Shown: positions 1 to 64,000 of the stretch, piece by piece
Layout: each line of letters opens with the position of its first letter
Position numbering within the stretch: position 1 is the first letter of the stretch
Source: an uncultured Mycoplasmatota bacterium
Lineage (GTDB): Bacteria; Bacillota_I; Bacilli_A; RF39; UBA660
Assembly (NCBI GenBank): GCA_946402735.1
Contig: CAMIXH010000001.1
Coordinates: 1 to 64,000, forward strand
DNA length: 64,000 nt
Reading direction: 5' to 3'
Translations under genes and position numbers: made by a program
Notes under the pieces: model-generated
Databases searched by the model: none
What the model saw: the letters and a program-made list of their open reading frames with translations, nothing else
What the model was told of the DNA's origin: nothing

Positions 1-491
1 CAACTGCAGCAGCAAATTGTTATATACCAAAGGCAAATTTAAGTGGAAAATATGTAGCAGAAGCAAAGAAAAATGCAGTTCAATGTGCAGCAGGAGGATA
101 TTGTCCAGGCGACACAGATATATATTATGGAAACACAGGTGGAAGAGTAGCATGTAGTGCTGGAACAGCAAATGCAAGTGCAGGAAGTAGCGCAGCGACT
201 GCTTGTGTAGCATGTGTAGCAGGAACATATAACTCAGGAACAGGAAATACAACATGTACTAATTGTGAAGTCGGATACTATTGTACCGGAGGAACAAATC
301 ATTCTCAGTGTTCAGCATTAGCAAGTCATTATACATCAAGTGCTGCAAAATCAACTGCAGCAGCAAATTGTTATATACCAAAGGCAAATTTAAGTGGAAA
401 ATATGTTGCAACAAAGAATTCAAATGCAGTTCAATGTGCAGCAGGAGGATATTGTCCAGGAAATACTGATATATATTATGGAAGCACAGGT
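1..491 (+). repeat. Near-identical direct repeat, unit about 351 bp (117 aa), in the Cys-rich protein
   Basis: caactgcagcagcaaattgttatataccaaaggcaaatttaagtggaaaatatgt occurs at 1 and again at 352; similarity continues through the tattgtccagg...atatattatggaa segments. Confidence 0.85.
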
Positions 492-1631
492 GGAAGAGTA
501 GAATGCAGTGCTGGAACATATAATGGAAGTACGGGAAGTACTGCAGCAACAGCGTGTCAGGCATGTGCTTCAGGAACTTATTCAAATGCAGGAGCAACGC
601 AATGTGCTGATAAGTGTTCAAGTACAGGTGGATGGATTTGCGGTAATTATGGAGCATTTGGAACTTGTTCAAATATATGTGGAGGAACTCAAACACAATA
701 TAGAACATGTAAAAAGTACTCATCATTTGATTCAAACTATGAGTGTGACTCAAAAACAGAATCTAATTCTCAATCATGTGGAGGAAAAACATGTAACTAT
801 GGTTCATGGAGTTATAGTCCAAGTTGTACAGATTCTGGTGGACGAACGACTGCAACTAGAACAAGAACAGGTACTTGTGTAGCAAACTCAAATAGCAATT
901 ATTCTTGTGGTAGTGATACTCAAACAGAAACAAAATATTTTAATATACCTAGATGTTGCTCTAATACTTCAGACTGGGTATGTGGTAGTTATTATGGCTG
1001 CACTACATGCACAAAAACATGTGGTGGAGGAACTCAATCTTGCAAAAAGGATTGTACTCAAACATCAATATATGATCTAAGAGTTTGCGCGACAAAAACA
1101 TTTACAGATACAGGTATATCTTGTAACACTCAATCATGTCCAACAGGAAGTGGATGTTTCTTAAAAGGAACAAAAGTTAAAACAATATTTGGTTATAAGG
1201 ATATAGATAAAATAAAAGTTGGAGATTACGTTCTAACATTAAATGAATTTGGAAAAATTAATCAATATAAACCAGTTATTAAAACATGGATATTTGACAA
1301 TTTAAATGAAGAGTTATATACATTAACTTTTGAAGATAATAGTGTAATGCAATTAACACAAATGCATGGTGTTTATACTATAGTAAATGGTAGAGAAAAA
1401 GCAATTCATGCTAAAGACTTAAAAGTTGGAGATGTAGTATTTGATTCAAATCGTAAAATACATACAATAAAGAATATAACTCATAATCCAATAGATGAAC
1501 CAGTTTACAACTTATCAATTAAAGACAATCATAATTTCTATGTTGGTGAAAATGAAATACTTGTTCATAACATAAATGGAAACTGTGGTGCTACTGGTGC
1601 AGTAGGACATGATGAGTGTAAACTTAATTAA
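3..1631 (+). CDS. Cys-rich repeat surface protein with C-terminal Hint (intein/hedgehog-like) domain, 5' end truncated by window
   Basis: Frame 3 is open from base 3 to the TAA at 1629-1631. The translation has Cys-rich repeats (AANCYIPKANLSGKYV...AAGGYCPG) and then GSGCFLKGTKVKT...KVGDYVL...QMHGVYTI...HNFYVGENEILVHN, a Hint-type start and end. The ORF track only caught the C-terminal 94 aa. Confidence 0.85.
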   Translation, partial: TAAANCYIPKANLSGKYVAEAKKNAVQCAAGGYCPGDTDIYYGNTGGRVACSAGTANASAGSSAATACVACVAGTYNSGTGNTTCTNCEVGYYCTGGTNHSQCSALASHYTSSAAKSTAAANCYIPKANLSGKYVATKNSNAVQCAAGGYCPGNTDIYYGSTGGRVECSAGTYNGSTGSTAATACQACASGTYSNAGATQCADKCSSTGGWICGNYGAFGTCSNICGGTQTQYRTCKKYSSFDSNYECDSKTESNSQSCGGKTCNYGSWSYSPSCTDSGGRTTATRTRTGTCVANSNSNYSCGSDTQTETKYFNIPRCCSNTSDWVCGSYYGCTTCTKTCGGGTQSCKKDCTQTSIYDLRVCATKTFTDTGISCNTQSCPTGSGCFLKGTKVKTIFGYKDIDKIKVGDYVLTLNEFGKINQYKPVIKTWIFDNLNEELYTLTFEDNSVMQLTQMHGVYTIVNGREKAIHAKDLKVGDVVFDSNRKIHTIKNITHNPIDEPVYNLSIKDNHNFYVGENEILVHNINGNCGATGAVGHDECKLN

Positions 1632-1646
1632 TTATTAGGAGGAAAT

Positions 1647-2243
1647 ATGAAGAATAAAAGAATAATAATTATTATTGTAATGTGTATATTAATTTTATTT
1701 GTTGGATTCCTTGTAATTAATAGATTTGTTTTTAATGGAAATCAAAACAATACAGATAATGGTACAACTATTAAAGATTTTACATTTCATTTTCCTAATG
1801 ATATGAAATTCAAAATGGTAGATGAACATACATTTGAGTTAAAAACGAATAGTTGGACTGCAAATCTTGACATTATGTATGATGAAAGAGATTTAATACT
1901 AAGCTATCCAGGATGTACTAAAATAAGATTAACTAGTGATAATTATAAAACTGGTGAATTAAAGAAAAATGAAGGTTATGATAGAAACTATATTAGTTTT
2001 ACTTTAGTTGATGAAACAAATAATGAAAATAATGTAATTTCATATTATAGAATTGATAAACAATATATAGTTTATATAGATCTTATCAATAAAGATAATT
2101 CATTTAATGAAGAACCTTTAAAAGATATTTATAAAGCATTAGACACTGCAAAATTTAGTGGCGAAAAGAAATTTAAATATCACTCATATTTGATAAGTTT
2201 TTATCATCAATGTCATGATATTGAAAAGCTAGATAAAGAATAA
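1647..2243 (+). CDS. Membrane-anchored exported protein, unknown function
   Basis: 198-aa ORF with SD (aggagg) and an N-terminal TM segment (IIIIIVMCILILFVGFLVI). Confidence 0.7.
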   Translation: MKNKRIIIIIVMCILILFVGFLVINRFVFNGNQNNTDNGTTIKDFTFHFPNDMKFKMVDEHTFELKTNSWTANLDIMYDERDLILSYPGCTKIRLTSDNYKTGELKKNEGYDRNYISFTLVDETNNENNVISYYRIDKQYIVYIDLINKDNSFNEEPLKDIYKALDTAKFSGEKKFKYHSYLISFYHQCHDIEKLDKE

Positions 2244-2270
2244 AAGTACATAGAAATATGTACTTTTTAT
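2242..2270 (+). terminator. Intrinsic terminator
   Basis: aaaagtacata-gaaa-tatgtactttt followed by T-rich sequence. Confidence 0.7.
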
Positions 2271-2327
2271 TGTTTAAAAATTAATGATAATGTGATAGAA
2301 TTATTATAGAAGAATAGGTGGTTAGAA

Positions 2328-3605
2328 GTGAGAGCAATTGATATTACAAATAAAAAGAATAATAATGAAAAGTTGACTTATGAAGAAATAGAATACATGG
2401 TTAATTCATATGTTAAAGATAAGATTAATGATGAAACGATGTCTGATTTTGTATGGAGTATTTATTATAATGGTTTATCTTTAGATGAAACATATTATTT
2501 AACTGATGTAATGATTAAAAGTGGAGAAACAATAGATTTAAGTAAAATTAATAAACCAGTTTGTGATAAACATTCAACTGGTGGAGTAGGAGATAAAATT
2601 ACTTTAATTGTTTCACCAATAGCAGCCTCTGCCGGAGTGTGTGTTCCTAAGATGAGTGGAAGAGGTCTAGGATTAACTGGAGGAACAGCTGATAAATTAG
2701 AAAGTATTCCTGGATATAAACTAAAAATGTCAAAGGATGCATTTATCAATGAACTTCAAACAGTAGGATGTGCTGTAATAAGTCAAAGTGAGAAGATTGC
2801 TGTAGCTGATAAAAAGATATATGCATTAAGAAATGAAATTGGAGCAGTTGATTCAATACCACTAATTGCTAGTTCTATAATGTCAAAGAAAATAGCAAGT
2901 GGTAGTGATGTAATAATCATTGATTTAAAAGTAGGTAAAGGTGCATTTATGAAGAATATTAAAGATGCTACTAAACTTGCTAAAACAATGGTTAAAATAG
3001 GTAATTACTATGGTAAAAAAGTTATTTGTACACTAAGTGATATGAATGCTCCTTTAGGAAGAAATATTGGTAATGCTTTAGAAGTAAAAGAAGCAATAGA
3101 TTTCTTTAAGGGAAAATATGATAAAAGATTATATGATTTATCAGTATATATTTCAGCATTAATGATTAGTAGTTCAAAGAAAATATCATTTAAGAGTGCT
3201 AAGGAATTAGTTATTAATTTACTTGAAAGTGGGCATGCTAGAAATAAATTCAATACTTGGATTAAATTCCAAGGTGGTAATTTGGGAAAATTAAGAGATA
3301 AAGCTAAAACAGTTAAAGTAACTGCTGATATTAATGGATATGTAAATAAAATTGATTCATTAAAATTATCTAAGATTGTGTTTGATCTAGGTGCTGGAAG
3401 AAAGAAAAAGAAAGATAAAATTGATTATGCAGTAGGTGTTGTATTAAATAAGACACTAGGAGACAAAGTACAAAAAGGAGACGTCTTAGCAACTATCTAT
3501 TACAATAAAAAAGTAGATAACATGGAAGATGATTTAAGAAATTGTTATTTAATTGAAAGAAAGAAAAAGAAAATTAAAAAGATTGTTATTAAAACAATTA
3601 AATAA
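2328..3605 (+). CDS. Pyrimidine-nucleoside/thymidine phosphorylase
   Basis: GTG start; KHSTGGVGDKITLIVSPIAAS...KMSGRGLGLTGGTADKLESIPG is the characteristic nucleoside phosphorylase motif. Confidence 0.92.
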   Translation: MRAIDITNKKNNNEKLTYEEIEYMVNSYVKDKINDETMSDFVWSIYYNGLSLDETYYLTDVMIKSGETIDLSKINKPVCDKHSTGGVGDKITLIVSPIAASAGVCVPKMSGRGLGLTGGTADKLESIPGYKLKMSKDAFINELQTVGCAVISQSEKIAVADKKIYALRNEIGAVDSIPLIASSIMSKKIASGSDVIIIDLKVGKGAFMKNIKDATKLAKTMVKIGNYYGKKVICTLSDMNAPLGRNIGNALEVKEAIDFFKGKYDKRLYDLSVYISALMISSSKKISFKSAKELVINLLESGHARNKFNTWIKFQGGNLGKLRDKAKTVKVTADINGYVNKIDSLKLSKIVFDLGAGRKKKKDKIDYAVGVVLNKTLGDKVQKGDVLATIYYNKKVDNMEDDLRNCYLIERKKKKIKKIVIKTIK

Positions 3606-3634
3606 AAAAGAAATAGTTAATACTATTTCTTTTA
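3606..3634. terminator. Bidirectional terminator between convergent genes
   Basis: Perfect aaaagaaatagt-taat-actatttctttt stem between convergent CDSs. Confidence 0.8.
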
Positions 3635-4603
3635 TTTTTGATATTTAACTAAATATTCTTCAAATGTTATATTTTCAATATAAATCTTTGTTGCTATATC
3701 TACACCTAAATATCTATAATGCCATGGTTCATATGCAAAACCTGTTATGAATTCTTTTTTATCTGGATATCTTTCTATAAATCCATATTTATATGCATTA
3801 TCTTTTAACCATTTATATTCTTTACTTTTTTTAAATGTTGGTTGTGTTGTATTAAAGTCAATTGCAAGTCCTAATTCATGTTCTGAATGTCTTGGCTTAG
3901 CAGAATATTTTAATGCATAATCAAGCCCATTATTCTTTGTATATTTGTTAAACAAATTTGTTTGTACAGTTTTATCTCTATATGAAGAAATAACTACTAG
4001 TTTAATTCCTTCTTTTTTAGCATCATCTATCATTTGTTTTAATGGTTCATACATTTCTGATCTTACATGTTTTTTACCATTATTACTATAAGGTTTAGGT
4101 AAAGTTAACAAATTATTAAATGTAGCATCATCTGGAATTTGATTATATTTATTAACAAGAGCTGTAATAGAAGTATAATCTTCAACTACATTAATATTAG
4201 TATAGAAATCATAATCAAGCCCAATCTCAACATATAGAGTTACTTGATCAATGGTATATTCTGGATGTTTTAAATAGTATTCTTCATATCTTTCTATATT
4301 TTGAATATTAAAGTATTCGGAATTAGCAAATTCTTCAAAATGATCATATTTCCTAGAAAGTAGATAATTTTTAACATCAAGATTAGCTATTTTTTCTTCA
4401 ATCATCTCTATTACTTTTACATTGTATCCTAAACTTAATAGATCTTCTTTATATATATATTCATCATTAGTAATATTTTGATTTTGACCTTCAATATCAC
4501 TTTCTGTTTTTATTTTAGAATCAGTAACAGAAATATAAATAATCAAACTGAAAAATGCTATAAAATTAATAATAATAATTGTTAATAATACTTTTTTTAT
4601 CAT
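3632..4603 (-). CDS. D-alanyl-D-alanine carboxypeptidase, VanY/M15 family
   Basis: SSYRDKTVQ...KPRHSEHELGLAIDFN...EPWHYRYLG motifs; N-terminal TM. Confidence 0.9.
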   Translation of the reverse strand: MIKKVLLTIIIINFIAFFSLIIYISVTDSKIKTESDIEGQNQNITNDEYIYKEDLLSLGYNVKVIEMIEEKIANLDVKNYLLSRKYDHFEEFANSEYFNIQNIERYEEYYLKHPEYTIDQVTLYVEIGLDYDFYTNINVVEDYTSITALVNKYNQIPDDATFNNLLTLPKPYSNNGKKHVRSEMYEPLKQMIDDAKKEGIKLVVISSYRDKTVQTNLFNKYTKNNGLDYALKYSAKPRHSEHELGLAIDFNTTQPTFKKSKEYKWLKDNAYKYGFIERYPDKKEFITGFAYEPWHYRYLGVDIATKIYIENITFEEYLVKYQK

Positions 4604-4658
4604 TTATCCTCCTGTTTCTCTCTATATTATAATTATAGCATAGGTAAAAAAAGAATTA

Positions 4659-5306
4659 CTATAGTTTAAGTAATTCTTGCATTTTCTTTACTAATTTTTT
4701 ATTATTCATGAACATAACATATACTATTAACGCCAGTACATCGCCAGTTACTAAATCTATAAATACATGTTGTTTTGTAAATAATGTACTAAACATTATT
4801 AGAACAGACATTATAAATATGAATATTTTAAACTTATTATCTGCTTTTTTAGTTGTACAAACTATTAATATAAATAACATACTTATAGCACAGTGTAAAC
4901 TTGGTAAACAATTAATAGCAGGAGTATCTATCCAATAAATAAAATTTGTTACAAATGTAAGTAATCCAGTTGTTTCAAATTCTGGTCTTATTACTTGTGA
5001 TGGATATATTAGGAATACTACATTAGAAAATAATGTTATAAAGAAGTAATCTATAATATATTTATAGAATTTATTCTTATCTTTTAAATATACATAGTAT
5101 GGTACTGCAAATATAAATATATACCATGAGAAATATGGAATAATGAACCAAACATTAAATGGAATAGCATCATCTATAAAACTACTAAGTATATGTGGCT
5201 CTCCTTGTATTAATTTACTTATAAAAAACATAGCACATTGAATCATAATAAGTACTAATGTTGTTATAAGTGGTTTAAATTCAATTTTTTTAATTAACTT
5301 TTTCAT
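4659..5306 (-). CDS. PAP2 superfamily membrane phosphatase-like protein
   Basis: Multiple TM segments with CLPSLHCAISM and a downstream KQHVFIDLVTGD (PAP2 motifs); start at internal Met preferred. Confidence 0.75.
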   Translation of the reverse strand: MKKLIKKIEFKPLITTLVLIMIQCAMFFISKLIQGEPHILSSFIDDAIPFNVWFIIPYFSWYIFIFAVPYYVYLKDKNKFYKYIIDYFFITLFSNVVFLIYPSQVIRPEFETTGLLTFVTNFIYWIDTPAINCLPSLHCAISMLFILIVCTTKKADNKFKIFIFIMSVLIMFSTLFTKQHVFIDLVTGDVLALIVYVMFMNNKKLVKKMQELLKL

Positions 5307-5406
5307 AAAAATCACGAAGAATATTATACTATAAGATTTCAAATAGTCAAATAGTACTAGAAAAAAATAGCATTTTAATATATAATGTTAGCGAGGTGAA
5401 GGGAGC

Positions 5407-6720
5407 ATGAAAAGAACTATTTGCTTAGTAGGTAGACCAAATACTGGTAAATCTACATTATTTAATAGAATTGTTGGTAAGAGAGTAGCTATTATAGAAG
5501 ATGCTCCAGGAATAACTAGAGATAGAATATATAGTGAAGCTAGTTACAATAATATTCCTTTTTATTTAATTGATACAGGTGGTATTGATTTAAGTGATGG
5601 AGACTTCAATGAAGAAATTCGTATGCAAGTTGAAATCGGTATTGAAGAAAGCGATATTATTGTTTTTGTTGTTGATGGTAAAGATGGTATTACTAATAGT
5701 GATGAATTAATAAGAGATATGTTAAAACGTCAAAATAAGAAAGTAATCGTAGCTATTAACAAGATTGATAATAGTGCTGCTTCAAATAATATGTATGAAT
5801 TCTATTCATTAGGTTTTGATGAATATGTTGGAATATCTGCTGAACATGGAACAGGTGTAAATGAGTTATTAAAACTTATGACAGATGGTTGCGATGAAGG
5901 ATATGAAGATGAAGATGAAAATATTAAAATTGCTGTTATTGGAAGACCTAATGTAGGAAAGAGCAGTCTAGTTAATGCACTTCTAAACGAAGAAAGAGTA
6001 ATTGTTAGTGATGTAGCTGGTACTACAAGAGATGCTATAGATACTAAATTTGTTTATAATAAAGAAGAATATACATTAATAGATACAGCTGGTCTTCGTA
6101 AAAAAGGTAAGATTTTTGAAGCGGTTGAAAAATATAGTTTACTTAGAAGTATGAAAGCTATTGATAGAAGTGATGTATGTTTACTTGTACTTGATGCTAC
6201 TACTGGTATTGTAGAACATGATAAGCATATAGCAGGTTATGCACTTGAAGCAGGTAAACCTACTGTGATAGTTGTAAATAAATGGGATACTATTGAAGAT
6301 AAAGATGAAGATATGAAGAAGTGGAAAAAAGATATAGCGAATAATTTCCAATTCATGGACTTTGCTAAAGTAGTATTCTTAAGTGCACAAACTAAGAAAA
6401 GAATTCATACTTTAATGCCTGAAGTATTAGAGTCATATAATAATTCAATCAAAGAAGTTAAAACAAGTGTTATAAATGATATCATTAGAGATGCATTTAT
6501 GGAAACACCACCAGCTTCATATAAAGGAAAGAAATTAAAAGTATACTTTGCTCATCAAGCTGGTATTAAACCACCAAGATTTGATATAGAAGTTAACTCT
6601 AAAGGATTAGTTCATTTCTCATATTATAGATATTTAGAAAATAAGATAAGAGAAAACATTGATCTTAGTGGTACACCAATAGTAATTCAATTTAAAAATA
6701 AAGGTGAAAAAGAATTATAA
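5407..6720 (+). CDS. der: Ribosome biogenesis GTPase Der (EngA)
   Basis: Two GTPase domains (GRPNTGKSTLFN; GRPNVGKSSLVN) and a C-terminal KH-like domain. Confidence 0.96.
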   Translation: MKRTICLVGRPNTGKSTLFNRIVGKRVAIIEDAPGITRDRIYSEASYNNIPFYLIDTGGIDLSDGDFNEEIRMQVEIGIEESDIIVFVVDGKDGITNSDELIRDMLKRQNKKVIVAINKIDNSAASNNMYEFYSLGFDEYVGISAEHGTGVNELLKLMTDGCDEGYEDEDENIKIAVIGRPNVGKSSLVNALLNEERVIVSDVAGTTRDAIDTKFVYNKEEYTLIDTAGLRKKGKIFEAVEKYSLLRSMKAIDRSDVCLLVLDATTGIVEHDKHIAGYALEAGKPTVIVVNKWDTIEDKDEDMKKWKKDIANNFQFMDFAKVVFLSAQTKKRIHTLMPEVLESYNNSIKEVKTSVINDIIRDAFMETPPASYKGKKLKVYFAHQAGIKPPRFDIEVNSKGLVHFSYYRYLENKIRENIDLSGTPIVIQFKNKGEKEL

Positions 6721-6733
6721 AAGGAGAATAAAA

Positions 6734-7123
6734 ATGGATTATAATCAATATAATAATAATGACTATAATAATTTATATGATGGAAACAATAATCAACAAA
6801 GAAGAATAAAAGAAGGAAGTCTTATTTGGGGAGTACTTGGTTTCATGTTTCCAATGCTAGGATTAATACTATATTTAGTTTGGAAAGATAGTAAACCAGG
6901 AGATGCTAAAATAGCAGGTAAGGGTGCGCTTATATGCGTATTTGTAGAAATGGGTATTTCTTTAATAGCAGTATTATTCTTTGGAGCATCATGGGGCCAA
7001 GCACAAGATAGTATTGTTAATAACACTTGTAAAACATATGGTGAAACATATGAATCAGTTAAAAAAGATGGAAAATGGTATTGCCAAGATACAGTTAGTG
7101 GAGAAACAATTATGTTAGAATAA
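6734..7123 (+). CDS. Small membrane protein, unknown function
   Basis: ORF with SD aaaggag; two TM segments; C-terminal CKTYGE...WYC. Confidence 0.6.
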   Translation: MDYNQYNNNDYNNLYDGNNNQQRRIKEGSLIWGVLGFMFPMLGLILYLVWKDSKPGDAKIAGKGALICVFVEMGISLIAVLFFGASWGQAQDSIVNNTCKTYGETYESVKKDGKWYCQDTVSGETIMLE

Positions 7124-7148
7124 TCAAGCGGTTGCTTGATTTTTTATT
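7123..7148 (+). terminator. Intrinsic terminator
   Basis: atcaagc-ggtt-gcttgat + T run. Confidence 0.75.
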
Positions 7149-7183
7149 GTCCTTTAGTATATACTTTTATTAGAGGAACCAAT

Positions 7184-7741
7184 ATGAAAAAAAGTATTAA
7201 ATATTTAATAATAAGTATACTTGTATTATTAGTTATAACTTTTACAGTTAGTTATGCTTACTTTGCTCCAAACTTTATAAATAATACAAAGGATACTAAA
7301 GTAAGTACTGGAGACTTAGATTTAAGTATTGATGATGAAAGCATTGATGCTGTTGAAATATCTCCAATATATGATGCAGATTATGAATTATTAGGAATTC
7401 ATAAAAGTTTCACAGTAATATCTAATAGTTCACTTAATTCATGTGTTAATTTATATATTAATGTTAGTGAAATATCTGATGAATTAAAAAGTGAATACTT
7501 TAAATACAAATTATTATATGATGGAAAAGAAATAGATGGTAATTTCTTAACAGCTAATAGTAATGAAAAGATGTTAATAGAGAAGGGACTATTCTTGGAA
7601 AGCAAAAATGAAAAGAGTTTTGATTTATATATCTGGGTAAGTTACCAAGATGATGTAGATCAATTAAGTATGTTAAATGGAAAAATCAAATCAAATATAT
7701 ATGTTGAAGGATTTGATTCTAAGAATAATACATGTCAGTAA
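7184..7741 (+). CDS. Exported protein, TasA/camelysin-like N terminus
   Basis: MKKSIKYLIISILVLLVITFTVSYAYF signal/TM; ORF start moved to the internal Met after SD-like gaggaacc. Confidence 0.55.
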   Translation: MKKSIKYLIISILVLLVITFTVSYAYFAPNFINNTKDTKVSTGDLDLSIDDESIDAVEISPIYDADYELLGIHKSFTVISNSSLNSCVNLYINVSEISDELKSEYFKYKLLYDGKEIDGNFLTANSNEKMLIEKGLFLESKNEKSFDLYIWVSYQDDVDQLSMLNGKIKSNIYVEGFDSKNNTCQ

Positions 7742-7818
7742 AAAAGCATATTTTATATAAAAATTAATATGTTTTTTTATTGAAAAAATAATATTGTAAA
7801 TAATAAAATAAAAATGTA

Positions 7819-7847
7819 TTGACATTCATAATAATTAATGATAAAAT
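7819..7847 (+). promoter_or_regulatory. Sigma-A type promoter for the str operon
   Basis: TTGACA (7819-7824), 17-nt spacer, TAAAAT (7842-7847). Confidence 0.8.
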
Positions 7848-7860
7848 CAAGTAGATTTCG

Positions 7861-7882
7861 GGTTTTCACACGTGTGAAAACC
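7861..7882 (+). promoter_or_regulatory. Perfect 22-nt palindrome in rpsL 5' leader
   Basis: GGTTTTCACACGTGTGAAAACC just downstream of the predicted transcription start. Confidence 0.8.
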
Positions 7883-7943
7883 TTAAAAAATGAGGGTTAC
7901 GATACACCTGGAAATGTGTATTAAGAAAGGAGAAAATAATTGT

Positions 7944-8357
7944 ATGGCTACAGTTAATCAAAAAGTAAGAAAAGGTAGAAAAGAAAAAGTAAAGAAATCT
8001 AAGAGCCCAGCATTAAATGTTGGTTACAATTCAAAAGATAAAGTGAGAACAAATAACTCATCACCACAAAAACGTGGAGTTTGTACTCGTGTATCTACTA
8101 AGACTCCTAAAAAACCAAACTCAGCTTTAAGAAAAATCGCTAGAGTTAAGTTAAGTAACGGAATGGAAGTTACTTGCTATATTGGTGGAGAAGGACATAA
8201 CTTACAAGAACACAGCGTTGTATTAATTCGTGGTGGACGTGTTAAAGATTTAATCGGTGTTCGTTATCATATTGTACGTGGTACTTTAGATACTGCTGGT
8301 ATTGATAAGAGAAGACAAGGTAGAAGTAAATACGGAACTAAAAAACCTAAGAAATAA
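7944..8357 (+). CDS. rpsL: 30S ribosomal protein S12
   Basis: [20 protein letters not shown]...[20 protein letters not shown]; start at MATVNQ after SD agaaaggag. Confidence 0.97.
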
Positions 8358-8388
8358 TAAATAAACTTTAGAAAGGAGAATAATAAAC

Positions 8389-8856
8389 ATGCGTAAGAGA
8401 CAAGCAATAAAGAGAGATGTATTAGCAGATCCAATATATAATTCAAAAATGATTACTAAGTTAATCAATGGTATCATGCAAGATGGTAAAAAAGGAACTG
8501 CACAAAAGATATTATATGGTGCACTTGATATAGTAAAAGAAAAGACTGGAAAAGATCCTATTGAAGTTCTAAACCAAGCATTTGAAAATATTAGACCAGC
8601 TTTAGAAATAAAAAGTAGAAGAATAGGTGGAAGCAACTATTCAGTACCAATGGAAGTTAGAGAGGATAGAGCAAACGCTTTAACTTTAAGATGGTTAATA
8701 CAATATGCTAAAAGTAGAAATGGAAAAGGAATGGCTGAAAATTTAGCCGCTGAAATCATCGATGCTTCTAATGGCGTTGGTGGAGCAGTTAAGAAACGTG
8801 AAGATACTCATAAGATGGCAGAAGCAAATAAAGCATATGCTCATTATAGATGGTAA
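8389..8856 (+). CDS. rpsG: 30S ribosomal protein S7
   Basis: [41 protein letters not shown]. Confidence 0.97.
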
Positions 8857-8871
8857 GAAGGGAGAGATATT

Positions 8872-10947
8872 ATGGCGCGTGATGTGTCTATCGATAAAAC
8901 ACGTAATATAGGTATTATGGCTCACATTGATGCTGGTAAAACAACAACAACTGAGAGAATCTTATACCTAGGTGGAAATATCCATAAGATTGGTGAAACT
9001 CACGATGGTGAATCACAAATGGATTGGATGGACCAAGAAAAAGAAAGAGGTATAACAATTACTAGTGCTGCAACTACTGTACACTGGAAAGGTTATAGAC
9101 TTAATATTATAGATACTCCAGGACACGTAGACTTCACAATTGAAGTTGCTCGTAGTTTAAGAGTTTTAGATGGTGCTATTGCATTAATCGATGCTCAAGC
9201 TGGAGTAGAAACTCAAACTGAACAAGTTTGGAGACAAGCAAATGATTATAAAGTTCCAAGAATGATTTGCGCTAACAAGATGGAAAAAATAGGAGCAGAT
9301 TTCTATTATTCAATGGATTCTATTCATAATAGACTTGCTAATAATGCTGAACCTATCATTTTACCAATCGGAGCAGAAGATCATTATACTGGATATGTTG
9401 ATTTAGTTACAATGAAAGCATATGAGTATGATGGAACTGAAGCACAAGAATTAAAAGAAATTGAAATTCCTGCTGATATGAAAGCAAAAGCAGAAGAATA
9501 TAGAGGAAAATTAATCGAAGCTGTTGCTGATTATAGTGATGAATTAATGGAAAAATACCTAGAAGGTGAAGAAATTAGTGAAGAACTATTAAAGAAAGCA
9601 ATTAGAACAGCTACTATCGATGTTAAATTCTTCCCAGTATTATGTGCTGATGCACTAGGAGATAAAGGAACTAGAACTTTACTAGATGCTGTTTTAGATT
9701 ATTTACCAGCTCCAACAGACATTGCTGCTGTTAAAGGTGTTGATATGAATGACAAAGAAGTTGAAAGAAAAGCTAGTGACAATGAACCATTCGCAGCTTT
9801 AGCATTTAAAGTTATGAATGACCCATTTGTTGGAAACTTAACATTCTTCCGTGTATATTCTGGTGTATTAAAAAGTGGTAGTTACGTAATGAACTCAACT
9901 AACGGTGAAAAAGAAAGAATCGGACGTATTCTTCAAATGCATGCTAATCAAAGAAAAGAAATTCAAGAAGTATACGCTGGTGAAATTGCTGCTGCTGTAG
10001 GTCTTAAAGATACTACAACAGGAGATACTCTTTGTGATGAAAAAGCACAAGTTATTTTAGAAAAGATGGTATTCCCAGAACCAGTTATTGAACTTGCTAT
10101 TGAACCTGCAAGTAAAGCTGATCAAGAAAAGATGAGTATCGCTCTTCAAAAACTTGCTAAAGAAGACCCATCATTTAGAGCAAAAACTGATCATGAAACT
10201 GGTCAAACTATTATCGCTGGTATGGGTGAACTTCACTTAGACGTTCTAGTAGATAGAATGAAAAGAGAATTCGGCGTTGAAGCTAATGTTGGTAAACCAC
10301 AAGTTGCTTATAGAGAAACATTAAAACAAACTGCTGAATGTGAAGGTAAATACATTAAACAATCAGGTGGACGTGGACAATACGGACATGTATGGGTTAA
10401 ATTTGAACCTAATAAAGATAAAGGATATGAATTCGTTGATGAAGTTGTTGGTGGAGTTGTTCCTCGTGAATATATTCCAGTTGTAGACAAAGGACTTCAA
10501 GAAGCACTTGCTGGTGGTGTACTAGCAGGATATCCTATGATTGATGTTAAGTGTACATTATTTGATGGTTCATACCATGATGTAGACTCAAACGAAATGG
10601 CATTCAAGATTGCTGCTTCTATGGCTTTAAAAGAAGCTAAGAATAAATGTAATCCATGTATTCTAGAACCAATTATGAATGTTGAAGTAAGAGTTCCAGA
10701 AGAATTCATGGGAACTGTTATGGGAGACTTAACAGGAAGAAGAGGTAGACCTCTTGGAAATGAAAGTATCGGTAAAGATATTGCTATTAGAGCAATGGTA
10801 CCACTTTCAGAAATGTTTGGTTATATGACTGTTCTTAGAAGTAACACTCAAGGACGTGGAACTTATCAAATGATCTTTGATCATTATGAAGAAGTACCAA
10901 AGAGTATAGCTGAAGAAATTATTAAGAAAAATGGTGTACAACAATAA
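8872..10947 (+). CDS. fusA: Elongation factor G
   Basis: [22 protein letters not shown]... full-length EF-G. Confidence 0.98.
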
Positions 10948-11044
10948 AAGTATACTAGTGTTGCCAAGTTAATTATCAACTACTTGATTTCTTATCAAGT
11001 ATTAGATAAAATATATTTATATTGAAAAAAAGGAGGAAAATAAA

Positions 11045-12214
11045 ATGGCAAAACAAAAATTCGATCGTTCTAAAGAACATGTTAATATTGGTACTATTGG
11101 ACACGTTGACCATGGTAAAACAACATTAACAGCTGCAATTACTAAATATTTTGGAGAATTCATGGCTTATGATCAAATCGATAAAGCTCCAGAAGAAAGA
11201 GAAAGAGGTATTACTATTAATACTGCTCATGTTGAGTATACTACTGACAAACGTCACTATGCTCACGTTGACTGTCCAGGACACGCTGACTATGTTAAAA
11301 ACATGATCACTGGTGCTGCTCAAATGGATGGTGCTATTCTTGTAGTTAGTGCTACAGATGGACCAATGCCTCAAACTCGTGAACACATCTTATTATCACG
11401 TCAAGTTGGTGTACCAAAAATGGTTGTATTTATCAATAAGTGTGATATGGTTGATGATGCTGAACTTCTAGACTTAGTTGAAATGGAAGTTAGAGAATTA
11501 TTAAATGAATACGGTTTTGATGGAGATAACACTCCAATTATTCGTGGATCAGCTCTTAAAGCTCTTGAGGGTGATGAAAAATGGGTACAACCAATTAAAG
11601 ACCTTATGGCTGCTGTTGATACATGGATTGATACTCCTAAGAGAGATAATGATAAACCATTCTTAATGAGTATCGAAGATGTATTTACTATCACAGGACG
11701 TGGAACTGTTGTTACAGGTCGTGTTGAAAGAGGTAAATTAAATCTTAATGATGAAGTTGAAATCGTTGGTATTAGACCTACAAGAAAGACTGTAGTTACA
11801 GGAATTGAAATGTTCAGAAAATCATTAGATTATGCTGAAGCTGGAGATAATGCTGGAGTTTTACTTCGTGGTATTAACAGAGAAGATGTTGAAAGAGGAC
11901 AAATCTTATGTAAACCAGGAAGTGTTACACCACATAAGAAATTTAAAGCTAGCGTTTACGTTCTTTCTAAAGAAGAAGGTGGACGTCATACTCCATTCTT
12001 TAGTAACTATAGACCTCAATTCTACTTTAGAACAACTGATGTTACTGGTGTAATTACATTACCAGAAGGTACTGAAATGGTTATGCCTGGTGACAACGTT
12101 GATATGACTGTTGAATTAATCACTCCAATCGCAATTGAAAACGGAACTAAGTTCTCAATTCGTGAAGGTGGTAGAACAGTTGGTGCTGGAGTAGTTTCAG
12201 AGATTATTGAATAA
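11045..12214 (+). CDS. tuf: Elongation factor Tu
   Basis: [33 protein letters not shown]... Confidence 0.98.
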
Positions 12215-12229
12215 TTAAAGAATAATGAG

Positions 12230-12256
12230 AGACTTTAGAAATAAAGTCTTTTATTT
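12230..12256 (+). terminator. Terminator after tuf
   Basis: agacttta-gaaa-taaagtct followed by T-rich tract. Confidence 0.75.
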
Positions 12257-12294
12257 TGCCCAAAAATTTATTATAATTATTATGATGGTAAGGT

Positions 12295-13338
12295 ATGAAA
12301 AGTAGATATATTAAATTTTTCAAAAAAGAATTGGTATTTTTACTATTACTACTTATAGTAGTATTTATTTCGTTTGGAATAACATATGCTAATTTCATAT
12401 ATAATTCAGATAATAAAAGAGCAGTTGAAATGTTTGCTAGTTCTTTAAGTTATAATATGAAAATAAATGATATTTATACAAGTAATATAAATGTTGCAAA
12501 AGGAAGTAGTATTATTGATTTAGAAATTGAATCAACTAATGAAGTAAGTTCATACTATAAATTATTAACTAATAGTAATGTAACTGTTTATGCAATTGAA
12601 GGATTTGTTTCAGGAACTATTAGTTCTGGTGAGAAAACAAATATTAAACTATACATTGTTAATACTAGTGAAGAAGATAAGAATGTTTCTTTTGTTGTGT
12701 CAATGGGATATATCACAAATACTTTAGATGATGTAATTATTAAAGATGGATATCATATGGTACAAAATATTAAGAATGAAATAACATATGATAATAAAAA
12801 ATGGGTTATTACTAAAATAAATGAAGATACAAGTATTGATCTAATTAGTAAAGATGTATTCAATGCTAAGATAAGTGGTTATAATGCATATAATAATCTT
12901 AATGATTTATTAAATAGTAAATGTACTACAGGTAATTCTAAGAGTCTTACAGTAGGAGATGTTAAGGGAATTAATATATTAACAGAAGGTGAATATACTA
13001 GTGTTAATAGATTAGCTTATTATCCAAGTAGTCTTATGGATGATGAAAATGTAGTTATATCAGATGGTACTATGTATAATGGATATGGCTATACAAATAA
13101 AATGCTAGTAAGAAATAAATCACTTCTTGTTAATGTTAATGATGAATTATTAAATCAAAACAAATATTTATTAAATACACCATATTATGAAGTTAAAAAT
13201 GGTGAAATATTTTACTATGTAATTGAAATGGACAATGGAAAAGTAAACTTAAGAAAACTATATGATTCAAATAATACTAATTATGAGATATCATCATCAG
13301 TTAGATGTAAAGTAACTATAAAAGATGTTGCTTTTTAG
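12295..13338 (+). CDS. Membrane-anchored exported protein, unknown function
   Basis: 347-aa ORF with N-terminal TM; beta-rich low-complexity surface-protein composition. Confidence 0.6.
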   Translation: MKSRYIKFFKKELVFLLLLLIVVFISFGITYANFIYNSDNKRAVEMFASSLSYNMKINDIYTSNINVAKGSSIIDLEIESTNEVSSYYKLLTNSNVTVYAIEGFVSGTISSGEKTNIKLYIVNTSEEDKNVSFVVSMGYITNTLDDVIIKDGYHMVQNIKNEITYDNKKWVITKINEDTSIDLISKDVFNAKISGYNAYNNLNDLLNSKCTTGNSKSLTVGDVKGINILTEGEYTSVNRLAYYPSSLMDDENVVISDGTMYNGYGYTNKMLVRNKSLLVNVNDELLNQNKYLLNTPYYEVKNGEIFYYVIEMDNGKVNLRKLYDSNNTNYEISSSVRCKVTIKDVAF

Positions 13339-13349
13339 GAAGTGATTAT

Positions 13350-15320
13350 ATGATAATTGATATTTGTGATAGTCCAAATGTATTAGAAGTAATGTATATA
13401 ATTAATATAGTAATCACTATCATTAAAATAGCAGTACCAATACTTTTGATAGTGTCTTTAATGATTACTTTTGTAAAAGCTGTTTCAAGTAATGATAGTG
13501 ATGCATTAGAAAAAGCTAAAAAGTCTTCTGTTGCGAAAGTAATAGCAGCTATATTAGTTTTTTTTATACCGACTTTTGTTAATACAATTGTAACTGTAGT
13601 ATCTCCAGAAAGCAATTATTCAAAATGTATAGCAGATATTTCAAAAGAAACTATAGCGCAAGCTTATAATAATGTTATGGATTCATTGGTAACTAATTCT
13701 GAAGATAGTAAAACTTATAGTGATTATTCTTTAGCTTTAAGTTATCTTATTAATATAAAAGGCAAAGATAAAAAGGAAGAATATCAAAAAAGATTAGATG
13801 CTGTAAAAGAAGAAATAGAAGCATCAAGAAAACCACAAAATTTTAGTAGTGAATATTCAAAAGTAAATTATAAATCATTTAAATGGACATATTATAAAGC
13901 AAATACTGGTCCATTAAAAGACTATGAAAGTAAATTTAATCCTTATGCAATATATGCTCCAGATAATGAGAGCGATTTAAATGGAGTTAGTCTTCCACTT
14001 ATTATATGGCTTCATGGATCTGGAGAAAAGAATGTAGGGGAAAAGGCATTTTTAAATAGTGGTTTATTAAAAGTTGTAAGTGATTGGGATAATTATAAAT
14101 TAGATCCAATACCTGCTATAATAGTGGCTCCTCAAGCAACACCAGGATGGTGGGGAGGATATGAATCAAATCATAAAACTATTTATGCACTAGTAAAATA
14201 TGTAAAAGAAAAATACAATATTGATTCAAGTAAAGTGGTTTTAATGGGTCACTCAATGGGTGCTCATGGTGTACTTGAATTAACTTTAGAAATGAAGAGT
14301 TTAAATCTTTTTGCTGCTGTAACTATGAGTACTAGAAGAGAAGATTATGGTGGAAAAGATGGACAAGCATTTTATTCAAAACTAAAAATGAGAGGTTATG
14401 GTGAAATAGCTAGTCATCAAAAATTCTATGATTGGATAGGTCAAAGTAAAAATTATACTTATTATAAAGGAGCATCTCATGGTGCTGTTCCAAAGATGGC
14501 TTTAACAGAAGATTTAAATAAAGATGGTGTTTCTGATTTAATGTATTTCTTGTTTGGTGATAATGCTTCGACAACACCAGTTAGTGAGCCAGAACAACAA
14601 TCAACTCCAAGTACGCCATCTTCTCCAGGAGGTAATACACCAACAAATACTAAACCAACACCATTTGTTATTACTGATCATGTTAATATTGACGCTGTTA
14701 ATAGAAAAATAGCTTCCGTTGTAAAATCTAATGGATTATATACAAGAGGAGCAGTAGTTGGAGTAGCTACTACATTAGTTAATGAATTAAATGCTTCAAA
14801 TTATTATATTCCTTATCAATTGGGAGGAATGTATCATAGAGGAAAAGCTTGGGGATTAAATCCTGAATGGGGAACTGTAATTGTTCATAATGACAAATAT
14901 GTTTTATCTGGTCTAGATTGTAGAAACTTTGTTATTTGGGTATTTAAACAAGCGGGTTTATCACTTAAAAGAGGATTAATGTGGTGTGATGAAGGTATTA
15001 TAAGTACAAGTGGAGATAATAGATATAGTGATATTAGTATGGGAAGACCAGGAGATACTATAGATGCTGCAGCTCATTTAATGCTTATTATTAAAAATAA
15101 TGGTTCATCATATACAGTTGCAGAATCTAATGGAGTAGGAAAGGTTAGAATATTTGATTGGACCTACGCTAAATTAAAGGCTGATGGATATCATGTATAT
15201 AATATGGATGGTATTTATAATAATACTGCTAAATTATGCCCAATGAATGCATCTGATAGACCATATTCTGGATCATGCCATATTCCAAAAAGTGAATTTC
15301 CTTCATATTATGGATTTTAA
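13350..15320 (+). CDS. Multidomain protein: N-terminal TM pair, alpha/beta-hydrolase (esterase) domain, NlpC/P60-like domain
   Basis: Two hydrophobic segments (aa 10-85); LPLIIWLHGSGEKNVG...VVLMGHSMGAHGVLELT (GxSxG); C-terminal GLDCRNFVIWVFKQAG...MGRPGDTIDAAAHLMLIIKN resembling NlpC/P60 Cys and His motifs. Confidence 0.7.
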   Translation: MIIDICDSPNVLEVMYIINIVITIIKIAVPILLIVSLMITFVKAVSSNDSDALEKAKKSSVAKVIAAILVFFIPTFVNTIVTVVSPESNYSKCIADISKETIAQAYNNVMDSLVTNSEDSKTYSDYSLALSYLINIKGKDKKEEYQKRLDAVKEEIEASRKPQNFSSEYSKVNYKSFKWTYYKANTGPLKDYESKFNPYAIYAPDNESDLNGVSLPLIIWLHGSGEKNVGEKAFLNSGLLKVVSDWDNYKLDPIPAIIVAPQATPGWWGGYESNHKTIYALVKYVKEKYNIDSSKVVLMGHSMGAHGVLELTLEMKSLNLFAAVTMSTRREDYGGKDGQAFYSKLKMRGYGEIASHQKFYDWIGQSKNYTYYKGASHGAVPKMALTEDLNKDGVSDLMYFLFGDNASTTPVSEPEQQSTPSTPSSPGGNTPTNTKPTPFVITDHVNIDAVNRKIASVVKSNGLYTRGAVVGVATTLVNELNASNYYIPYQLGGMYHRGKAWGLNPEWGTVIVHNDKYVLSGLDCRNFVIWVFKQAGLSLKRGLMWCDEGIISTSGDNRYSDISMGRPGDTIDAAAHLMLIIKNNGSSYTVAESNGVGKVRIFDWTYAKLKADGYHVYNMDGIYNNTAKLCPMNASDRPYSGSCHIPKSEFPSYYGF

Positions 15321-15347
15321 AAAAGACAACTATATAAGTTGTCTTTT
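15321..15347. terminator. Bidirectional terminator between convergent genes
   Basis: aaaagacaact-atata-agttgtctttt. Confidence 0.8.
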
Positions 15348-17382
15348 ATTTATTGTTATAAATTATTAAGTGATGTTGACTTCTTGTACATGATACATAG
15401 TATAAGTATCTTTCATCATATGTATAACTATTATTCTTTTTTGTATAAATAATAGTTGCATCAAACTCTAATCCTTTTGCCATATAAGATGGTAGAGTAA
15501 CAAGAGTTCTTGAAAAACTTTTTGAATTATTTTTTATTAGTACTAAGTCATCCAAATCTTTATGAAGAAGTTTATATATTTTCTCACTTTCTGTATCTGT
15601 CTTAGTTATAATAGCAATACTTTTGTTATCTTTTTGAAGCCTTTTTATATCATTTAGCAATTGTTCTTTTAGATTATCTTCTTCTTTAAATTCTACTGGA
15701 ATATGTGTATCTCTTCTAATTGCTGATACTAAGCTTAATCCAAGTATCTTATTTGCGTGTTCTATTATTTCTGGACTAGATCTATATGTTTTATTTAGTT
15801 CTATATAATTAACACTTTCATTAAATACACTTTTTAATTCTTCAAGTGATTTATATTGATAATAAGGATTAATTGTTTGATTAACATCACCTAGTATTGT
15901 GAATTTAGATTTTTTAAGTATCTTTTTAAGTAATATATACTGAAGTATATTGTAGTCTTGTGCTTCATCTATAATTGTTTGTTCTATTTGATAATCATTT
16001 CCTAAAAATTTAAGTAAGCTTTTCATATATACAAATAAACATGCATCTTCATATGAAATCTTTTTATCATCAAGTCTACTTATATAACTTTCAGGAATAT
16101 CTTTTTGATAATGTTTTTTAAATGTTTTGCTTCTATAAAAGTTTTTATATATTTCTTTTAAATCAAGTGGAATATTTATTACTTCTCTTAACCATTTCTT
16201 TATTTGTCTTGTTCTTGATTTATTTGATTTAAATTCTTGTTCTGATATCTTAGCAGCTATTTCATCAATTCTTTCAAATAATGGAATAGAGGAGTATCTT
16301 TCTTTTAAATAATAGTTTAGTTTTTCTTTTTCTACATATAAGTCATGATTGAATATATCATCTGTAAATTTAGCTTTACTTGTATATTCTTTAATATAAT
16401 CATCTATTACTTTAATTATTTCATTTGATTGTTTAAACCTTATTAAATCTGTATCTAATCCTTCATATTTATAATATCTTTCTATGAATGATGTAAATGA
16501 CTCTATTGAATTATATTCTGTTATATATGTCTCTAAGAAATCACTAAATGTTGTTTCTTTAGTATTTTCTTCACCAAGTTCAGGAAGTACATTTGATATG
16601 TATTCACTAAATACTTTATTTGGTGCAAATATTAATACTTTATCACTTGTTAAGTTTTTAATCTTATAGAGTAGGAATGCTATTCTATGAAGTGCTACAC
16701 TTGTTTTTCCTGAACCAGCAATTCCTTGTACTATTAAGTTTTTATCTTTTATATTTCTTATTATTGCATTTTGTTCTGTTTGAATTGTATTAACAATGTT
16801 CTTCATGTATTCATCTGTTTTATTAGCAAGTACTTCTTGTAATAATTCATCTTGAACATTCAGTTTTGAATCAAAGACTCGTTTTATTTTTGCATCTTCT
16901 ATTGTGAACTGTCGTTTATTATGAAGGTATCCTTTGATTATTCCCATAGGAGCTTCATATTGTGCGTCTCCTTGTTCATAATCATAGAATACACTAGCAA
17001 TAGGACTTCGCCAGTCATATATGACATTATCATTATTTTTAGTTAAATAGGTAAGTCCAATATAAATGTCATTTTTTCCTTCATCACTTTCAAAAACTAT
17101 TTTTGCAAAATATGGAGAGTTCTGTATCTTGTAGAGCTTCCTATAATATTTTGCTTTCATTTCTAAGTTGTCAATTTCTTGATCATTGTTTGACATTATA
17201 GTTTTCATTTCTGTCGGATCAAGTTCGGCATGGGAATCCCAAACGAATTTTTTGAATTCCTTTTGTTTTTCTTCGTTGTCATATAAGTCTTGAGCAAGTT
17301 CTGATATCTGATTACGTAAAAGTATGATTGTATTATCTAGATGAGTTTTCTCTTTGAAAAGTTCTTCTTCACTTAAATTCAT
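15346..17382 (-). CDS. UvrD/HelD-like superfamily 1 helicase
   Basis: QGIAGSGKTSVALHRIAFLLY Walker A, IIDEAQDYN Walker B, RSSPEIIEHAN; N-terminal coiled coil as in HelD. Confidence 0.85.
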   Translation of the reverse strand: MNLSEEELFKEKTHLDNTIILLRNQISELAQDLYDNEEKQKEFKKFVWDSHAELDPTEMKTIMSNNDQEIDNLEMKAKYYRKLYKIQNSPYFAKIVFESDEGKNDIYIGLTYLTKNNDNVIYDWRSPIASVFYDYEQGDAQYEAPMGIIKGYLHNKRQFTIEDAKIKRVFDSKLNVQDELLQEVLANKTDEYMKNIVNTIQTEQNAIIRNIKDKNLIVQGIAGSGKTSVALHRIAFLLYKIKNLTSDKVLIFAPNKVFSEYISNVLPELGEENTKETTFSDFLETYITEYNSIESFTSFIERYYKYEGLDTDLIRFKQSNEIIKVIDDYIKEYTSKAKFTDDIFNHDLYVEKEKLNYYLKERYSSIPLFERIDEIAAKISEQEFKSNKSRTRQIKKWLREVINIPLDLKEIYKNFYRSKTFKKHYQKDIPESYISRLDDKKISYEDACLFVYMKSLLKFLGNDYQIEQTIIDEAQDYNILQYILLKKILKKSKFTILGDVNQTINPYYQYKSLEELKSVFNESVNYIELNKTYRSSPEIIEHANKILGLSLVSAIRRDTHIPVEFKEEDNLKEQLLNDIKRLQKDNKSIAIITKTDTESEKIYKLLHKDLDDLVLIKNNSKSFSRTLVTLPSYMAKGLEFDATIIYTKKNNSYTYDERYLYYVSCTRSQHHLIIYNNK

Positions 17383-17576
17383 TATTCCTCCTATAAATAT
17401 AAGTGTATCTTCATCTAAAAAATATGCAGCATAAACAAGATATTAGCAAATAAAATAATAAATGTCAATAAATAAAAAATAATTTTTAAAAAATATTAAA
17501 TATTCTTTCATTTGAACTAAATTTTCTATTGTGATAAAATATAATCGAAATAATAAACAAGAATAGAGGCATTATT

Positions 17577-20500
17577 ATGGAACATGAAAATGATAAAACA
17601 CCCAAAAGTATTTCTATTATGCTAATAATATTTTATGTTTTTATAGTATTTTTTATCATTGGTTTCACATACTATTTTTATACTGATTTTTACGATATTT
17701 ATTTAATAGAAAAAGATGTTACTATTGATACTGGAAATTCTTATCAAATTGAATTGTTACCTAAAAATAGCAAATATTTTGATTATAACAATTATGTCTT
17801 TGAAGTAGATGATCCAAGCATAGTTAGTGTTAATAATGAAGGCGAAATAACATCTTTAAATGAAGGAAATACTAAAGTAAGTGTTAGATTCAAAAAGGGA
17901 ATTGAGAAAAAAACATTAAATGTTAATGTTAAAGGTGTTAATGTAAAAGATATTGATTTAGAAAAGAATTTTGAAGTCTATGTTAATGATAGTAGAAAAA
18001 TAAAAATAAAAATTAATAATATAGATAATGTAAGTACAAATGTTGTTTATACAAGTTCAGATGAAAGTATTGTTAAAGTTGATAAATTTGGAAATGTAAC
18101 TGGTATTAAAGAAGGAAAAGCAACAATTACTGTAACAAGTGCAAATGGTGTTAAAAAGACAGCAACAGTTACAGTTAAATCTAGTTTAGAAAAAATACAA
18201 GAAATAAATATAAAAGAGCAAGATATAATACTTTCAAAAAACGAAAAAAAGCAATTATCAGTTTATACTGTTCCTAGTAATGCAAGTATGAAAGGTTTAA
18301 AGTGGAATAGTAGTAATGAAGAGGTTGCAGAAGTTGATTCAGATGGTTTAGTAACAGCAGTGTCTAATGGATATGCAACAATAAGTGTAACAACAAAAGA
18401 AGGATTAAATGCACAAACTACAATTCAAGTTAAAGAAAATACAGAACTAGTATTAAATAAATATAATATTGAATTAGAAGTTGGAAGTAGTGATGTAATT
18501 ACTAGTAGTATAAAAGCAAAATTTATAAGTAGTAATACTTCTATAGCTACTGTAGATAATAATGGTAAAGTAACAGGAATTAAAGAGGGAAAAACTACTA
18601 TTAAAGTAATAAGTGATAATGGAAAAACTAATACTTGTGAAGTAGTTGTAAGAGGAAAAGTAATTTCTATTGAAAAAATACAATTTAATAAAAATAACAT
18701 TACTTTATCAATAGGTGAAAAGCAAAAACTTTCATATACAATTTCACCTAGTAATGCTACAAACCGTAATGTTTCATGGTCTACTAGTGATAGTAGTGTT
18801 TTATCAGTTTCTAAAGATGGAACAATTCATGCTTTAAAAGAAGGAACATCTACTATAACTATAAGAACAAGCAATGGTATGCAAGATACATGTTTTGTAG
18901 AAGTAAAACCAGTAATAGCTACAAAAATAGAAATAGATAGGAGTAATGTAGATTTAGAAGTTGGTTCTAGCATTACTCTTAATGTTAAATTTACTCCATC
19001 AAATACAACTAATAAGAAAATAATATGGTCTAGTAGTAATACTTCTATAGCAGAAATAAATGAAAAAGGGCAAGTAACTGCAAAAAAAGTGGGAAGTGTA
19101 ACAATAACTGCTAAATCAACTAATGGAAAAGAAGCAAAAGTAATAGTTAATGTAAAAAAAGGTAGTACTTCCATAACGTCTATAAAACTTAATAAAGTAT
19201 ATGTTTCTTTAGTTTCTGGTTCTAGCATTACATTAAAGGCAACTATCACACCAACAACAGCGCAAAATAAAACAATTGAATGGAGTAGTAGTAATAAAAG
19301 TATTGCAACAGTAAATTCAAAAGGATTAGTTAAAGCATTAAAAGCAGGAAAAACTATTATTACTGCTAAAACAAGTAATGGTAAGACAGCAAAATGTACT
19401 ATTGAAGTTAATCCTGTTTTACCAACTGGAATAAAGCTTAATATGACAACTGCTACTATTAATGCTGGTTCTAGTGTGACACTAAAAGCAACAGTATTAC
19501 CAAATAATACTACAAATAAAACAGTTACTTGGAAAAGTAAAAATGAATCAATTGCAACTGTTTCTTCTAAAGGAGAAGTACTTGGTATAAAAGAAGGAAC
19601 AACAACTATAGTAGCAAGAACAACTAATGATAAAACAGTTGAATGTAAAGTTACAGTTAAAAAAGTTGAAGTTAAATCAATTGTATTAAGTAAAAATGAG
19701 TTTAATTTAACTGAAGGAGATAGTAGTACACTTAGTTATACAATAGATCCAACTAACGCAACAAATAAGAGTGTTAGTTTTACTAGTAGTAATACTTCTA
19801 TTGTTACAGTAGATTCAAAGGGAAAAATAATTGCTAAGAAAGCAGGAACTGCAAAAATAATTGTTACAAGTAATTCAAATAAATCAGTAAAGTCAGAAGC
19901 ACTTATAACTGTAAAAGAAAAAATAATTAATGTAACAAGTGTTTCTTTAAATACAACAAACACTTCAGTTTATATTGGAGATAAAATTGAATTAAAAGCT
20001 ACTATAATGCCAAGTGAAGCAACAAATAAAAAAGTAACATGGAAGAGTAGTAATAATTCTATAGCTACTGTTGATCAAAATGGAAAAGTAACTGGTGTTA
20101 AAGAAGGAAAAGTTCAAATAACCGCAACTTCAAATAATAATAAAAGTGCTAGTGCTACTATTAATGTTAAAGAGAAAACAATAGATGTAACTTCTATAAG
20201 TATTAATAGTAATGTTAGTTCTATGGAAGTTGGAGATACAATTACATTAAGTGCAACAATAACCCCAAGCAATGCTACAAATAAAAAAGTAACATGGAGT
20301 AGTAATAATACTGCAATTGCAACTGTAGATTCAAATGGAGTAGTGAGTGCTAAAAAAGCAGGATCTGTTAAAATAACAGTTGTATCAAATAGTAATAATA
20401 ATGTTTCAAGTAGTAAAACAATAGTTGTAAAAGAAAAGACTATTCCAGTAACAAGAATATATACAAAAGTATCAAAATATACATTGAAATATAAAGAATC

Positions 20501-21377
20501 TATTTCTTGGGCTGTATATTTTGAACCAGAAAATGCTACAAATAAGCAACTAATTTATACAAGTTCTGATACTACAATTGCAATAGTTGATTCAACTGGA
20601 AAAATAACTGCAAAAGAGAAAAAAGGAGTTGCTACAATTACTGCTAAGTCAAAAGAAAATAATAGTTTAACAACAAGTATTGCTATTACAGTTGGTGGTG
20701 AACCATTAAATATTACTACTGGTCTTACAACACAAAAATCATATAGTGGTGTATCATATTATGAAGTTATTCCACCACATCCTACAACTGATATGCCTTT
20801 AATTGTTTATATTTGTCCAAGTAGTATTTCAACAACTAATGCTAGTGCTCCACTACAATTTATTGCAAATAAAAAGGCATATGGAAAAGAGGAATTCTTC
20901 TTTGTTCATACATATTCTTCACAGGGATTAAGTCATTCTAATGTTAAACAATTAATTGATAAATTAGTTAGTGATTATAAAATTGATAAGAGTAGAATAT
21001 CAATTGCTGGTTTCTCAATGGGATCATTTAATACTTGGGGAATGGTAAATGCATATCCTAAATTCTTCTCAGCAGCAGTACCAATTAGTAATGGTCCATA
21101 CCTTGCACAAGAATATAATCAAAATAATGTTCAACCTACAAACTTTTTAACAACAAAAATATGGGGACATGCAGGAGATAAAGATGGACAAGCTAATGGT
21201 TGGGAAGCATATTCATATAGTCAAATAAAGAAATTTGTTGACAAAATTAATGCAGCAGGTGGATCTGCAAAAGCTACACAACATTCAAATTGTAATCATT
21301 ATAGTATGATGTATGCATTTTCAAATACAGAGATTATTAATTGGATGCTTAGTCAAGAGAATCCAAATGTTAAATAA
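17577..21377 (+). CDS. Membrane-anchored protein with about 12 bacterial Ig-like (Big_2) repeats and a C-terminal esterase-like domain
   Basis: Repeats of ...VSLxxxxxxLxVGxxxxLxATxxPxNATNKxVxWxSSNxSIATVDSxGxVxxxKxGxxxIxxxS...; C-terminal SRISIAGFSMGSFNTWGMVNAYPKFFSAAVPISNG (GxSxG). Confidence 0.85.
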   Translation: MEHENDKTPKSISIMLIIFYVFIVFFIIGFTYYFYTDFYDIYLIEKDVTIDTGNSYQIELLPKNSKYFDYNNYVFEVDDPSIVSVNNEGEITSLNEGNTKVSVRFKKGIEKKTLNVNVKGVNVKDIDLEKNFEVYVNDSRKIKIKINNIDNVSTNVVYTSSDESIVKVDKFGNVTGIKEGKATITVTSANGVKKTATVTVKSSLEKIQEINIKEQDIILSKNEKKQLSVYTVPSNASMKGLKWNSSNEEVAEVDSDGLVTAVSNGYATISVTTKEGLNAQTTIQVKENTELVLNKYNIELEVGSSDVITSSIKAKFISSNTSIATVDNNGKVTGIKEGKTTIKVISDNGKTNTCEVVVRGKVISIEKIQFNKNNITLSIGEKQKLSYTISPSNATNRNVSWSTSDSSVLSVSKDGTIHALKEGTSTITIRTSNGMQDTCFVEVKPVIATKIEIDRSNVDLEVGSSITLNVKFTPSNTTNKKIIWSSSNTSIAEINEKGQVTAKKVGSVTITAKSTNGKEAKVIVNVKKGSTSITSIKLNKVYVSLVSGSSITLKATITPTTAQNKTIEWSSSNKSIATVNSKGLVKALKAGKTIITAKTSNGKTAKCTIEVNPVLPTGIKLNMTTATINAGSSVTLKATVLPNNTTNKTVTWKSKNESIATVSSKGEVLGIKEGTTTIVARTTNDKTVECKVTVKKVEVKSIVLSKNEFNLTEGDSSTLSYTIDPTNATNKSVSFTSSNTSIVTVDSKGKIIAKKAGTAKIIVTSNSNKSVKSEALITVKEKIINVTSVSLNTTNTSVYIGDKIELKATIMPSEATNKKVTWKSSNNSIATVDQNGKVTGVKEGKVQITATSNNNKSASATINVKEKTIDVTSISINSNVSSMEVGDTITLSATITPSNATNKKVTWSSNNTAIATVDSNGVVSAKKAGSVKITVVSNSNNNVSSSKTIVVKEKTIPVTRIYTKVSKYTLKYKESISWAVYFEPENATNKQLIYTSSDTTIAIVDSTGKITAKEKKGVATITAKSKENNSLTTSIAITVGGEPLNITTGLTTQKSYSGVSYYEVIPPHPTTDMPLIVYICPSSISTTNASAPLQFIANKKAYGKEEFFFVHTYSSQGLSHSNVKQLIDKLVSDYKIDKSRISIAGFSMGSFNTWGMVNAYPKFFSAAVPISNGPYLAQEYNQNNVQPTNFLTTKIWGHAGDKDGQANGWEAYSYSQIKKFVDKINAAGGSAKATQHSNCNHYSMMYAFSNTEIINWMLSQENPNVK

Positions 21378-21498
21378 TTGTTGATTTTTTAATAAAAATA
21401 TAGTATCATTAGTTAGAAGTTATTTCTTAGTTTGAATGACCTTTCGCTTTCTTACTCAGATTTAACGGATAAATAATTTAAGGAAGGAGATTTTTGTA

Positions 21499-21768
21499 AT
21501 GGCTTTAACAAAAGAAAAGAAAAGCGCAATTGTTTCTGAATTTGCAAGAAGCAAAGGAGATACAGGAAGCGTTGAAGTGCAAGTTGCTTTATTAACTGAA
21601 AGAATTAATACTCTTACAGAACATATGAAGGAACATAAGCATGATTACCATACTAATAGAGGATTACTAATGTTAGTTGGTAAAAGAAAAAGTTTACTAG
21701 ATTATCTAAAACGTGAAGATGTTCAAAGATATCGTGAACTTATTGAAAAATTAAATTTAAGAAAGTAG
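21499..21768 (+). CDS. rpsO: 30S ribosomal protein S15
   Basis: [70 protein letters not shown]. Confidence 0.97.
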
Positions 21769-21811
21769 GCACTTGTTTTAAGTGTCTTTTAATTTTCGGA
21801 AGGAGTATGAG

Positions 21812-23992
21812 ATGAAAAGAGTTTTTGAATACGATTTTAACGGTAGAAAAATTGTAGTAGAACATGGAGAACTTGCTAAACAAGCAGCTGGTGCTGTACT
21901 TGTTAGATATGATGATACAGTTATCTTATCTACATCTGTTATGAGTAATAATGTTTCAACTGCAGACTTTTTCCCATTAACAATTTTATATCAAGAAAAA
22001 CTATATTCTGTTGGTAAAATCCCAGGAGGATTTATTAAAAGAGAAGGTCGTCCAACAGATGCTGCTACATTAACTGCAAGAGTTATTGATAGACCAATTA
22101 GACCTATGTTTGATGAAAATTTTAGAAATGAGGTACAAGTTGTTAATACAGTACTTAGTGTTGACCCAGATAAGACACCAGAAATGACTGCATTATTTGG
22201 TTCATCATTAGCACTTTGTATTTCTAAAATACCATTTGAAGGACCAGTTGCTGGTGTTAAAGTTGGTAAAATTGATGGAGAATTAAAGATCAATCCAACT
22301 TGTGAAGAAATGGAAAGAAGTACAATTGATTTAACAGTTGCTGGAACTAAAGATGCTATTAATATGGTTGAAAGTGGTTCTAAACAAGTAAGCGAAGATG
22401 AAATGTTAGAAGCTTTAATGTTTGGACATGAAGCTGTTAAAGAATTATGTGCAATTCAAGAAGATATCACTAGTGAAATAGGAGAAGAAAAGATTGAAGT
22501 TGAACTTGCTTCTATACCAGATGAGTTAAGACAAGAAGTAAACGATGATATCAAAGAAGATATGATTGCTGCTATTCAAATCAAAGATAAACTTGAAAAG
22601 TATGCAAGAATTGATGAAGTAAAAGAAGAAGCTGTAACCAAATATACAGAAAAACATGAAGGAGAAGAAACTTTAGAGGAAGACTTAAAGCTTGTTAAGA
22701 AAGTTGCTGATGAGATTGAAGGTGCTGAAGTTAGACGTTTAATCACTAATGAACATATTAGACCAGATGGACGTAAGATGGATGAAATAAGAGAACTTTC
22801 TTGTGATGTTGATTTACTTCCAAGAACACATGGTAGTGCGTTATTTACAAGAGGACAAACTCAAGCATTAGCAATTACTACTTTAGGTGCTCAAAATGAA
22901 GAACAAATTTTAGATGGACTTGGACTTGAAGAATCTAAGAAGTTTATTTTCCATTATAACTTCCCAGCATTTAGTGTTGGTGAAACTGGAAGATATGGTA
23001 GCCCTGGTAGAAGAGAAATTGGACACGGAGCTTTAGCTGAAAGAAGTCTTTTACAAGTTATGCCAAGCCAAGAAGAATTCCCATATACTGTACGTGTAGT
23101 ATCTGAAGTATTAGAAAGTAATGGATCATCTAGTCAAGCAAGTATTTGTGCTGGATGTATGTCACTTATGTCAGCTGGTGTACCAATTAAAGCACCTGTA
23201 GCTGGTATAGCAATGGGACTTATTACTGAAAATGGTACATGTGATGGAAAATATACAATTTTAACTGATATTCAAGGTTTAGAAGATCATATGGGAGATA
23301 TGGACTTCAAAGTATCTGGTACTAGAAAAGGTATTACTGCTTTACAAATGGATATCAAGATTAAAGGTGTTACAAAAGATGTATTAAAAGAAGCACTTGC
23401 TCAAGCACATAAAGCAAGAATGCAAATCTTAGATGTTATGGAAGCTACAATACCTGAACCAAGAAAAGAACTTTCTGAATATGCACCAAAGATTAGAACA
23501 ATGAAGATTGATCCTGAAAAGATTAAAGATGTTATTGGTAAGGGTGGAGAAACAATTACTAAGATTATTCTTGAAGCAAGTAATGTTAAATCTGTAAATG
23601 ATAAACAAGCTGTTAAGATTGATATTGATGATGATGGAAATGTTATTTGTTATCATATGAATAAAGAAGTTCTTGATAGAGCTATTCAAATGATTGAAGA
23701 TATTACAAAAGAAGTTGAAATTGGAAAAGTTTACACTGTTAAAGTTGTAAAGATTGAAGATTTTGGTGCTTTTGTTGAATTATGGCCTGGTTGTGAAGGA
23801 CTTGTTCATGTATCTCAACTTGATAATAAGAGAGTAGATCATCCAAGTGACATTCTTAAAGTTGGTGATGAAATCGTTGTTAAAGCAACTGGTTATGATA
23901 GAAAAGGTAAATTAAATCTTTCTAGAAAAGAATTATTACCAAAACCAGAAAAAAAAGATAAAAAAGAAGAAAGTAAAAATACTGAAGAATAA
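21812..23992 (+). CDS. pnp: Polynucleotide phosphorylase
   Basis: Two RNase PH domains, KH ([12 protein letters not shown]) and S1 domain; start at MKRVFEYDF after SD ggaagga. Confidence 0.97.
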
Positions 23993-23994
23993 TT

Positions 23995-24033
23995 GAATTT
24001 TTAGACCTAAAAGTGTCTAAAAATTCTTTTTTA
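23995..24033 (+). terminator. Strong terminator after pnp
   Basis: Perfect 12-bp stem gaatttttagac / gtctaaaaattc followed by TTTTTT. Confidence 0.9.
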
Positions 24034-24093
24034 TATTGTAAATACGTAAAAAAAATGCTAGAATTATCTTATAAGGTAAAGGAGTGTAAAAAA

Positions 24094-25749
24094 ATGAAGA
24101 AAAAAATATTAGCTAGCTTATTAATGGTATTTGTATTTTCTTTCTTAGCTGTAAACGTTAATGCTGCAGTAACAAAAGTAAGTATGCCAAATACTATAAA
24201 AGCTAAAGCACCAGAAAAAGTACCATCTACAAATGATGTATTTTATGGCGCAGTAACAGATACTTTTGATTTTAGTAAAGTAAAATTTGCCCCAGAAAGT
24301 GGTTCAACTAGTATAAATGGTGTTGATCATTTAAGAAAAATTATTTTAGGAGAATTAAATGATATTACAAGTACATCAGGTTTAACTTTTGAAACTACTT
24401 TTAAGAAGTGGTTCACTGCATATTGTTTAGACAATGCAAAGAAGTATCCTGAATATGGACTATTAATTAGTGATGCATATACTTCTGCTACAGATGATTA
24501 TGGTAGAATTGATGCTGCTATTATTGCTGCAATCGGACAAGATGCAAATGTTCAAACTGCTATAAAGAATAAAGGATTACATAATAAGAAAATAGTATCA
24601 ATCTATGTTTCTGAAACTGTTAATGGTAGTACAGAACATTTCTATACTGTAGATAATGCTGCAGAAACAGTAGCTGCTATCGAAGGCTTAACAAGTAATG
24701 TTACAATCAATTTAAATAAAATTGGTTTCATGACTACAACTGGAGAAGTAGTTATTAATGCAACAGATATTCCAAATCATGGAGATACTACTTATCCATT
24801 AACATTTACAGGAAAATCAATACTATTTGAAAAATATACTACAACAAGTCCAAATAGTGATACAGTTAAGAATTATAATCATGCATTATGGATTATAGAA
24901 CATACTTATCCAACATTACCACTTAAGACTGCTGTTGAAGAGGCAGGAGCAGATTATGAAGAATTAAGAAAAGAAATCTGTGTTTTAGAAGGACATACAT
25001 ATGATGAAACTACATTAGCATGTACTGGACTTGATGCTTTAGATGATTATGTTGAAAATTATGTTTATGCAACAATTCAATATGCAATTTGGAAAACAAC
25101 TGATCACGCAGTTGAAGGTGAAAGATTAGGAAATTCTATTCAAAATGTAACTCAATTAAATAAATTATATAAATATTTAATTAGTGAAGATAGAAACTAT
25201 ACTAATTATAGTACTAAGACATTCAAAAATAAGATTACAGTTGATGGACCAGGAGAAAAAGCAAAACCAGTTACAAAAAATGGTGTAGATATTTATGGAC
25301 CATATAAAGTTTCATATGATGCATTAGCTGGTGGAGAAATGACATTAACAATAACTAATGCTGATAAGACAGGTATTAGATTAATTAATAAAAATGATGG
25401 AACTGGTACTGAAATTAGTACAATCAACAAGGGCGGAGTATTCTACATTGAATGTAATAAAAAACAAAAAATCAGTAGTGTAACAGTAAGTGTTAAATTA
25501 GAAAATGCTTCTGTATTTGATCCACTAACTGATAGAGGTAGATTATATCAACCAGTATACAGATTACAACAAAATGTTATGTCTGGTGGAAAGATTGTTA
25601 ATAAGAATTTAGAAACTACAGTTGAATTAGTAACAAACCCAGAAACTGGTGTTGAAAATGTAGCATTATTATTAATGGTAACATTAGTAGCATTTACAAT
25701 GGCTTACTTAATATTAAGTTACAAACAAAAATCAGTTCAATTAGACTAA
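24094..25749 (+). CDS. Surface protein with thioester-domain (TQXA)-like features and sorting-signal-like C terminus
   Basis: Signal peptide MKKKILASLLMVFVFSFLAVNVNA; FTAYCLDNAKK and ATIQYAIWKTT resemble Cys/Gln thioester motifs; C-term NPETGVENVALLLMVTLVAFTMAYLILSYKQK. Confidence 0.65.
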   Translation: MKKKILASLLMVFVFSFLAVNVNAAVTKVSMPNTIKAKAPEKVPSTNDVFYGAVTDTFDFSKVKFAPESGSTSINGVDHLRKIILGELNDITSTSGLTFETTFKKWFTAYCLDNAKKYPEYGLLISDAYTSATDDYGRIDAAIIAAIGQDANVQTAIKNKGLHNKKIVSIYVSETVNGSTEHFYTVDNAAETVAAIEGLTSNVTINLNKIGFMTTTGEVVINATDIPNHGDTTYPLTFTGKSILFEKYTTTSPNSDTVKNYNHALWIIEHTYPTLPLKTAVEEAGADYEELRKEICVLEGHTYDETTLACTGLDALDDYVENYVYATIQYAIWKTTDHAVEGERLGNSIQNVTQLNKLYKYLISEDRNYTNYSTKTFKNKITVDGPGEKAKPVTKNGVDIYGPYKVSYDALAGGEMTLTITNADKTGIRLINKNDGTGTEISTINKGGVFYIECNKKQKISSVTVSVKLENASVFDPLTDRGRLYQPVYRLQQNVMSGGKIVNKNLETTVELVTNPETGVENVALLLMVTLVAFTMAYLILSYKQKSVQLD

Positions 25750-25824
25750 TTAATTAAAAAATAAGAAAACATGAAAGTGTTTTCTTTTTTTATGGCTAAT
25801 AATAATATCGAAGGGAGGAGAATT

Positions 25825-26493
25825 ATGGAAGATATAATTGAATATTTAACTGAAAAACTAAATGAATTTGATTATAAAAAACTAATTATACCAACGATAT
25901 TCTTATTAGTATATGTAGGAGGTTTTGCTTTTTTATATTTCAAAATTGATAATAAAAAAGAAGAATCTAAAGAACCATTAATAACAGAAGAAATAACAGA
26001 AGAATCTAATGAAATATATGTAGATATTAAAGGATATGTAAATAAACCTGGTGTATATAAGATTAGTAGTTCTTCTAGAGTAATTGATGCAATTAAAGAA
26101 GCTGGTGGACTAAAGAAAGATGCTAATACCAGATTTATTAATTTATCAAAAGTATTAAATGATGGTGATGTAATAGTAATATATTCAAATAGTGAAATTA
26201 AAAAAGCAGAAAAACAGGATGTTATTTATGTTGAGACACCATGTGTATGTGAAGAAGTTAAAAATGATGCTTGTTATAAGGAAGAAGATACTAAGGTAAC
26301 TGGTAAAATTAACATAAATACAGCAATCTTAGACCAATTAAAAACATTAAATGGAATAGGTGATGCTAAAGCAAAAGCTATAATTGAATATAGAACAAAA
26401 AATGGAAACTTTAAATCTATTGAAGATATATTAAAAGTAAATGGTATAAGTCAAACAATATATGCTAAGATTAAGGAAAATATTACTGTGTGA
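25825..26493 (+). CDS. comEA: ComEA-like DNA-binding protein (SLBB + helix-hairpin-helix)
   Basis: YVDIKGYVNKPGVYKISSSSRVIDAIKEAGG and KININTAILDQLKTLNGIGDAKAKAIIEYR. Confidence 0.92.
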   Translation: MEDIIEYLTEKLNEFDYKKLIIPTIFLLVYVGGFAFLYFKIDNKKEESKEPLITEEITEESNEIYVDIKGYVNKPGVYKISSSSRVIDAIKEAGGLKKDANTRFINLSKVLNDGDVIVIYSNSEIKKAEKQDVIYVETPCVCEEVKNDACYKEEDTKVTGKININTAILDQLKTLNGIGDAKAKAIIEYRTKNGNFKSIEDILKVNGISQTIYAKIKENITV

Positions 26494-28510
26494 TTTTCTA
26501 TATTATTTAATACTATTTTTGACAATAATAACATTATTTTTAATCAATAAAGATATTAATAGTAAATATAATGAAACAGATAGCTTTTTTGAATTATATA
26601 TAAGAAAATATAAAATTGATGGTGATAAATTAACTATTGAATTTGATGATTTAATTGGTAATTACTATTTTAAAACTTTAGAAGAGAAAAACTTCTTTTT
26701 GAATAATTATTCTTTAAATGATTATATTTATGTAAAAGGATCAATATCTAAACCAAAGAATAATACAATACCTAATACTTTTAACTATAAAAAGTATTTA
26801 GAACATAGAAATATAAAATACATAATTAGTATAGAAGAATATAGCTTAATAAAAAAGAATAGTAATATATTTTATAAGATTAAAAACTATGTTTATAAAA
26901 GAATTAATACATTAAACAATCCTTATCTTTATGCCTTTATTTTAGGTGAAACATCTTATATAGATAATGATGTATATAGTAATTATAAAATAAATGGAAT
27001 AACCCATTTATTTGCATTATCTGGTCTCCACATTAGTATATTTTCATTAGTTGTACTATTCATTTTAAAAAGGTTGAAATGTAGTGAGATACTATCTTTC
27101 TTAATAACAAGTTTATTTCTTATAATATTCTCATTTATTGCATCGTTTACACCATCTATTTTAAGAGCTACTATCTTTTTTATATTAAGTCAAATTAATA
27201 AGATATGGTATTTTTTTGTTAAGCCAAAATACTTATTATTTTTAACATTTACTATCATAGTTTTAATAAATTATAATTATGTATTTTATACTGGATTTAT
27301 CTTATCATTTACTATTTCATATTTTATATTGCTATTTAATGAAAATAATAAAAATACATCTATAATAAAGATAAGTTTAATATCATTTTTATCTAGTTTA
27401 CCAATCATTGTTAATATGATATATGAAATTAATATAATAGGATTTATTAATAATATATTTTTTATTCCATATGTATCTAGTATTGTTTTTCCATTATCAT
27501 TATTAACATTTATATTTAGTATATTAACACCAATTTTAAACATATTTTTAACTATTATGGAGAGAGTTTCATTTATTAGTAGTCAAATACTAAATATTTG
27601 TGTATTCTTCTCTAAAATATCATTATTTGAATTAGTTTTGTATTATATATTATTAATACTAATTATAAAGAAGAAAAGAGTAAAAATACTATTTGTAATG
27701 TTATTATTAATAATGTATTTTAAACCATATTTTAATGATGACACTAATATTTATTTTACTGATGTATCTCAAGGAGATAGCGCTTTAATAGTGACAAATA
27801 ATAATAGAAGTATATTAATTGATACAGGTGGAAGTATTAGCAATGAAAGTGAATCATGGAAGAAAAGAAATAAAACATTTAATTTGATGAAATCTAGTAT
27901 AATACCTTTTTATAAAAGTATTGGTCTTAAAAAAATAGATTATGCCTTTTTTAGTCATGGGGATTCTGATCATATAGGATATGCTAAAGATTTAATAGAT
28001 AATTTTAAGGTAGTTAACAAGTATATTAATAATGATAGTATAAATAATTATGAAATAGAATTAAATGCTTTAAAATATGATAAAAATCACTTTAAAATTG
28101 ATAATGTTGAAATAATTAATCTAAATAATAAAATGTATGATAATGAAAATGATAATAGTTTGGTATTATTAATAAAAATAGATAATTATAAAATACTATT
28201 TATGGGAGATGCATCTATTAAAGTAGAAAATGATTTAATTGATGAGTATGACTTAAAAAATATAGATATTTTAAAAGTAGGACATCATGGTAGTGATACT
28301 TCTACTAGTAAAGAATTTGTAAATAAGATAAATCCTAAATATTGTATTATATCAGTAGGAGAAAATAATAAATATAATCATCCTAGTAAAGAAGTATTAT
28401 ATAGATTAAATGATTGCAAAATATATAGAACTGATAAAGATGGAAGTATTATTTTTAAAATTAAAAATAACAAATTAACAATAGAAATGTTAGCTCCATA
28501 TAGAGATTAG
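26462..28510 (+). CDS. comEC: ComEC/Rec2 DNA uptake channel protein
   Basis: GITHLFALSGLHISIFSLV; multi-TM; metallo-beta-lactamase domain FTDVSQGDSALIVTNNNRSILIDTGG...SHGDSDHIG; overlaps comEA. Confidence 0.92.
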   Translation: MLRLRKILLCDFLYYLILFLTIITLFLINKDINSKYNETDSFFELYIRKYKIDGDKLTIEFDDLIGNYYFKTLEEKNFFLNNYSLNDYIYVKGSISKPKNNTIPNTFNYKKYLEHRNIKYIISIEEYSLIKKNSNIFYKIKNYVYKRINTLNNPYLYAFILGETSYIDNDVYSNYKINGITHLFALSGLHISIFSLVVLFILKRLKCSEILSFLITSLFLIIFSFIASFTPSILRATIFFILSQINKIWYFFVKPKYLLFLTFTIIVLINYNYVFYTGFILSFTISYFILLFNENNKNTSIIKISLISFLSSLPIIVNMIYEINIIGFINNIFFIPYVSSIVFPLSLLTFIFSILTPILNIFLTIMERVSFISSQILNICVFFSKISLFELVLYYILLILIIKKKRVKILFVMLLLIMYFKPYFNDDTNIYFTDVSQGDSALIVTNNNRSILIDTGGSISNESESWKKRNKTFNLMKSSIIPFYKSIGLKKIDYAFFSHGDSDHIGYAKDLIDNFKVVNKYINNDSINNYEIELNALKYDKNHFKIDNVEIINLNNKMYDNENDNSLVLLIKIDNYKILFMGDASIKVENDLIDEYDLKNIDILKVGHHGSDTSTSKEFVNKINPKYCIISVGENNKYNHPSKEVLYRLNDCKIYRTDKDGSIIFKIKNNKLTIEMLAPYRD

Positions 28511-28547
28511 TAATTAATGTGATATAATTATAATAGGAGTTGATAAT

Positions 28548-29297
28548 ATGGAAGAATTTTATAGAATACTTAGTTTAGATGAAAATGATATTGATTCTTA
28601 TATTAATTCTTGTTTCATTCTTTTATATGGAATGTATTATCCGGAAATATCTTTATCTAACGATGGTGGAGAAATATATCAAAATTGGATTAATCCAGAT
28701 ACTCCATATTTACCTTCTGGTTCAAGATCTAAAGGATTTAAAATTGATAAGCAATTTATAAAAGATTTTATAATAGATACTAAAGATAAATTTGGTAAAA
28801 TACCAATAGAAAAATTAAAAGTAAAGCTAACTGAGGATACAATAATAAAATGGTTTAATATGTATGTACAGATGTATTTTGGTCCATTATATGATGAAAG
28901 TAAAAGGAAAGAAATATATGGCTATGGTTTATTAAATTCAGTTGGTGAAACATTAAATATTTCTGAGTTAAAAGGATTAAATGTTGCAAGATGTATTGAA
29001 AAGTCTGCTGCATTAAATGCAATTTTAAATTTCTTATATATTAAATCATCTTTAGTATTATCAGATGCTAATGGCGTTGGACATGCATATTGTTTAGTTA
29101 ATACAAATGATAAATACTATATAGTAGATCCTAATTTTTATGGAAAAGATTCTAATGGTAAAGGAATCCATTATATGTTTGAAATAAATCCACATGAGAA
29201 ATATTGTTCATTTGATCCATCATTATATGGAGACAATGAATCATTAAAAGTATATTATGAGTTTCCATGTGAAAAAATGACAGGTATGAGGCAATAA
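28548..29297 (+). CDS. Transglutaminase-like (Cys-His-Asp) domain protein
   Basis: VARCIEKSAALNAIL...GVGHAYCLVN...KYYIVDPNF gives Cys/His/Asp with typical spacing. Confidence 0.6.
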   Translation: MEEFYRILSLDENDIDSYINSCFILLYGMYYPEISLSNDGGEIYQNWINPDTPYLPSGSRSKGFKIDKQFIKDFIIDTKDKFGKIPIEKLKVKLTEDTIIKWFNMYVQMYFGPLYDESKRKEIYGYGLLNSVGETLNISELKGLNVARCIEKSAALNAILNFLYIKSSLVLSDANGVGHAYCLVNTNDKYYIVDPNFYGKDSNGKGIHYMFEINPHEKYCSFDPSLYGDNESLKVYYEFPCEKMTGMRQ

Positions 29298-29316
29298 AAA
29301 AAGGAAGGTAATTGTT

Positions 29317-29946
29317 ATGTTTGTAGATGAAGATCTTATTCAAAGAAATCAAGATACTATTAATTTTTTTAATGCTGATGCTATGTTTGAAGAATTAAGT
29401 AATTTCGTTGATAAATATGGTTATAAGTATATTTTCAATAGAGATTTTGCTACTGAAGAAGAATGTATTATAAACTATTGTGTTAGATCACACGCTGTTA
29501 AATTGGCAATGGATGCTTGTGAACATTATAGTAAAGCAATTTTAATTAAAAATGGTTATCAATGGGATGATATGAAAAATGTTGGGCATAATCTTTTAAG
29601 GGCATATGAATTATTCATTGATGATGATAAAGATATAATCAAGAATACTGTTTTTTTTAAAGATAGTCCGTTGATAGATTATTCAGCATATAAATCAAAT
29701 TCTACTGTTAAATTACTTATAAGTGATGATTTAAGAACTCCAAAATCAGAAAGCGTTAGTTTTGAAGAAAGATTATCATCTCTTTCTTCTGAGAGGATAT
29801 TACCTAATATAAAATCTAGATATCCCGGTCAGACATTAGTTGACTATGATGAAAAGTTTATAATAGCATATGCAACTATTTTACATGAACTATGTTATAA
29901 ATATAAAACAATAAGAGAGTTTTATGGTGATGAAATAGCTTTATAA
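29317..29946 (+). CDS. HEPN-domain-like protein
   Basis: SHAVKLAMDACEHYSKAILIKNGYQWDDMKNVGHNLLRAYELFI resembles HEPN helices with a conserved HNL. Confidence 0.45.
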   Translation: MFVDEDLIQRNQDTINFFNADAMFEELSNFVDKYGYKYIFNRDFATEEECIINYCVRSHAVKLAMDACEHYSKAILIKNGYQWDDMKNVGHNLLRAYELFIDDDKDIIKNTVFFKDSPLIDYSAYKSNSTVKLLISDDLRTPKSESVSFEERLSSLSSERILPNIKSRYPGQTLVDYDEKFIIAYATILHELCYKYKTIREFYGDEIAL

Positions 29947-30105
29947 GACAAAGAACTAGTTTTAATAATTAGTTCTTTTTATGTTATACTTTATTTAGGA
30001 GATACAAGTTATGTCATATGAAGAAATATAAAGGATTAAGAATAAAAATGTGTTAAAATAAAGGCAGTGAGGAAAAGATTTTATTAAATCAATAAAGGAG
30101 GTTTT

Positions 30106-30642
30106 ATGAAAATAATTAAAGGAGACAAAGTTTGGGTTCAAAAGTATAATATTGCAGCCTTATTAGATGCATTATCTGATTTGAAAATACCTATTGGCAA
30201 TGAGGTATGTAATGCTATATGGGGCGATGCTTTTACAGCAACTTCAGAAGATATGTTTGAGTTTGTAGAATTGTCAGGACCAGAAGTAGTTAAATTTTTT
30301 GAAAGCTTAGATTTTGTAGTTAATTATGATGATTTAAAAGATAAAGGAGAAGCAGAAGTTTTATCATTTGGTCAAAGTGTTCAAGAAGATGTAATTGATA
30401 AAACATCTAAAACAAAGAGTTCAAAAGTTCAACAACAATTAAGTCATGCAGCATTTTTAAAAATGTATGATATTAGAAACTATTTATGGTATTTACAAGG
30501 AAGTATTACATTTAAAATTCCAACTGTTTGTGAAGAAGAAGTAATCGAAGTGACATCAGTAGAAACACCACAAAGAGAAAGTGGATTTAGAAGACTTCTT
30601 AGAAGTATTAGAAGAGGTAATAAAAGAGGAGGCTTACAATAA
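30106..30642 (+). CDS. Uncharacterised protein
   Basis: 178-aa ORF with strong SD (aaaggagg). Confidence 0.6.
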   Translation: MKIIKGDKVWVQKYNIAALLDALSDLKIPIGNEVCNAIWGDAFTATSEDMFEFVELSGPEVVKFFESLDFVVNYDDLKDKGEAEVLSFGQSVQEDVIDKTSKTKSSKVQQQLSHAAFLKMYDIRNYLWYLQGSITFKIPTVCEEEVIEVTSVETPQRESGFRRLLRSIRRGNKRGGLQ

Positions 30643-30682
30643 GTCTCTTTTTATTTTATATAAAATGATTTATAATTAAATT

Positions 30683-31576
30683 ATGGAAAAAGATGAATTT
30701 GTTAAACTAAATGTTATAAAAGATTTTAGTAATTATATAATGGCTAAAAATTATTCTATTAATACATATACATCATATATTAGCGATTTATATTACTTTT
30801 ATTTGTTTGTAAAAAAAGATTTAACTAAAGTAACAGATTCAGATATAAGAAGTTATATAGAAAAGTTAAATAAACAAGAAGAAAAACCAACAAGTATTAG
30901 AAGAAGAATTAGTACTTTAAAATCATTTTATAAATATTTATATAAAAATGGTTATATGGATAAAAAAGATTATCCATTAAATAAAACAGTATATCCTAAA
31001 GTAGAAAAAAGACTTCCTAAGTTTATTTATTATAATGATTTACTTGAAATAATAGATGAATCAACAAGAGATACAGATGGCATAAGAGATAGATTAATAA
31101 TTGAAATGTTATATGCTACTGGAACTCGTGTTAGTGAACTAGTAAATATAAAATATAGTGATATAGATTTTAATAATAAAAGAATTAGAGTATGTGGAAA
31201 AGGTAATAAAGAAAGAATAGTATATTTTGGTGATTATGCTAATGATGCTTTAAAAGAATATATGGCTTCTCATAAAAAGAATGAACAAGGTTATGTGTTT
31301 ACTAATAGTAATGGTGGACAATTAACTGATAGAGGAGTTAGGTATATTATTGATAAAATAATGAATAAATTATCAGTTAAAGTTCATGTGACACCACATG
31401 TTTTAAGACATACTTTTGCAACAGATATGTTAAATAATGGTTGTGATATAAAAGTAGTTCAAGAACTATTAGGTCATGCTAGTTTACAAACTACAGAAGT
31501 ATATACACATGTTACAAATGAAAGATTAAAAGAAGTTTATTATAGCTGTTTTCCAAGGAGGGATAGAGATGAGTAA
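30683..31576 (+). CDS. Tyrosine recombinase, XerC/XerD-like
   Basis: LLYATGTRVSELVNIKYSDID...HVTPHVLRHTFATDMLNNGCDIKVVQELLGHASLQTTEVYTH. Confidence 0.93.
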   Translation: MEKDEFVKLNVIKDFSNYIMAKNYSINTYTSYISDLYYFYLFVKKDLTKVTDSDIRSYIEKLNKQEEKPTSIRRRISTLKSFYKYLYKNGYMDKKDYPLNKTVYPKVEKRLPKFIYYNDLLEIIDESTRDTDGIRDRLIIEMLYATGTRVSELVNIKYSDIDFNNKRIRVCGKGNKERIVYFGDYANDALKEYMASHKKNEQGYVFTNSNGGQLTDRGVRYIIDKIMNKLSVKVHVTPHVLRHTFATDMLNNGCDIKVVQELLGHASLQTTEVYTHVTNERLKEVYYSCFPRRDRDE

Positions 31577-32168
31577 ATTATATTATAGATATGGTGCAAT
31601 GAATTGTGGAAAAACTACGGCTCTTTTGCAAGTGGCTCACAATTATGAAGAAAGAGGAATGAAAGTTAAAATATTAAAACCGGGTGTTGATACTAAAGGA
31701 AATGATAAGATAGTAACTAGAATAGGTCTTAAAAGAAAAGTAGATCATCTAATTAAAAGTGATGAAAAATTAAGTAATTATCTAAATAAACTAGATAAAG
31801 ATATTGAATGCATTTTAGTAGATGAATCACAATTCTTAACAAGAGATCAAGTTGATGAATTATTTATGTATACTAAATTAAAAGATAGACCAGTTATATG
31901 TTATGGACTTAGAACTGATTTTAAAACAATTGCTTTTCCTGGTAGTTTGAGATTATTTGAAGTGGCTGATGTTTTAGAAGAATTATATACAATATGCAGA
32001 TGTGGAAAAAGAGCAAAATTTAATGCTAGAATAGTTAATGGAGAGTTTACTTCTTCTGGAGAACAAGTAGCTATAGATGGTGAAAATGAAGTAACATATG
32101 AATCTTTATGTGGTAAATGTTATTTAGAAAAAGTACTAGGAATAACAGAAGAAAAATTTAGTGAATAA
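31569..32168 (+). CDS. tdk: Thymidine kinase
   Basis: GAMNCGKTTALLQVAHNYEERG...VDESQFLT; zinc-ribbon CRCGKRAKFNARIVNGE...CGKCY. Confidence 0.95.
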   Translation: MSKLYYRYGAMNCGKTTALLQVAHNYEERGMKVKILKPGVDTKGNDKIVTRIGLKRKVDHLIKSDEKLSNYLNKLDKDIECILVDESQFLTRDQVDELFMYTKLKDRPVICYGLRTDFKTIAFPGSLRLFEVADVLEELYTICRCGKRAKFNARIVNGEFTSSGEQVAIDGENEVTYESLCGKCYLEKVLGITEEKFSE

Positions 32169-32245
32169 AAGGAGTAAAATACTTCTTTTTTTTGTTGTTT
32201 AATAATTTTATAAATGATATAATATTAGAGTTGTTAGGAGGAAAA

Positions 32246-34888
32246 ATGGAAAAGAAAAAATATGTTTATCTTTTTAGTGAAGGTAACGCAAACATGAGAG
32301 AACTTCTTGGTGGTAAAGGTGCTAACTTAGCAGAAATGACTAATATCGGTTTACCAGTTCCACAAGGATTCACTGTTACAACAGAAGCTTGTACTCAATA
32401 CTATGAAGATGGTCGTGAAATTAACGATGAAATCAAAGTTCAAGTAACTGAGTATATTGCTAAACTTGAAGAAATAACAGGAAAGAAATTTGGTGATAAA
32501 GAAAATCCATTATTAGTTTCTGTTAGATCTGGAGCAAGAGCTTCTATGCCAGGTATGATGGATACAATTCTTAATCTTGGTTTAAATGAAGATGTTGTAG
32601 AAGTATTAAGTGAAAAATCAGGAAATCCTAGATGGGCATGGGACTGCTACAGAAGATTTATTCAAATGTATTCTGATGTAGTTATGGAAGTAGGTAAAAA
32701 ATACTTTGAACAACTAATCGACAAAATGAAAGAACAAAAAGGAGTTACTCAAGATGTTGATCTAACTGCTGAAGATTTAAAAGAATTAGCAGGACAATTT
32801 AAGAAAGAATATAAGAGTAAGATAGGATCAGAATTTCCAAGTGATCCAATTGAACAATTATGGGGAGCAATTAAGGCTGTATTTAGAAGTTGGGATAACC
32901 CAAGAGCTAATGTATATAGAAGAGATAATGATATTCCTTATTCATGGGGAACTGCTGTAAATGTACAAAGTATGGCATTCGGTAACATGGGAGATGACTG
33001 TGGAACTGGTGTTGCATTTACAAGAGATCCAGCAACAGGAGAAAAAGGATTATTCGGAGAATTCTTAACAAATGCACAAGGAGAAGATGTAGTTGCTGGT
33101 GTTAGAACACCAATGCATATTACAGAAATGGAACAAAAATTCCCAGAAGCATTTGAACAATTTAAAAATGTATGTAAAACTTTAGAAGATCATTATCGTG
33201 ATATGCAAGATATGGAGTTTACTGTTGAACATGGAAAACTTTATATGTTACAAACTCGTAATGGTAAAAGAACTGCTCAAGCTTCAATTAAGATTGCTTG
33301 TGATTTAGTTGATGAAGGAATGAGAACAGAAGAAGAGGCTGTTGAAATGATAGATCCTCGTAACTTGGATACATTACTTCACCCAACATTTGATCCAAAA
33401 GCATTAAAAGAAGCAGAACCTATTGGAAAAGCTTTAGGAGCTTCACCTGGTGCTGCTTGTGGTAAAGTTGTATTTACTGCAGAAGATGCTGAAGAATGGG
33501 CAAAAAGAAAAGAAAAAGTAATTTTAGTTCGTTTAGAAACATCACCAGAAGACATTGTTGGTATGAAGGCTAGCCAAGGTATACTAACAGTTAGAGGTGG
33601 AAGAACATCTCACGCTGCAGTTGTTGCTCGTGGAATGGGTAAATGTTGTGTTTCAGGATGTACTGAAATCAATATGGATGAAGAAAATAAGAAATTCACT
33701 TTAGCTGGAAAAACATATCATGAAGGAGATGTAATTTCAATTGATGGAACTACAGGTAATATTTATGATGGTGCTATTCCAACTGTAGAGGCAACTGTTT
33801 CAGGTGATTTCGGAAGAATTATGGCATGGGCTGATAAGTATCGTGTATTAAAAGTTAGAACTAATGCTGATACTCCAACAGATGCTGCACGTGCTCGTGA
33901 ATTAGGAGCAGAAGGAATTGGTCTTTGTAGAACAGAGCATATGTTCTTCGAACCAGATAGAATTGCTGCTATTCGTGAAATGATTTGTTCAGATACTGTA
34001 GAACAAAGAGAAGCTGCTCTTGCAAAATTAGAACCTATGCAACAAGGAGACTTCGAAAAATTATATGAAGCTATGGATGGATATGGAGTAACAATTCGTT
34101 ATTTAGACCCACCACTTCATGAATTTGTTCCAACAGAAGAAAAAGATATAGAAGCATTAGCTAAGACTCAAGGTAAGACAGTAGAAGATATTAAGAATAT
34201 TATTGCTTCACTTCATGAATTTAACCCAATGATGGGTCATAGAGGTTGCCGTCTTGCTGTTACTTATCCAGAAATAGCTAAGATGCAAACAAGAGCCGTT
34301 ATTAAAGCTGCTATTGCTGTATCTAAGAAGACTGGTCATGCAATTGAACCAGAAATTATGATTCCACTAGTTGGAGAAGTAAAAGAATTAAAATATGTTA
34401 AAGATATAGTTTGTGAAACTGCAGATGAGGTAATTAAAGAAGCTAAAGCTGATATAAAATATCATGTTGGTACTATGATTGAAATACCAAGAGCTGCTTT
34501 AACTGCTGATGAAATTGCTAAAGAAGCTGAATTCTTCTCATTTGGTACAAATGACTTAACTCAAATGACATTTGGATTCTCAAGAGATGATGCTGGTAAA
34601 TTCTTAGGAGCTTATTATGACAAGAAGATCTATGAAAACGATCCATTCCAAAAAATAGATCAAGTTGGAGTAGGAAAACTTGTTAAAATGGCTGTAGAAT
34701 TAGGAAAACAAACTCGTCCAGATATCCATTTAGGAATCTGTGGTGAACATGGTGGAGATCCATCAACTATTGAATTCTGTCATAATGTTGGACTTACATA
34801 TGTATCTTGTTCTCCATACAGAGTACCAGTTGCTAGACTTGCTGCTGCACAAGCTGCTATTAAGGCTGGAATTGAAAAGAAAAACTAA
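32246..34888 (+). CDS. ppdK: Pyruvate, phosphate dikinase
   Basis: LLGGKGANLAEM...GGRTSHAAVVARGMGKCCVSG...MIEIPRAALTADEIA; start at MEKKKYVYLF. Confidence 0.97.
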   Translation: MEKKKYVYLFSEGNANMRELLGGKGANLAEMTNIGLPVPQGFTVTTEACTQYYEDGREINDEIKVQVTEYIAKLEEITGKKFGDKENPLLVSVRSGARASMPGMMDTILNLGLNEDVVEVLSEKSGNPRWAWDCYRRFIQMYSDVVMEVGKKYFEQLIDKMKEQKGVTQDVDLTAEDLKELAGQFKKEYKSKIGSEFPSDPIEQLWGAIKAVFRSWDNPRANVYRRDNDIPYSWGTAVNVQSMAFGNMGDDCGTGVAFTRDPATGEKGLFGEFLTNAQGEDVVAGVRTPMHITEMEQKFPEAFEQFKNVCKTLEDHYRDMQDMEFTVEHGKLYMLQTRNGKRTAQASIKIACDLVDEGMRTEEEAVEMIDPRNLDTLLHPTFDPKALKEAEPIGKALGASPGAACGKVVFTAEDAEEWAKRKEKVILVRLETSPEDIVGMKASQGILTVRGGRTSHAAVVARGMGKCCVSGCTEINMDEENKKFTLAGKTYHEGDVISIDGTTGNIYDGAIPTVEATVSGDFGRIMAWADKYRVLKVRTNADTPTDAARARELGAEGIGLCRTEHMFFEPDRIAAIREMICSDTVEQREAALAKLEPMQQGDFEKLYEAMDGYGVTIRYLDPPLHEFVPTEEKDIEALAKTQGKTVEDIKNIIASLHEFNPMMGHRGCRLAVTYPEIAKMQTRAVIKAAIAVSKKTGHAIEPEIMIPLVGEVKELKYVKDIVCETADEVIKEAKADIKYHVGTMIEIPRAALTADEIAKEAEFFSFGTNDLTQMTFGFSRDDAGKFLGAYYDKKIYENDPFQKIDQVGVGKLVKMAVELGKQTRPDIHLGICGEHGGDPSTIEFCHNVGLTYVSCSPYRVPVARLAAAQAAIKAGIEKKN

Positions 34889-34978
34889 TAATTCCTTAAA
34901 ATAGCGTTATTTATTGAAATAAGTCATTATTTCCATTAGATAACATAAAGGCAAAAAATTAATATTTTAAGAAAAATA

Positions 34979-35022
34979 AAGACTAAGATGACAAATATTG
35001 TCGCAAATCTTAGTCTTTTTTT
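34979..35022 (+). terminator. Strong intrinsic terminator at the probable chromosome/element junction zone
   Basis: aagactaagat...atcttagtctttttttt stem-loop. Confidence 0.85.
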
Positions 35023-35056
35023 GCTTTTATGCGACAGAAAATGGAGGTAATGAAAA

Positions 35057-35530
35057 ATGCGAATTTTATATACAAAGCCTGAATTAGTAGATCTATCACA
35101 AGGATCAAGAATTGCTTTTGCAAGACAATTTAGATTTATGACTCAGGATGATGTTTCAGATAAATTAGGGTTAACTGGAGAATGTAAAAGAAGGACGATG
35201 ACTAGATATGAAAAAGGCAATCGAAATCCTAAGGATGATAGGACATCAGAAATAGCAAAAATATTAGATATAAATATTAATGCAATAAAAAAATATGATT
35301 ATAAAGAACCTATAGATTTATTATATACATTAATGTGGCTAGAGGAATTAATTCCAAAATATCAAATTGATATATCTAAAGTACCAAATATTAATGATGA
35401 AAATATTGTAATGTTCAAACAATTTATTAATGAGTGGAATGTAATGAGAGAAAAGAGAAATAAGAGGGAAATTACTTATGAGGAATATATTGAATGGAAA
35501 CTAACTTATGAGGTGAAATCTTATGACTAA
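35057..35530 (+). CDS. XRE-family HTH transcriptional regulator
   Basis: GSRIAFARQFRFMTQDDVSDKLGLTGECKRRTMTRYEKGNRNPKDDRTSEIAKILDI. Confidence 0.8.
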   Translation: MRILYTKPELVDLSQGSRIAFARQFRFMTQDDVSDKLGLTGECKRRTMTRYEKGNRNPKDDRTSEIAKILDININAIKKYDYKEPIDLLYTLMWLEELIPKYQIDISKVPNINDENIVMFKQFINEWNVMREKRNKREITYEEYIEWKLTYEVKSYD

Positions 35531-36383
35531 AAAACAAAAGATATTATTATCTAAAATAGATAGTTTTAAAGACCATCCATTCCATGTTAATAATGATGAA
35601 TCATTAAAAGAATTAGCTAATAGCATAAAAGAAAATGGTTTATATACGCCATTAACAGTAAGATTAAAAGAAGATGGAAGATATGAATTAATATCTGGGC
35701 ATAGAAGAAAAGCAGCAATGGAGTTGCTTGGTATAACTGAGACAGAAGCTTATGTGAAAGAACTTGCTGATGAAGAGGCAACAATTGAAATGGTAGATTC
35801 TAATATGTATAGAGAAAAAATACTTCCATCTGAAAAAGCTTTTGCTTATAAAATGAAATATGATGCTATAAAACATCAAGGAAAGAAAACTTCTGGACAT
35901 GATGTCCAAAAGTTAGATGATAACTCAGATAGAAATATTAGAAGATATATTAGATTAACTAATTTAATTCCTGAATTATTACAATTGGTTGATGATACTG
36001 TCTTAAAGGATAAAAGAACAGCACTAACAATGGGATTATTACCAGCTGTAGAATTATCTTATTTAAATAAAGAAGAACAAAAACTTGTCTATATGGGAAT
36101 AACTTATGAAGATTTAACTCCTAGTCATGGACAAGCCAAGCAATTAAGAAAGTTAAGTAATGAAGGTAACATAACATTCGATTCAGTAGAAGAAATATTA
36201 TGTAAGAGCAAAGGTAATCAGCAAGAACAAATATCTTTTAATAAGGAACGAATTGAAAAAGTTCTTCCAACAGAATTACTTAAAAGAGATAAAAGATATA
36301 TTGAACAGTATATCATCAAAGCAATTGAGAATTATAAACAGCAAGAAATTGAAAGGGGTGATGTATATGATTTAGATATGTAG
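35523..36383 (+). CDS. ParB/RepB/Spo0J-family partition-like protein
   Basis: ESLKELANSIKENGLYTPLTVRLKEDGRYELISGHRRKAAMELLG...NMYREKILPSEKAFAYKMK. Confidence 0.9.
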   Translation: MTKKQKILLSKIDSFKDHPFHVNNDESLKELANSIKENGLYTPLTVRLKEDGRYELISGHRRKAAMELLGITETEAYVKELADEEATIEMVDSNMYREKILPSEKAFAYKMKYDAIKHQGKKTSGHDVQKLDDNSDRNIRRYIRLTNLIPELLQLVDDTVLKDKRTALTMGLLPAVELSYLNKEEQKLVYMGITYEDLTPSHGQAKQLRKLSNEGNITFDSVEEILCKSKGNQQEQISFNKERIEKVLPTELLKRDKRYIEQYIIKAIENYKQQEIERGDVYDLDM

Positions 36384-36439
36384 CACCCTAGATATCTTAC
36401 TTTACATATTATAAAATATAATTGAAGAGGTGGAAAGGA

Positions 36440-37108
36440 ATGAAAAAAAGTATTTTATTTATATCCATTATATCTCTTATTTCTGTAAGTATTGTAGCAT
36501 TGATCTTATTCATTAATAGAAATAAGAATGAGTTAACAATAAATGATGGAAGTAATAATGAAATCATAGAATCTAATAGTTCTATAGAAGAGGAGGAGAT
36601 ATTAGATGAAAATATTACAGAAAGTATTGAAGATGATGCTAGTGGTGTTCAAGACAATGATTCTAGCATTCATAACTCTAATAAGAATGATTTGGAGAGC
36701 AATAGTGCTAGTAACTCTAATGTCATAAAAGAAAGTAAAACAAAAGAAAAGAAGACTTCTACACAACCTGTGTCGAAGTCAGAACCAGAGAGTAAACAAG
36801 AGGTTAAAGAAACCAATAACGAAGATAATACATCAGTAAATAAAGAAGAACCAAAAAAGCAAACTCCATGGGAAGCTTTAGGAGTATCAGAATATCATTA
36901 TTATAATGAGCCAATGTATAGTTGGGAAAGAGTTGATTTTCCTGTAAGCAAATATGGTAGTGAAGCTAATTGTAGAAAAGCTTGTGCAGAATATGGAGAT
37001 AATTATGAACCATATAAAAATGGTGAAGTATTATATAGTTGTTCTATAGTAACAAGTTTATCTGGAAAGTATTTAGGCGAATATTTTTCAACTGAAAAAT
37101 TAAATTAA
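36440..37108 (+). CDS. Membrane-anchored protein with Ser/Asn/Glu-rich linker, unknown function
   Basis: N-terminal TM, low-complexity linker, C-terminal Cys-containing domain. Confidence 0.6.
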   Translation: MKKSILFISIISLISVSIVALILFINRNKNELTINDGSNNEIIESNSSIEEEEILDENITESIEDDASGVQDNDSSIHNSNKNDLESNSASNSNVIKESKTKEKKTSTQPVSKSEPESKQEVKETNNEDNTSVNKEEPKKQTPWEALGVSEYHYYNEPMYSWERVDFPVSKYGSEANCRKACAEYGDNYEPYKNGEVLYSCSIVTSLSGKYLGEYFSTEKLN

Positions 37109-37184
37109 TTATTAAATATAAGCATTCATAGTAATGCTTTTTATTTTGGAAAAATTTATTTATTGATAAAAGAAGGAGGAAAAA

Positions 37185-39920
37185 ATGAAAAATAAGTTAT
37201 TGAAGTTATTCTTGTTTTTAATAATAGGAATTAGTTCTTTTGCAAGAATAACAAATGTATCAGCTGCCGCAACTAGTGGCGATATAATTACTGGTAAAAC
37301 AGTAGCAGGTGGACCTTTTTATGTAGTACATAATAAAGGAAATGGTCATCGTATGTGGTTAACAGAAAAGTTTATAGTTAGATCATCAGATGGAGCTTTT
37401 GTATATTGTGTTCAACCTTATGTATCAATAAAACAAGATAATACATATAATGTTACTACAGAAGATTATGCTAGTGTACTTAATATTTCGCAAGAGACAT
37501 GGAGTACTATTAGCAAAATTGCTTATTATGGATATCAATATAAAGACTCAACGCATGATCATAGTGCTGAAAAATGGTATGCAGCAGCTCAAATGTTAAT
37601 TTGGAATAAAGTAAATCCAAGTATTGATAGTTATTTTACTAATACATTAGATGGAACTAGAAATGATAATATTTTAAAAGCAGAACAAAATGAAATAATG
37701 GACTTAGTAAATAACCATAATAAAAAACCTAGTTTTAGTAATATGCCAAGTGAAATGGTAATTGGTTCATCAATAACACTTACAGATAACAATGGAGTTT
37801 TAGAAAACTATGAAGTATCTGATGTAAAAGGAGCAACAATTACTAAGAATGGCAATAATTTAACTATTACTGCAACAGAAGTTGGTAATATGTCATTTAA
37901 ATTAGTTAAATTAGGTAATAGATATGGAGAACCAGTTAGATTATATTATGCATCTGATTCTCAAAATGTTATTAGAAGAGGTAACATAGATCCTATTATG
38001 ATAAATAATAGTATTAAAGTATATGGTGGTAAAGTATCAATTCAAAAAACAGATGCTGACACATATGAATTTACACCACAAGGCGAAGCTACACTTGGTG
38101 GAGCTAAATATGGAATATATAAAGAAGATGGTACAAGAGTAGGAGAAATTACAACAAATGAAGAAGGTAAAGCAACAAGTGATTATCTTCCAAATTTAGG
38201 AACATTTTATTTATTAGAAGAAAAAGCTTCTACAGGTTATCAATTAGATAAAAATAAATATTATTTCTATATAACTGAAAACGATTTAAATCCTAATGTT
38301 CAAGTATTTGAGAAAGTAATAGAAAGAAAATTTGATTTTACTAAAGTATATGCTACAGATAAAACTGCAATTATGACTCCAGAAGTTGGGGTTAAATTTG
38401 GGGTTTATAATAATAAGAATGAATTAGTTGGTGAATATACAACTGATGAACAAGGAAACTTTGAAGTTAAATTACCATATGGAACTTATACAGTTAAACA
38501 GTTAACTGCAACAAGTGGTCATGAAAAGATGGATGATTTTACTATTCAAGTAAAAGAAGTAGGAAATCCAATTAAGAAAACTATTTCAAATGCAGAGATA
38601 ACTGCAAAATTAAGAGTAGTGAAAATCGACTCTGAAACTAAGCAAGTTATTAAAAGAGCAGGAATCAAGTTTAAAATAATTGATACAAAAACAAATAAAG
38701 AAGTTTGCCAAACAACATCTTATCCAAAACAAACAATTTGTACTTTTGAAACAGATGAAAATGGTGAATTTATAACAGCTTATCCATTAAATACAGGAAC
38801 ATATAAATTACAAGAAGTTGATCAAGTAATTGATGGATATTTATGGAATAAAGAATCTTTAGAATTTACTATAGATGAAAATTCAAAATTAAGAGAAGAT
38901 TCAGAATATGGAATTATATTTGATATAAACTTTGAAAACACTCCAGTTAAAGGTGAAGTTAAAATTAATAAAGTAGGAGAAATAGCAAAGTTAACAGATA
39001 ATGGTTATGTCTTCACTAAAGAATCACTTGAAGGTATTGTTTTTGGATTATATCAAAATGATAAAGAAATAACTACTGGTGTTACAAATAAAGAAGGTAT
39101 TTTAACATTTAGTAATTTAAAATTAGGTAGTTATTGTATTAAGGAATTAAAAACATTAGATGGATATATTTTAAATGATAAAGCTATATGCTTTGAACTT
39201 AAATATAAAGATCAATATACTCCAGTTATTACTTATGAAACATTAGTAGAAAATAAACTTCAAACATCAAAATTAGAAATAACTAAAAAAGATGTTTCTA
39301 CAGATGAAACTTTACCAAATACAACTATTGAAGTATATACTGAAAATGATGAATTAATATACTCTGGTAAAACTGATAATGAAGGTAAGATAACAATTGA
39401 TAGATTACCAATTGGAAAATATTATTTTATTGAAAAAGAAGCACCAGAAGGATATTTAATTAATGAAGAAAAAATGTACTTTGAAGTTAAAGGCGAAGAA
39501 ATAGTTAAATCAACAATGAAAGATGAAAAGATAACTGGTAAATTAGAATTTACAAAAACAGATTTTAGTGAATCAGTTACATTACCAGATACAACAATTG
39601 AAATCTATAATGACAAAGATGAATTAATCTTCACTGGTAAGACAGATGAAAATGGAATGATTGTAATTGAAAAATTAGAGTATGGTAAATACTATATTTT
39701 AGAAAAAGAAGCACCTAAGGGATATTCATTGAATACTGAAAAAATGTATTTTGAAATAAAAGAAAATGGTGAAGTAGTTAAATGTAGTATGAAAGATGAA
39801 GAAATAATTGAAGTACCTAATACCGAAGCAAATGAATTTCCATTTTTAGAGTTAGGTTCATTAGTATTATGTATTGCTGGTTTTGGAGTGATGATATATG
39901 CAACCAAAAAGAAAAAATAA
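37185..39920 (+). CDS. Thioester/Cna_B (SpaA-like) pilin-type adhesin
   Basis: Signal peptide; YCVQPYVSI and AAQMLIWNKV thioester-type motifs; repeated KxEKxAPxGYxxxxxxxxFE collagen-binding B-type repeats; C-term VPNTEANEFPFLELGSLVLCIAGFGVMIYATKKKK. Confidence 0.85.
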   Translation: MKNKLLKLFLFLIIGISSFARITNVSAAATSGDIITGKTVAGGPFYVVHNKGNGHRMWLTEKFIVRSSDGAFVYCVQPYVSIKQDNTYNVTTEDYASVLNISQETWSTISKIAYYGYQYKDSTHDHSAEKWYAAAQMLIWNKVNPSIDSYFTNTLDGTRNDNILKAEQNEIMDLVNNHNKKPSFSNMPSEMVIGSSITLTDNNGVLENYEVSDVKGATITKNGNNLTITATEVGNMSFKLVKLGNRYGEPVRLYYASDSQNVIRRGNIDPIMINNSIKVYGGKVSIQKTDADTYEFTPQGEATLGGAKYGIYKEDGTRVGEITTNEEGKATSDYLPNLGTFYLLEEKASTGYQLDKNKYYFYITENDLNPNVQVFEKVIERKFDFTKVYATDKTAIMTPEVGVKFGVYNNKNELVGEYTTDEQGNFEVKLPYGTYTVKQLTATSGHEKMDDFTIQVKEVGNPIKKTISNAEITAKLRVVKIDSETKQVIKRAGIKFKIIDTKTNKEVCQTTSYPKQTICTFETDENGEFITAYPLNTGTYKLQEVDQVIDGYLWNKESLEFTIDENSKLREDSEYGIIFDINFENTPVKGEVKINKVGEIAKLTDNGYVFTKESLEGIVFGLYQNDKEITTGVTNKEGILTFSNLKLGSYCIKELKTLDGYILNDKAICFELKYKDQYTPVITYETLVENKLQTSKLEITKKDVSTDETLPNTTIEVYTENDELIYSGKTDNEGKITIDRLPIGKYYFIEKEAPEGYLINEEKMYFEVKGEEIVKSTMKDEKITGKLEFTKTDFSESVTLPDTTIEIYNDKDELIFTGKTDENGMIVIEKLEYGKYYILEKEAPKGYSLNTEKMYFEIKENGEVVKCSMKDEEIIEVPNTEANEFPFLELGSLVLCIAGFGVMIYATKKKK

Positions 39921-40518
39921 AAAGAGCTTAATAATATTAGGCTCTTTCCTTGTTTTAGCAGGATTAACTATATTTGGTTATAAATATTATGAATATGTTA
40001 GTGAATTAGAGAGTGAGGATATTGCAATAGAGGAATTCTACAAAGAAGAAAGTGAACTCGTCGAAGAGGAGAGTGATATCTCCCAACAAGCGAGTGATGA
40101 ATCATCAAAAGTAGAATCACCAAAATATGATTATATTGCAATGTTAACTATACCAAAAATAAATTTGCAAAAAGGTTTAGTTGATAAAAATTCTAAATAT
40201 AACAATATTAGATATAATGTTATGATTCATGAATTATCAAACATGCCAGATGAAGCGAAAGGTAATGTTATATTAATTGCTCACTCTGGTTCTGCTAGTT
40301 ATTCATTTTTTAGGAATTTATATAAACTTAAATTATCAGATCTAATTACAATTGATTATAAAGGAAAAACTTATAAATATAAGATTGTAGATATTTATGA
40401 TATAGAAAAAACTGGTAAAGCAAGTATTAAAAGGAATCACAATAAATCTGTTGTCACATTAATAACATGCAGACATAATACAAATAAACAAATAGTTGTA
40501 ATCGCAGAGTTAATTTAA
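39898..40518 (+). CDS. Sortase
   Basis: YIAMLTIPKINLQKGLV...NVILIAHSG...SVVTLITCRHNTNKQIVVIAEL (catalytic His; TLITC; Arg). Confidence 0.9.
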   Translation: MQPKRKNKKSLIILGSFLVLAGLTIFGYKYYEYVSELESEDIAIEEFYKEESELVEEESDISQQASDESSKVESPKYDYIAMLTIPKINLQKGLVDKNSKYNNIRYNVMIHELSNMPDEAKGNVILIAHSGSASYSFFRNLYKLKLSDLITIDYKGKTYKYKIVDIYDIEKTGKASIKRNHNKSVVTLITCRHNTNKQIVVIAELI

Positions 40519-40557
40519 AAGATTTTAGGTATATAATTGTTTTAAGGAGTGAAATAT

Positions 40558-41064
40558 ATGCCTAAATACGATTATACAAATGCAACTATAGATAAATCAG
40601 ATAAAAAGCGAATACATTTTTATGAGGAATTATTAACAATATTAGAATTATATGAGAGTGTTAATGATGATGTAAACGAACTTATAGGATGGTTAGGAGT
40701 AATTCTAGGAAAATATACAAGATTACCAAAATCAATTAGTGATAAGCATTTAAATAATCAATTAGAAGATGATAAGAAACTAGATGAATATACATATAGA
40801 AGAAATGTTTCAGTATCTGATATTAGATTATATAGTCTTATTGCTTCAATAATTGAGTGTTCAGGATATCAATCATCTGATTCACTTTCAGAAATTACTG
40901 AAAAAATGTATCGTTTATTAGACAAAGTAGTACATCCATATCACAAAAAGGATTTAGATCTTGAGGAAGTAAGATATTATGTAGAAATACAATATATTAC
41001 TAAAGAAGAACAAAAAGAATTAGAAGAGAAACATCATATTGTTTTTGATGATACGGAAATTTAA
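40558..41064 (+). CDS. Uncharacterised ICE protein
   Basis: 168-aa ORF with SD; followed by a hairpin terminator. Confidence 0.55.
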   Translation: MPKYDYTNATIDKSDKKRIHFYEELLTILELYESVNDDVNELIGWLGVILGKYTRLPKSISDKHLNNQLEDDKKLDEYTYRRNVSVSDIRLYSLIASIIECSGYQSSDSLSEITEKMYRLLDKVVHPYHKKDLDLEEVRYYVEIQYITKEEQKELEEKHHIVFDDTEI

Positions 41065-41087
41065 AGAGCTGTTTGCTCTTTTTATTT
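41063..41087 (+). terminator. Intrinsic terminator
   Basis: aaagagc-tgttt-gctcttt + T run. Confidence 0.75.
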
Positions 41088-41110
41088 TGTCTAAAGATTG
41101 GAGGGATAAA

Positions 41111-41881
41111 ATGCCTATATTAAGAAAACAAAAAGTGAGAAAATATACTACAGTAGATAATTATTTTATAGATGATATTAATTTGCCTCCAGAGGGTAAA
41201 GGATATTTATTATATATGTTAAGAAAACCAGATAACTGGAATTTTACTTTTAAAAATATCCAAGAAGGTTTAAATGTTGGAGAAAGGAATGTTAGAACTA
41301 ATATTCAAAGATTAGAAGACCTTAAATACATCAAAAGAGAGCGAATAAGGAACGATAAAGGTTATTATCAGTGGATTTACTATATTTATGAGATTCCTTA
41401 TGATATAGACCTTAAAAACGATATTTATCCATATGTACGGAATGAACATGTGGATGGTGAAGATATTCAAACCGACCAGATAAATATAAATACTATAAAT
41501 AATAAAGATAAAGAAGATAAACACTATACATCTTCTTTTTTTAATCCTGAAGAACATAATAGATTAACCTTAGAATTAATAAATACTGGGTATTTAGATA
41601 AGGAAGATTTACAACTTTATTATTATGATGACTTTTTTGAAGAATTGATTAATAAAGGTAATTCTTATCGAGATTTAATTACAGTTTTAAATTATGTAGT
41701 TACAAGAGTTGTTAAAAGAGATTTTATTGATGGAGAAGGATACGAAATAAAAAACAAATTAGGATATTTAAAAAATTCAATTAACTCTAATTTAAACAAA
41801 ATAAATAATATGCCAGATGAATTATATCCAGATGATGAATATGATTGGCTAAATGATAACGAGGAGGATTATGAGCTATGA
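41111..41881 (+). CDS. Winged/helix-turn-helix protein, replication-initiator-like
   Basis: YTTVDNYFIDDINLPPEGKGYLLYMLRKPDNWNFTFKNIQEGLNVGERNVRTNIQRLEDLKYIKRERIRNDKG; start after SD ggaggg. Confidence 0.65.
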   Translation: MPILRKQKVRKYTTVDNYFIDDINLPPEGKGYLLYMLRKPDNWNFTFKNIQEGLNVGERNVRTNIQRLEDLKYIKRERIRNDKGYYQWIYYIYEIPYDIDLKNDIYPYVRNEHVDGEDIQTDQININTINNKDKEDKHYTSSFFNPEEHNRLTLELINTGYLDKEDLQLYYYDDFFEELINKGNSYRDLITVLNYVVTRVVKRDFIDGEGYEIKNKLGYLKNSINSNLNKINNMPDELYPDDEYDWLNDNEEDYEL

Positions 41882-42105
41882 AAAATAGTAAATTTGAAGA
41901 TTTAAAAATTGCAGAAGTAGAAGCATTAAGTGATTTTAGTGATCAAATTGGTGAACTTATGAAAAGTATGGATGAATATAGAGTTTTTGTAGATAAGGAA
42001 GATTTAAGAAGATTTGATAAAACCTATAAAAATCTTAGTTACTTTTGGGATAAGATTCAAAATCAATTAATTTACTTATGGGATGCTGATGAAAGAAATA
42101 AGTAA
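41878..42105 (+). CDS. Small uncharacterised protein
   Basis: 75-aa ORF overlapping the preceding gene (ATGA). Confidence 0.5.
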   Translation: MKNSKFEDLKIAEVEALSDFSDQIGELMKSMDEYRVFVDKEDLRRFDKTYKNLSYFWDKIQNQLIYLWDADERNK

Positions 42106-42203
42106 AAAAAATTACTAAAGGAGGTGGTGCTTATAAGATAAAAAAATTCAGTTATAGGTAACCTGAATTAAAACAAAACTAAATATTTAGAAGGAGGTAA
42201 TTT

Positions 42204-42575
42204 ATGTTGAATCAATTTGTAGGTGTAGGAAGATTAGTTGCAGAACCATCTGTAAAAGAAACTGAAGATGGAAAGCAAGTATCTAATATTACTATTGCAG
42301 TACCAAGAAGCTACAAAAATGAAAATGGTGAATATGATACTGATTTTGTAGATGTAGTTCTTTGGAACGGCATAGCTGAAAATACAGCTGAATACTGTCA
42401 TAAAGGTGACATAATTGGTGTTAAAGGAAGAATTCAAACATCTAATTATGAAACTGAAGATGGCGAAAAAAGAAAATCTACACAAATTGTCGCTGAAAAG
42501 ATAACATTTCTATCATCATCTAAAGATAAAAAAGATGACTTAGAAACTACTAAAGATGACGACATGGATATGTAG
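42204..42575 (+). CDS. ssb: Single-stranded DNA-binding protein
   Basis: MLNQFVGVGRLVAEPSVKETEDGKQVSNITIAVPRSYKNENGEYDTDFVDVVLWNGIAENTAEYCHKGDIIGVKGRIQT. Confidence 0.95.
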   Translation: MLNQFVGVGRLVAEPSVKETEDGKQVSNITIAVPRSYKNENGEYDTDFVDVVLWNGIAENTAEYCHKGDIIGVKGRIQTSNYETEDGEKRKSTQIVAEKITFLSSSKDKKDDLETTKDDDMDM

Positions 42576-42587
42576 TTAATTATGAAT

Positions 42588-42664
42588 AAAAAGCAAAGAA
42601 AAAAGAGTTAAATCGCCCGACAGCAAAATAACTCTAGTGATATTATATCACTTCTTTGCTTTTT
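42588..42664 (+). ncRNA. Candidate structured RNA: three-way junction ending in a terminator-like T tract
   Basis: Outer 13-bp stem aaaaagcaaagaa/ttctttgcttttt encloses two hairpins, agagtta...taactct and agtgata-tta-tatcact. Confidence 0.55.
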
Positions 42665-42688
42665 AATATTATTTTAAGGAGGATGAAT

Positions 42689-42970
42689 ATGGTTAAAAAT
42701 TATTTACAATTATTAAAAATTGAACACCTAGAAGGTGGAGGATATAATGTTGATTCAATTATTAAAGCAATACAAACTTTTTCAACTTGGGCATTAAGAG
42801 TTGGAATAGCTGCAGCAGGTGTTTCACTTATTGTTGGATTTATATTGTATGCTGTTGTTGATGTTGATCAAAAACCTAGAGTAAAACAACGAATAATTCA
42901 AACAATGTTTGGTATAGTAGGTATCATTTTAGCTATTTCAATTGTTAATCTAATTATAGATTTATTCTAG
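42689..42970 (+). CDS. VirB2/TrbC-like conjugation pilin or small TM protein
   Basis: Two TM segments (ALRVGIAAAGVSLIVGFILYAV; IIQTMFGIVGIILAISIVNLII); position upstream of VirB6/VirB4-like genes. Confidence 0.65.
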   Translation: MVKNYLQLLKIEHLEGGGYNVDSIIKAIQTFSTWALRVGIAAAGVSLIVGFILYAVVDVDQKPRVKQRIIQTMFGIVGIILAISIVNLIIDLF

Positions 42971-42981
42971 GAGGTGGTTAA

Positions 42982-44394
42982 ATGTTATTAAAAGCATTGG
43001 ATTTGTTAAGAACTTTAGGTTGGGGAATAATACATTTTATTTATTCTTTAATTGATAGCTTATTTGATATTTTAAAAGGATTAAATGCTTTTGATATTAT
43101 TAATTCAGTATCCGGAGATAGTAATTTCGTTACATTTCAAAAAAGTGTAATTGCTATTGCTGTTACTCTTTTAGGATTATTTGCAATTACAAGATTTGCA
43201 AAAAAGATAATAGATCCAGATGAAAGTATGAGTTCAGAAGGAATTGTAAAAGAAATTATTAAATGTGGAATACTTATTATTATGAGTACTTTTTTATTTG
43301 TACAAGCAAGTACATTTTCAATTAAGTTAGCTGGTTTTACATCTAACATTTTTTCAAGTGGAGGAACAACTTTATCAGCTTCAATGGAAACAATGTTTAT
43401 AGATTATTCGGATGGGTATAAAGATTCTGATGAATTTAAAGGTGAAGATATAGCTAAAAACGTAAAAAATGGACATTTTGATGGAAAGAAAATGTACAAT
43501 GACAAATATGTAACATCATCTCGTTGGATATTACCAGATGAAAAAGATTATAAATATTCCATTAATTGGATTATGGCGATTATAGTTGGAGGATTCTTCT
43601 TATATTCATTATTCTTCTGTGGAATGATGTTAGCAAGAAGACAAATAGAATTTTTATTCTTATTTGTAATAAGTCCAATTGTATTTGCTACTTCAATTGG
43701 AAATAAAGAAAGAAGAAATGCTGTAGTTCAACAGTTAGTTTCATTAATGCTTCAAGGTGCTGTAATAATGTTAATAATATCATTAACGGCAATTGTAATG
43801 GGGCAAATAAATGAAACAACATTTTTTTCAAATGCATTTAAGGATATTGTAATTAAATCTATTATGTACATTGGTTGTGGTTCATTCTTATTAACTGGAT
43901 CACAAGTTGTTAATAGATTTATTGGAGGAAATGTCTCAGCAAACTCTGGAAGAGAGCAATTAATGGCAATGATGGGGTTTGGTCAAGCAATGGGAGGAAT
44001 TGCAACAACTGGAGGACTTGCTGCAGCAGGAGCTGGATTAATGGGTGCTGGTGCAATTGTTAAAGGCACATCAAAAGTAGGTGGAGTTGGTAACTCTGCA
44101 TTAGGAAAAGTTGGTCAAGCTGTATCAAATTTTGGATCTAAGATAGGTGGAGATGGATCATCCTATGGTGGAATTGGAAGCAATTTAAAAATGGTAGGTG
44201 ATTACATGCAGGCTTCTTCTAATCTTAGAAGAAATAATGTTGATTCTAAAGGACAAGCTCACTCTCAAAGTAGATTGTCAAGATTTGGTTCAGGAATGAT
44301 GAATGCAGGAAGCAATGCTATGGCTTCAGCAATGCAAAGTATAGCTCCAACAAGAACTATGTATCGAAGAAGATATAGAGGAAGGGATGAGTAA
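42982..44394 (+). CDS. VirB6/TrbL-like polytopic conjugation protein
   Basis: Multiple TM segments; Gly/Ala-rich C-terminal tail; syntenic position. Confidence 0.75.
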   Translation: MLLKALDLLRTLGWGIIHFIYSLIDSLFDILKGLNAFDIINSVSGDSNFVTFQKSVIAIAVTLLGLFAITRFAKKIIDPDESMSSEGIVKEIIKCGILIIMSTFLFVQASTFSIKLAGFTSNIFSSGGTTLSASMETMFIDYSDGYKDSDEFKGEDIAKNVKNGHFDGKKMYNDKYVTSSRWILPDEKDYKYSINWIMAIIVGGFFLYSLFFCGMMLARRQIEFLFLFVISPIVFATSIGNKERRNAVVQQLVSLMLQGAVIMLIISLTAIVMGQINETTFFSNAFKDIVIKSIMYIGCGSFLLTGSQVVNRFIGGNVSANSGREQLMAMMGFGQAMGGIATTGGLAAAGAGLMGAGAIVKGTSKVGGVGNSALGKVGQAVSNFGSKIGGDGSSYGGIGSNLKMVGDYMQASSNLRRNNVDSKGQAHSQSRLSRFGSGMMNAGSNAMASAMQSIAPTRTMYRRRYRGRDE

Positions 44395-44707
44395 TATGTA
44401 TATAACAGTACCAAGTATTAAAAGAACTTTAGGAAAATATATTGAAATGAAAGATTTATATATTGGTTTACCTATGTTATTTGTATTCTTGTTTTTATTT
44501 TCATTTACAAGTCATAAGTTAATATCAATAATTTATCTTACAGTTTGTATATTTTTATTACTACCAGTAAAAGTATCTAAAAAAAATAGAATGTATAAAG
44601 TAGTTATTTTATTGGTTAAATATATATTTAAATGTAAAAATTATTATTACATTAGAAATGGAGAGGATATAGATTGGAAAGAAAAACTAAAGATGAAAAA
44701 AATCTAA
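44387..44707 (+). CDS. PrgI/VirB3-like conjugation protein
   Basis: MYITVPSIKRTLGKYIEMKDLYIGLPMLFVFLFLFSF directly upstream of VirB4-like gene. Confidence 0.65.
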   Translation: MSNMYITVPSIKRTLGKYIEMKDLYIGLPMLFVFLFLFSFTSHKLISIIYLTVCIFLLLPVKVSKKNRMYKVVILLVKYIFKCKNYYYIRNGEDIDWKEKLKMKKI

Positions 44708-47136
44708 CTAAAATAAAAAAGTTAGATAATAAAAATAATAGAAAATATTCTTCTCGTGGTTGTATGAGAAAGAGAATTAAGAATTCTAAAGTTATTTCAA
44801 ATGTAAAAGAAATAGGTGAAGATGGATTAATATATTTGAAATCTGGAGAAGTTGCTACATTAATTGAAGTAAAAGCTATTGATTTATCTTTAACAAGTAA
44901 TCAAGAAAAAAATTTATTCTTTTCAATGTTAAAAGCACTTTATCAGATTCAAAATCTAAATATGAAATGTTATAAGCTAGATGAAAAATTAAATCTAAAT
45001 GCAAACAAAGTTAATTTAGATAAAAAAATAGAACATTTTGAAAATGATGAAAATAAGAAAGTACTTCTTGAAGAGTCTAGAAAATTAATAGATGATTTAG
45101 AAGAAAAGAATTTTACAGTATCTAGTAAATATTATTGGATATTAATTGCAAAAGATACAGCAGTACTTAATAAACAAATAGATGAACTTGAGGATATAAC
45201 TTTAAATATAACTCCAAGAATATATATCGAAAGTATTGTTAATAAACTTGAAATATATAAATTTTTATCAAATCTTTATCTAACATCTAATTCACTTGAT
45301 GAATTAGTATGGAGTGATTTACCTAGTTTAGTAAGTCCTATGAATTTTTCAGAGAGATCTGATAAATTAAAATTTGATGATAAGGAATTTCAAATGGTAA
45401 CAATTAAAAATGTTCCACCATTTGTTTCAGAATTGTTTTTTGAAGATATATTTAATTATCCAGATGTAAGAGCAAGTATTGGAATAAAAGAATGTATTAC
45501 ACAAGAAGAATTAATCAGATGGGTTAATTCTCAATATCAATTTTTATTAACTGATAGAAATACAACAAAAAAATTAAGTGATGCAACAGAATTAGATACT
45601 CAAAAGGAAAACTTTCAAGCTTTAATGAATGATATAAAAAACGGTGATGAAAAGATTAAAGAAGTATCTTTAGTTTTAGTCATAGAAGGAGATAAAAAAC
45701 ATAGAGAAGAGGTATTAAGAGATTTAAAAAGAATTGCAGATTCTTATCAAATTAAATTAGATATACCTAGACTCAGACAAATGGAAGCATGGCAATCATA
45801 TGATATTTCAACAAAATCATTTGAAGACTATGCTTTTTATTTACCAACATTAACACTAAGCTGTGGTTTTCCTTTTACAAAAACATATTTTAACGATTCA
45901 AATGGATATATGTTTGGAGTTGATATTCATACATCATTACCAATATATTTTGATCCATTTGTTTTAACAAACTCTAGAACATCACATAATATGGCTATTA
46001 TTTCTTCTACTGGTGGAGGTAAATCTTTTACTATGAAGAAAATGATAGTAAATGAATATGCTAGAGGCACAAAAATATTTATATTTGATTGTGAGCATGA
46101 ATATGACAAAATTGTAAAAGCAAATCATGGAGAATATATTGATTTATATTCAAAGACTGGTGGAATAATAAATCCATTACAAATTAGATATATTCCATCG
46201 GATGATGAAGAACATGATACAAAGGAAACAGATTGTCCATTAGCAAAACATTTAGGATTCTTAGAAGCTTTCTTTAAGACAGCTTTTGAAAGCATTAGTG
46301 AAAAAGAATTAGTAATGCTATTAGCGATAGTTGAAAAATTATATAACAAAAAAGGTATATTTAAAAATACTTCAATTAATACATTGCAGAATATGAGTCC
46401 AGAAGATTATCCAATTTTTTCTGAATTATATAATTTCTTACCTGAATATAAAAAAGAAATAAAAAGTTCTGAAAAGATTAAAATAATTGAACAATTAGAT
46501 ATTTTATTATCTAGATTTTTAACTGGAACAGATTCTTATTTATTTGATGGTTATACCAATATTGATTTATCAAATGATTTAATAGCATTTAATTTACAAG
46601 AATTATTATATAGTGGAAATCAAAGATTGATTAATACTCAAACTTTAAATCTTTTAACTTATCTAAATAATAGTATTGTTTCAAACAAGATTATGAATGA
46701 TAAAGTTAAAATAGAAGATAGAAAACATGTGATGATAATTGCAGATGAATTTCATTTATTTATAGATGAAGATAATTTTGAAGTATTAAGAAACTTCGGA
46801 CAATTAGCAAGAAGAATTAGAAAGTATTCTGGATCACTTGTAGTAGCTACACAATCTGTAAAAGATTTTGTTGGAAGTAATGCGATTTTAAGACATTCAA
46901 CAGCTATTTTCAACAACTGCCAATATCAAATGATAGGAATGTTAAAAGAAGATGATTTATTAGCATATCTTGAATTGTTTAAACAGAATCCATTAACTGA
47001 TACACAAAAGAACTTTTTAATGGCTGCTAGAAGAGGAGAGTTTTTGCTAAATATTGATTCTAAAAATAGATTAAGAATTTGGATAAGAGCTACTGAATTA
47101 GAGCGAGAAATGATGGGAGAAGGTGAAACAAGATGA
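44674..47136 (+). CDS. VirB4-like conjugation ATPase
   Basis: Walker A ISSTGGGKSFTMKKM; VMIIADEFHLFIDE Walker B; ATQSVKDF; TTG start. Confidence 0.9.
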   Translation: MERKTKDEKNLTKIKKLDNKNNRKYSSRGCMRKRIKNSKVISNVKEIGEDGLIYLKSGEVATLIEVKAIDLSLTSNQEKNLFFSMLKALYQIQNLNMKCYKLDEKLNLNANKVNLDKKIEHFENDENKKVLLEESRKLIDDLEEKNFTVSSKYYWILIAKDTAVLNKQIDELEDITLNITPRIYIESIVNKLEIYKFLSNLYLTSNSLDELVWSDLPSLVSPMNFSERSDKLKFDDKEFQMVTIKNVPPFVSELFFEDIFNYPDVRASIGIKECITQEELIRWVNSQYQFLLTDRNTTKKLSDATELDTQKENFQALMNDIKNGDEKIKEVSLVLVIEGDKKHREEVLRDLKRIADSYQIKLDIPRLRQMEAWQSYDISTKSFEDYAFYLPTLTLSCGFPFTKTYFNDSNGYMFGVDIHTSLPIYFDPFVLTNSRTSHNMAIISSTGGGKSFTMKKMIVNEYARGTKIFIFDCEHEYDKIVKANHGEYIDLYSKTGGIINPLQIRYIPSDDEEHDTKETDCPLAKHLGFLEAFFKTAFESISEKELVMLLAIVEKLYNKKGIFKNTSINTLQNMSPEDYPIFSELYNFLPEYKKEIKSSEKIKIIEQLDILLSRFLTGTDSYLFDGYTNIDLSNDLIAFNLQELLYSGNQRLINTQTLNLLTYLNNSIVSNKIMNDKVKIEDRKHVMIIADEFHLFIDEDNFEVLRNFGQLARRIRKYSGSLVVATQSVKDFVGSNAILRHSTAIFNNCQYQMIGMLKEDDLLAYLELFKQNPLTDTQKNFLMAARRGEFLLNIDSKNRLRIWIRATELEREMMGEGETR

Positions 47137-47858
47137 GTACAAGAAGCAAAATAGGAATTTTAAGAAAAGATGGTACAGTAGATCATGTCTATTCACATTG
47201 GGATGGATATCCTGAACATAATGGAGTTATATTACTTAGTGAGTATAGTAATATAAATAAAATGAATCATTTAATTAAAAATGGTGATATGTCTATTCTT
47301 AGTGAAAAAATATATCCTGAACCAGATAAACCTCATAATTTTGATGTAAGAGAAGACAGACAAGAAAATGTCTGTCTTTTCTATAATCGTGATAGAGGAG
47401 AAGATTGGAAACATACAAATCCAAGAACTTCAAAAGACTTAGAAAGATTTAAGCAAGAGTGCAAAATGTCAGATTGTGAATTTGCATATCTTTATAGTGA
47501 AAAAGGAAATGAATGGCTTTTTTCACCAATTCCATATGGAAGAGAATCAGATATGGATTTTATTTATTTAAAAGATGAATTCATTCAAGATAATATAGAA
47601 TATGATGATTCTTTTAAAGAAGACTATTTAATATATGATGGAATCGAATTAATGAAAGATCTGGATTATTATGAATATGTAGATAATTATAGAGATGATT
47701 CTGAAGCATATTTTAATATTAAAGATATGTTAGAAAATCATTTAGATGATTATATTAAAAGTATTGAAGATTATAAAAATGATGTTTTTGAAGACTCCAT
47801 TAATAATTATTTAAAAGAAGTAAAAGATTATTATTCTTTAGATGACTTAGAAGTATGA
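47133..47858 (+). CDS. Uncharacterised acidic ICE protein
   Basis: 241-aa ORF overlapping virB4-like stop; MSTRSKIGILRKDGTVDHVYSHWDGYPEHNG. Confidence 0.65.
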   Translation: MSTRSKIGILRKDGTVDHVYSHWDGYPEHNGVILLSEYSNINKMNHLIKNGDMSILSEKIYPEPDKPHNFDVREDRQENVCLFYNRDRGEDWKHTNPRTSKDLERFKQECKMSDCEFAYLYSEKGNEWLFSPIPYGRESDMDFIYLKDEFIQDNIEYDDSFKEDYLIYDGIELMKDLDYYEYVDNYRDDSEAYFNIKDMLENHLDDYIKSIEDYKNDVFEDSINNYLKEVKDYYSLDDLEV

Positions 47859-47865
47859 GGCAATT

Positions 47866-48798
47866 ATGGCAAAGCAAAAAAGTGGAGTCAAAGGAAAACT
47901 TCTAAAAAAAGTAGTCTTTGGAAGTAGCATTGGAATGGTAACAGCTGCATTAGTGATTATTATTCCATGCTTAATGATTTTAGATTTTTTTGGTGCTAAT
48001 ATTACAGATAATTATGTAGAAAATAATATGGATTATGCAGATATGTATAAAGAGACAGTTAATAAAGCATTAAAAAATGGCTATGGATATGTTCCGTTAA
48101 ATAGGATTTTATATTTTTATTTAGAAGATGATAAGTTATCATTTTATGATATTTATGTAGATAATATTGAAAGAGAATCTAATAAAATGAAAACAATTAG
48201 TGATGTTTGTACATTACCTAAATATAAAATCTATGATGGTTGTAAAGATTTGGATTCTGGAGATCAAATAGATGAAGAGGTTAATAAACCATTTGTTCCA
48301 CCAATTGATTTTGAAAAAATAACTGTTACATCTTTTTTTATGGAAGAAAGAATAGTTTTTGGAAAGTCAGATGTTCATGGTGGATGGGATTTAGCTTGTG
48401 GTAATAAGACACCAGTTAAATCAACTTGTGATGGAACAGTAACACAAGTAAGTTTCACACAAAAAGAAAATGTAACAAATAAAAATGCAGGTGGTGGAAA
48501 TCATATTAAGATTAAATGTGAAGTAGATGAGGATGTTACTTATGAAGTTTGGTATGCACATTTATATCCAAATTCAGCTAAAGTAAAAGTTGGAGATTCA
48601 GTAACAGCAGGACAAGAAATTGCAGGAGTTGGTACTACTGGTTATTCAACTGGGCCTCATTTACATTATCAAGTAATGTTTAATGGAGAAAATGTTGATG
48701 GCATGAGTTTAATTGATTTTTCTGATAAACTACCAAAGCCATCATTTGGACCAACAACTCCAAGTTATCCAGGATTGAATCCACAATTCAGACCATAA
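47866..48798 (+). CDS. Membrane-anchored M23-family peptidoglycan hydrolase of the T4SS
   Basis: VHGGWDLACGNKTPVKSTCDGTV...HIKIKCEVDEDVTYEVWYAHL...GTTGYSTGPHLHYQV. Confidence 0.88.
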   Translation: MAKQKSGVKGKLLKKVVFGSSIGMVTAALVIIIPCLMILDFFGANITDNYVENNMDYADMYKETVNKALKNGYGYVPLNRILYFYLEDDKLSFYDIYVDNIERESNKMKTISDVCTLPKYKIYDGCKDLDSGDQIDEEVNKPFVPPIDFEKITVTSFFMEERIVFGKSDVHGGWDLACGNKTPVKSTCDGTVTQVSFTQKENVTNKNAGGGNHIKIKCEVDEDVTYEVWYAHLYPNSAKVKVGDSVTAGQEIAGVGTTGYSTGPHLHYQVMFNGENVDGMSLIDFSDKLPKPSFGPTTPSYPGLNPQFRP

Positions 48799-48839
48799 TT
48801 TTTATTTGAAAAATAAAGAAAAAAATAATTTTAAGGAAA

Positions 48840-49020
48840 TATTCAGACCACTAAAGTGGATCAATTTTGCAAGTGCAAAATAAGTTTGTACCCATTAAAA
48901 ATCCAGTTAATACTGGAATTTTTTAATGAAGTGGGTACATTCTCTTATGCTCTTAAAATTTTTGATACAAAAATATTAAAAATGGTGGTCTGAATTAATC
49001 CACTAAGAACCACAGAAAGA
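48840..49020 (+). other. Highly structured non-coding region; candidate origin of transfer (oriT)
   Basis: Nested inverted repeats: attcagaccac/gtggtctgaat (48841-48851/48985-48995), agtggat/atccact, tgtaccca/tgggtaca enclosing ttaaaaatccagt...actggaattttttaa; immediately precedes RHH proteins and relaxase. Confidence 0.55.
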
Positions 49021-49021
49021 G

Positions 49022-49216
49022 GTGAATATAATAGTGTATGAAGGCAAATTAAGGATACCTATAAGATTAAAAAATAGAATTGAAATGTTGGCTAAAGAAC
49101 GAAGAATCAGTTTTAATAAAATGGTTAATATTATTTTAGAATTAGGAATTTATGAACTATTAGAAGAGGAGGCAGAATATGGAAAAATTAAGCATAAGCA
49201 AGTTAATAGCAAATGA
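49022..49216 (+). CDS. Arc/MetJ-like ribbon-helix-helix protein (candidate relaxosome accessory)
   Basis: KLRIPIRLKNRIEMLAKERRISFNKMVNIILELGIYELL; GTG start. Confidence 0.65.
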   Translation: MNIIVYEGKLRIPIRLKNRIEMLAKERRISFNKMVNIILELGIYELLEEEAEYGKIKHKQVNSK

Positions 49217-49595
49217 TGTAGTTAATTATGGAATGGATAAAACAACTAGTTTTAATTACATAGTTAGCTTAAACGATTTTCTAGATGATTATGATGAAGA
49301 TACATGCAGTTATATAAAATCTCATATTAATGACATAATTGAAGCAGTTCATCAAAATGAAAATGTAGCTCAATTAGATTATGATGAAAAAAGGCAAGAA
49401 TTTGATATGGTGTTCTTTTTTGATAATTTAATGAGTCCACTTGAAAAAAGAATAATGGACACAGGAAAGAATATGGGAATTGACTATGAATTAGATGATG
49501 TTAGATCTATTTCATATGATATTGAAAATTCTGATGAATATGATGATTTAATAACTAGCTCAATTAAGAATCATGATCTTGGAAGAGAAATGTAG
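49179..49595 (+). CDS. Uncharacterised protein in mobilisation operon
   Basis: 138-aa ORF overlapping the upstream gene. Confidence 0.6.
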   Translation: MEKLSISKLIANDVVNYGMDKTTSFNYIVSLNDFLDDYDEDTCSYIKSHINDIIEAVHQNENVAQLDYDEKRQEFDMVFFFDNLMSPLEKRIMDTGKNMGIDYELDDVRSISYDIENSDEYDDLITSSIKNHDLGREM

Positions 49596-49603
49596 GTGAT
49601 GTT

Positions 49604-49921
49604 ATGGTAAAACCTCATATTTCTATTTCAGAAGATTTAAAAAGTAGATTAGATGTTTATTGTAAAGAGAATAACTTTCAATGTTTTTCTCATGGAGTTA
49701 TTGATTTATTAGAAAAGGCATTAAGTCAAAATAAATTAGATAGAGTATTGGATAATATATTAAATTCAGTTGATAGATTAAATTCAAGATCTAGTTATAC
49801 TAGAGATTTACTAGAACAGTTATATTCAAATCTTGAAATTGAAACAGAGACTAATCCTAAAAATAATAAGTCATTACAAAAATTTAAGAATAAATATATA
49901 AAGGATAAATTCAATGACTAG
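49604..49921 (+). CDS. RHH/MobC-like accessory protein
   Basis: MVKPHISISEDLKSRLDVYCKENNFQCFSHGVIDLLEKAL; overlaps relaxase start. Confidence 0.55.
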   Translation: MVKPHISISEDLKSRLDVYCKENNFQCFSHGVIDLLEKALSQNKLDRVLDNILNSVDRLNSRSSYTRDLLEQLYSNLEIETETNPKNNKSLQKFKNKYIKDKFND

Positions 49922-51209
49922 TGAAGTAAATGTTATGCATGAATTTACTCCTAGCTTTAAAAACTTAAATTTCAAATATCCAACAAAAGAATATGTTCAT
50001 AATTCAACTATGAATATGTTTGATTATTATGCAGATAAAAAGAAAAAGGCATTTTTTATGTTAGATTATTTTAGTGGTAAAATTGGTAAAGATGAAGAAA
50101 TGAACATTATGTTTGAAAATGGAGAATATGCAACACAATCTCAAATAGAAGAAAGAAAAAAACAATATGCTAAGTATATTGAAGATTCAAACATATATAA
50201 AATGGTAATATCATTTCCAGAAGGATATTTAGAAGAAAATGTAGATATAAAAGAATTTGAAAAGGCTCTTGCAAAAGATATAATTCCAATGTTTTTAAAA
50301 AAATGTGGTTTTCAAGATATGAATAAAATGAGTTATCAGTTTTCATTACATACAAATACGGATAACTTGCATTTTCATTTATCTTTTGCTGAAAAAGAAC
50401 CTAATTATAAAAGATTTAGTAAAGATAAAGAATTACAATATAGATTTGCTGGAGAATTATCTCAAGAAGAATTAACTTTTCTTAAAAATGAAATACAACA
50501 TTACATTAAGAAAGAAAAAATATATACACCTTTATTAATTGAAACGAATAAAGAACTTGATAATTTAAAAAAGTATTTTAATCCCAAAGATAGAAACTTT
50601 TTATTAAATAATAAAGAAGATATTTTGTTAGAAGATAAAATTGTATCTTTAGGAAAATTATTAGATGAAAAGAATCTAATCAAAAATAATAAGATAAAGT
50701 TTAATTCTATAAGAGATAAAGAAATAAAGCAGTTAACTAAAGAAATCAAGAATTATTTGTTTAAAAGTAATAATGAAGAATTTAAACTTGATTATAAAGA
50801 GTTTAAAGAATCACTTGAAAAGATAAATCAATATTTTATTGATATTTCTAAAAATAATCATACTGAAATTGTTGATACATCATTAATTGATAGAAAAGAA
50901 AAATATTTTGATAATTATGTATTAAATGCGATTGTTAATCATGCAAGTTATAGATATAAGAATCCAAAAATATCTGAAGAAGAAATGATTCAAAACATTG
51001 TATATCAGAATTATAGAAGAAATAAAAATCAAAGTAGAAGCACAATTCTTATGAATTGTTTATCATCTTTATCAAATAAAAATAGATTTAAAAATCATTA
51101 TAGAATAAACCAAGCAGTTAAAAATATAAATGATGAGCTAGAGGATGCAGAAAAGGAATTTGATAAGTTATTTCAAGTTGATAAGGATTATTCGCAATTT
51201 ATGATATAA
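49914..51209 (+). CDS. MobL/MobP-like relaxase
   Basis: YKMVISFPEGYL...MSYQFSLHTNTDNLHFHLSFAEKEP (HxH metal-binding motif). Confidence 0.8.
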   Translation: MTSEVNVMHEFTPSFKNLNFKYPTKEYVHNSTMNMFDYYADKKKKAFFMLDYFSGKIGKDEEMNIMFENGEYATQSQIEERKKQYAKYIEDSNIYKMVISFPEGYLEENVDIKEFEKALAKDIIPMFLKKCGFQDMNKMSYQFSLHTNTDNLHFHLSFAEKEPNYKRFSKDKELQYRFAGELSQEELTFLKNEIQHYIKKEKIYTPLLIETNKELDNLKKYFNPKDRNFLLNNKEDILLEDKIVSLGKLLDEKNLIKNNKIKFNSIRDKEIKQLTKEIKNYLFKSNNEEFKLDYKEFKESLEKINQYFIDISKNNHTEIVDTSLIDRKEKYFDNYVLNAIVNHASYRYKNPKISEEEMIQNIVYQNYRRNKNQSRSTILMNCLSSLSNKNRFKNHYRINQAVKNINDELEDAEKEFDKLFQVDKDYSQFMI

Positions 51210-51214
51210 TATAA

Positions 51215-52597
51215 TTGGTGATTAATATGATGATTTCTCCAGAAGGATATATTGAAGAAAAGAAAAATAAGTCTTATAAAGAATTAATCAAGGAAAAAGA
51301 AATATTACTTGATGAAATATCAAAATTTGAAAAAGATATGGCTAACAATAATTATAAATTAAAAGAAGATTCAGAAATAATATGTCCATCTCCAGATGTT
51401 GTATATCAATGTAATTTGTTATATTTATCTAAATTAACCGAATTATTAGCTGATAAATTTAATAAAGAATACGAGTGGCCAGATGAAAAACAAAACGATA
51501 ATTCTAGTGCTAAAAAATATAAATATGTTTCTGTTACATATGATGATGATTATTCTGAAAGAAAATACTCATATAAAACAACTTTAGAAAATATTAAAGT
51601 AGGTGATACAGTATTGGTGGATAGAAATGGTAATGAAGCATATGGTACAGTCGAAGCTATTAATGAATATACAGAGGAGACAGCACCATATCCTGTAGAT
51701 AAAACTAAAGATATAATTGAGATAGTTGAAGAATTTGATGATGACGATTATGATGACTATTTTGATGAGGATGACATGATAAAAGAATATGAAAACATAT
51801 TACTTAACAATATGTTTGGTAGAATATCTATCAAAAGATTAATGAAATTAAATAGTCCACAAAACGGTCAAGATGAATATATATTATTATATTATCCAAA
51901 ATTTAATACTTTCTTTTATAAAAAAGCAGAAGATAAATATGAAATGGCTGAATATAATACTAAAGTTATATCAGATCAGATGTTTCGTATAATGGAAAAG
52001 GAATCGCTAGAAGTTCCTCAAAAAAGATATGCTTTAACAAATGATAGTGATTCATATATAAGAGCTGTTAAATATTGTCAGGACAACAATTTAAAATATC
52101 ATGATGATACTGATGTGTTAGATTTTTGTAATGAGAAAAGAGAGCTTTATAAAGATAAGCCTAAATATGAAGAACCAAAAGAATTTGAAAGTATAGAAGA
52201 AGTAATAGATTATTTAAAAAATGATTATAAAGAGGCACAATGGAAGACTCCAGAACCTAGTTACTATATCGAAAATAACCAAATAATTCATTATATGGGA
52301 TGGCTTGATTATGATATGAGAATATTTAAAGTATGGGATTATATGGTTAAAAATAATTATGTAGATGAACAATATTATAATAGAGAGAAATATCCTGAAT
52401 TCTTTGATGAAGATTTTCATAAATATGACTTTGATAATTTGGATATAAAAAGATTGTCTTATTTGTTTCTTAGAACATTTAATATAGAAAGAATCAGTGA
52501 AGGTGCTATCAATAGTTTAGTTACATCAGGAATAATGTTAAAACTTATTGAGAGAGCTAAAATATTAAAAAATGAAAAGGAAAATAGAAATGAATAA
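51215..52597 (+). CDS. Uncharacterised ICE protein
   Basis: 460-aa ORF; TLENIKVGDTVLVDRNGNEAYGTVEAINEYTEE resembles a small beta-barrel segment. Confidence 0.6.
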   Translation: MVINMMISPEGYIEEKKNKSYKELIKEKEILLDEISKFEKDMANNNYKLKEDSEIICPSPDVVYQCNLLYLSKLTELLADKFNKEYEWPDEKQNDNSSAKKYKYVSVTYDDDYSERKYSYKTTLENIKVGDTVLVDRNGNEAYGTVEAINEYTEETAPYPVDKTKDIIEIVEEFDDDDYDDYFDEDDMIKEYENILLNNMFGRISIKRLMKLNSPQNGQDEYILLYYPKFNTFFYKKAEDKYEMAEYNTKVISDQMFRIMEKESLEVPQKRYALTNDSDSYIRAVKYCQDNNLKYHDDTDVLDFCNEKRELYKDKPKYEEPKEFESIEEVIDYLKNDYKEAQWKTPEPSYYIENNQIIHYMGWLDYDMRIFKVWDYMVKNNYVDEQYYNREKYPEFFDEDFHKYDFDNLDIKRLSYLFLRTFNIERISEGAINSLVTSGIMLKLIERAKILKNEKENRNE

Positions 52598-52874
52598 TCA
52601 AAAGAAATTATCACCAGAACAAGAACAAATTACAAAAAAAGTTGTAGATGGATTAACAAATGATTCATCTGAAGAATTAATTAATCTAATGAAAGAGTGT
52701 AATATTAGTGATGGAGTTATAATGCTTACAATGTTAGGAATTGGAACACATACTGAATATTATAAAGTTCTTTATAATCGAATAAACAATAATAAGGATA
52801 AAATGAATGATGATTTATTAAAAAAAGAAGTTGTTGATATATTACATGAAATAGATAGAAATGAAGATGAATAA
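52590..52874 (+). CDS. Small uncharacterised protein
   Basis: ORF overlapping upstream gene; start at MNNQKK. Confidence 0.5.
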   Translation: MNNQKKLSPEQEQITKKVVDGLTNDSSEELINLMKECNISDGVIMLTMLGIGTHTEYYKVLYNRINNNKDKMNDDLLKKEVVDILHEIDRNEDE

Positions 52875-52903
52875 CATCTTCTTTTTTTGTGAAAGGAGGA
52901 TAT

Positions 52904-54886
52904 ATGAATTTAAGTATAATTTTTTTATTAGTTATATTATCTTTGTTTTTGTTCGGTTTTATATATATAGAACCAATTTTAATGAAACACAAAGTTAAAA
53001 ATGATAATGAGTATGGCTCAGCAAGGTTTAGTACAGATAATGAGATAAAAAAGAATTTTAAAAAAGAAAAAGTAAGTAATATTAAAGAGGCAGGATTTCC
53101 TGTCTCTTTTAGTAAAGATTTGAAGACAATCTATTTTGATAGAGAAACACCTCATTATGTGTATTTAGGTTCAACTGGTTCAGGTAAATCAGTAACTGCT
53201 GTTATACCAACATGTACATTTATTTCAAGTGCAAAGAAAAAAAGGAGTGTTTTTATCACAGATCCAAAAGGTGAAATATATAATGCAACTTCAAAAATGT
53301 TTCAAGATAGAGGATATAAGATTCTCACTATTGATTTTAGACATCCAGAACTATCAAATAAGATTAATATATTAGAGCCAATTATTACTGAATATAAAGA
53401 ATATATGGAATATGAAAGACTAGCTGCTGAATCAAAAGAAGAAAAAGAAAAATTAGAATATAATAATTTATCTATGTCAGCTCTAGCTGAAACAAACAGA
53501 TTAATATCTTCACTAGCTACTATGGTAATGCAAGAAAAACATGAACAGAAAGATCCATTTTGGAATGAATCAGCTAAGAATTTGTTAGAAGGTCTTATTG
53601 GATTTTTTTTAGAAGAATTAAAATTAGGTAATATCAAAGAAGAACAAATTACAATGACTTCAATCAGAAAGTTTCAAAATAGTACAATGGAAACTGCTAA
53701 TAGTAAAAAATTTAAAGATTATATTAATAAGAGAGCATACGGAAGTAAATCTAAAGATGCTTTAGTTAGTATATTAAGTGCAAGTGATAATACTTATAAA
53801 TCTATAACAGCAGTATTTGGTCAAAAGATGAATATATTTGATGATATAAATGTAGCTAATGTTACATGTACTTCTGATTTCAAATTTAATGTTTTAGGAA
53901 GTGAACCTGTTGCATTATATGTTATTGTTCCAGATGAAGATAAGACTTATTTTACATTAGTAACAATTATAGTAGGATTACTATATAGAGATTTGGTAAA
54001 ATTAGCAAATAGTAATGATAACAAAAAATTACCATATGAGATAGATTTTATTTTAGATGAATTTGCAAACTGTCCACCTCTAGCTGATATTGAAGCAATT
54101 GTTTCTGTAGCTAGAAGTAGAGGAATGCATTTTCATTTTTTTATACAATCATTTTCTCAATTAGATAATGTTTATGGAAAAGAAGTTGCTCAAATTATAC
54201 TTGATAATTGTGGCTTAGTTTATTTAAAAACAAATACTCAAGAAACGGCTGAAGCAATATCTAAAAGGTTAGGTAAAAAAACTATTGAATCTAATAGTGT
54301 AAGACAATCGGTTTCTTTATTAAATTATAATGGTGATAGATCTACTAATTTAATTGGTAGAGATTTAATGACTCCAGAAGAAGTGAAACAACTTCATTAC
54401 AAAACAATTATATTTCCAATAATTGGATTTCCTATTTTTAGAGATACTATTTTATATAATAAGTTTTCTTGTTATAAATCTGGAGTAGTTGAAAGAACTA
54501 AGAACCCATTAAAAGATTTATCTAATACTTATTTTGTAGTTGAAAATATTAATCATAAAGTAGTTGAAAAAGGTAAATCTGATCCAAAAGAAATAAAGGA
54601 ATTTTATGAACAAATGGAATTAGATGATAAAGAAAAATTAAAACCAATTGAATTAGTTATTGAAAAAACATTTAAGAAAGATTTTGATATTAAATATAAC
54701 AAAGAAGCTAATCATAGAACACATATGACCGTTACACTTAATAGAAGATTAAAACAAGTAGAAAGATCAATATTACCTAATAAAATAAAAGCCGAACAAT
54801 ATCATATAGAAATAATTGAGAAAGAAGAAAAAACAATAATAAATATTTATAATGAAAAAAATGATTTAGAATTAAATATGAGATGA
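52904..54886 (+). CDS. VirD4/TraG-like type IV coupling protein
   Basis: VYLGSTGSGKSVTAVIPTCTF; LDEFANCPPLADIEAIVSVARSRGMHFHFFIQSFSQLDNVYG. Confidence 0.92.
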   Translation: MNLSIIFLLVILSLFLFGFIYIEPILMKHKVKNDNEYGSARFSTDNEIKKNFKKEKVSNIKEAGFPVSFSKDLKTIYFDRETPHYVYLGSTGSGKSVTAVIPTCTFISSAKKKRSVFITDPKGEIYNATSKMFQDRGYKILTIDFRHPELSNKINILEPIITEYKEYMEYERLAAESKEEKEKLEYNNLSMSALAETNRLISSLATMVMQEKHEQKDPFWNESAKNLLEGLIGFFLEELKLGNIKEEQITMTSIRKFQNSTMETANSKKFKDYINKRAYGSKSKDALVSILSASDNTYKSITAVFGQKMNIFDDINVANVTCTSDFKFNVLGSEPVALYVIVPDEDKTYFTLVTIIVGLLYRDLVKLANSNDNKKLPYEIDFILDEFANCPPLADIEAIVSVARSRGMHFHFFIQSFSQLDNVYGKEVAQIILDNCGLVYLKTNTQETAEAISKRLGKKTIESNSVRQSVSLLNYNGDRSTNLIGRDLMTPEEVKQLHYKTIIFPIIGFPIFRDTILYNKFSCYKSGVVERTKNPLKDLSNTYFVVENINHKVVEKGKSDPKEIKEFYEQMELDDKEKLKPIELVIEKTFKKDFDIKYNKEANHRTHMTVTLNRRLKQVERSILPNKIKAEQYHIEIIEKEEKTIINIYNEKNDLELNMR

Positions 54887-54917
54887 GGATAGTCGATGAG
54901 ATTATCCTCTTTTTTTA
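54885..54917 (+). terminator. Terminator after coupling protein
   Basis: gaggata...tatcctc + T run. Confidence 0.8.
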
Positions 54918-54949
54918 TGTTATAATATATTATGAGAGTAGGTGTTATT

Positions 54950-56416
54950 ATGGCTAAAGGTCCACGATTAAATAATATATCTAGAAATTTTACTACGAGA
55001 GATAGTTTGGGAATAGAAGGCGTAGCTACATCGATATCTGCTGAAATATGTCCAATAGTAAATACAGTTACACCTAGACCATTTTATTGGGCTTTTATTA
55101 CTTGGTGTTATTATGACTTCTATAATAATTGTGAGCCTAAAGATAGAAGCTCTGATAATGTATATAAATATGTTAAAATGCAGAATTATTTTTTAGCATT
55201 AGCCAGTGATATTAATAACACTGATGTTTCAAATGGATTCACAGGTGCAGACACTATTCGTTCGAGAGTAGATTTAAATCAAGATTTATTTTCATATGAT
55301 GATAAGTACTTGGTTACTGTATTAAGTAATATGGGATATTATCCAGCTGGATTATATACAATGGGATTTATTACGGATGTAGATCCTGAAACAATGGATA
55401 AGTTTAAATATCCACATTTAACTCCTGAAGGTAAGAAACTAGCCGAAGCGTTCGATAATATAATTAGTACCACAAGATATTATAAAGAATATAGAAGAAA
55501 AGTTACTGATATACCAAGAGATGTATTAATAGAACTAAATAACCAAATTAATATAAATTTAGATGGTTTTGATGATGTTAAAAAAATTCTTATAGAACAT
55601 TTATTTAATAAAGAGAGTCAAAAAAAATTGATTGAGTCTCATAACTATTTAAAGTTTATTTTTAAAGAATATAAACCTGAGAATATGAATACTGCTAAAT
55701 GTAGAGAATTATTTTACGACTATTTTTCTCCATATTCAGATAATAAGTATAGATATCCTGAAGAGTTAAAAGAAATTATTGATAGTTGGGAAATTGTCGT
55801 AGGAAGACAATATTTTACTTCTGGATTAGAAATGATATGGAAATATATGTTAGAAAACTTAAATAGTCCTAAGCTATATAAAGAATGGTTTAATGATTGT
55901 TTAAATAATTCTAAAATTGATTTTGAATTAACAGATAAACTTAGTTCAATTATTTCTTCATGCAATTATTCGTTTTCCGAAAGGGAAAACATGATAGCAG
56001 ATGCTAGAAGTAGAAGTAGTAATCACGAATTAAATATTGCAAATGGTATTAAGATAATTTTATCTGTATATAATAGATTTTATAATAGAAACGATTTCTC
56101 TAAAGATTGTAAAAATTATTATAATTATGGAATGGATAACAATTCTATTTCACTAAATGAATATTTTAAACTCGTAGAAGAATATAAAGATAAACCAATA
56201 GAAGAATTTATTAAGTATATAATGTATCACTATTTATTAAATCAACATTTGAATACTGCATTTGAAAAAATGTTACAAGGTAGAGATGGATACTATATAG
56301 AAAAAATAGAAAATGAATATTCAAGAAAAGAATATTTTGATTTAGACTTTCAAGGGATTAGAATGGTTCAATTAGCTATGGTAATGCAAGATTTAAATGT
56401 ATTGGAGGTTGAGTAA
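54950..56416 (+). CDS. Uncharacterised protein, possibly DUF6361-like (candidate defence component)
   Basis: GIEGVATSISAEICPIVNTVTPRPFYWAFITWCYYDF...YLLNQHLNTAFEKMLQGRDGYYIEKIENEY; own promoter TATAAT at 54921-54926; start after SD. Confidence 0.6.
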   Translation: MAKGPRLNNISRNFTTRDSLGIEGVATSISAEICPIVNTVTPRPFYWAFITWCYYDFYNNCEPKDRSSDNVYKYVKMQNYFLALASDINNTDVSNGFTGADTIRSRVDLNQDLFSYDDKYLVTVLSNMGYYPAGLYTMGFITDVDPETMDKFKYPHLTPEGKKLAEAFDNIISTTRYYKEYRRKVTDIPRDVLIELNNQININLDGFDDVKKILIEHLFNKESQKKLIESHNYLKFIFKEYKPENMNTAKCRELFYDYFSPYSDNKYRYPEELKEIIDSWEIVVGRQYFTSGLEMIWKYMLENLNSPKLYKEWFNDCLNNSKIDFELTDKLSSIISSCNYSFSERENMIADARSRSSNHELNIANGIKIILSVYNRFYNRNDFSKDCKNYYNYGMDNNSISLNEYFKLVEEYKDKPIEEFIKYIMYHYLLNQHLNTAFEKMLQGRDGYYIEKIENEYSRKEYFDLDFQGIRMVQLAMVMQDLNVLEVE

Positions 56417-56417
56417 T

Positions 56418-58955
56418 ATGTTTGATAGAAGAATAGTGGAAGAAATATCAAATAGTAAAGGTTATTCAATTGCTCTATTAACAACATTTAATTTTGAAAT
56501 TAGCTATTTTGAAAGAGCAGTTTTAAATGCGTTATATGATAAAAATATTAAGAATATTGAATTATTTGTAGATGCAGATGAACTTGAAAAAGCAGTATCA
56601 GAAAGTATAGATAATAATTTAAATAAAAAATATATTGCTAATCCAATTAGAATTAATTCAGCATTTCATCCTAAAGTTGTTTTATTATTTGGAGAAGAAA
56701 AAGCTAAATTAATTGTGGCTAGTGCAAATATTAAAACATCTGGATATACACTTAATAATGAAGTTTATAATGTATTTGAATATAATAAAGATTATCAAGA
56801 TAATTTAAATTTAATTAATGATGCAATTAGTTTCTTTGAAAGATTAAATAGTATGTCTTATTATCAAGATGAAAAGATATTTAATAGAATTAATGATTTG
56901 ATTTATAGACACAGAAGAATAGATAATAATGATGTTAAATTAATTCAAAACTTAGATAAATCAGTTTTAGAGCAATTAAAAGAAATTATTACAGATAAAG
57001 TAGAATCAATTGATATTGCTGTTCCATACTATGACAATGAATTATTAGGATATAAAGATTTATCAGAAACATTTGATTGCAAAAATATTAACTTATATTT
57101 GCAAAACGGATTAAGTACATTCCCAGTAGATTATAATATTAATAATGGGATTGTGAATGCAGATAATATATATACATATTTGAAACTTAAAAGTAATGGT
57201 AAGAAAAACTTTTATCATGGAAAAGTGTTTAGAATTAATACAAATAATAAATCATTCATTCTATATGGTAGTTCTAACTGTACTATGAGTGCTTTATCAA
57301 AAACATATCATAATGGTGGTAATATTGAATGTAATATTCTAGAGGAAGGAATTAAGTCTGATTTTGATTATTTCTTTGATAACTTTGAGATTGAATCATT
57401 TGATGAACTAACTTGCAATATTATTGAATATGAGCCACAGGAAAAGAAAAATTTCAGTTTTAAATATGGGATAAAGAAAGATGAAGTAAAACTATATCTA
57501 TCATACAAAGATAAGAAAGATAATATTAAGATTCAAATAGGAGAAAAAGAATTATCGTATGAATATTATGAAAATGAACTAGTAATATTATTAGATAAAC
57601 TAACATCTGACGAAATTAATAATATTTTTGATTTAAAAATAACAGTTGGAGATAATCAAGAGTTTATTAGGTGTTGGTATTTTGATATTGATACTATAGA
57701 AAATTATAGAAATGCTGAGAGAACATCATCTTTTGAAGATATTAATGTTGATGAAGATATGGAAAAATATCGTGAACATATGGAATTAATTGTAAGAACA
57801 TTAGCTTTAACTAAAGATGAATATTCAGAACAAATGAAGTTACAAAAAATGCTAAATAAAAAATCTAATTTAGAGAATCAAGAAGATTTAGATGAAGATG
57901 AGATAGATGATAACTTTATTATTGATAAAGATATACCAGATGAATATATAAGAAAAAATAAAGATTTTACAAATGCATATATTAAATCTAGATTATTCTC
58001 AGATCGTTTCTTTAAAGGTTTAAAACTAAAAGGAAGTAGTAGTGGTTCTTCTTCAATTCATACAGATAATAAACCAAGTGAAAGTGAAAAAAAGAAAAGA
58101 CCAGCTACACCTGCAGAAAAAAGATTTGAAAGATTTATTAAGAGTAGAGTAAAAGGAATACTTAGAGATGAGTATATAGAACTTGTAGATTATGAACATT
58201 ATAAAAATAGTATTGGAGTTATTCTTGATGTAATTAATGAATACAAATATAAAGAACAAGTTGAAGATATATTTGAAGATAAGTATGTAATAGAAATATC
58301 ATTAGATTTAATTAATAGACTTCTAGAAAAGGAATCAATGAATCATGAACAAGATGAAAAAGATACAACGATTATTCTTACATTTATAGCAGTTATAGAA
58401 AATCATATGTTAAATAATTCTGAAGAAAATAAAGATTATAAAGTTGAGTTGCTAAATAAGGAAATTATAAAACAACTTAATCAATTATTTAATATTAGAG
58501 AGAGTTTTGAAGAATTATTAGAATATGCAGTTAATAATATAAATCAAAAAATTGGAAATATAGATTATGATACTGCTAAAAACTATATTGAATCTTTATT
58601 TGGATATAGAACTAATGAACAATTACTAGATGTTATTAAACATGAATATGGAGAAGATTCTAAAATTGAGATTAACGATAATAATGTTAAAATAGAAACA
58701 TCAACTGATAATATCACTAAATATTTAAAATTAAATGATCTCCCAATTATAGAAATAAGAAAATACTATAAAAACAATAATGCCAGATTAGATAATATAA
58801 ATATAATAATTAAAAATCTAAAAAATGATTATCCAAGTACTGCTGATCCAATAAATATTCTAGAATATATTCTTAATGAAGAAACTAGAAAATATTATCA
58901 AAAAATTACAAGAAAATCCGGAATAGAAGACAAAATAAAAGAAATCAAGATTTAA
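56418..58955 (+). CDS. Phospholipase D-like (HKD-variant) protein, candidate defence nuclease
   Basis: FHPKVVLLFGEEKAKLIVASANIKTSGY and FYHGKVFRINTNNKSFILYGSSNCTMSAL (two HxK...S/GSxN motifs); long acidic/helical C-terminal half; SD ggaggttgag. Confidence 0.75.
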   Translation: MFDRRIVEEISNSKGYSIALLTTFNFEISYFERAVLNALYDKNIKNIELFVDADELEKAVSESIDNNLNKKYIANPIRINSAFHPKVVLLFGEEKAKLIVASANIKTSGYTLNNEVYNVFEYNKDYQDNLNLINDAISFFERLNSMSYYQDEKIFNRINDLIYRHRRIDNNDVKLIQNLDKSVLEQLKEIITDKVESIDIAVPYYDNELLGYKDLSETFDCKNINLYLQNGLSTFPVDYNINNGIVNADNIYTYLKLKSNGKKNFYHGKVFRINTNNKSFILYGSSNCTMSALSKTYHNGGNIECNILEEGIKSDFDYFFDNFEIESFDELTCNIIEYEPQEKKNFSFKYGIKKDEVKLYLSYKDKKDNIKIQIGEKELSYEYYENELVILLDKLTSDEINNIFDLKITVGDNQEFIRCWYFDIDTIENYRNAERTSSFEDINVDEDMEKYREHMELIVRTLALTKDEYSEQMKLQKMLNKKSNLENQEDLDEDEIDDNFIIDKDIPDEYIRKNKDFTNAYIKSRLFSDRFFKGLKLKGSSSGSSSIHTDNKPSESEKKKRPATPAEKRFERFIKSRVKGILRDEYIELVDYEHYKNSIGVILDVINEYKYKEQVEDIFEDKYVIEISLDLINRLLEKESMNHEQDEKDTTIILTFIAVIENHMLNNSEENKDYKVELLNKEIIKQLNQLFNIRESFEELLEYAVNNINQKIGNIDYDTAKNYIESLFGYRTNEQLLDVIKHEYGEDSKIEINDNNVKIETSTDNITKYLKLNDLPIIEIRKYYKNNNARLDNINIIIKNLKNDYPSTADPINILEYILNEETRKYYQKITRKSGIEDKIKEIKI

Positions 58956-58956
58956 T

Positions 58957-58987
58957 AGAAGATAAATAAAATTATCTTCTTTTTTTT
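58957..58987 (+). terminator. Terminator after PLD-like gene
   Basis: agaagataa...ttatcttct + T8. Confidence 0.85.
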
Positions 58988-58990
58988 GTT

Positions 58991-59022
58991 TATAACAAAC
59001 ACGAAAGATTTTATGGTATAAT
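58991..59022 (+). promoter_or_regulatory. Operator-like motif tataacaaacacgaaag plus -10 TATAAT (59017-59022)
   Basis: The same 17-mer recurs at 63365-63381 in the XRE promoter region. Confidence 0.65.
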
Positions 59023-59039
59023 ATTTCAGGAGGGATACT

Positions 59040-59258
59040 ATGATTTCTAAATTAATATATTTATATCACAAGAAAAATAGATATCTTCAATCTTATATAC
59101 AAGATTTAATTGCTGACAAAACTGACTTTGAACCTCATAAAATAAAACTTGAAATATCATCAAAAGAAAATAATTCTCAAGAGTTTAACCACTTTATTTT
59201 TAGCTATAATGGATTGAGATATGATTTACTTGATGATGAATTAAAAATAATAGGATAA
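59040..59258 (+). CDS. Small uncharacterised protein at head of R-M locus
   Basis: 72-aa ORF with SD caggagg, dedicated promoter and terminator (aaagaacaa/ttgttcttt 59257-59280). Confidence 0.55.
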   Translation: MISKLIYLYHKKNRYLQSYIQDLIADKTDFEPHKIKLEISSKENNSQEFNHFIFSYNGLRYDLLDDELKIIG

Positions 59259-59401
59259 AGAACAATTAAATTTGTTCTTTTTTCTTTCGTAATTGTACAA
59301 AAAATTGACATTTTTATGTTATAATTATAAATGAGTGAAAATATGAGGTAGTTATAAATTATAGTTTACCTTTTAATTCATTTAATGGGGAGGAAAAATT
59401 A

Positions 59402-60199
59402 ATGGGTAGCAATATTTATAGTAGTAAAAATAAGTTGAACGATTTAACTGGTTCTGAATGGAAGTTTTCAACTAAATCAGTTATTAATAAAGCATATCCA
59501 ATAAATATGCAACATAAATTAAGATCTCAACATGGAGGACAAAAACCACCACAATTATGTGAAGATATTATAAAAATCTTTACTAAAAAAGGTATGATAG
59601 TTTTAGATCCATTCATGGGTGTCGGTGGTTCCTTATTAGGAGCTTCATTATGTGATAGAAAGGCTATAGGAATTGATATCACTGAAAAATGGATAGATAT
59701 TTATAAACAAGTATCGGAACTAGAGAAACTAGAAATTCAGCAAACATATTGTGGCGATTCATTTAAAGTTTTGAATAAAATCGAAGATGAAAGTGTTGAT
59801 TTCATTTTAACCGATGTTCCTTATTGGAATATGGATGCATTAGAAAAAACAAGAAACAAAACAGTAAAACAATCTAAACTGAACAATTTTGAAAATAACT
59901 CTGAAGGTCAATCAAAAAAAGATTGGCTAAATAATATGAAAAAGATATTAGGAAAAGCATCTAAAAAACTTAAAAAAGGCAAATATATGGCAGTTTTTAT
60001 AGGAGATATGTATAGAGATAGTGAATATCATTGTTTATCAGGAGAACTTGCATTGAAATTGTCAGAAATTGATGGATTAACAATGAAGGCAAATTTAATT
60101 TGGGAGGATAATAGCAAGTCATTACATGTCTTTGGGTATCCAGCTGCATATGTTCCATCAATGATTCATCAAAATATTTTAATATTTAGGAGGGATTAA
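59402..60199 (+). CDS. DNA N4/N6 methyltransferase with DVPY-type catalytic motif
   Basis: IVLDPFMGVGGSLLGASLCDRKAIGIDI (AdoMet motif) and ILTDVPYWN (motif IV variant). Confidence 0.85.
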   Translation: MGSNIYSSKNKLNDLTGSEWKFSTKSVINKAYPINMQHKLRSQHGGQKPPQLCEDIIKIFTKKGMIVLDPFMGVGGSLLGASLCDRKAIGIDITEKWIDIYKQVSELEKLEIQQTYCGDSFKVLNKIEDESVDFILTDVPYWNMDALEKTRNKTVKQSKLNNFENNSEGQSKKDWLNNMKKILGKASKKLKKGKYMAVFIGDMYRDSEYHCLSGELALKLSEIDGLTMKANLIWEDNSKSLHVFGYPAAYVPSMIHQNILIFRRD

Positions 60200-60200
60200 T

Positions 60201-62000
60201 ATGAGATTAAAAAGCAAATACAATTTCAAAAAATTTGATTTAAATGTTAAAAATAAATTTATTGTATATGGAGATAATCTTGAAGAGTCTACTCAAATTA
60301 TTAAATGGCTTTATGATTTCAATTCCGATAGAATGAAATTTATTGGAATGGAATATGCATCTTTATCTGAATATATATACAAATATTCAATAAATAATGA
60401 AATGTATTATTTTGTAGCAAAAGCATATTATAGAAATGGAAAATTACCTTATGATGTAAGACATGTTATTAAGGAATTAGATAAACCAGATGCAGTTATA
60501 TATTCAGAAGATGATGAAAAAGTTTTAATGGGATTCGAAACTACATCTACTACTATGGCAGGTAATGCAACATGGCAGAGAACAGGAAGAATTATCAATT
60601 TCTTAGAAATGGGAATTCCTTTTGGATTTTTAGCTTATTTTAGCAAAAATGACAAGTCTGATACTAATGTAAATAAAAAGCCGAGAATTCCAGGTGCATT
60701 ATTTGTGCTATTATTTAATTTACTTTCTTTAAAATATCACACACCTGCATTAGTTGGATTCTTTGAACACCCAGATAAAGCACAAAATAGAGATGCACTA
60801 AATCCAAATGATGATTGGAGAGAAGCAATCTTCAAATATTTATTATCATTAATATTAAAAGAAAATGGAGAAGAACACTTAGAAAAATGTTATTCAAATA
60901 TGAAGAATTATTATTTTAGTTCTGACAAAATAAAATCAACATTAAGTGAATTTGGTTCAACAACACTTGATTACATGAAAGATAGTAATTTTTCAAAAAA
61001 TATTATTGATGACATGAAGAATAAGAATAATGTTCCATTTTATGATAAAAGTAAATTATTATTTGATTGGACACCAAAAAAGATTACTGAAAAAGTTCAC
61101 GAACTATTTCCCAATATTAAGTTTTATCAAATATCAAAAAATTGCAAAGCAGGAATAACATTTCAAACAGAAGAATTAATAGATATATTAAATAAAAATA
61201 AAAAGGTATATGTAGAAGATAACTTTAAAAATATACATGCACCTACTGTTGTAATACCAATAAAATTAACAAAACTTGATAATAAGACAGGAAATATTGT
61301 TCCGACAGATGATCCATACAATGGTGAAATTCCAGCTTTTGCAAATCTATATTTACAATCATTTCCTAATGCAAATGTAATGTTATTGTTGTGTGATCAT
61401 ACTAATAAAAATGAATATAATGTTGAAGGAGCTAAAGGAAGAAAAGTATATAAATCAATTGATAAATATGCTGACGTTGTTGCAGATATGGATCTTAATT
61501 TATTTAGTAGAGAATCCGAAGGCTCAAGAATTGAAAACAAGAGTAAATATGAAAATCAATTTACAACAGAAGATGATGTTACTTCTTTCTTTGGAACTGT
61601 TTTATTGAATGAAGGAATTGTTCCATCATTTATTAATCCACCTTGTGGAAGTTGGTCTGATATTCATTTATATCCTACAGATAAATACTATTATTATAAT
61701 AGAAATGATGATAGGGGAGATATTGCATTCTTTGATCCAGATGATGAAACATATTACTTTGGTGAAAGTAAAAAAGACTATAGAACATTAGCATTAACAA
61801 TGGAAGAAGAGTATAGAAAGACAATGAATTTATCGCAAATTGTTTTAAACGAATTGGATAATAAGTATCAAACAAGATTATTTGCAATTTTTAAAGGGAA
61901 TAAAGATGAAGCTAAAAAAGTATTAGATAATTCTAAGTTTGATTTTGTTGTAACAGTAGATGATACTGATGAAGTTACTCTAGAGGTCGTAGAAAGATAA
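60201..62000 (+). CDS. Candidate type II restriction endonuclease (PD-(D/E)xK-like)
   Basis: Between two MTases; DDRGDIAFFDPDDETYYFGESKKDY gives D...ExK near the C terminus. Confidence 0.65.
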   Translation: MRLKSKYNFKKFDLNVKNKFIVYGDNLEESTQIIKWLYDFNSDRMKFIGMEYASLSEYIYKYSINNEMYYFVAKAYYRNGKLPYDVRHVIKELDKPDAVIYSEDDEKVLMGFETTSTTMAGNATWQRTGRIINFLEMGIPFGFLAYFSKNDKSDTNVNKKPRIPGALFVLLFNLLSLKYHTPALVGFFEHPDKAQNRDALNPNDDWREAIFKYLLSLILKENGEEHLEKCYSNMKNYYFSSDKIKSTLSEFGSTTLDYMKDSNFSKNIIDDMKNKNNVPFYDKSKLLFDWTPKKITEKVHELFPNIKFYQISKNCKAGITFQTEELIDILNKNKKVYVEDNFKNIHAPTVVIPIKLTKLDNKTGNIVPTDDPYNGEIPAFANLYLQSFPNANVMLLLCDHTNKNEYNVEGAKGRKVYKSIDKYADVVADMDLNLFSRESEGSRIENKSKYENQFTTEDDVTSFFGTVLLNEGIVPSFINPPCGSWSDIHLYPTDKYYYYNRNDDRGDIAFFDPDDETYYFGESKKDYRTLALTMEEEYRKTMNLSQIVLNELDNKYQTRLFAIFKGNKDEAKKVLDNSKFDFVVTVDDTDEVTLEVVER

Positions 62001-63022
62001 TGAAATATATAGGGAATAAAACCAGAGTTATTGATTTCATAGAGCAATCATTAAAAGATGCTAATATAGACTACTCAAATAAGACAGTTATAGATTTATT
62101 TGCTGGAACAGGAAGTGTTAGTTCATTCTTTTTAGAAAACAAATCAACAGTTTATTCTTGTGATAATATGTTTTACAGTATTTGCGAGCAATATAGAACT
62201 AATTATTATACAGAAGAGCCAACTTTCGAAGAGTTAAAAGAACTTATAGATGATATATCTTTAGATGGAGTCTTAGAATATTTAAATAATGTTAAACCCA
62301 AAAAAGGTTATTTCTTTAATAATTATGCACCAGATGGAAGTGAACATAGACAATATTTTTCAAATGAGAATGCAATGAAATTAGATGCAATTCGAGAAAA
62401 AATTAGCAAATGGGAAAAATTTTTGCCTTATGAAAAAAAATGTTTCTTGCTTGGCATACTAATGTGTGCAGCTGATAGAGTTTCAAACACATCTGGAACA
62501 TACGGAGCATATTTAAAAATATGGAGATCAATGGCTCTTAAGGATTTAATACTAGAAAAGCCAAAGTTTTATAAGCATCAATTTAACTATATCGAATTGG
62601 ATGATGTATTGAATTGTGTTTCCAAACACAAAAATGTAGATATCATATATATGGATCCACCATATAACAAAAGACAATATGCAAGTAATTTTCATGTTTT
62701 AGAAAATATTGTTGTATATGATAAGCAAGAATTGAAAGGCAAAACTGGATTAAGAGAATATACTAATCAAAAATCTGATTATTGCATCAAAAATAAAGTA
62801 AAAAAATCATTTGAAGAATTGGTTAATAACATGGATGCAAATGTTCTTGTAATGAGTTATAGCACCGAAGGGTTGTTATCTGAAAAAGAAATACTAGAAG
62901 TCTTAGAAAAAAAAGGAAAGACAACGGTATATAGATATGATTATAGGCGTTTTAAAACAAATGCTTGGACAGAAGGAAATACGAGTTTACAAGAGTTGTT
63001 ATTTATATGCAAAATAAAATAG
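62000..63022 (+). CDS. D12-class adenine-specific DNA methyltransferase
   Basis: MKYIGNKTRVIDFIEQ...VIDLFAGTGSVSSFFLE...IIYMDPPYNKRQYASNFHVLENI. Confidence 0.92.
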   Translation: MKYIGNKTRVIDFIEQSLKDANIDYSNKTVIDLFAGTGSVSSFFLENKSTVYSCDNMFYSICEQYRTNYYTEEPTFEELKELIDDISLDGVLEYLNNVKPKKGYFFNNYAPDGSEHRQYFSNENAMKLDAIREKISKWEKFLPYEKKCFLLGILMCAADRVSNTSGTYGAYLKIWRSMALKDLILEKPKFYKHQFNYIELDDVLNCVSKHKNVDIIYMDPPYNKRQYASNFHVLENIVVYDKQELKGKTGLREYTNQKSDYCIKNKVKKSFEELVNNMDANVLVMSYSTEGLLSEKEILEVLEKKGKTTVYRYDYRRFKTNAWTEGNTSLQELLFICKIK

Positions 63023-63042
63023 GATTTAATCCTATTTTTTTT
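63016..63042. terminator. Bidirectional terminator between convergent MTase and XRE genes
   Basis: aaaataggat-tta-atcctatttt. Confidence 0.75.
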
Positions 63043-63304
63043 CATCTATCCTAGAATAATTTGTAATATGTTCTTTATTATATGTAAGTAAAAGTGTTGC
63101 TGTAACTTTAGAATTGTGATCAAATTTATTAATATTACTTGCAAATTTATCTACGGTTGCTAAACGAACATTTACCTTTAAATTTTCAATTTGATTTAAA
63201 TACGAAAGTGATGTACCTAGTATCTCTGCAAATTTTTCTTGAGATAAGTTATGCTTCATTCTATAATATCTCAAATTAATAGCTAAAATCTCAATCAATT
63301 TCAT
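63032..63304 (-). CDS. XRE-family HTH regulator (candidate R-M control protein)
   Basis: NLRYYRMKHNLSQEKFAEILGTSLSYLNQIENLKVNVRLATVDKFASNI; SD aaggaggt upstream. Confidence 0.88.
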   Translation of the reverse strand: MKLIEILAINLRYYRMKHNLSQEKFAEILGTSLSYLNQIENLKVNVRLATVDKFASNINKFDHNSKVTATLLLTYNKEHITNYSRIDEKK

Positions 63305-63344
63305 AATCTTACCTCCTTATTTGTTATACAAATTTATTTTATAG

Positions 63345-63395
63345 AAACACGAAAGGAATGTCTTTATAACAAACACGAAAGGAAATGAGTATAAT
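63345..63395. promoter_or_regulatory. Double operator-like repeat in the XRE/63502 divergent promoter region
   Basis: aaacacgaaaggaatg (63345-63360) and aaacacgaaaggaaatg (63371-63387), 26 bp apart; TATAAT at 63390-63395. Confidence 0.65.
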
Positions 63396-63501
63396 ACTAT
63401 TTACAAATTAGATTAAATAGTCTATTATATGTATGTAATAAAAGTTCAACTTCATACTTATATTTTTTTACAAATAATGTTGAATCATTAGAGGTGGAAT
63501 T

Positions 63502-63813
63502 ATGGATATAGATACATTGATTGATATGCTTAAAGATTATTGTAGGGATTCCAACAAAAGTGATGATAAAGAAATATTTAATTCATATCAACAACAATAT
63601 TTAAATGGTTATGCAGGTGTCATCATTAATAGTATTGATGATAAATTTGAAATATATACATATATAAAAAATAAAGATAAGATTGCAAGTCCATTATTAT
63701 TATGGAAGACTGATTCAGAAGAAAAGGCAAATAATTATTATAATAGATTAGTTGAGATAATAAAGTCTCAAGATTATAATGTTTTAATTGGTTTTTGTAA
63801 ATCAGGTCTTTAA
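63502..63813 (+). CDS. Small uncharacterised protein
   Basis: 103-aa ORF with SD gaggtgg. Confidence 0.5.
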   Translation: MDIDTLIDMLKDYCRDSNKSDDKEIFNSYQQQYLNGYAGVIINSIDDKFEIYTYIKNKDKIASPLLLWKTDSEEKANNYYNRLVEIIKSQDYNVLIGFCKSGL

Positions 63814-63818
63814 TTAGG

Positions 63819-63873
63819 GTACGGAAAAAGTACGGAAAAGGTACGGTAAAGGTACGGAAAAAGTACGGAAAAG
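63819..63873 (+). repeat. Five tandem 11-bp iterons, consensus GTACGGAAAAR
   Basis: gtacggaaaaa gtacggaaaag gtacggtaaag gtacggaaaaa gtacggaaaag read directly. Confidence 0.95.
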
Positions 63874-63915
63874 GAATATTGCTTTTTCATTTCAATATGG
63901 TAGAATGTAGTAAAG

Positions 63916-63950
63916 TGAATAATTATGAATTAAATAATTATTCATTTTTT
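63916..63950 (+). terminator. Intrinsic terminator-like hairpin
   Basis: tgaataatta...taattattca + T6. Confidence 0.7.
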
Positions 63951-64000
63951 GTTGCTTTATTATTGCTTTTTCAAAAAAAAGTGATATTATAGATAACAAT

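Follow-up and report, generated by a model that had tools for sequence, protein, structure and literature searches.

DISARM, a defence system with a PLD protein, consists of the DrmA helicase, the DUF1998 protein DrmB, the PLD protein DrmC and a methyltransferase; DrmC is dispensable, and DrmAB has been proposed to recruit PLD nucleases (PMC9142583). BfiI, with the catalytic residues K107, N125 and E136, cleaves DNA without metal via a covalent intermediate (PMC4081073). A third system, ZacABC (PADLOC-DB PDLC03828, PDLC03829 and PDLC03830), is represented by authentic ZacB loci that were fetched by PADLOC score (E 1e-117 to 1e-173). In these loci ZacA (392-412 aa), which is DUF6361 by Pfam (3e-67), is followed by ZacB (about 600 aa) and, in four loci, by a protein of 1045-1077 aa that is ZacC according to PADLOC; the two ZacC proteins scanned gave DEAD or ResIII matches together with Helicase_C. 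The open literature searched yielded no published work on ZacA, ZacB, ZacABC or DUF6361, nor any on the gene pair described here.

The window analysed comprises 64,000 nucleotides (positions 1 to 64,000 of contig CAMIXH010000001.1, assembly GCA_946402735.1, from an uncultured Mycoplasmatota bacterium). It carries two co-directional genes, A and B, bracketed by two hairpin terminators (Table 1). A first-pass annotation, made by reading the letters, had described two nearly abutting genes with the A stop at 56416 and the B start codon at 56418, and this arrangement is seen in the ORF list, a single base separating the two. The first product had been called an uncharacterised protein of 489 aa; the description stands but the length does not, as the start at 54950 gives 488 aa. 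The ORF of gene A spans 54932-56416 and offers ATGs at 54932 and 54950, the latter preceded by AGGTG. The start at 54950 is the likelier one, since this AGGTG lies upstream of it and since the ATG at 54932 would be too close to the TATAAT at 54921-54926 if that -10 were used. The hexamer itself had been pointed out earlier and does exist, but a promoter there is unsupported, because it has no -35 match and because promoter-like sites in the region (52) were fewer than in shuffled sequences (63.3 +/- 10.2). The upstream terminator, previously placed at 54885-54917, was recovered as a strong hairpin with its T run; the downstream one, given as a second strong terminator at 58957-58987, is AT-rich but sound. 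The latter hairpin is too AT-rich to be picked up by the automatic terminator scan.

Table 1. Coordinates of the gene pair, its sequence features and two genes from related elements (window positions unless a locus is named)
Feature	Position	Strand	Evidence or remark
Intrinsic terminator hairpin, then T7; closes coupling-protein gene, precedes gene A	54885..54909	+	-14.8 kcal/mol, z -5.0; terminator scan
Gene A	54950..56416	+	ORF; 488 aa (494 aa from upstream ATG)
N-terminal DUF6361-like segment of A, residues 12-109	54983..55276	+	hhalign vs ZacA: 94.4%, E 8.6e-8
Gene B	56418..58955	+	ORF; 845 aa, ATG at 56418; PADLOC ZacB match 4.3e-6
First catalytic half-site, H84-x-K86 ... S102-x-N104 ... 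N113-x-E115	56667..56762	+	28/28 rows of alignment A6, 9/9 of A2
Second catalytic half-site, H267-x-K269 ... G284-S285-x-N287 ... N302-x-E304	57216..57329	+	28/28 rows of A6; A2 invariant except N287, 8/9
AT-rich intrinsic terminator hairpin, then T8; closes operon	58957..58980	+	-8.1 kcal/mol, z -2.9
CdnG-type CD-NTase (CBASS)	L089 (G004:C6) 4806-5924		downstream of related element's coupling protein
2110-aa protein with SNF2-like motif	L088 5616-11945		G016, directly after related coupling protein

The modelled fold and two HxK half-sites on a single chain place protein B securely in the PLD superfamily, as a predicted nuclease. In the AlphaFold2 model the two-half-site PLD nuclease occupies approximately residues 1-330 and is followed by a short stretch of beta structure (about 380-420), the C-terminal half being helical; the mean pLDDT was 49.6 overall, with confidence fair only to about residue 330 and poor beyond. 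A fold search with the N-terminal part returned Tdp1 as the best match (E 5e-9), together with polyphosphate kinase and SauUSI; the matches to NucT and NgoAVII were weaker. At E 0.1 neither window protein matched Pfam; PLDc_2 was matched by 8 of 9 B relatives (best 5e-13) and NgoFVII by one. The two HxK...SxN motifs that had been read by eye as PLD-type (H84/K86...S102/N104 and H267/K269...S285/N287) are conserved in alignments of 28 B sequences (A6) and of nine B sequences across phyla (A2), and the PLDc_2 matches of the relatives and the Tdp1-like fold of B place them within a PLD fold. From K86 the distance is 18 residues to N104 and 29 to E115, exactly as between the catalytic residues of BfiI. 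Thus B has the HxK-N-E residues with BfiI spacing in common with BfiI, NgoAVII and SauUSI, the last two being among its fold matches. Unlike these enzymes, however, B has two half-sites per chain, as in Tdp1, and no recognised DNA-recognition domain, and the conserved unit includes no methyltransferase. A match of B to the NCBIfam model post_COAP_1 (18.9 bits) was below the cut-off of 40 and was set aside.

Protein A was modelled through a relative, from locus L038, for which 29 sequences were used. The model (mean pLDDT 86.8, pTM 0.86) is nearly all helical and ends in two short strands and two helices with the look of a winged helix; one A relative matched the winged-helix family HTH_45 (8.6e-6). 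Foldseek with this model gave nothing better than E 0.08 in the PDB and nothing better than 0.5 in the viral library, and the matches were dismissed as chance, so that the fold of the A family as a whole appears, from this model, to be new. The A protein of the window belongs to the family by profile and is 16% identical to the modelled relative.

Attempts to find relatives with single sequences were insufficient for both proteins, and profiles were needed. PDB sequence searches with window A and window B gave no match, nor did plain searches with window A against plasmids and with window B against phages, and a related-locus search with window B alone found no loci. By tblastn against plasmids, 27 records were obtained with window B, at 21-26% identity among the matches listed. 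All eight annotated plasmid loci that were inspected (two haloarchaea, Myroides, Prevotella, Polaromonas, Sphingobium, Roseovarius and Streptomyces) encode, immediately upstream of B, a protein without annotation that is about 500-630 aa long; these proteins align as A homologues, and in all eight loci B has kept its HxK and SxN residues. When 85,462 species genomes were scanned with three proteobacterial B proteins as seeds, 31 loci were obtained, every one with A or a recognisable remnant of A directly 5' of B. The defects among them are a broken A (L036), a broken B (L039), a deletion chimera (L034) and a pair cut by the contig end (L047). The single A-B ORF of L034 (370-3327) was rejected as a working fusion, since it is what a deletion has left of the pair, with the junction at a PRL stretch common to both proteins. 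The pair was also present on three IMG/VR contigs (L049, L051 and L052) and in the further genomes G098 and G744, while partial or weak PLD matches (L012-L015 and L063) were left out of the member count. With the window counted, A thus stands directly upstream of B in 45 of the 46 loci with a B homologue, and the co-conservation proposed for the pair is borne out across Halobacteria, Bacteroidota, Pseudomonadota, Actinomycetota and Bacilli. The sole exception, the IMG/VR contig L050, carries a truncated B without A. The two genes usually overlap at stop and start by 4 nt, and by up to 23. Full B-profile matches occur in only 2 of 395 genomes of the class to which the window belongs, that of the window and G098, so that the pair is rare there and of patchy distribution. 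The G098 contig, filed under the same class, is probably contamination, as genes of archaeal type (Mre11/Rad50/HerA-like, by eye) lie on it; its B protein ends in zinc-ribbon-like CxxC motifs.

The first-pass annotation had also likened protein A, by eye, to DUF6361-type proteins, and this resemblance is confirmed, since profile comparison links the A family to ZacA, over about 95 N-terminal residues, and ZacA is called DUF6361 by Pfam. The PLD half of B likewise compares with ZacB (98.3%, E 2.4e-14). Judged by these profiles, B is in its PLD part a remote homologue of ZacB, as A is of ZacA over some 95 residues at its start. The direct PADLOC scores of the window proteins were 0.035 for A against ZacA and 4.3e-6 for B against ZacB, where B relatives reached 6e-17 and authentic members lie between 1e-117 and 1e-173. 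The Pfam DUF6361 model at E 0.1 matched neither window A nor eight of its relatives. The pair and ZacABC share the order A then B, the coupling of the genes and two homologous regions, the N-terminal segment of A and the PLD region in B. They differ in size (A about 490-630 aa against 392-412 for ZacA, B about 790-890 against about 600 for ZacB), the rest of A does not align with DUF6361, and the pair is without the ZacC helicase. ZacC (a model of 1019 positions) was not detected at E 1e-10 in the genome of the window, in agreement with the earlier remark that a dedicated helicase is absent, nor in G557, G558, G561 and G744, all of which have the long-form pair; in G560 the match to the model was 60 residues of generic helicase. 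ZacC is also absent from the flanks of the window pair, where the locus is without a gap, the genome being 85% complete. With neither ZacC nor a full-length DUF6361 protein the pair fails membership of ZacABC, and on these comparisons it may function like ZacABC in part at most.

With DISARM the pair has the PLD-family nuclease in common, and some B relatives match DrmC models weakly, but DrmA and the DUF1998 protein were not among the neighbouring genes scanned around the window pair. The comparison with DISARM made in the first-pass annotation holds only as a loose analogy. The PADLOC candidate PDC-M27 also comes close: of nine B relatives, seven matched its PDC-M27B model, at up to 4.5e-8 and more weakly than ZacB. 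No model of the pair's own exists in Pfam, NCBIfam or PADLOC. The claim of a new module needs qualifying: the pair is not entirely new, the PADLOC candidate ZacABC (DUF6361, PLD and helicase) being distantly related to it.

In the window the pair lies directly after a CD1115-family VirD4-like coupling protein of a conjugative element and is adjoined downstream by R-M genes (59402-63304), as had been read from the sequence. The operon is followed by a small ORF of 72 aa without significant family match (59040-59258), and this in turn by the R-M locus. This locus encodes an N4/N6 methyltransferase, a restriction enzyme weakly similar to BsmI and a D12-class methyltransferase, with the gene for a C-protein-like regulator in the opposite orientation. 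Three genomes (G004, G025 and G036) have the same relaxase (63-66% identity) and coupling protein (75-83%), followed by other genes and not by the pair. A second, more distant element in G004 (coupling protein 62%) has a CBASS cyclase (2.8e-37) about 2.6 kb after the coupling protein. Since different genes follow these related coupling proteins, among them this cyclase and, in G016, a 2110-aa protein with an SNF2-like motif, the site immediately behind the coupling protein is a hot spot for cargo, and at least in part for defence cargo. The defence-type setting that had been suggested recurs elsewhere. In Myroides the pair is inside a type I R-M operon, and a survey of 96 flanking proteins from 17 loci, which had no random-locus control, found some that match Gabija GajB (1e-217), Mokosh MkoA/MkoC and DRT-helicase models.

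From these observations, made at the level of sequences and models, the pair is likely to be a defence system. It would be a self-contained module without a helicase, carried as cargo of the conjugative element. B would act as a metal- and ATP-independent PLD nuclease in which the two HxK half-sites of one chain form one active site, and may cut DNA with a histidine-DNA intermediate. Produced jointly with B, A would bind invading DNA or a cue of infection by means of its helical body and the winged-helix-like region at its C-terminus, and would license or target B while sparing the host. We infer the nuclease activity, the A-B complex, the sensing by A and phage or plasmid DNA as the target; that A is the sensor on the DNA side is a guess, a little better than even. 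Taken as a whole, a helicase-less defence pair with PLD nuclease B licensed by sensor A is, in our judgement, reasonably probable. The shortness of the segment linking A to ZacA counts against it, as do the helicases near several relatives, since these could supply an ATP-driven partner in trans.

In one rival explanation the pair serves a larger machine as its nuclease, recruiting a host or neighbouring helicase in the manner proposed for DISARM (PMC9142583). Seven loci (L027, L038, L040, L041, L043, L045 and L046) have near the pair a gene for a protein of roughly 1140 aa that combines RNaseH_2 and SF1 helicase domains; in L038 this gene is upstream of A and gene-coupled to it, with a PDDEXK match, whereas in erythrobacteria it is convergent, and SNF2-type genes occur near the pair in other loci. 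ZacC in authentic ZacABC would fit the same scheme. However, no helicase type is constant, many loci including the window have no adjacent helicase, and L024 and L038, though closely related, are unlike in this respect, so that recruitment appears unlikely. An abortive-infection or toxin-antitoxin-like module, in which a non-specific nuclease B attacks host DNA or RNA and A restrains it until infection disturbs the complex, would explain two coupled genes with the nuclease second and the partner always present, and their occurrence on plasmids and a conjugative element. Yet A is large with a winged-helix-like end, unlike a small antitoxin fold, and the ZacA and ZacB relatives accompany a helicase, which better fits DNA targeting; we regard this explanation as improbable. 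A role in DNA repair or element maintenance, with B as a Tdp1-like enzyme clearing proteins from DNA ends to the benefit of the conjugative element, is suggested by Tdp1 as the best structural match and by the adjoining coupling protein. It is very unlikely, though, given that related elements carry other cargo at the same spot, that the pair is found in many places unrelated to transfer genes and that its remote homologues are listed as defence proteins.

The defence reading can be carried further, to a widespread, unnamed two-protein immune system of bacteria and archaea in which A, helical and with a new fold, detects foreign DNA and sets the single-chain PLD nuclease B to work with neither ATP, helicase nor cognate modification enzyme; this we put forward tentatively, at somewhat below an even chance. 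As far as homology goes, the known parts are the remote named relatives ZacA and ZacB, and what is new is the long-form, helicase-less pair; having such relatives, the pair is counted as a variant and not as wholly new. PLD nucleases recur in defence systems, and how the dispensable PLD part of DISARM would be recruited is unknown (PMC9142583). A minimal autonomous pair would be a small set-up for learning how a PLD nuclease is aimed. With the A family, a relative of DUF6361-type proteins now has a structural model. The homologies also join the unnamed pair and ZacABC in one superfamily across bacteria and archaea. If the choice between self and non-self does run without an ATPase and a methylation partner, this would be unusual.
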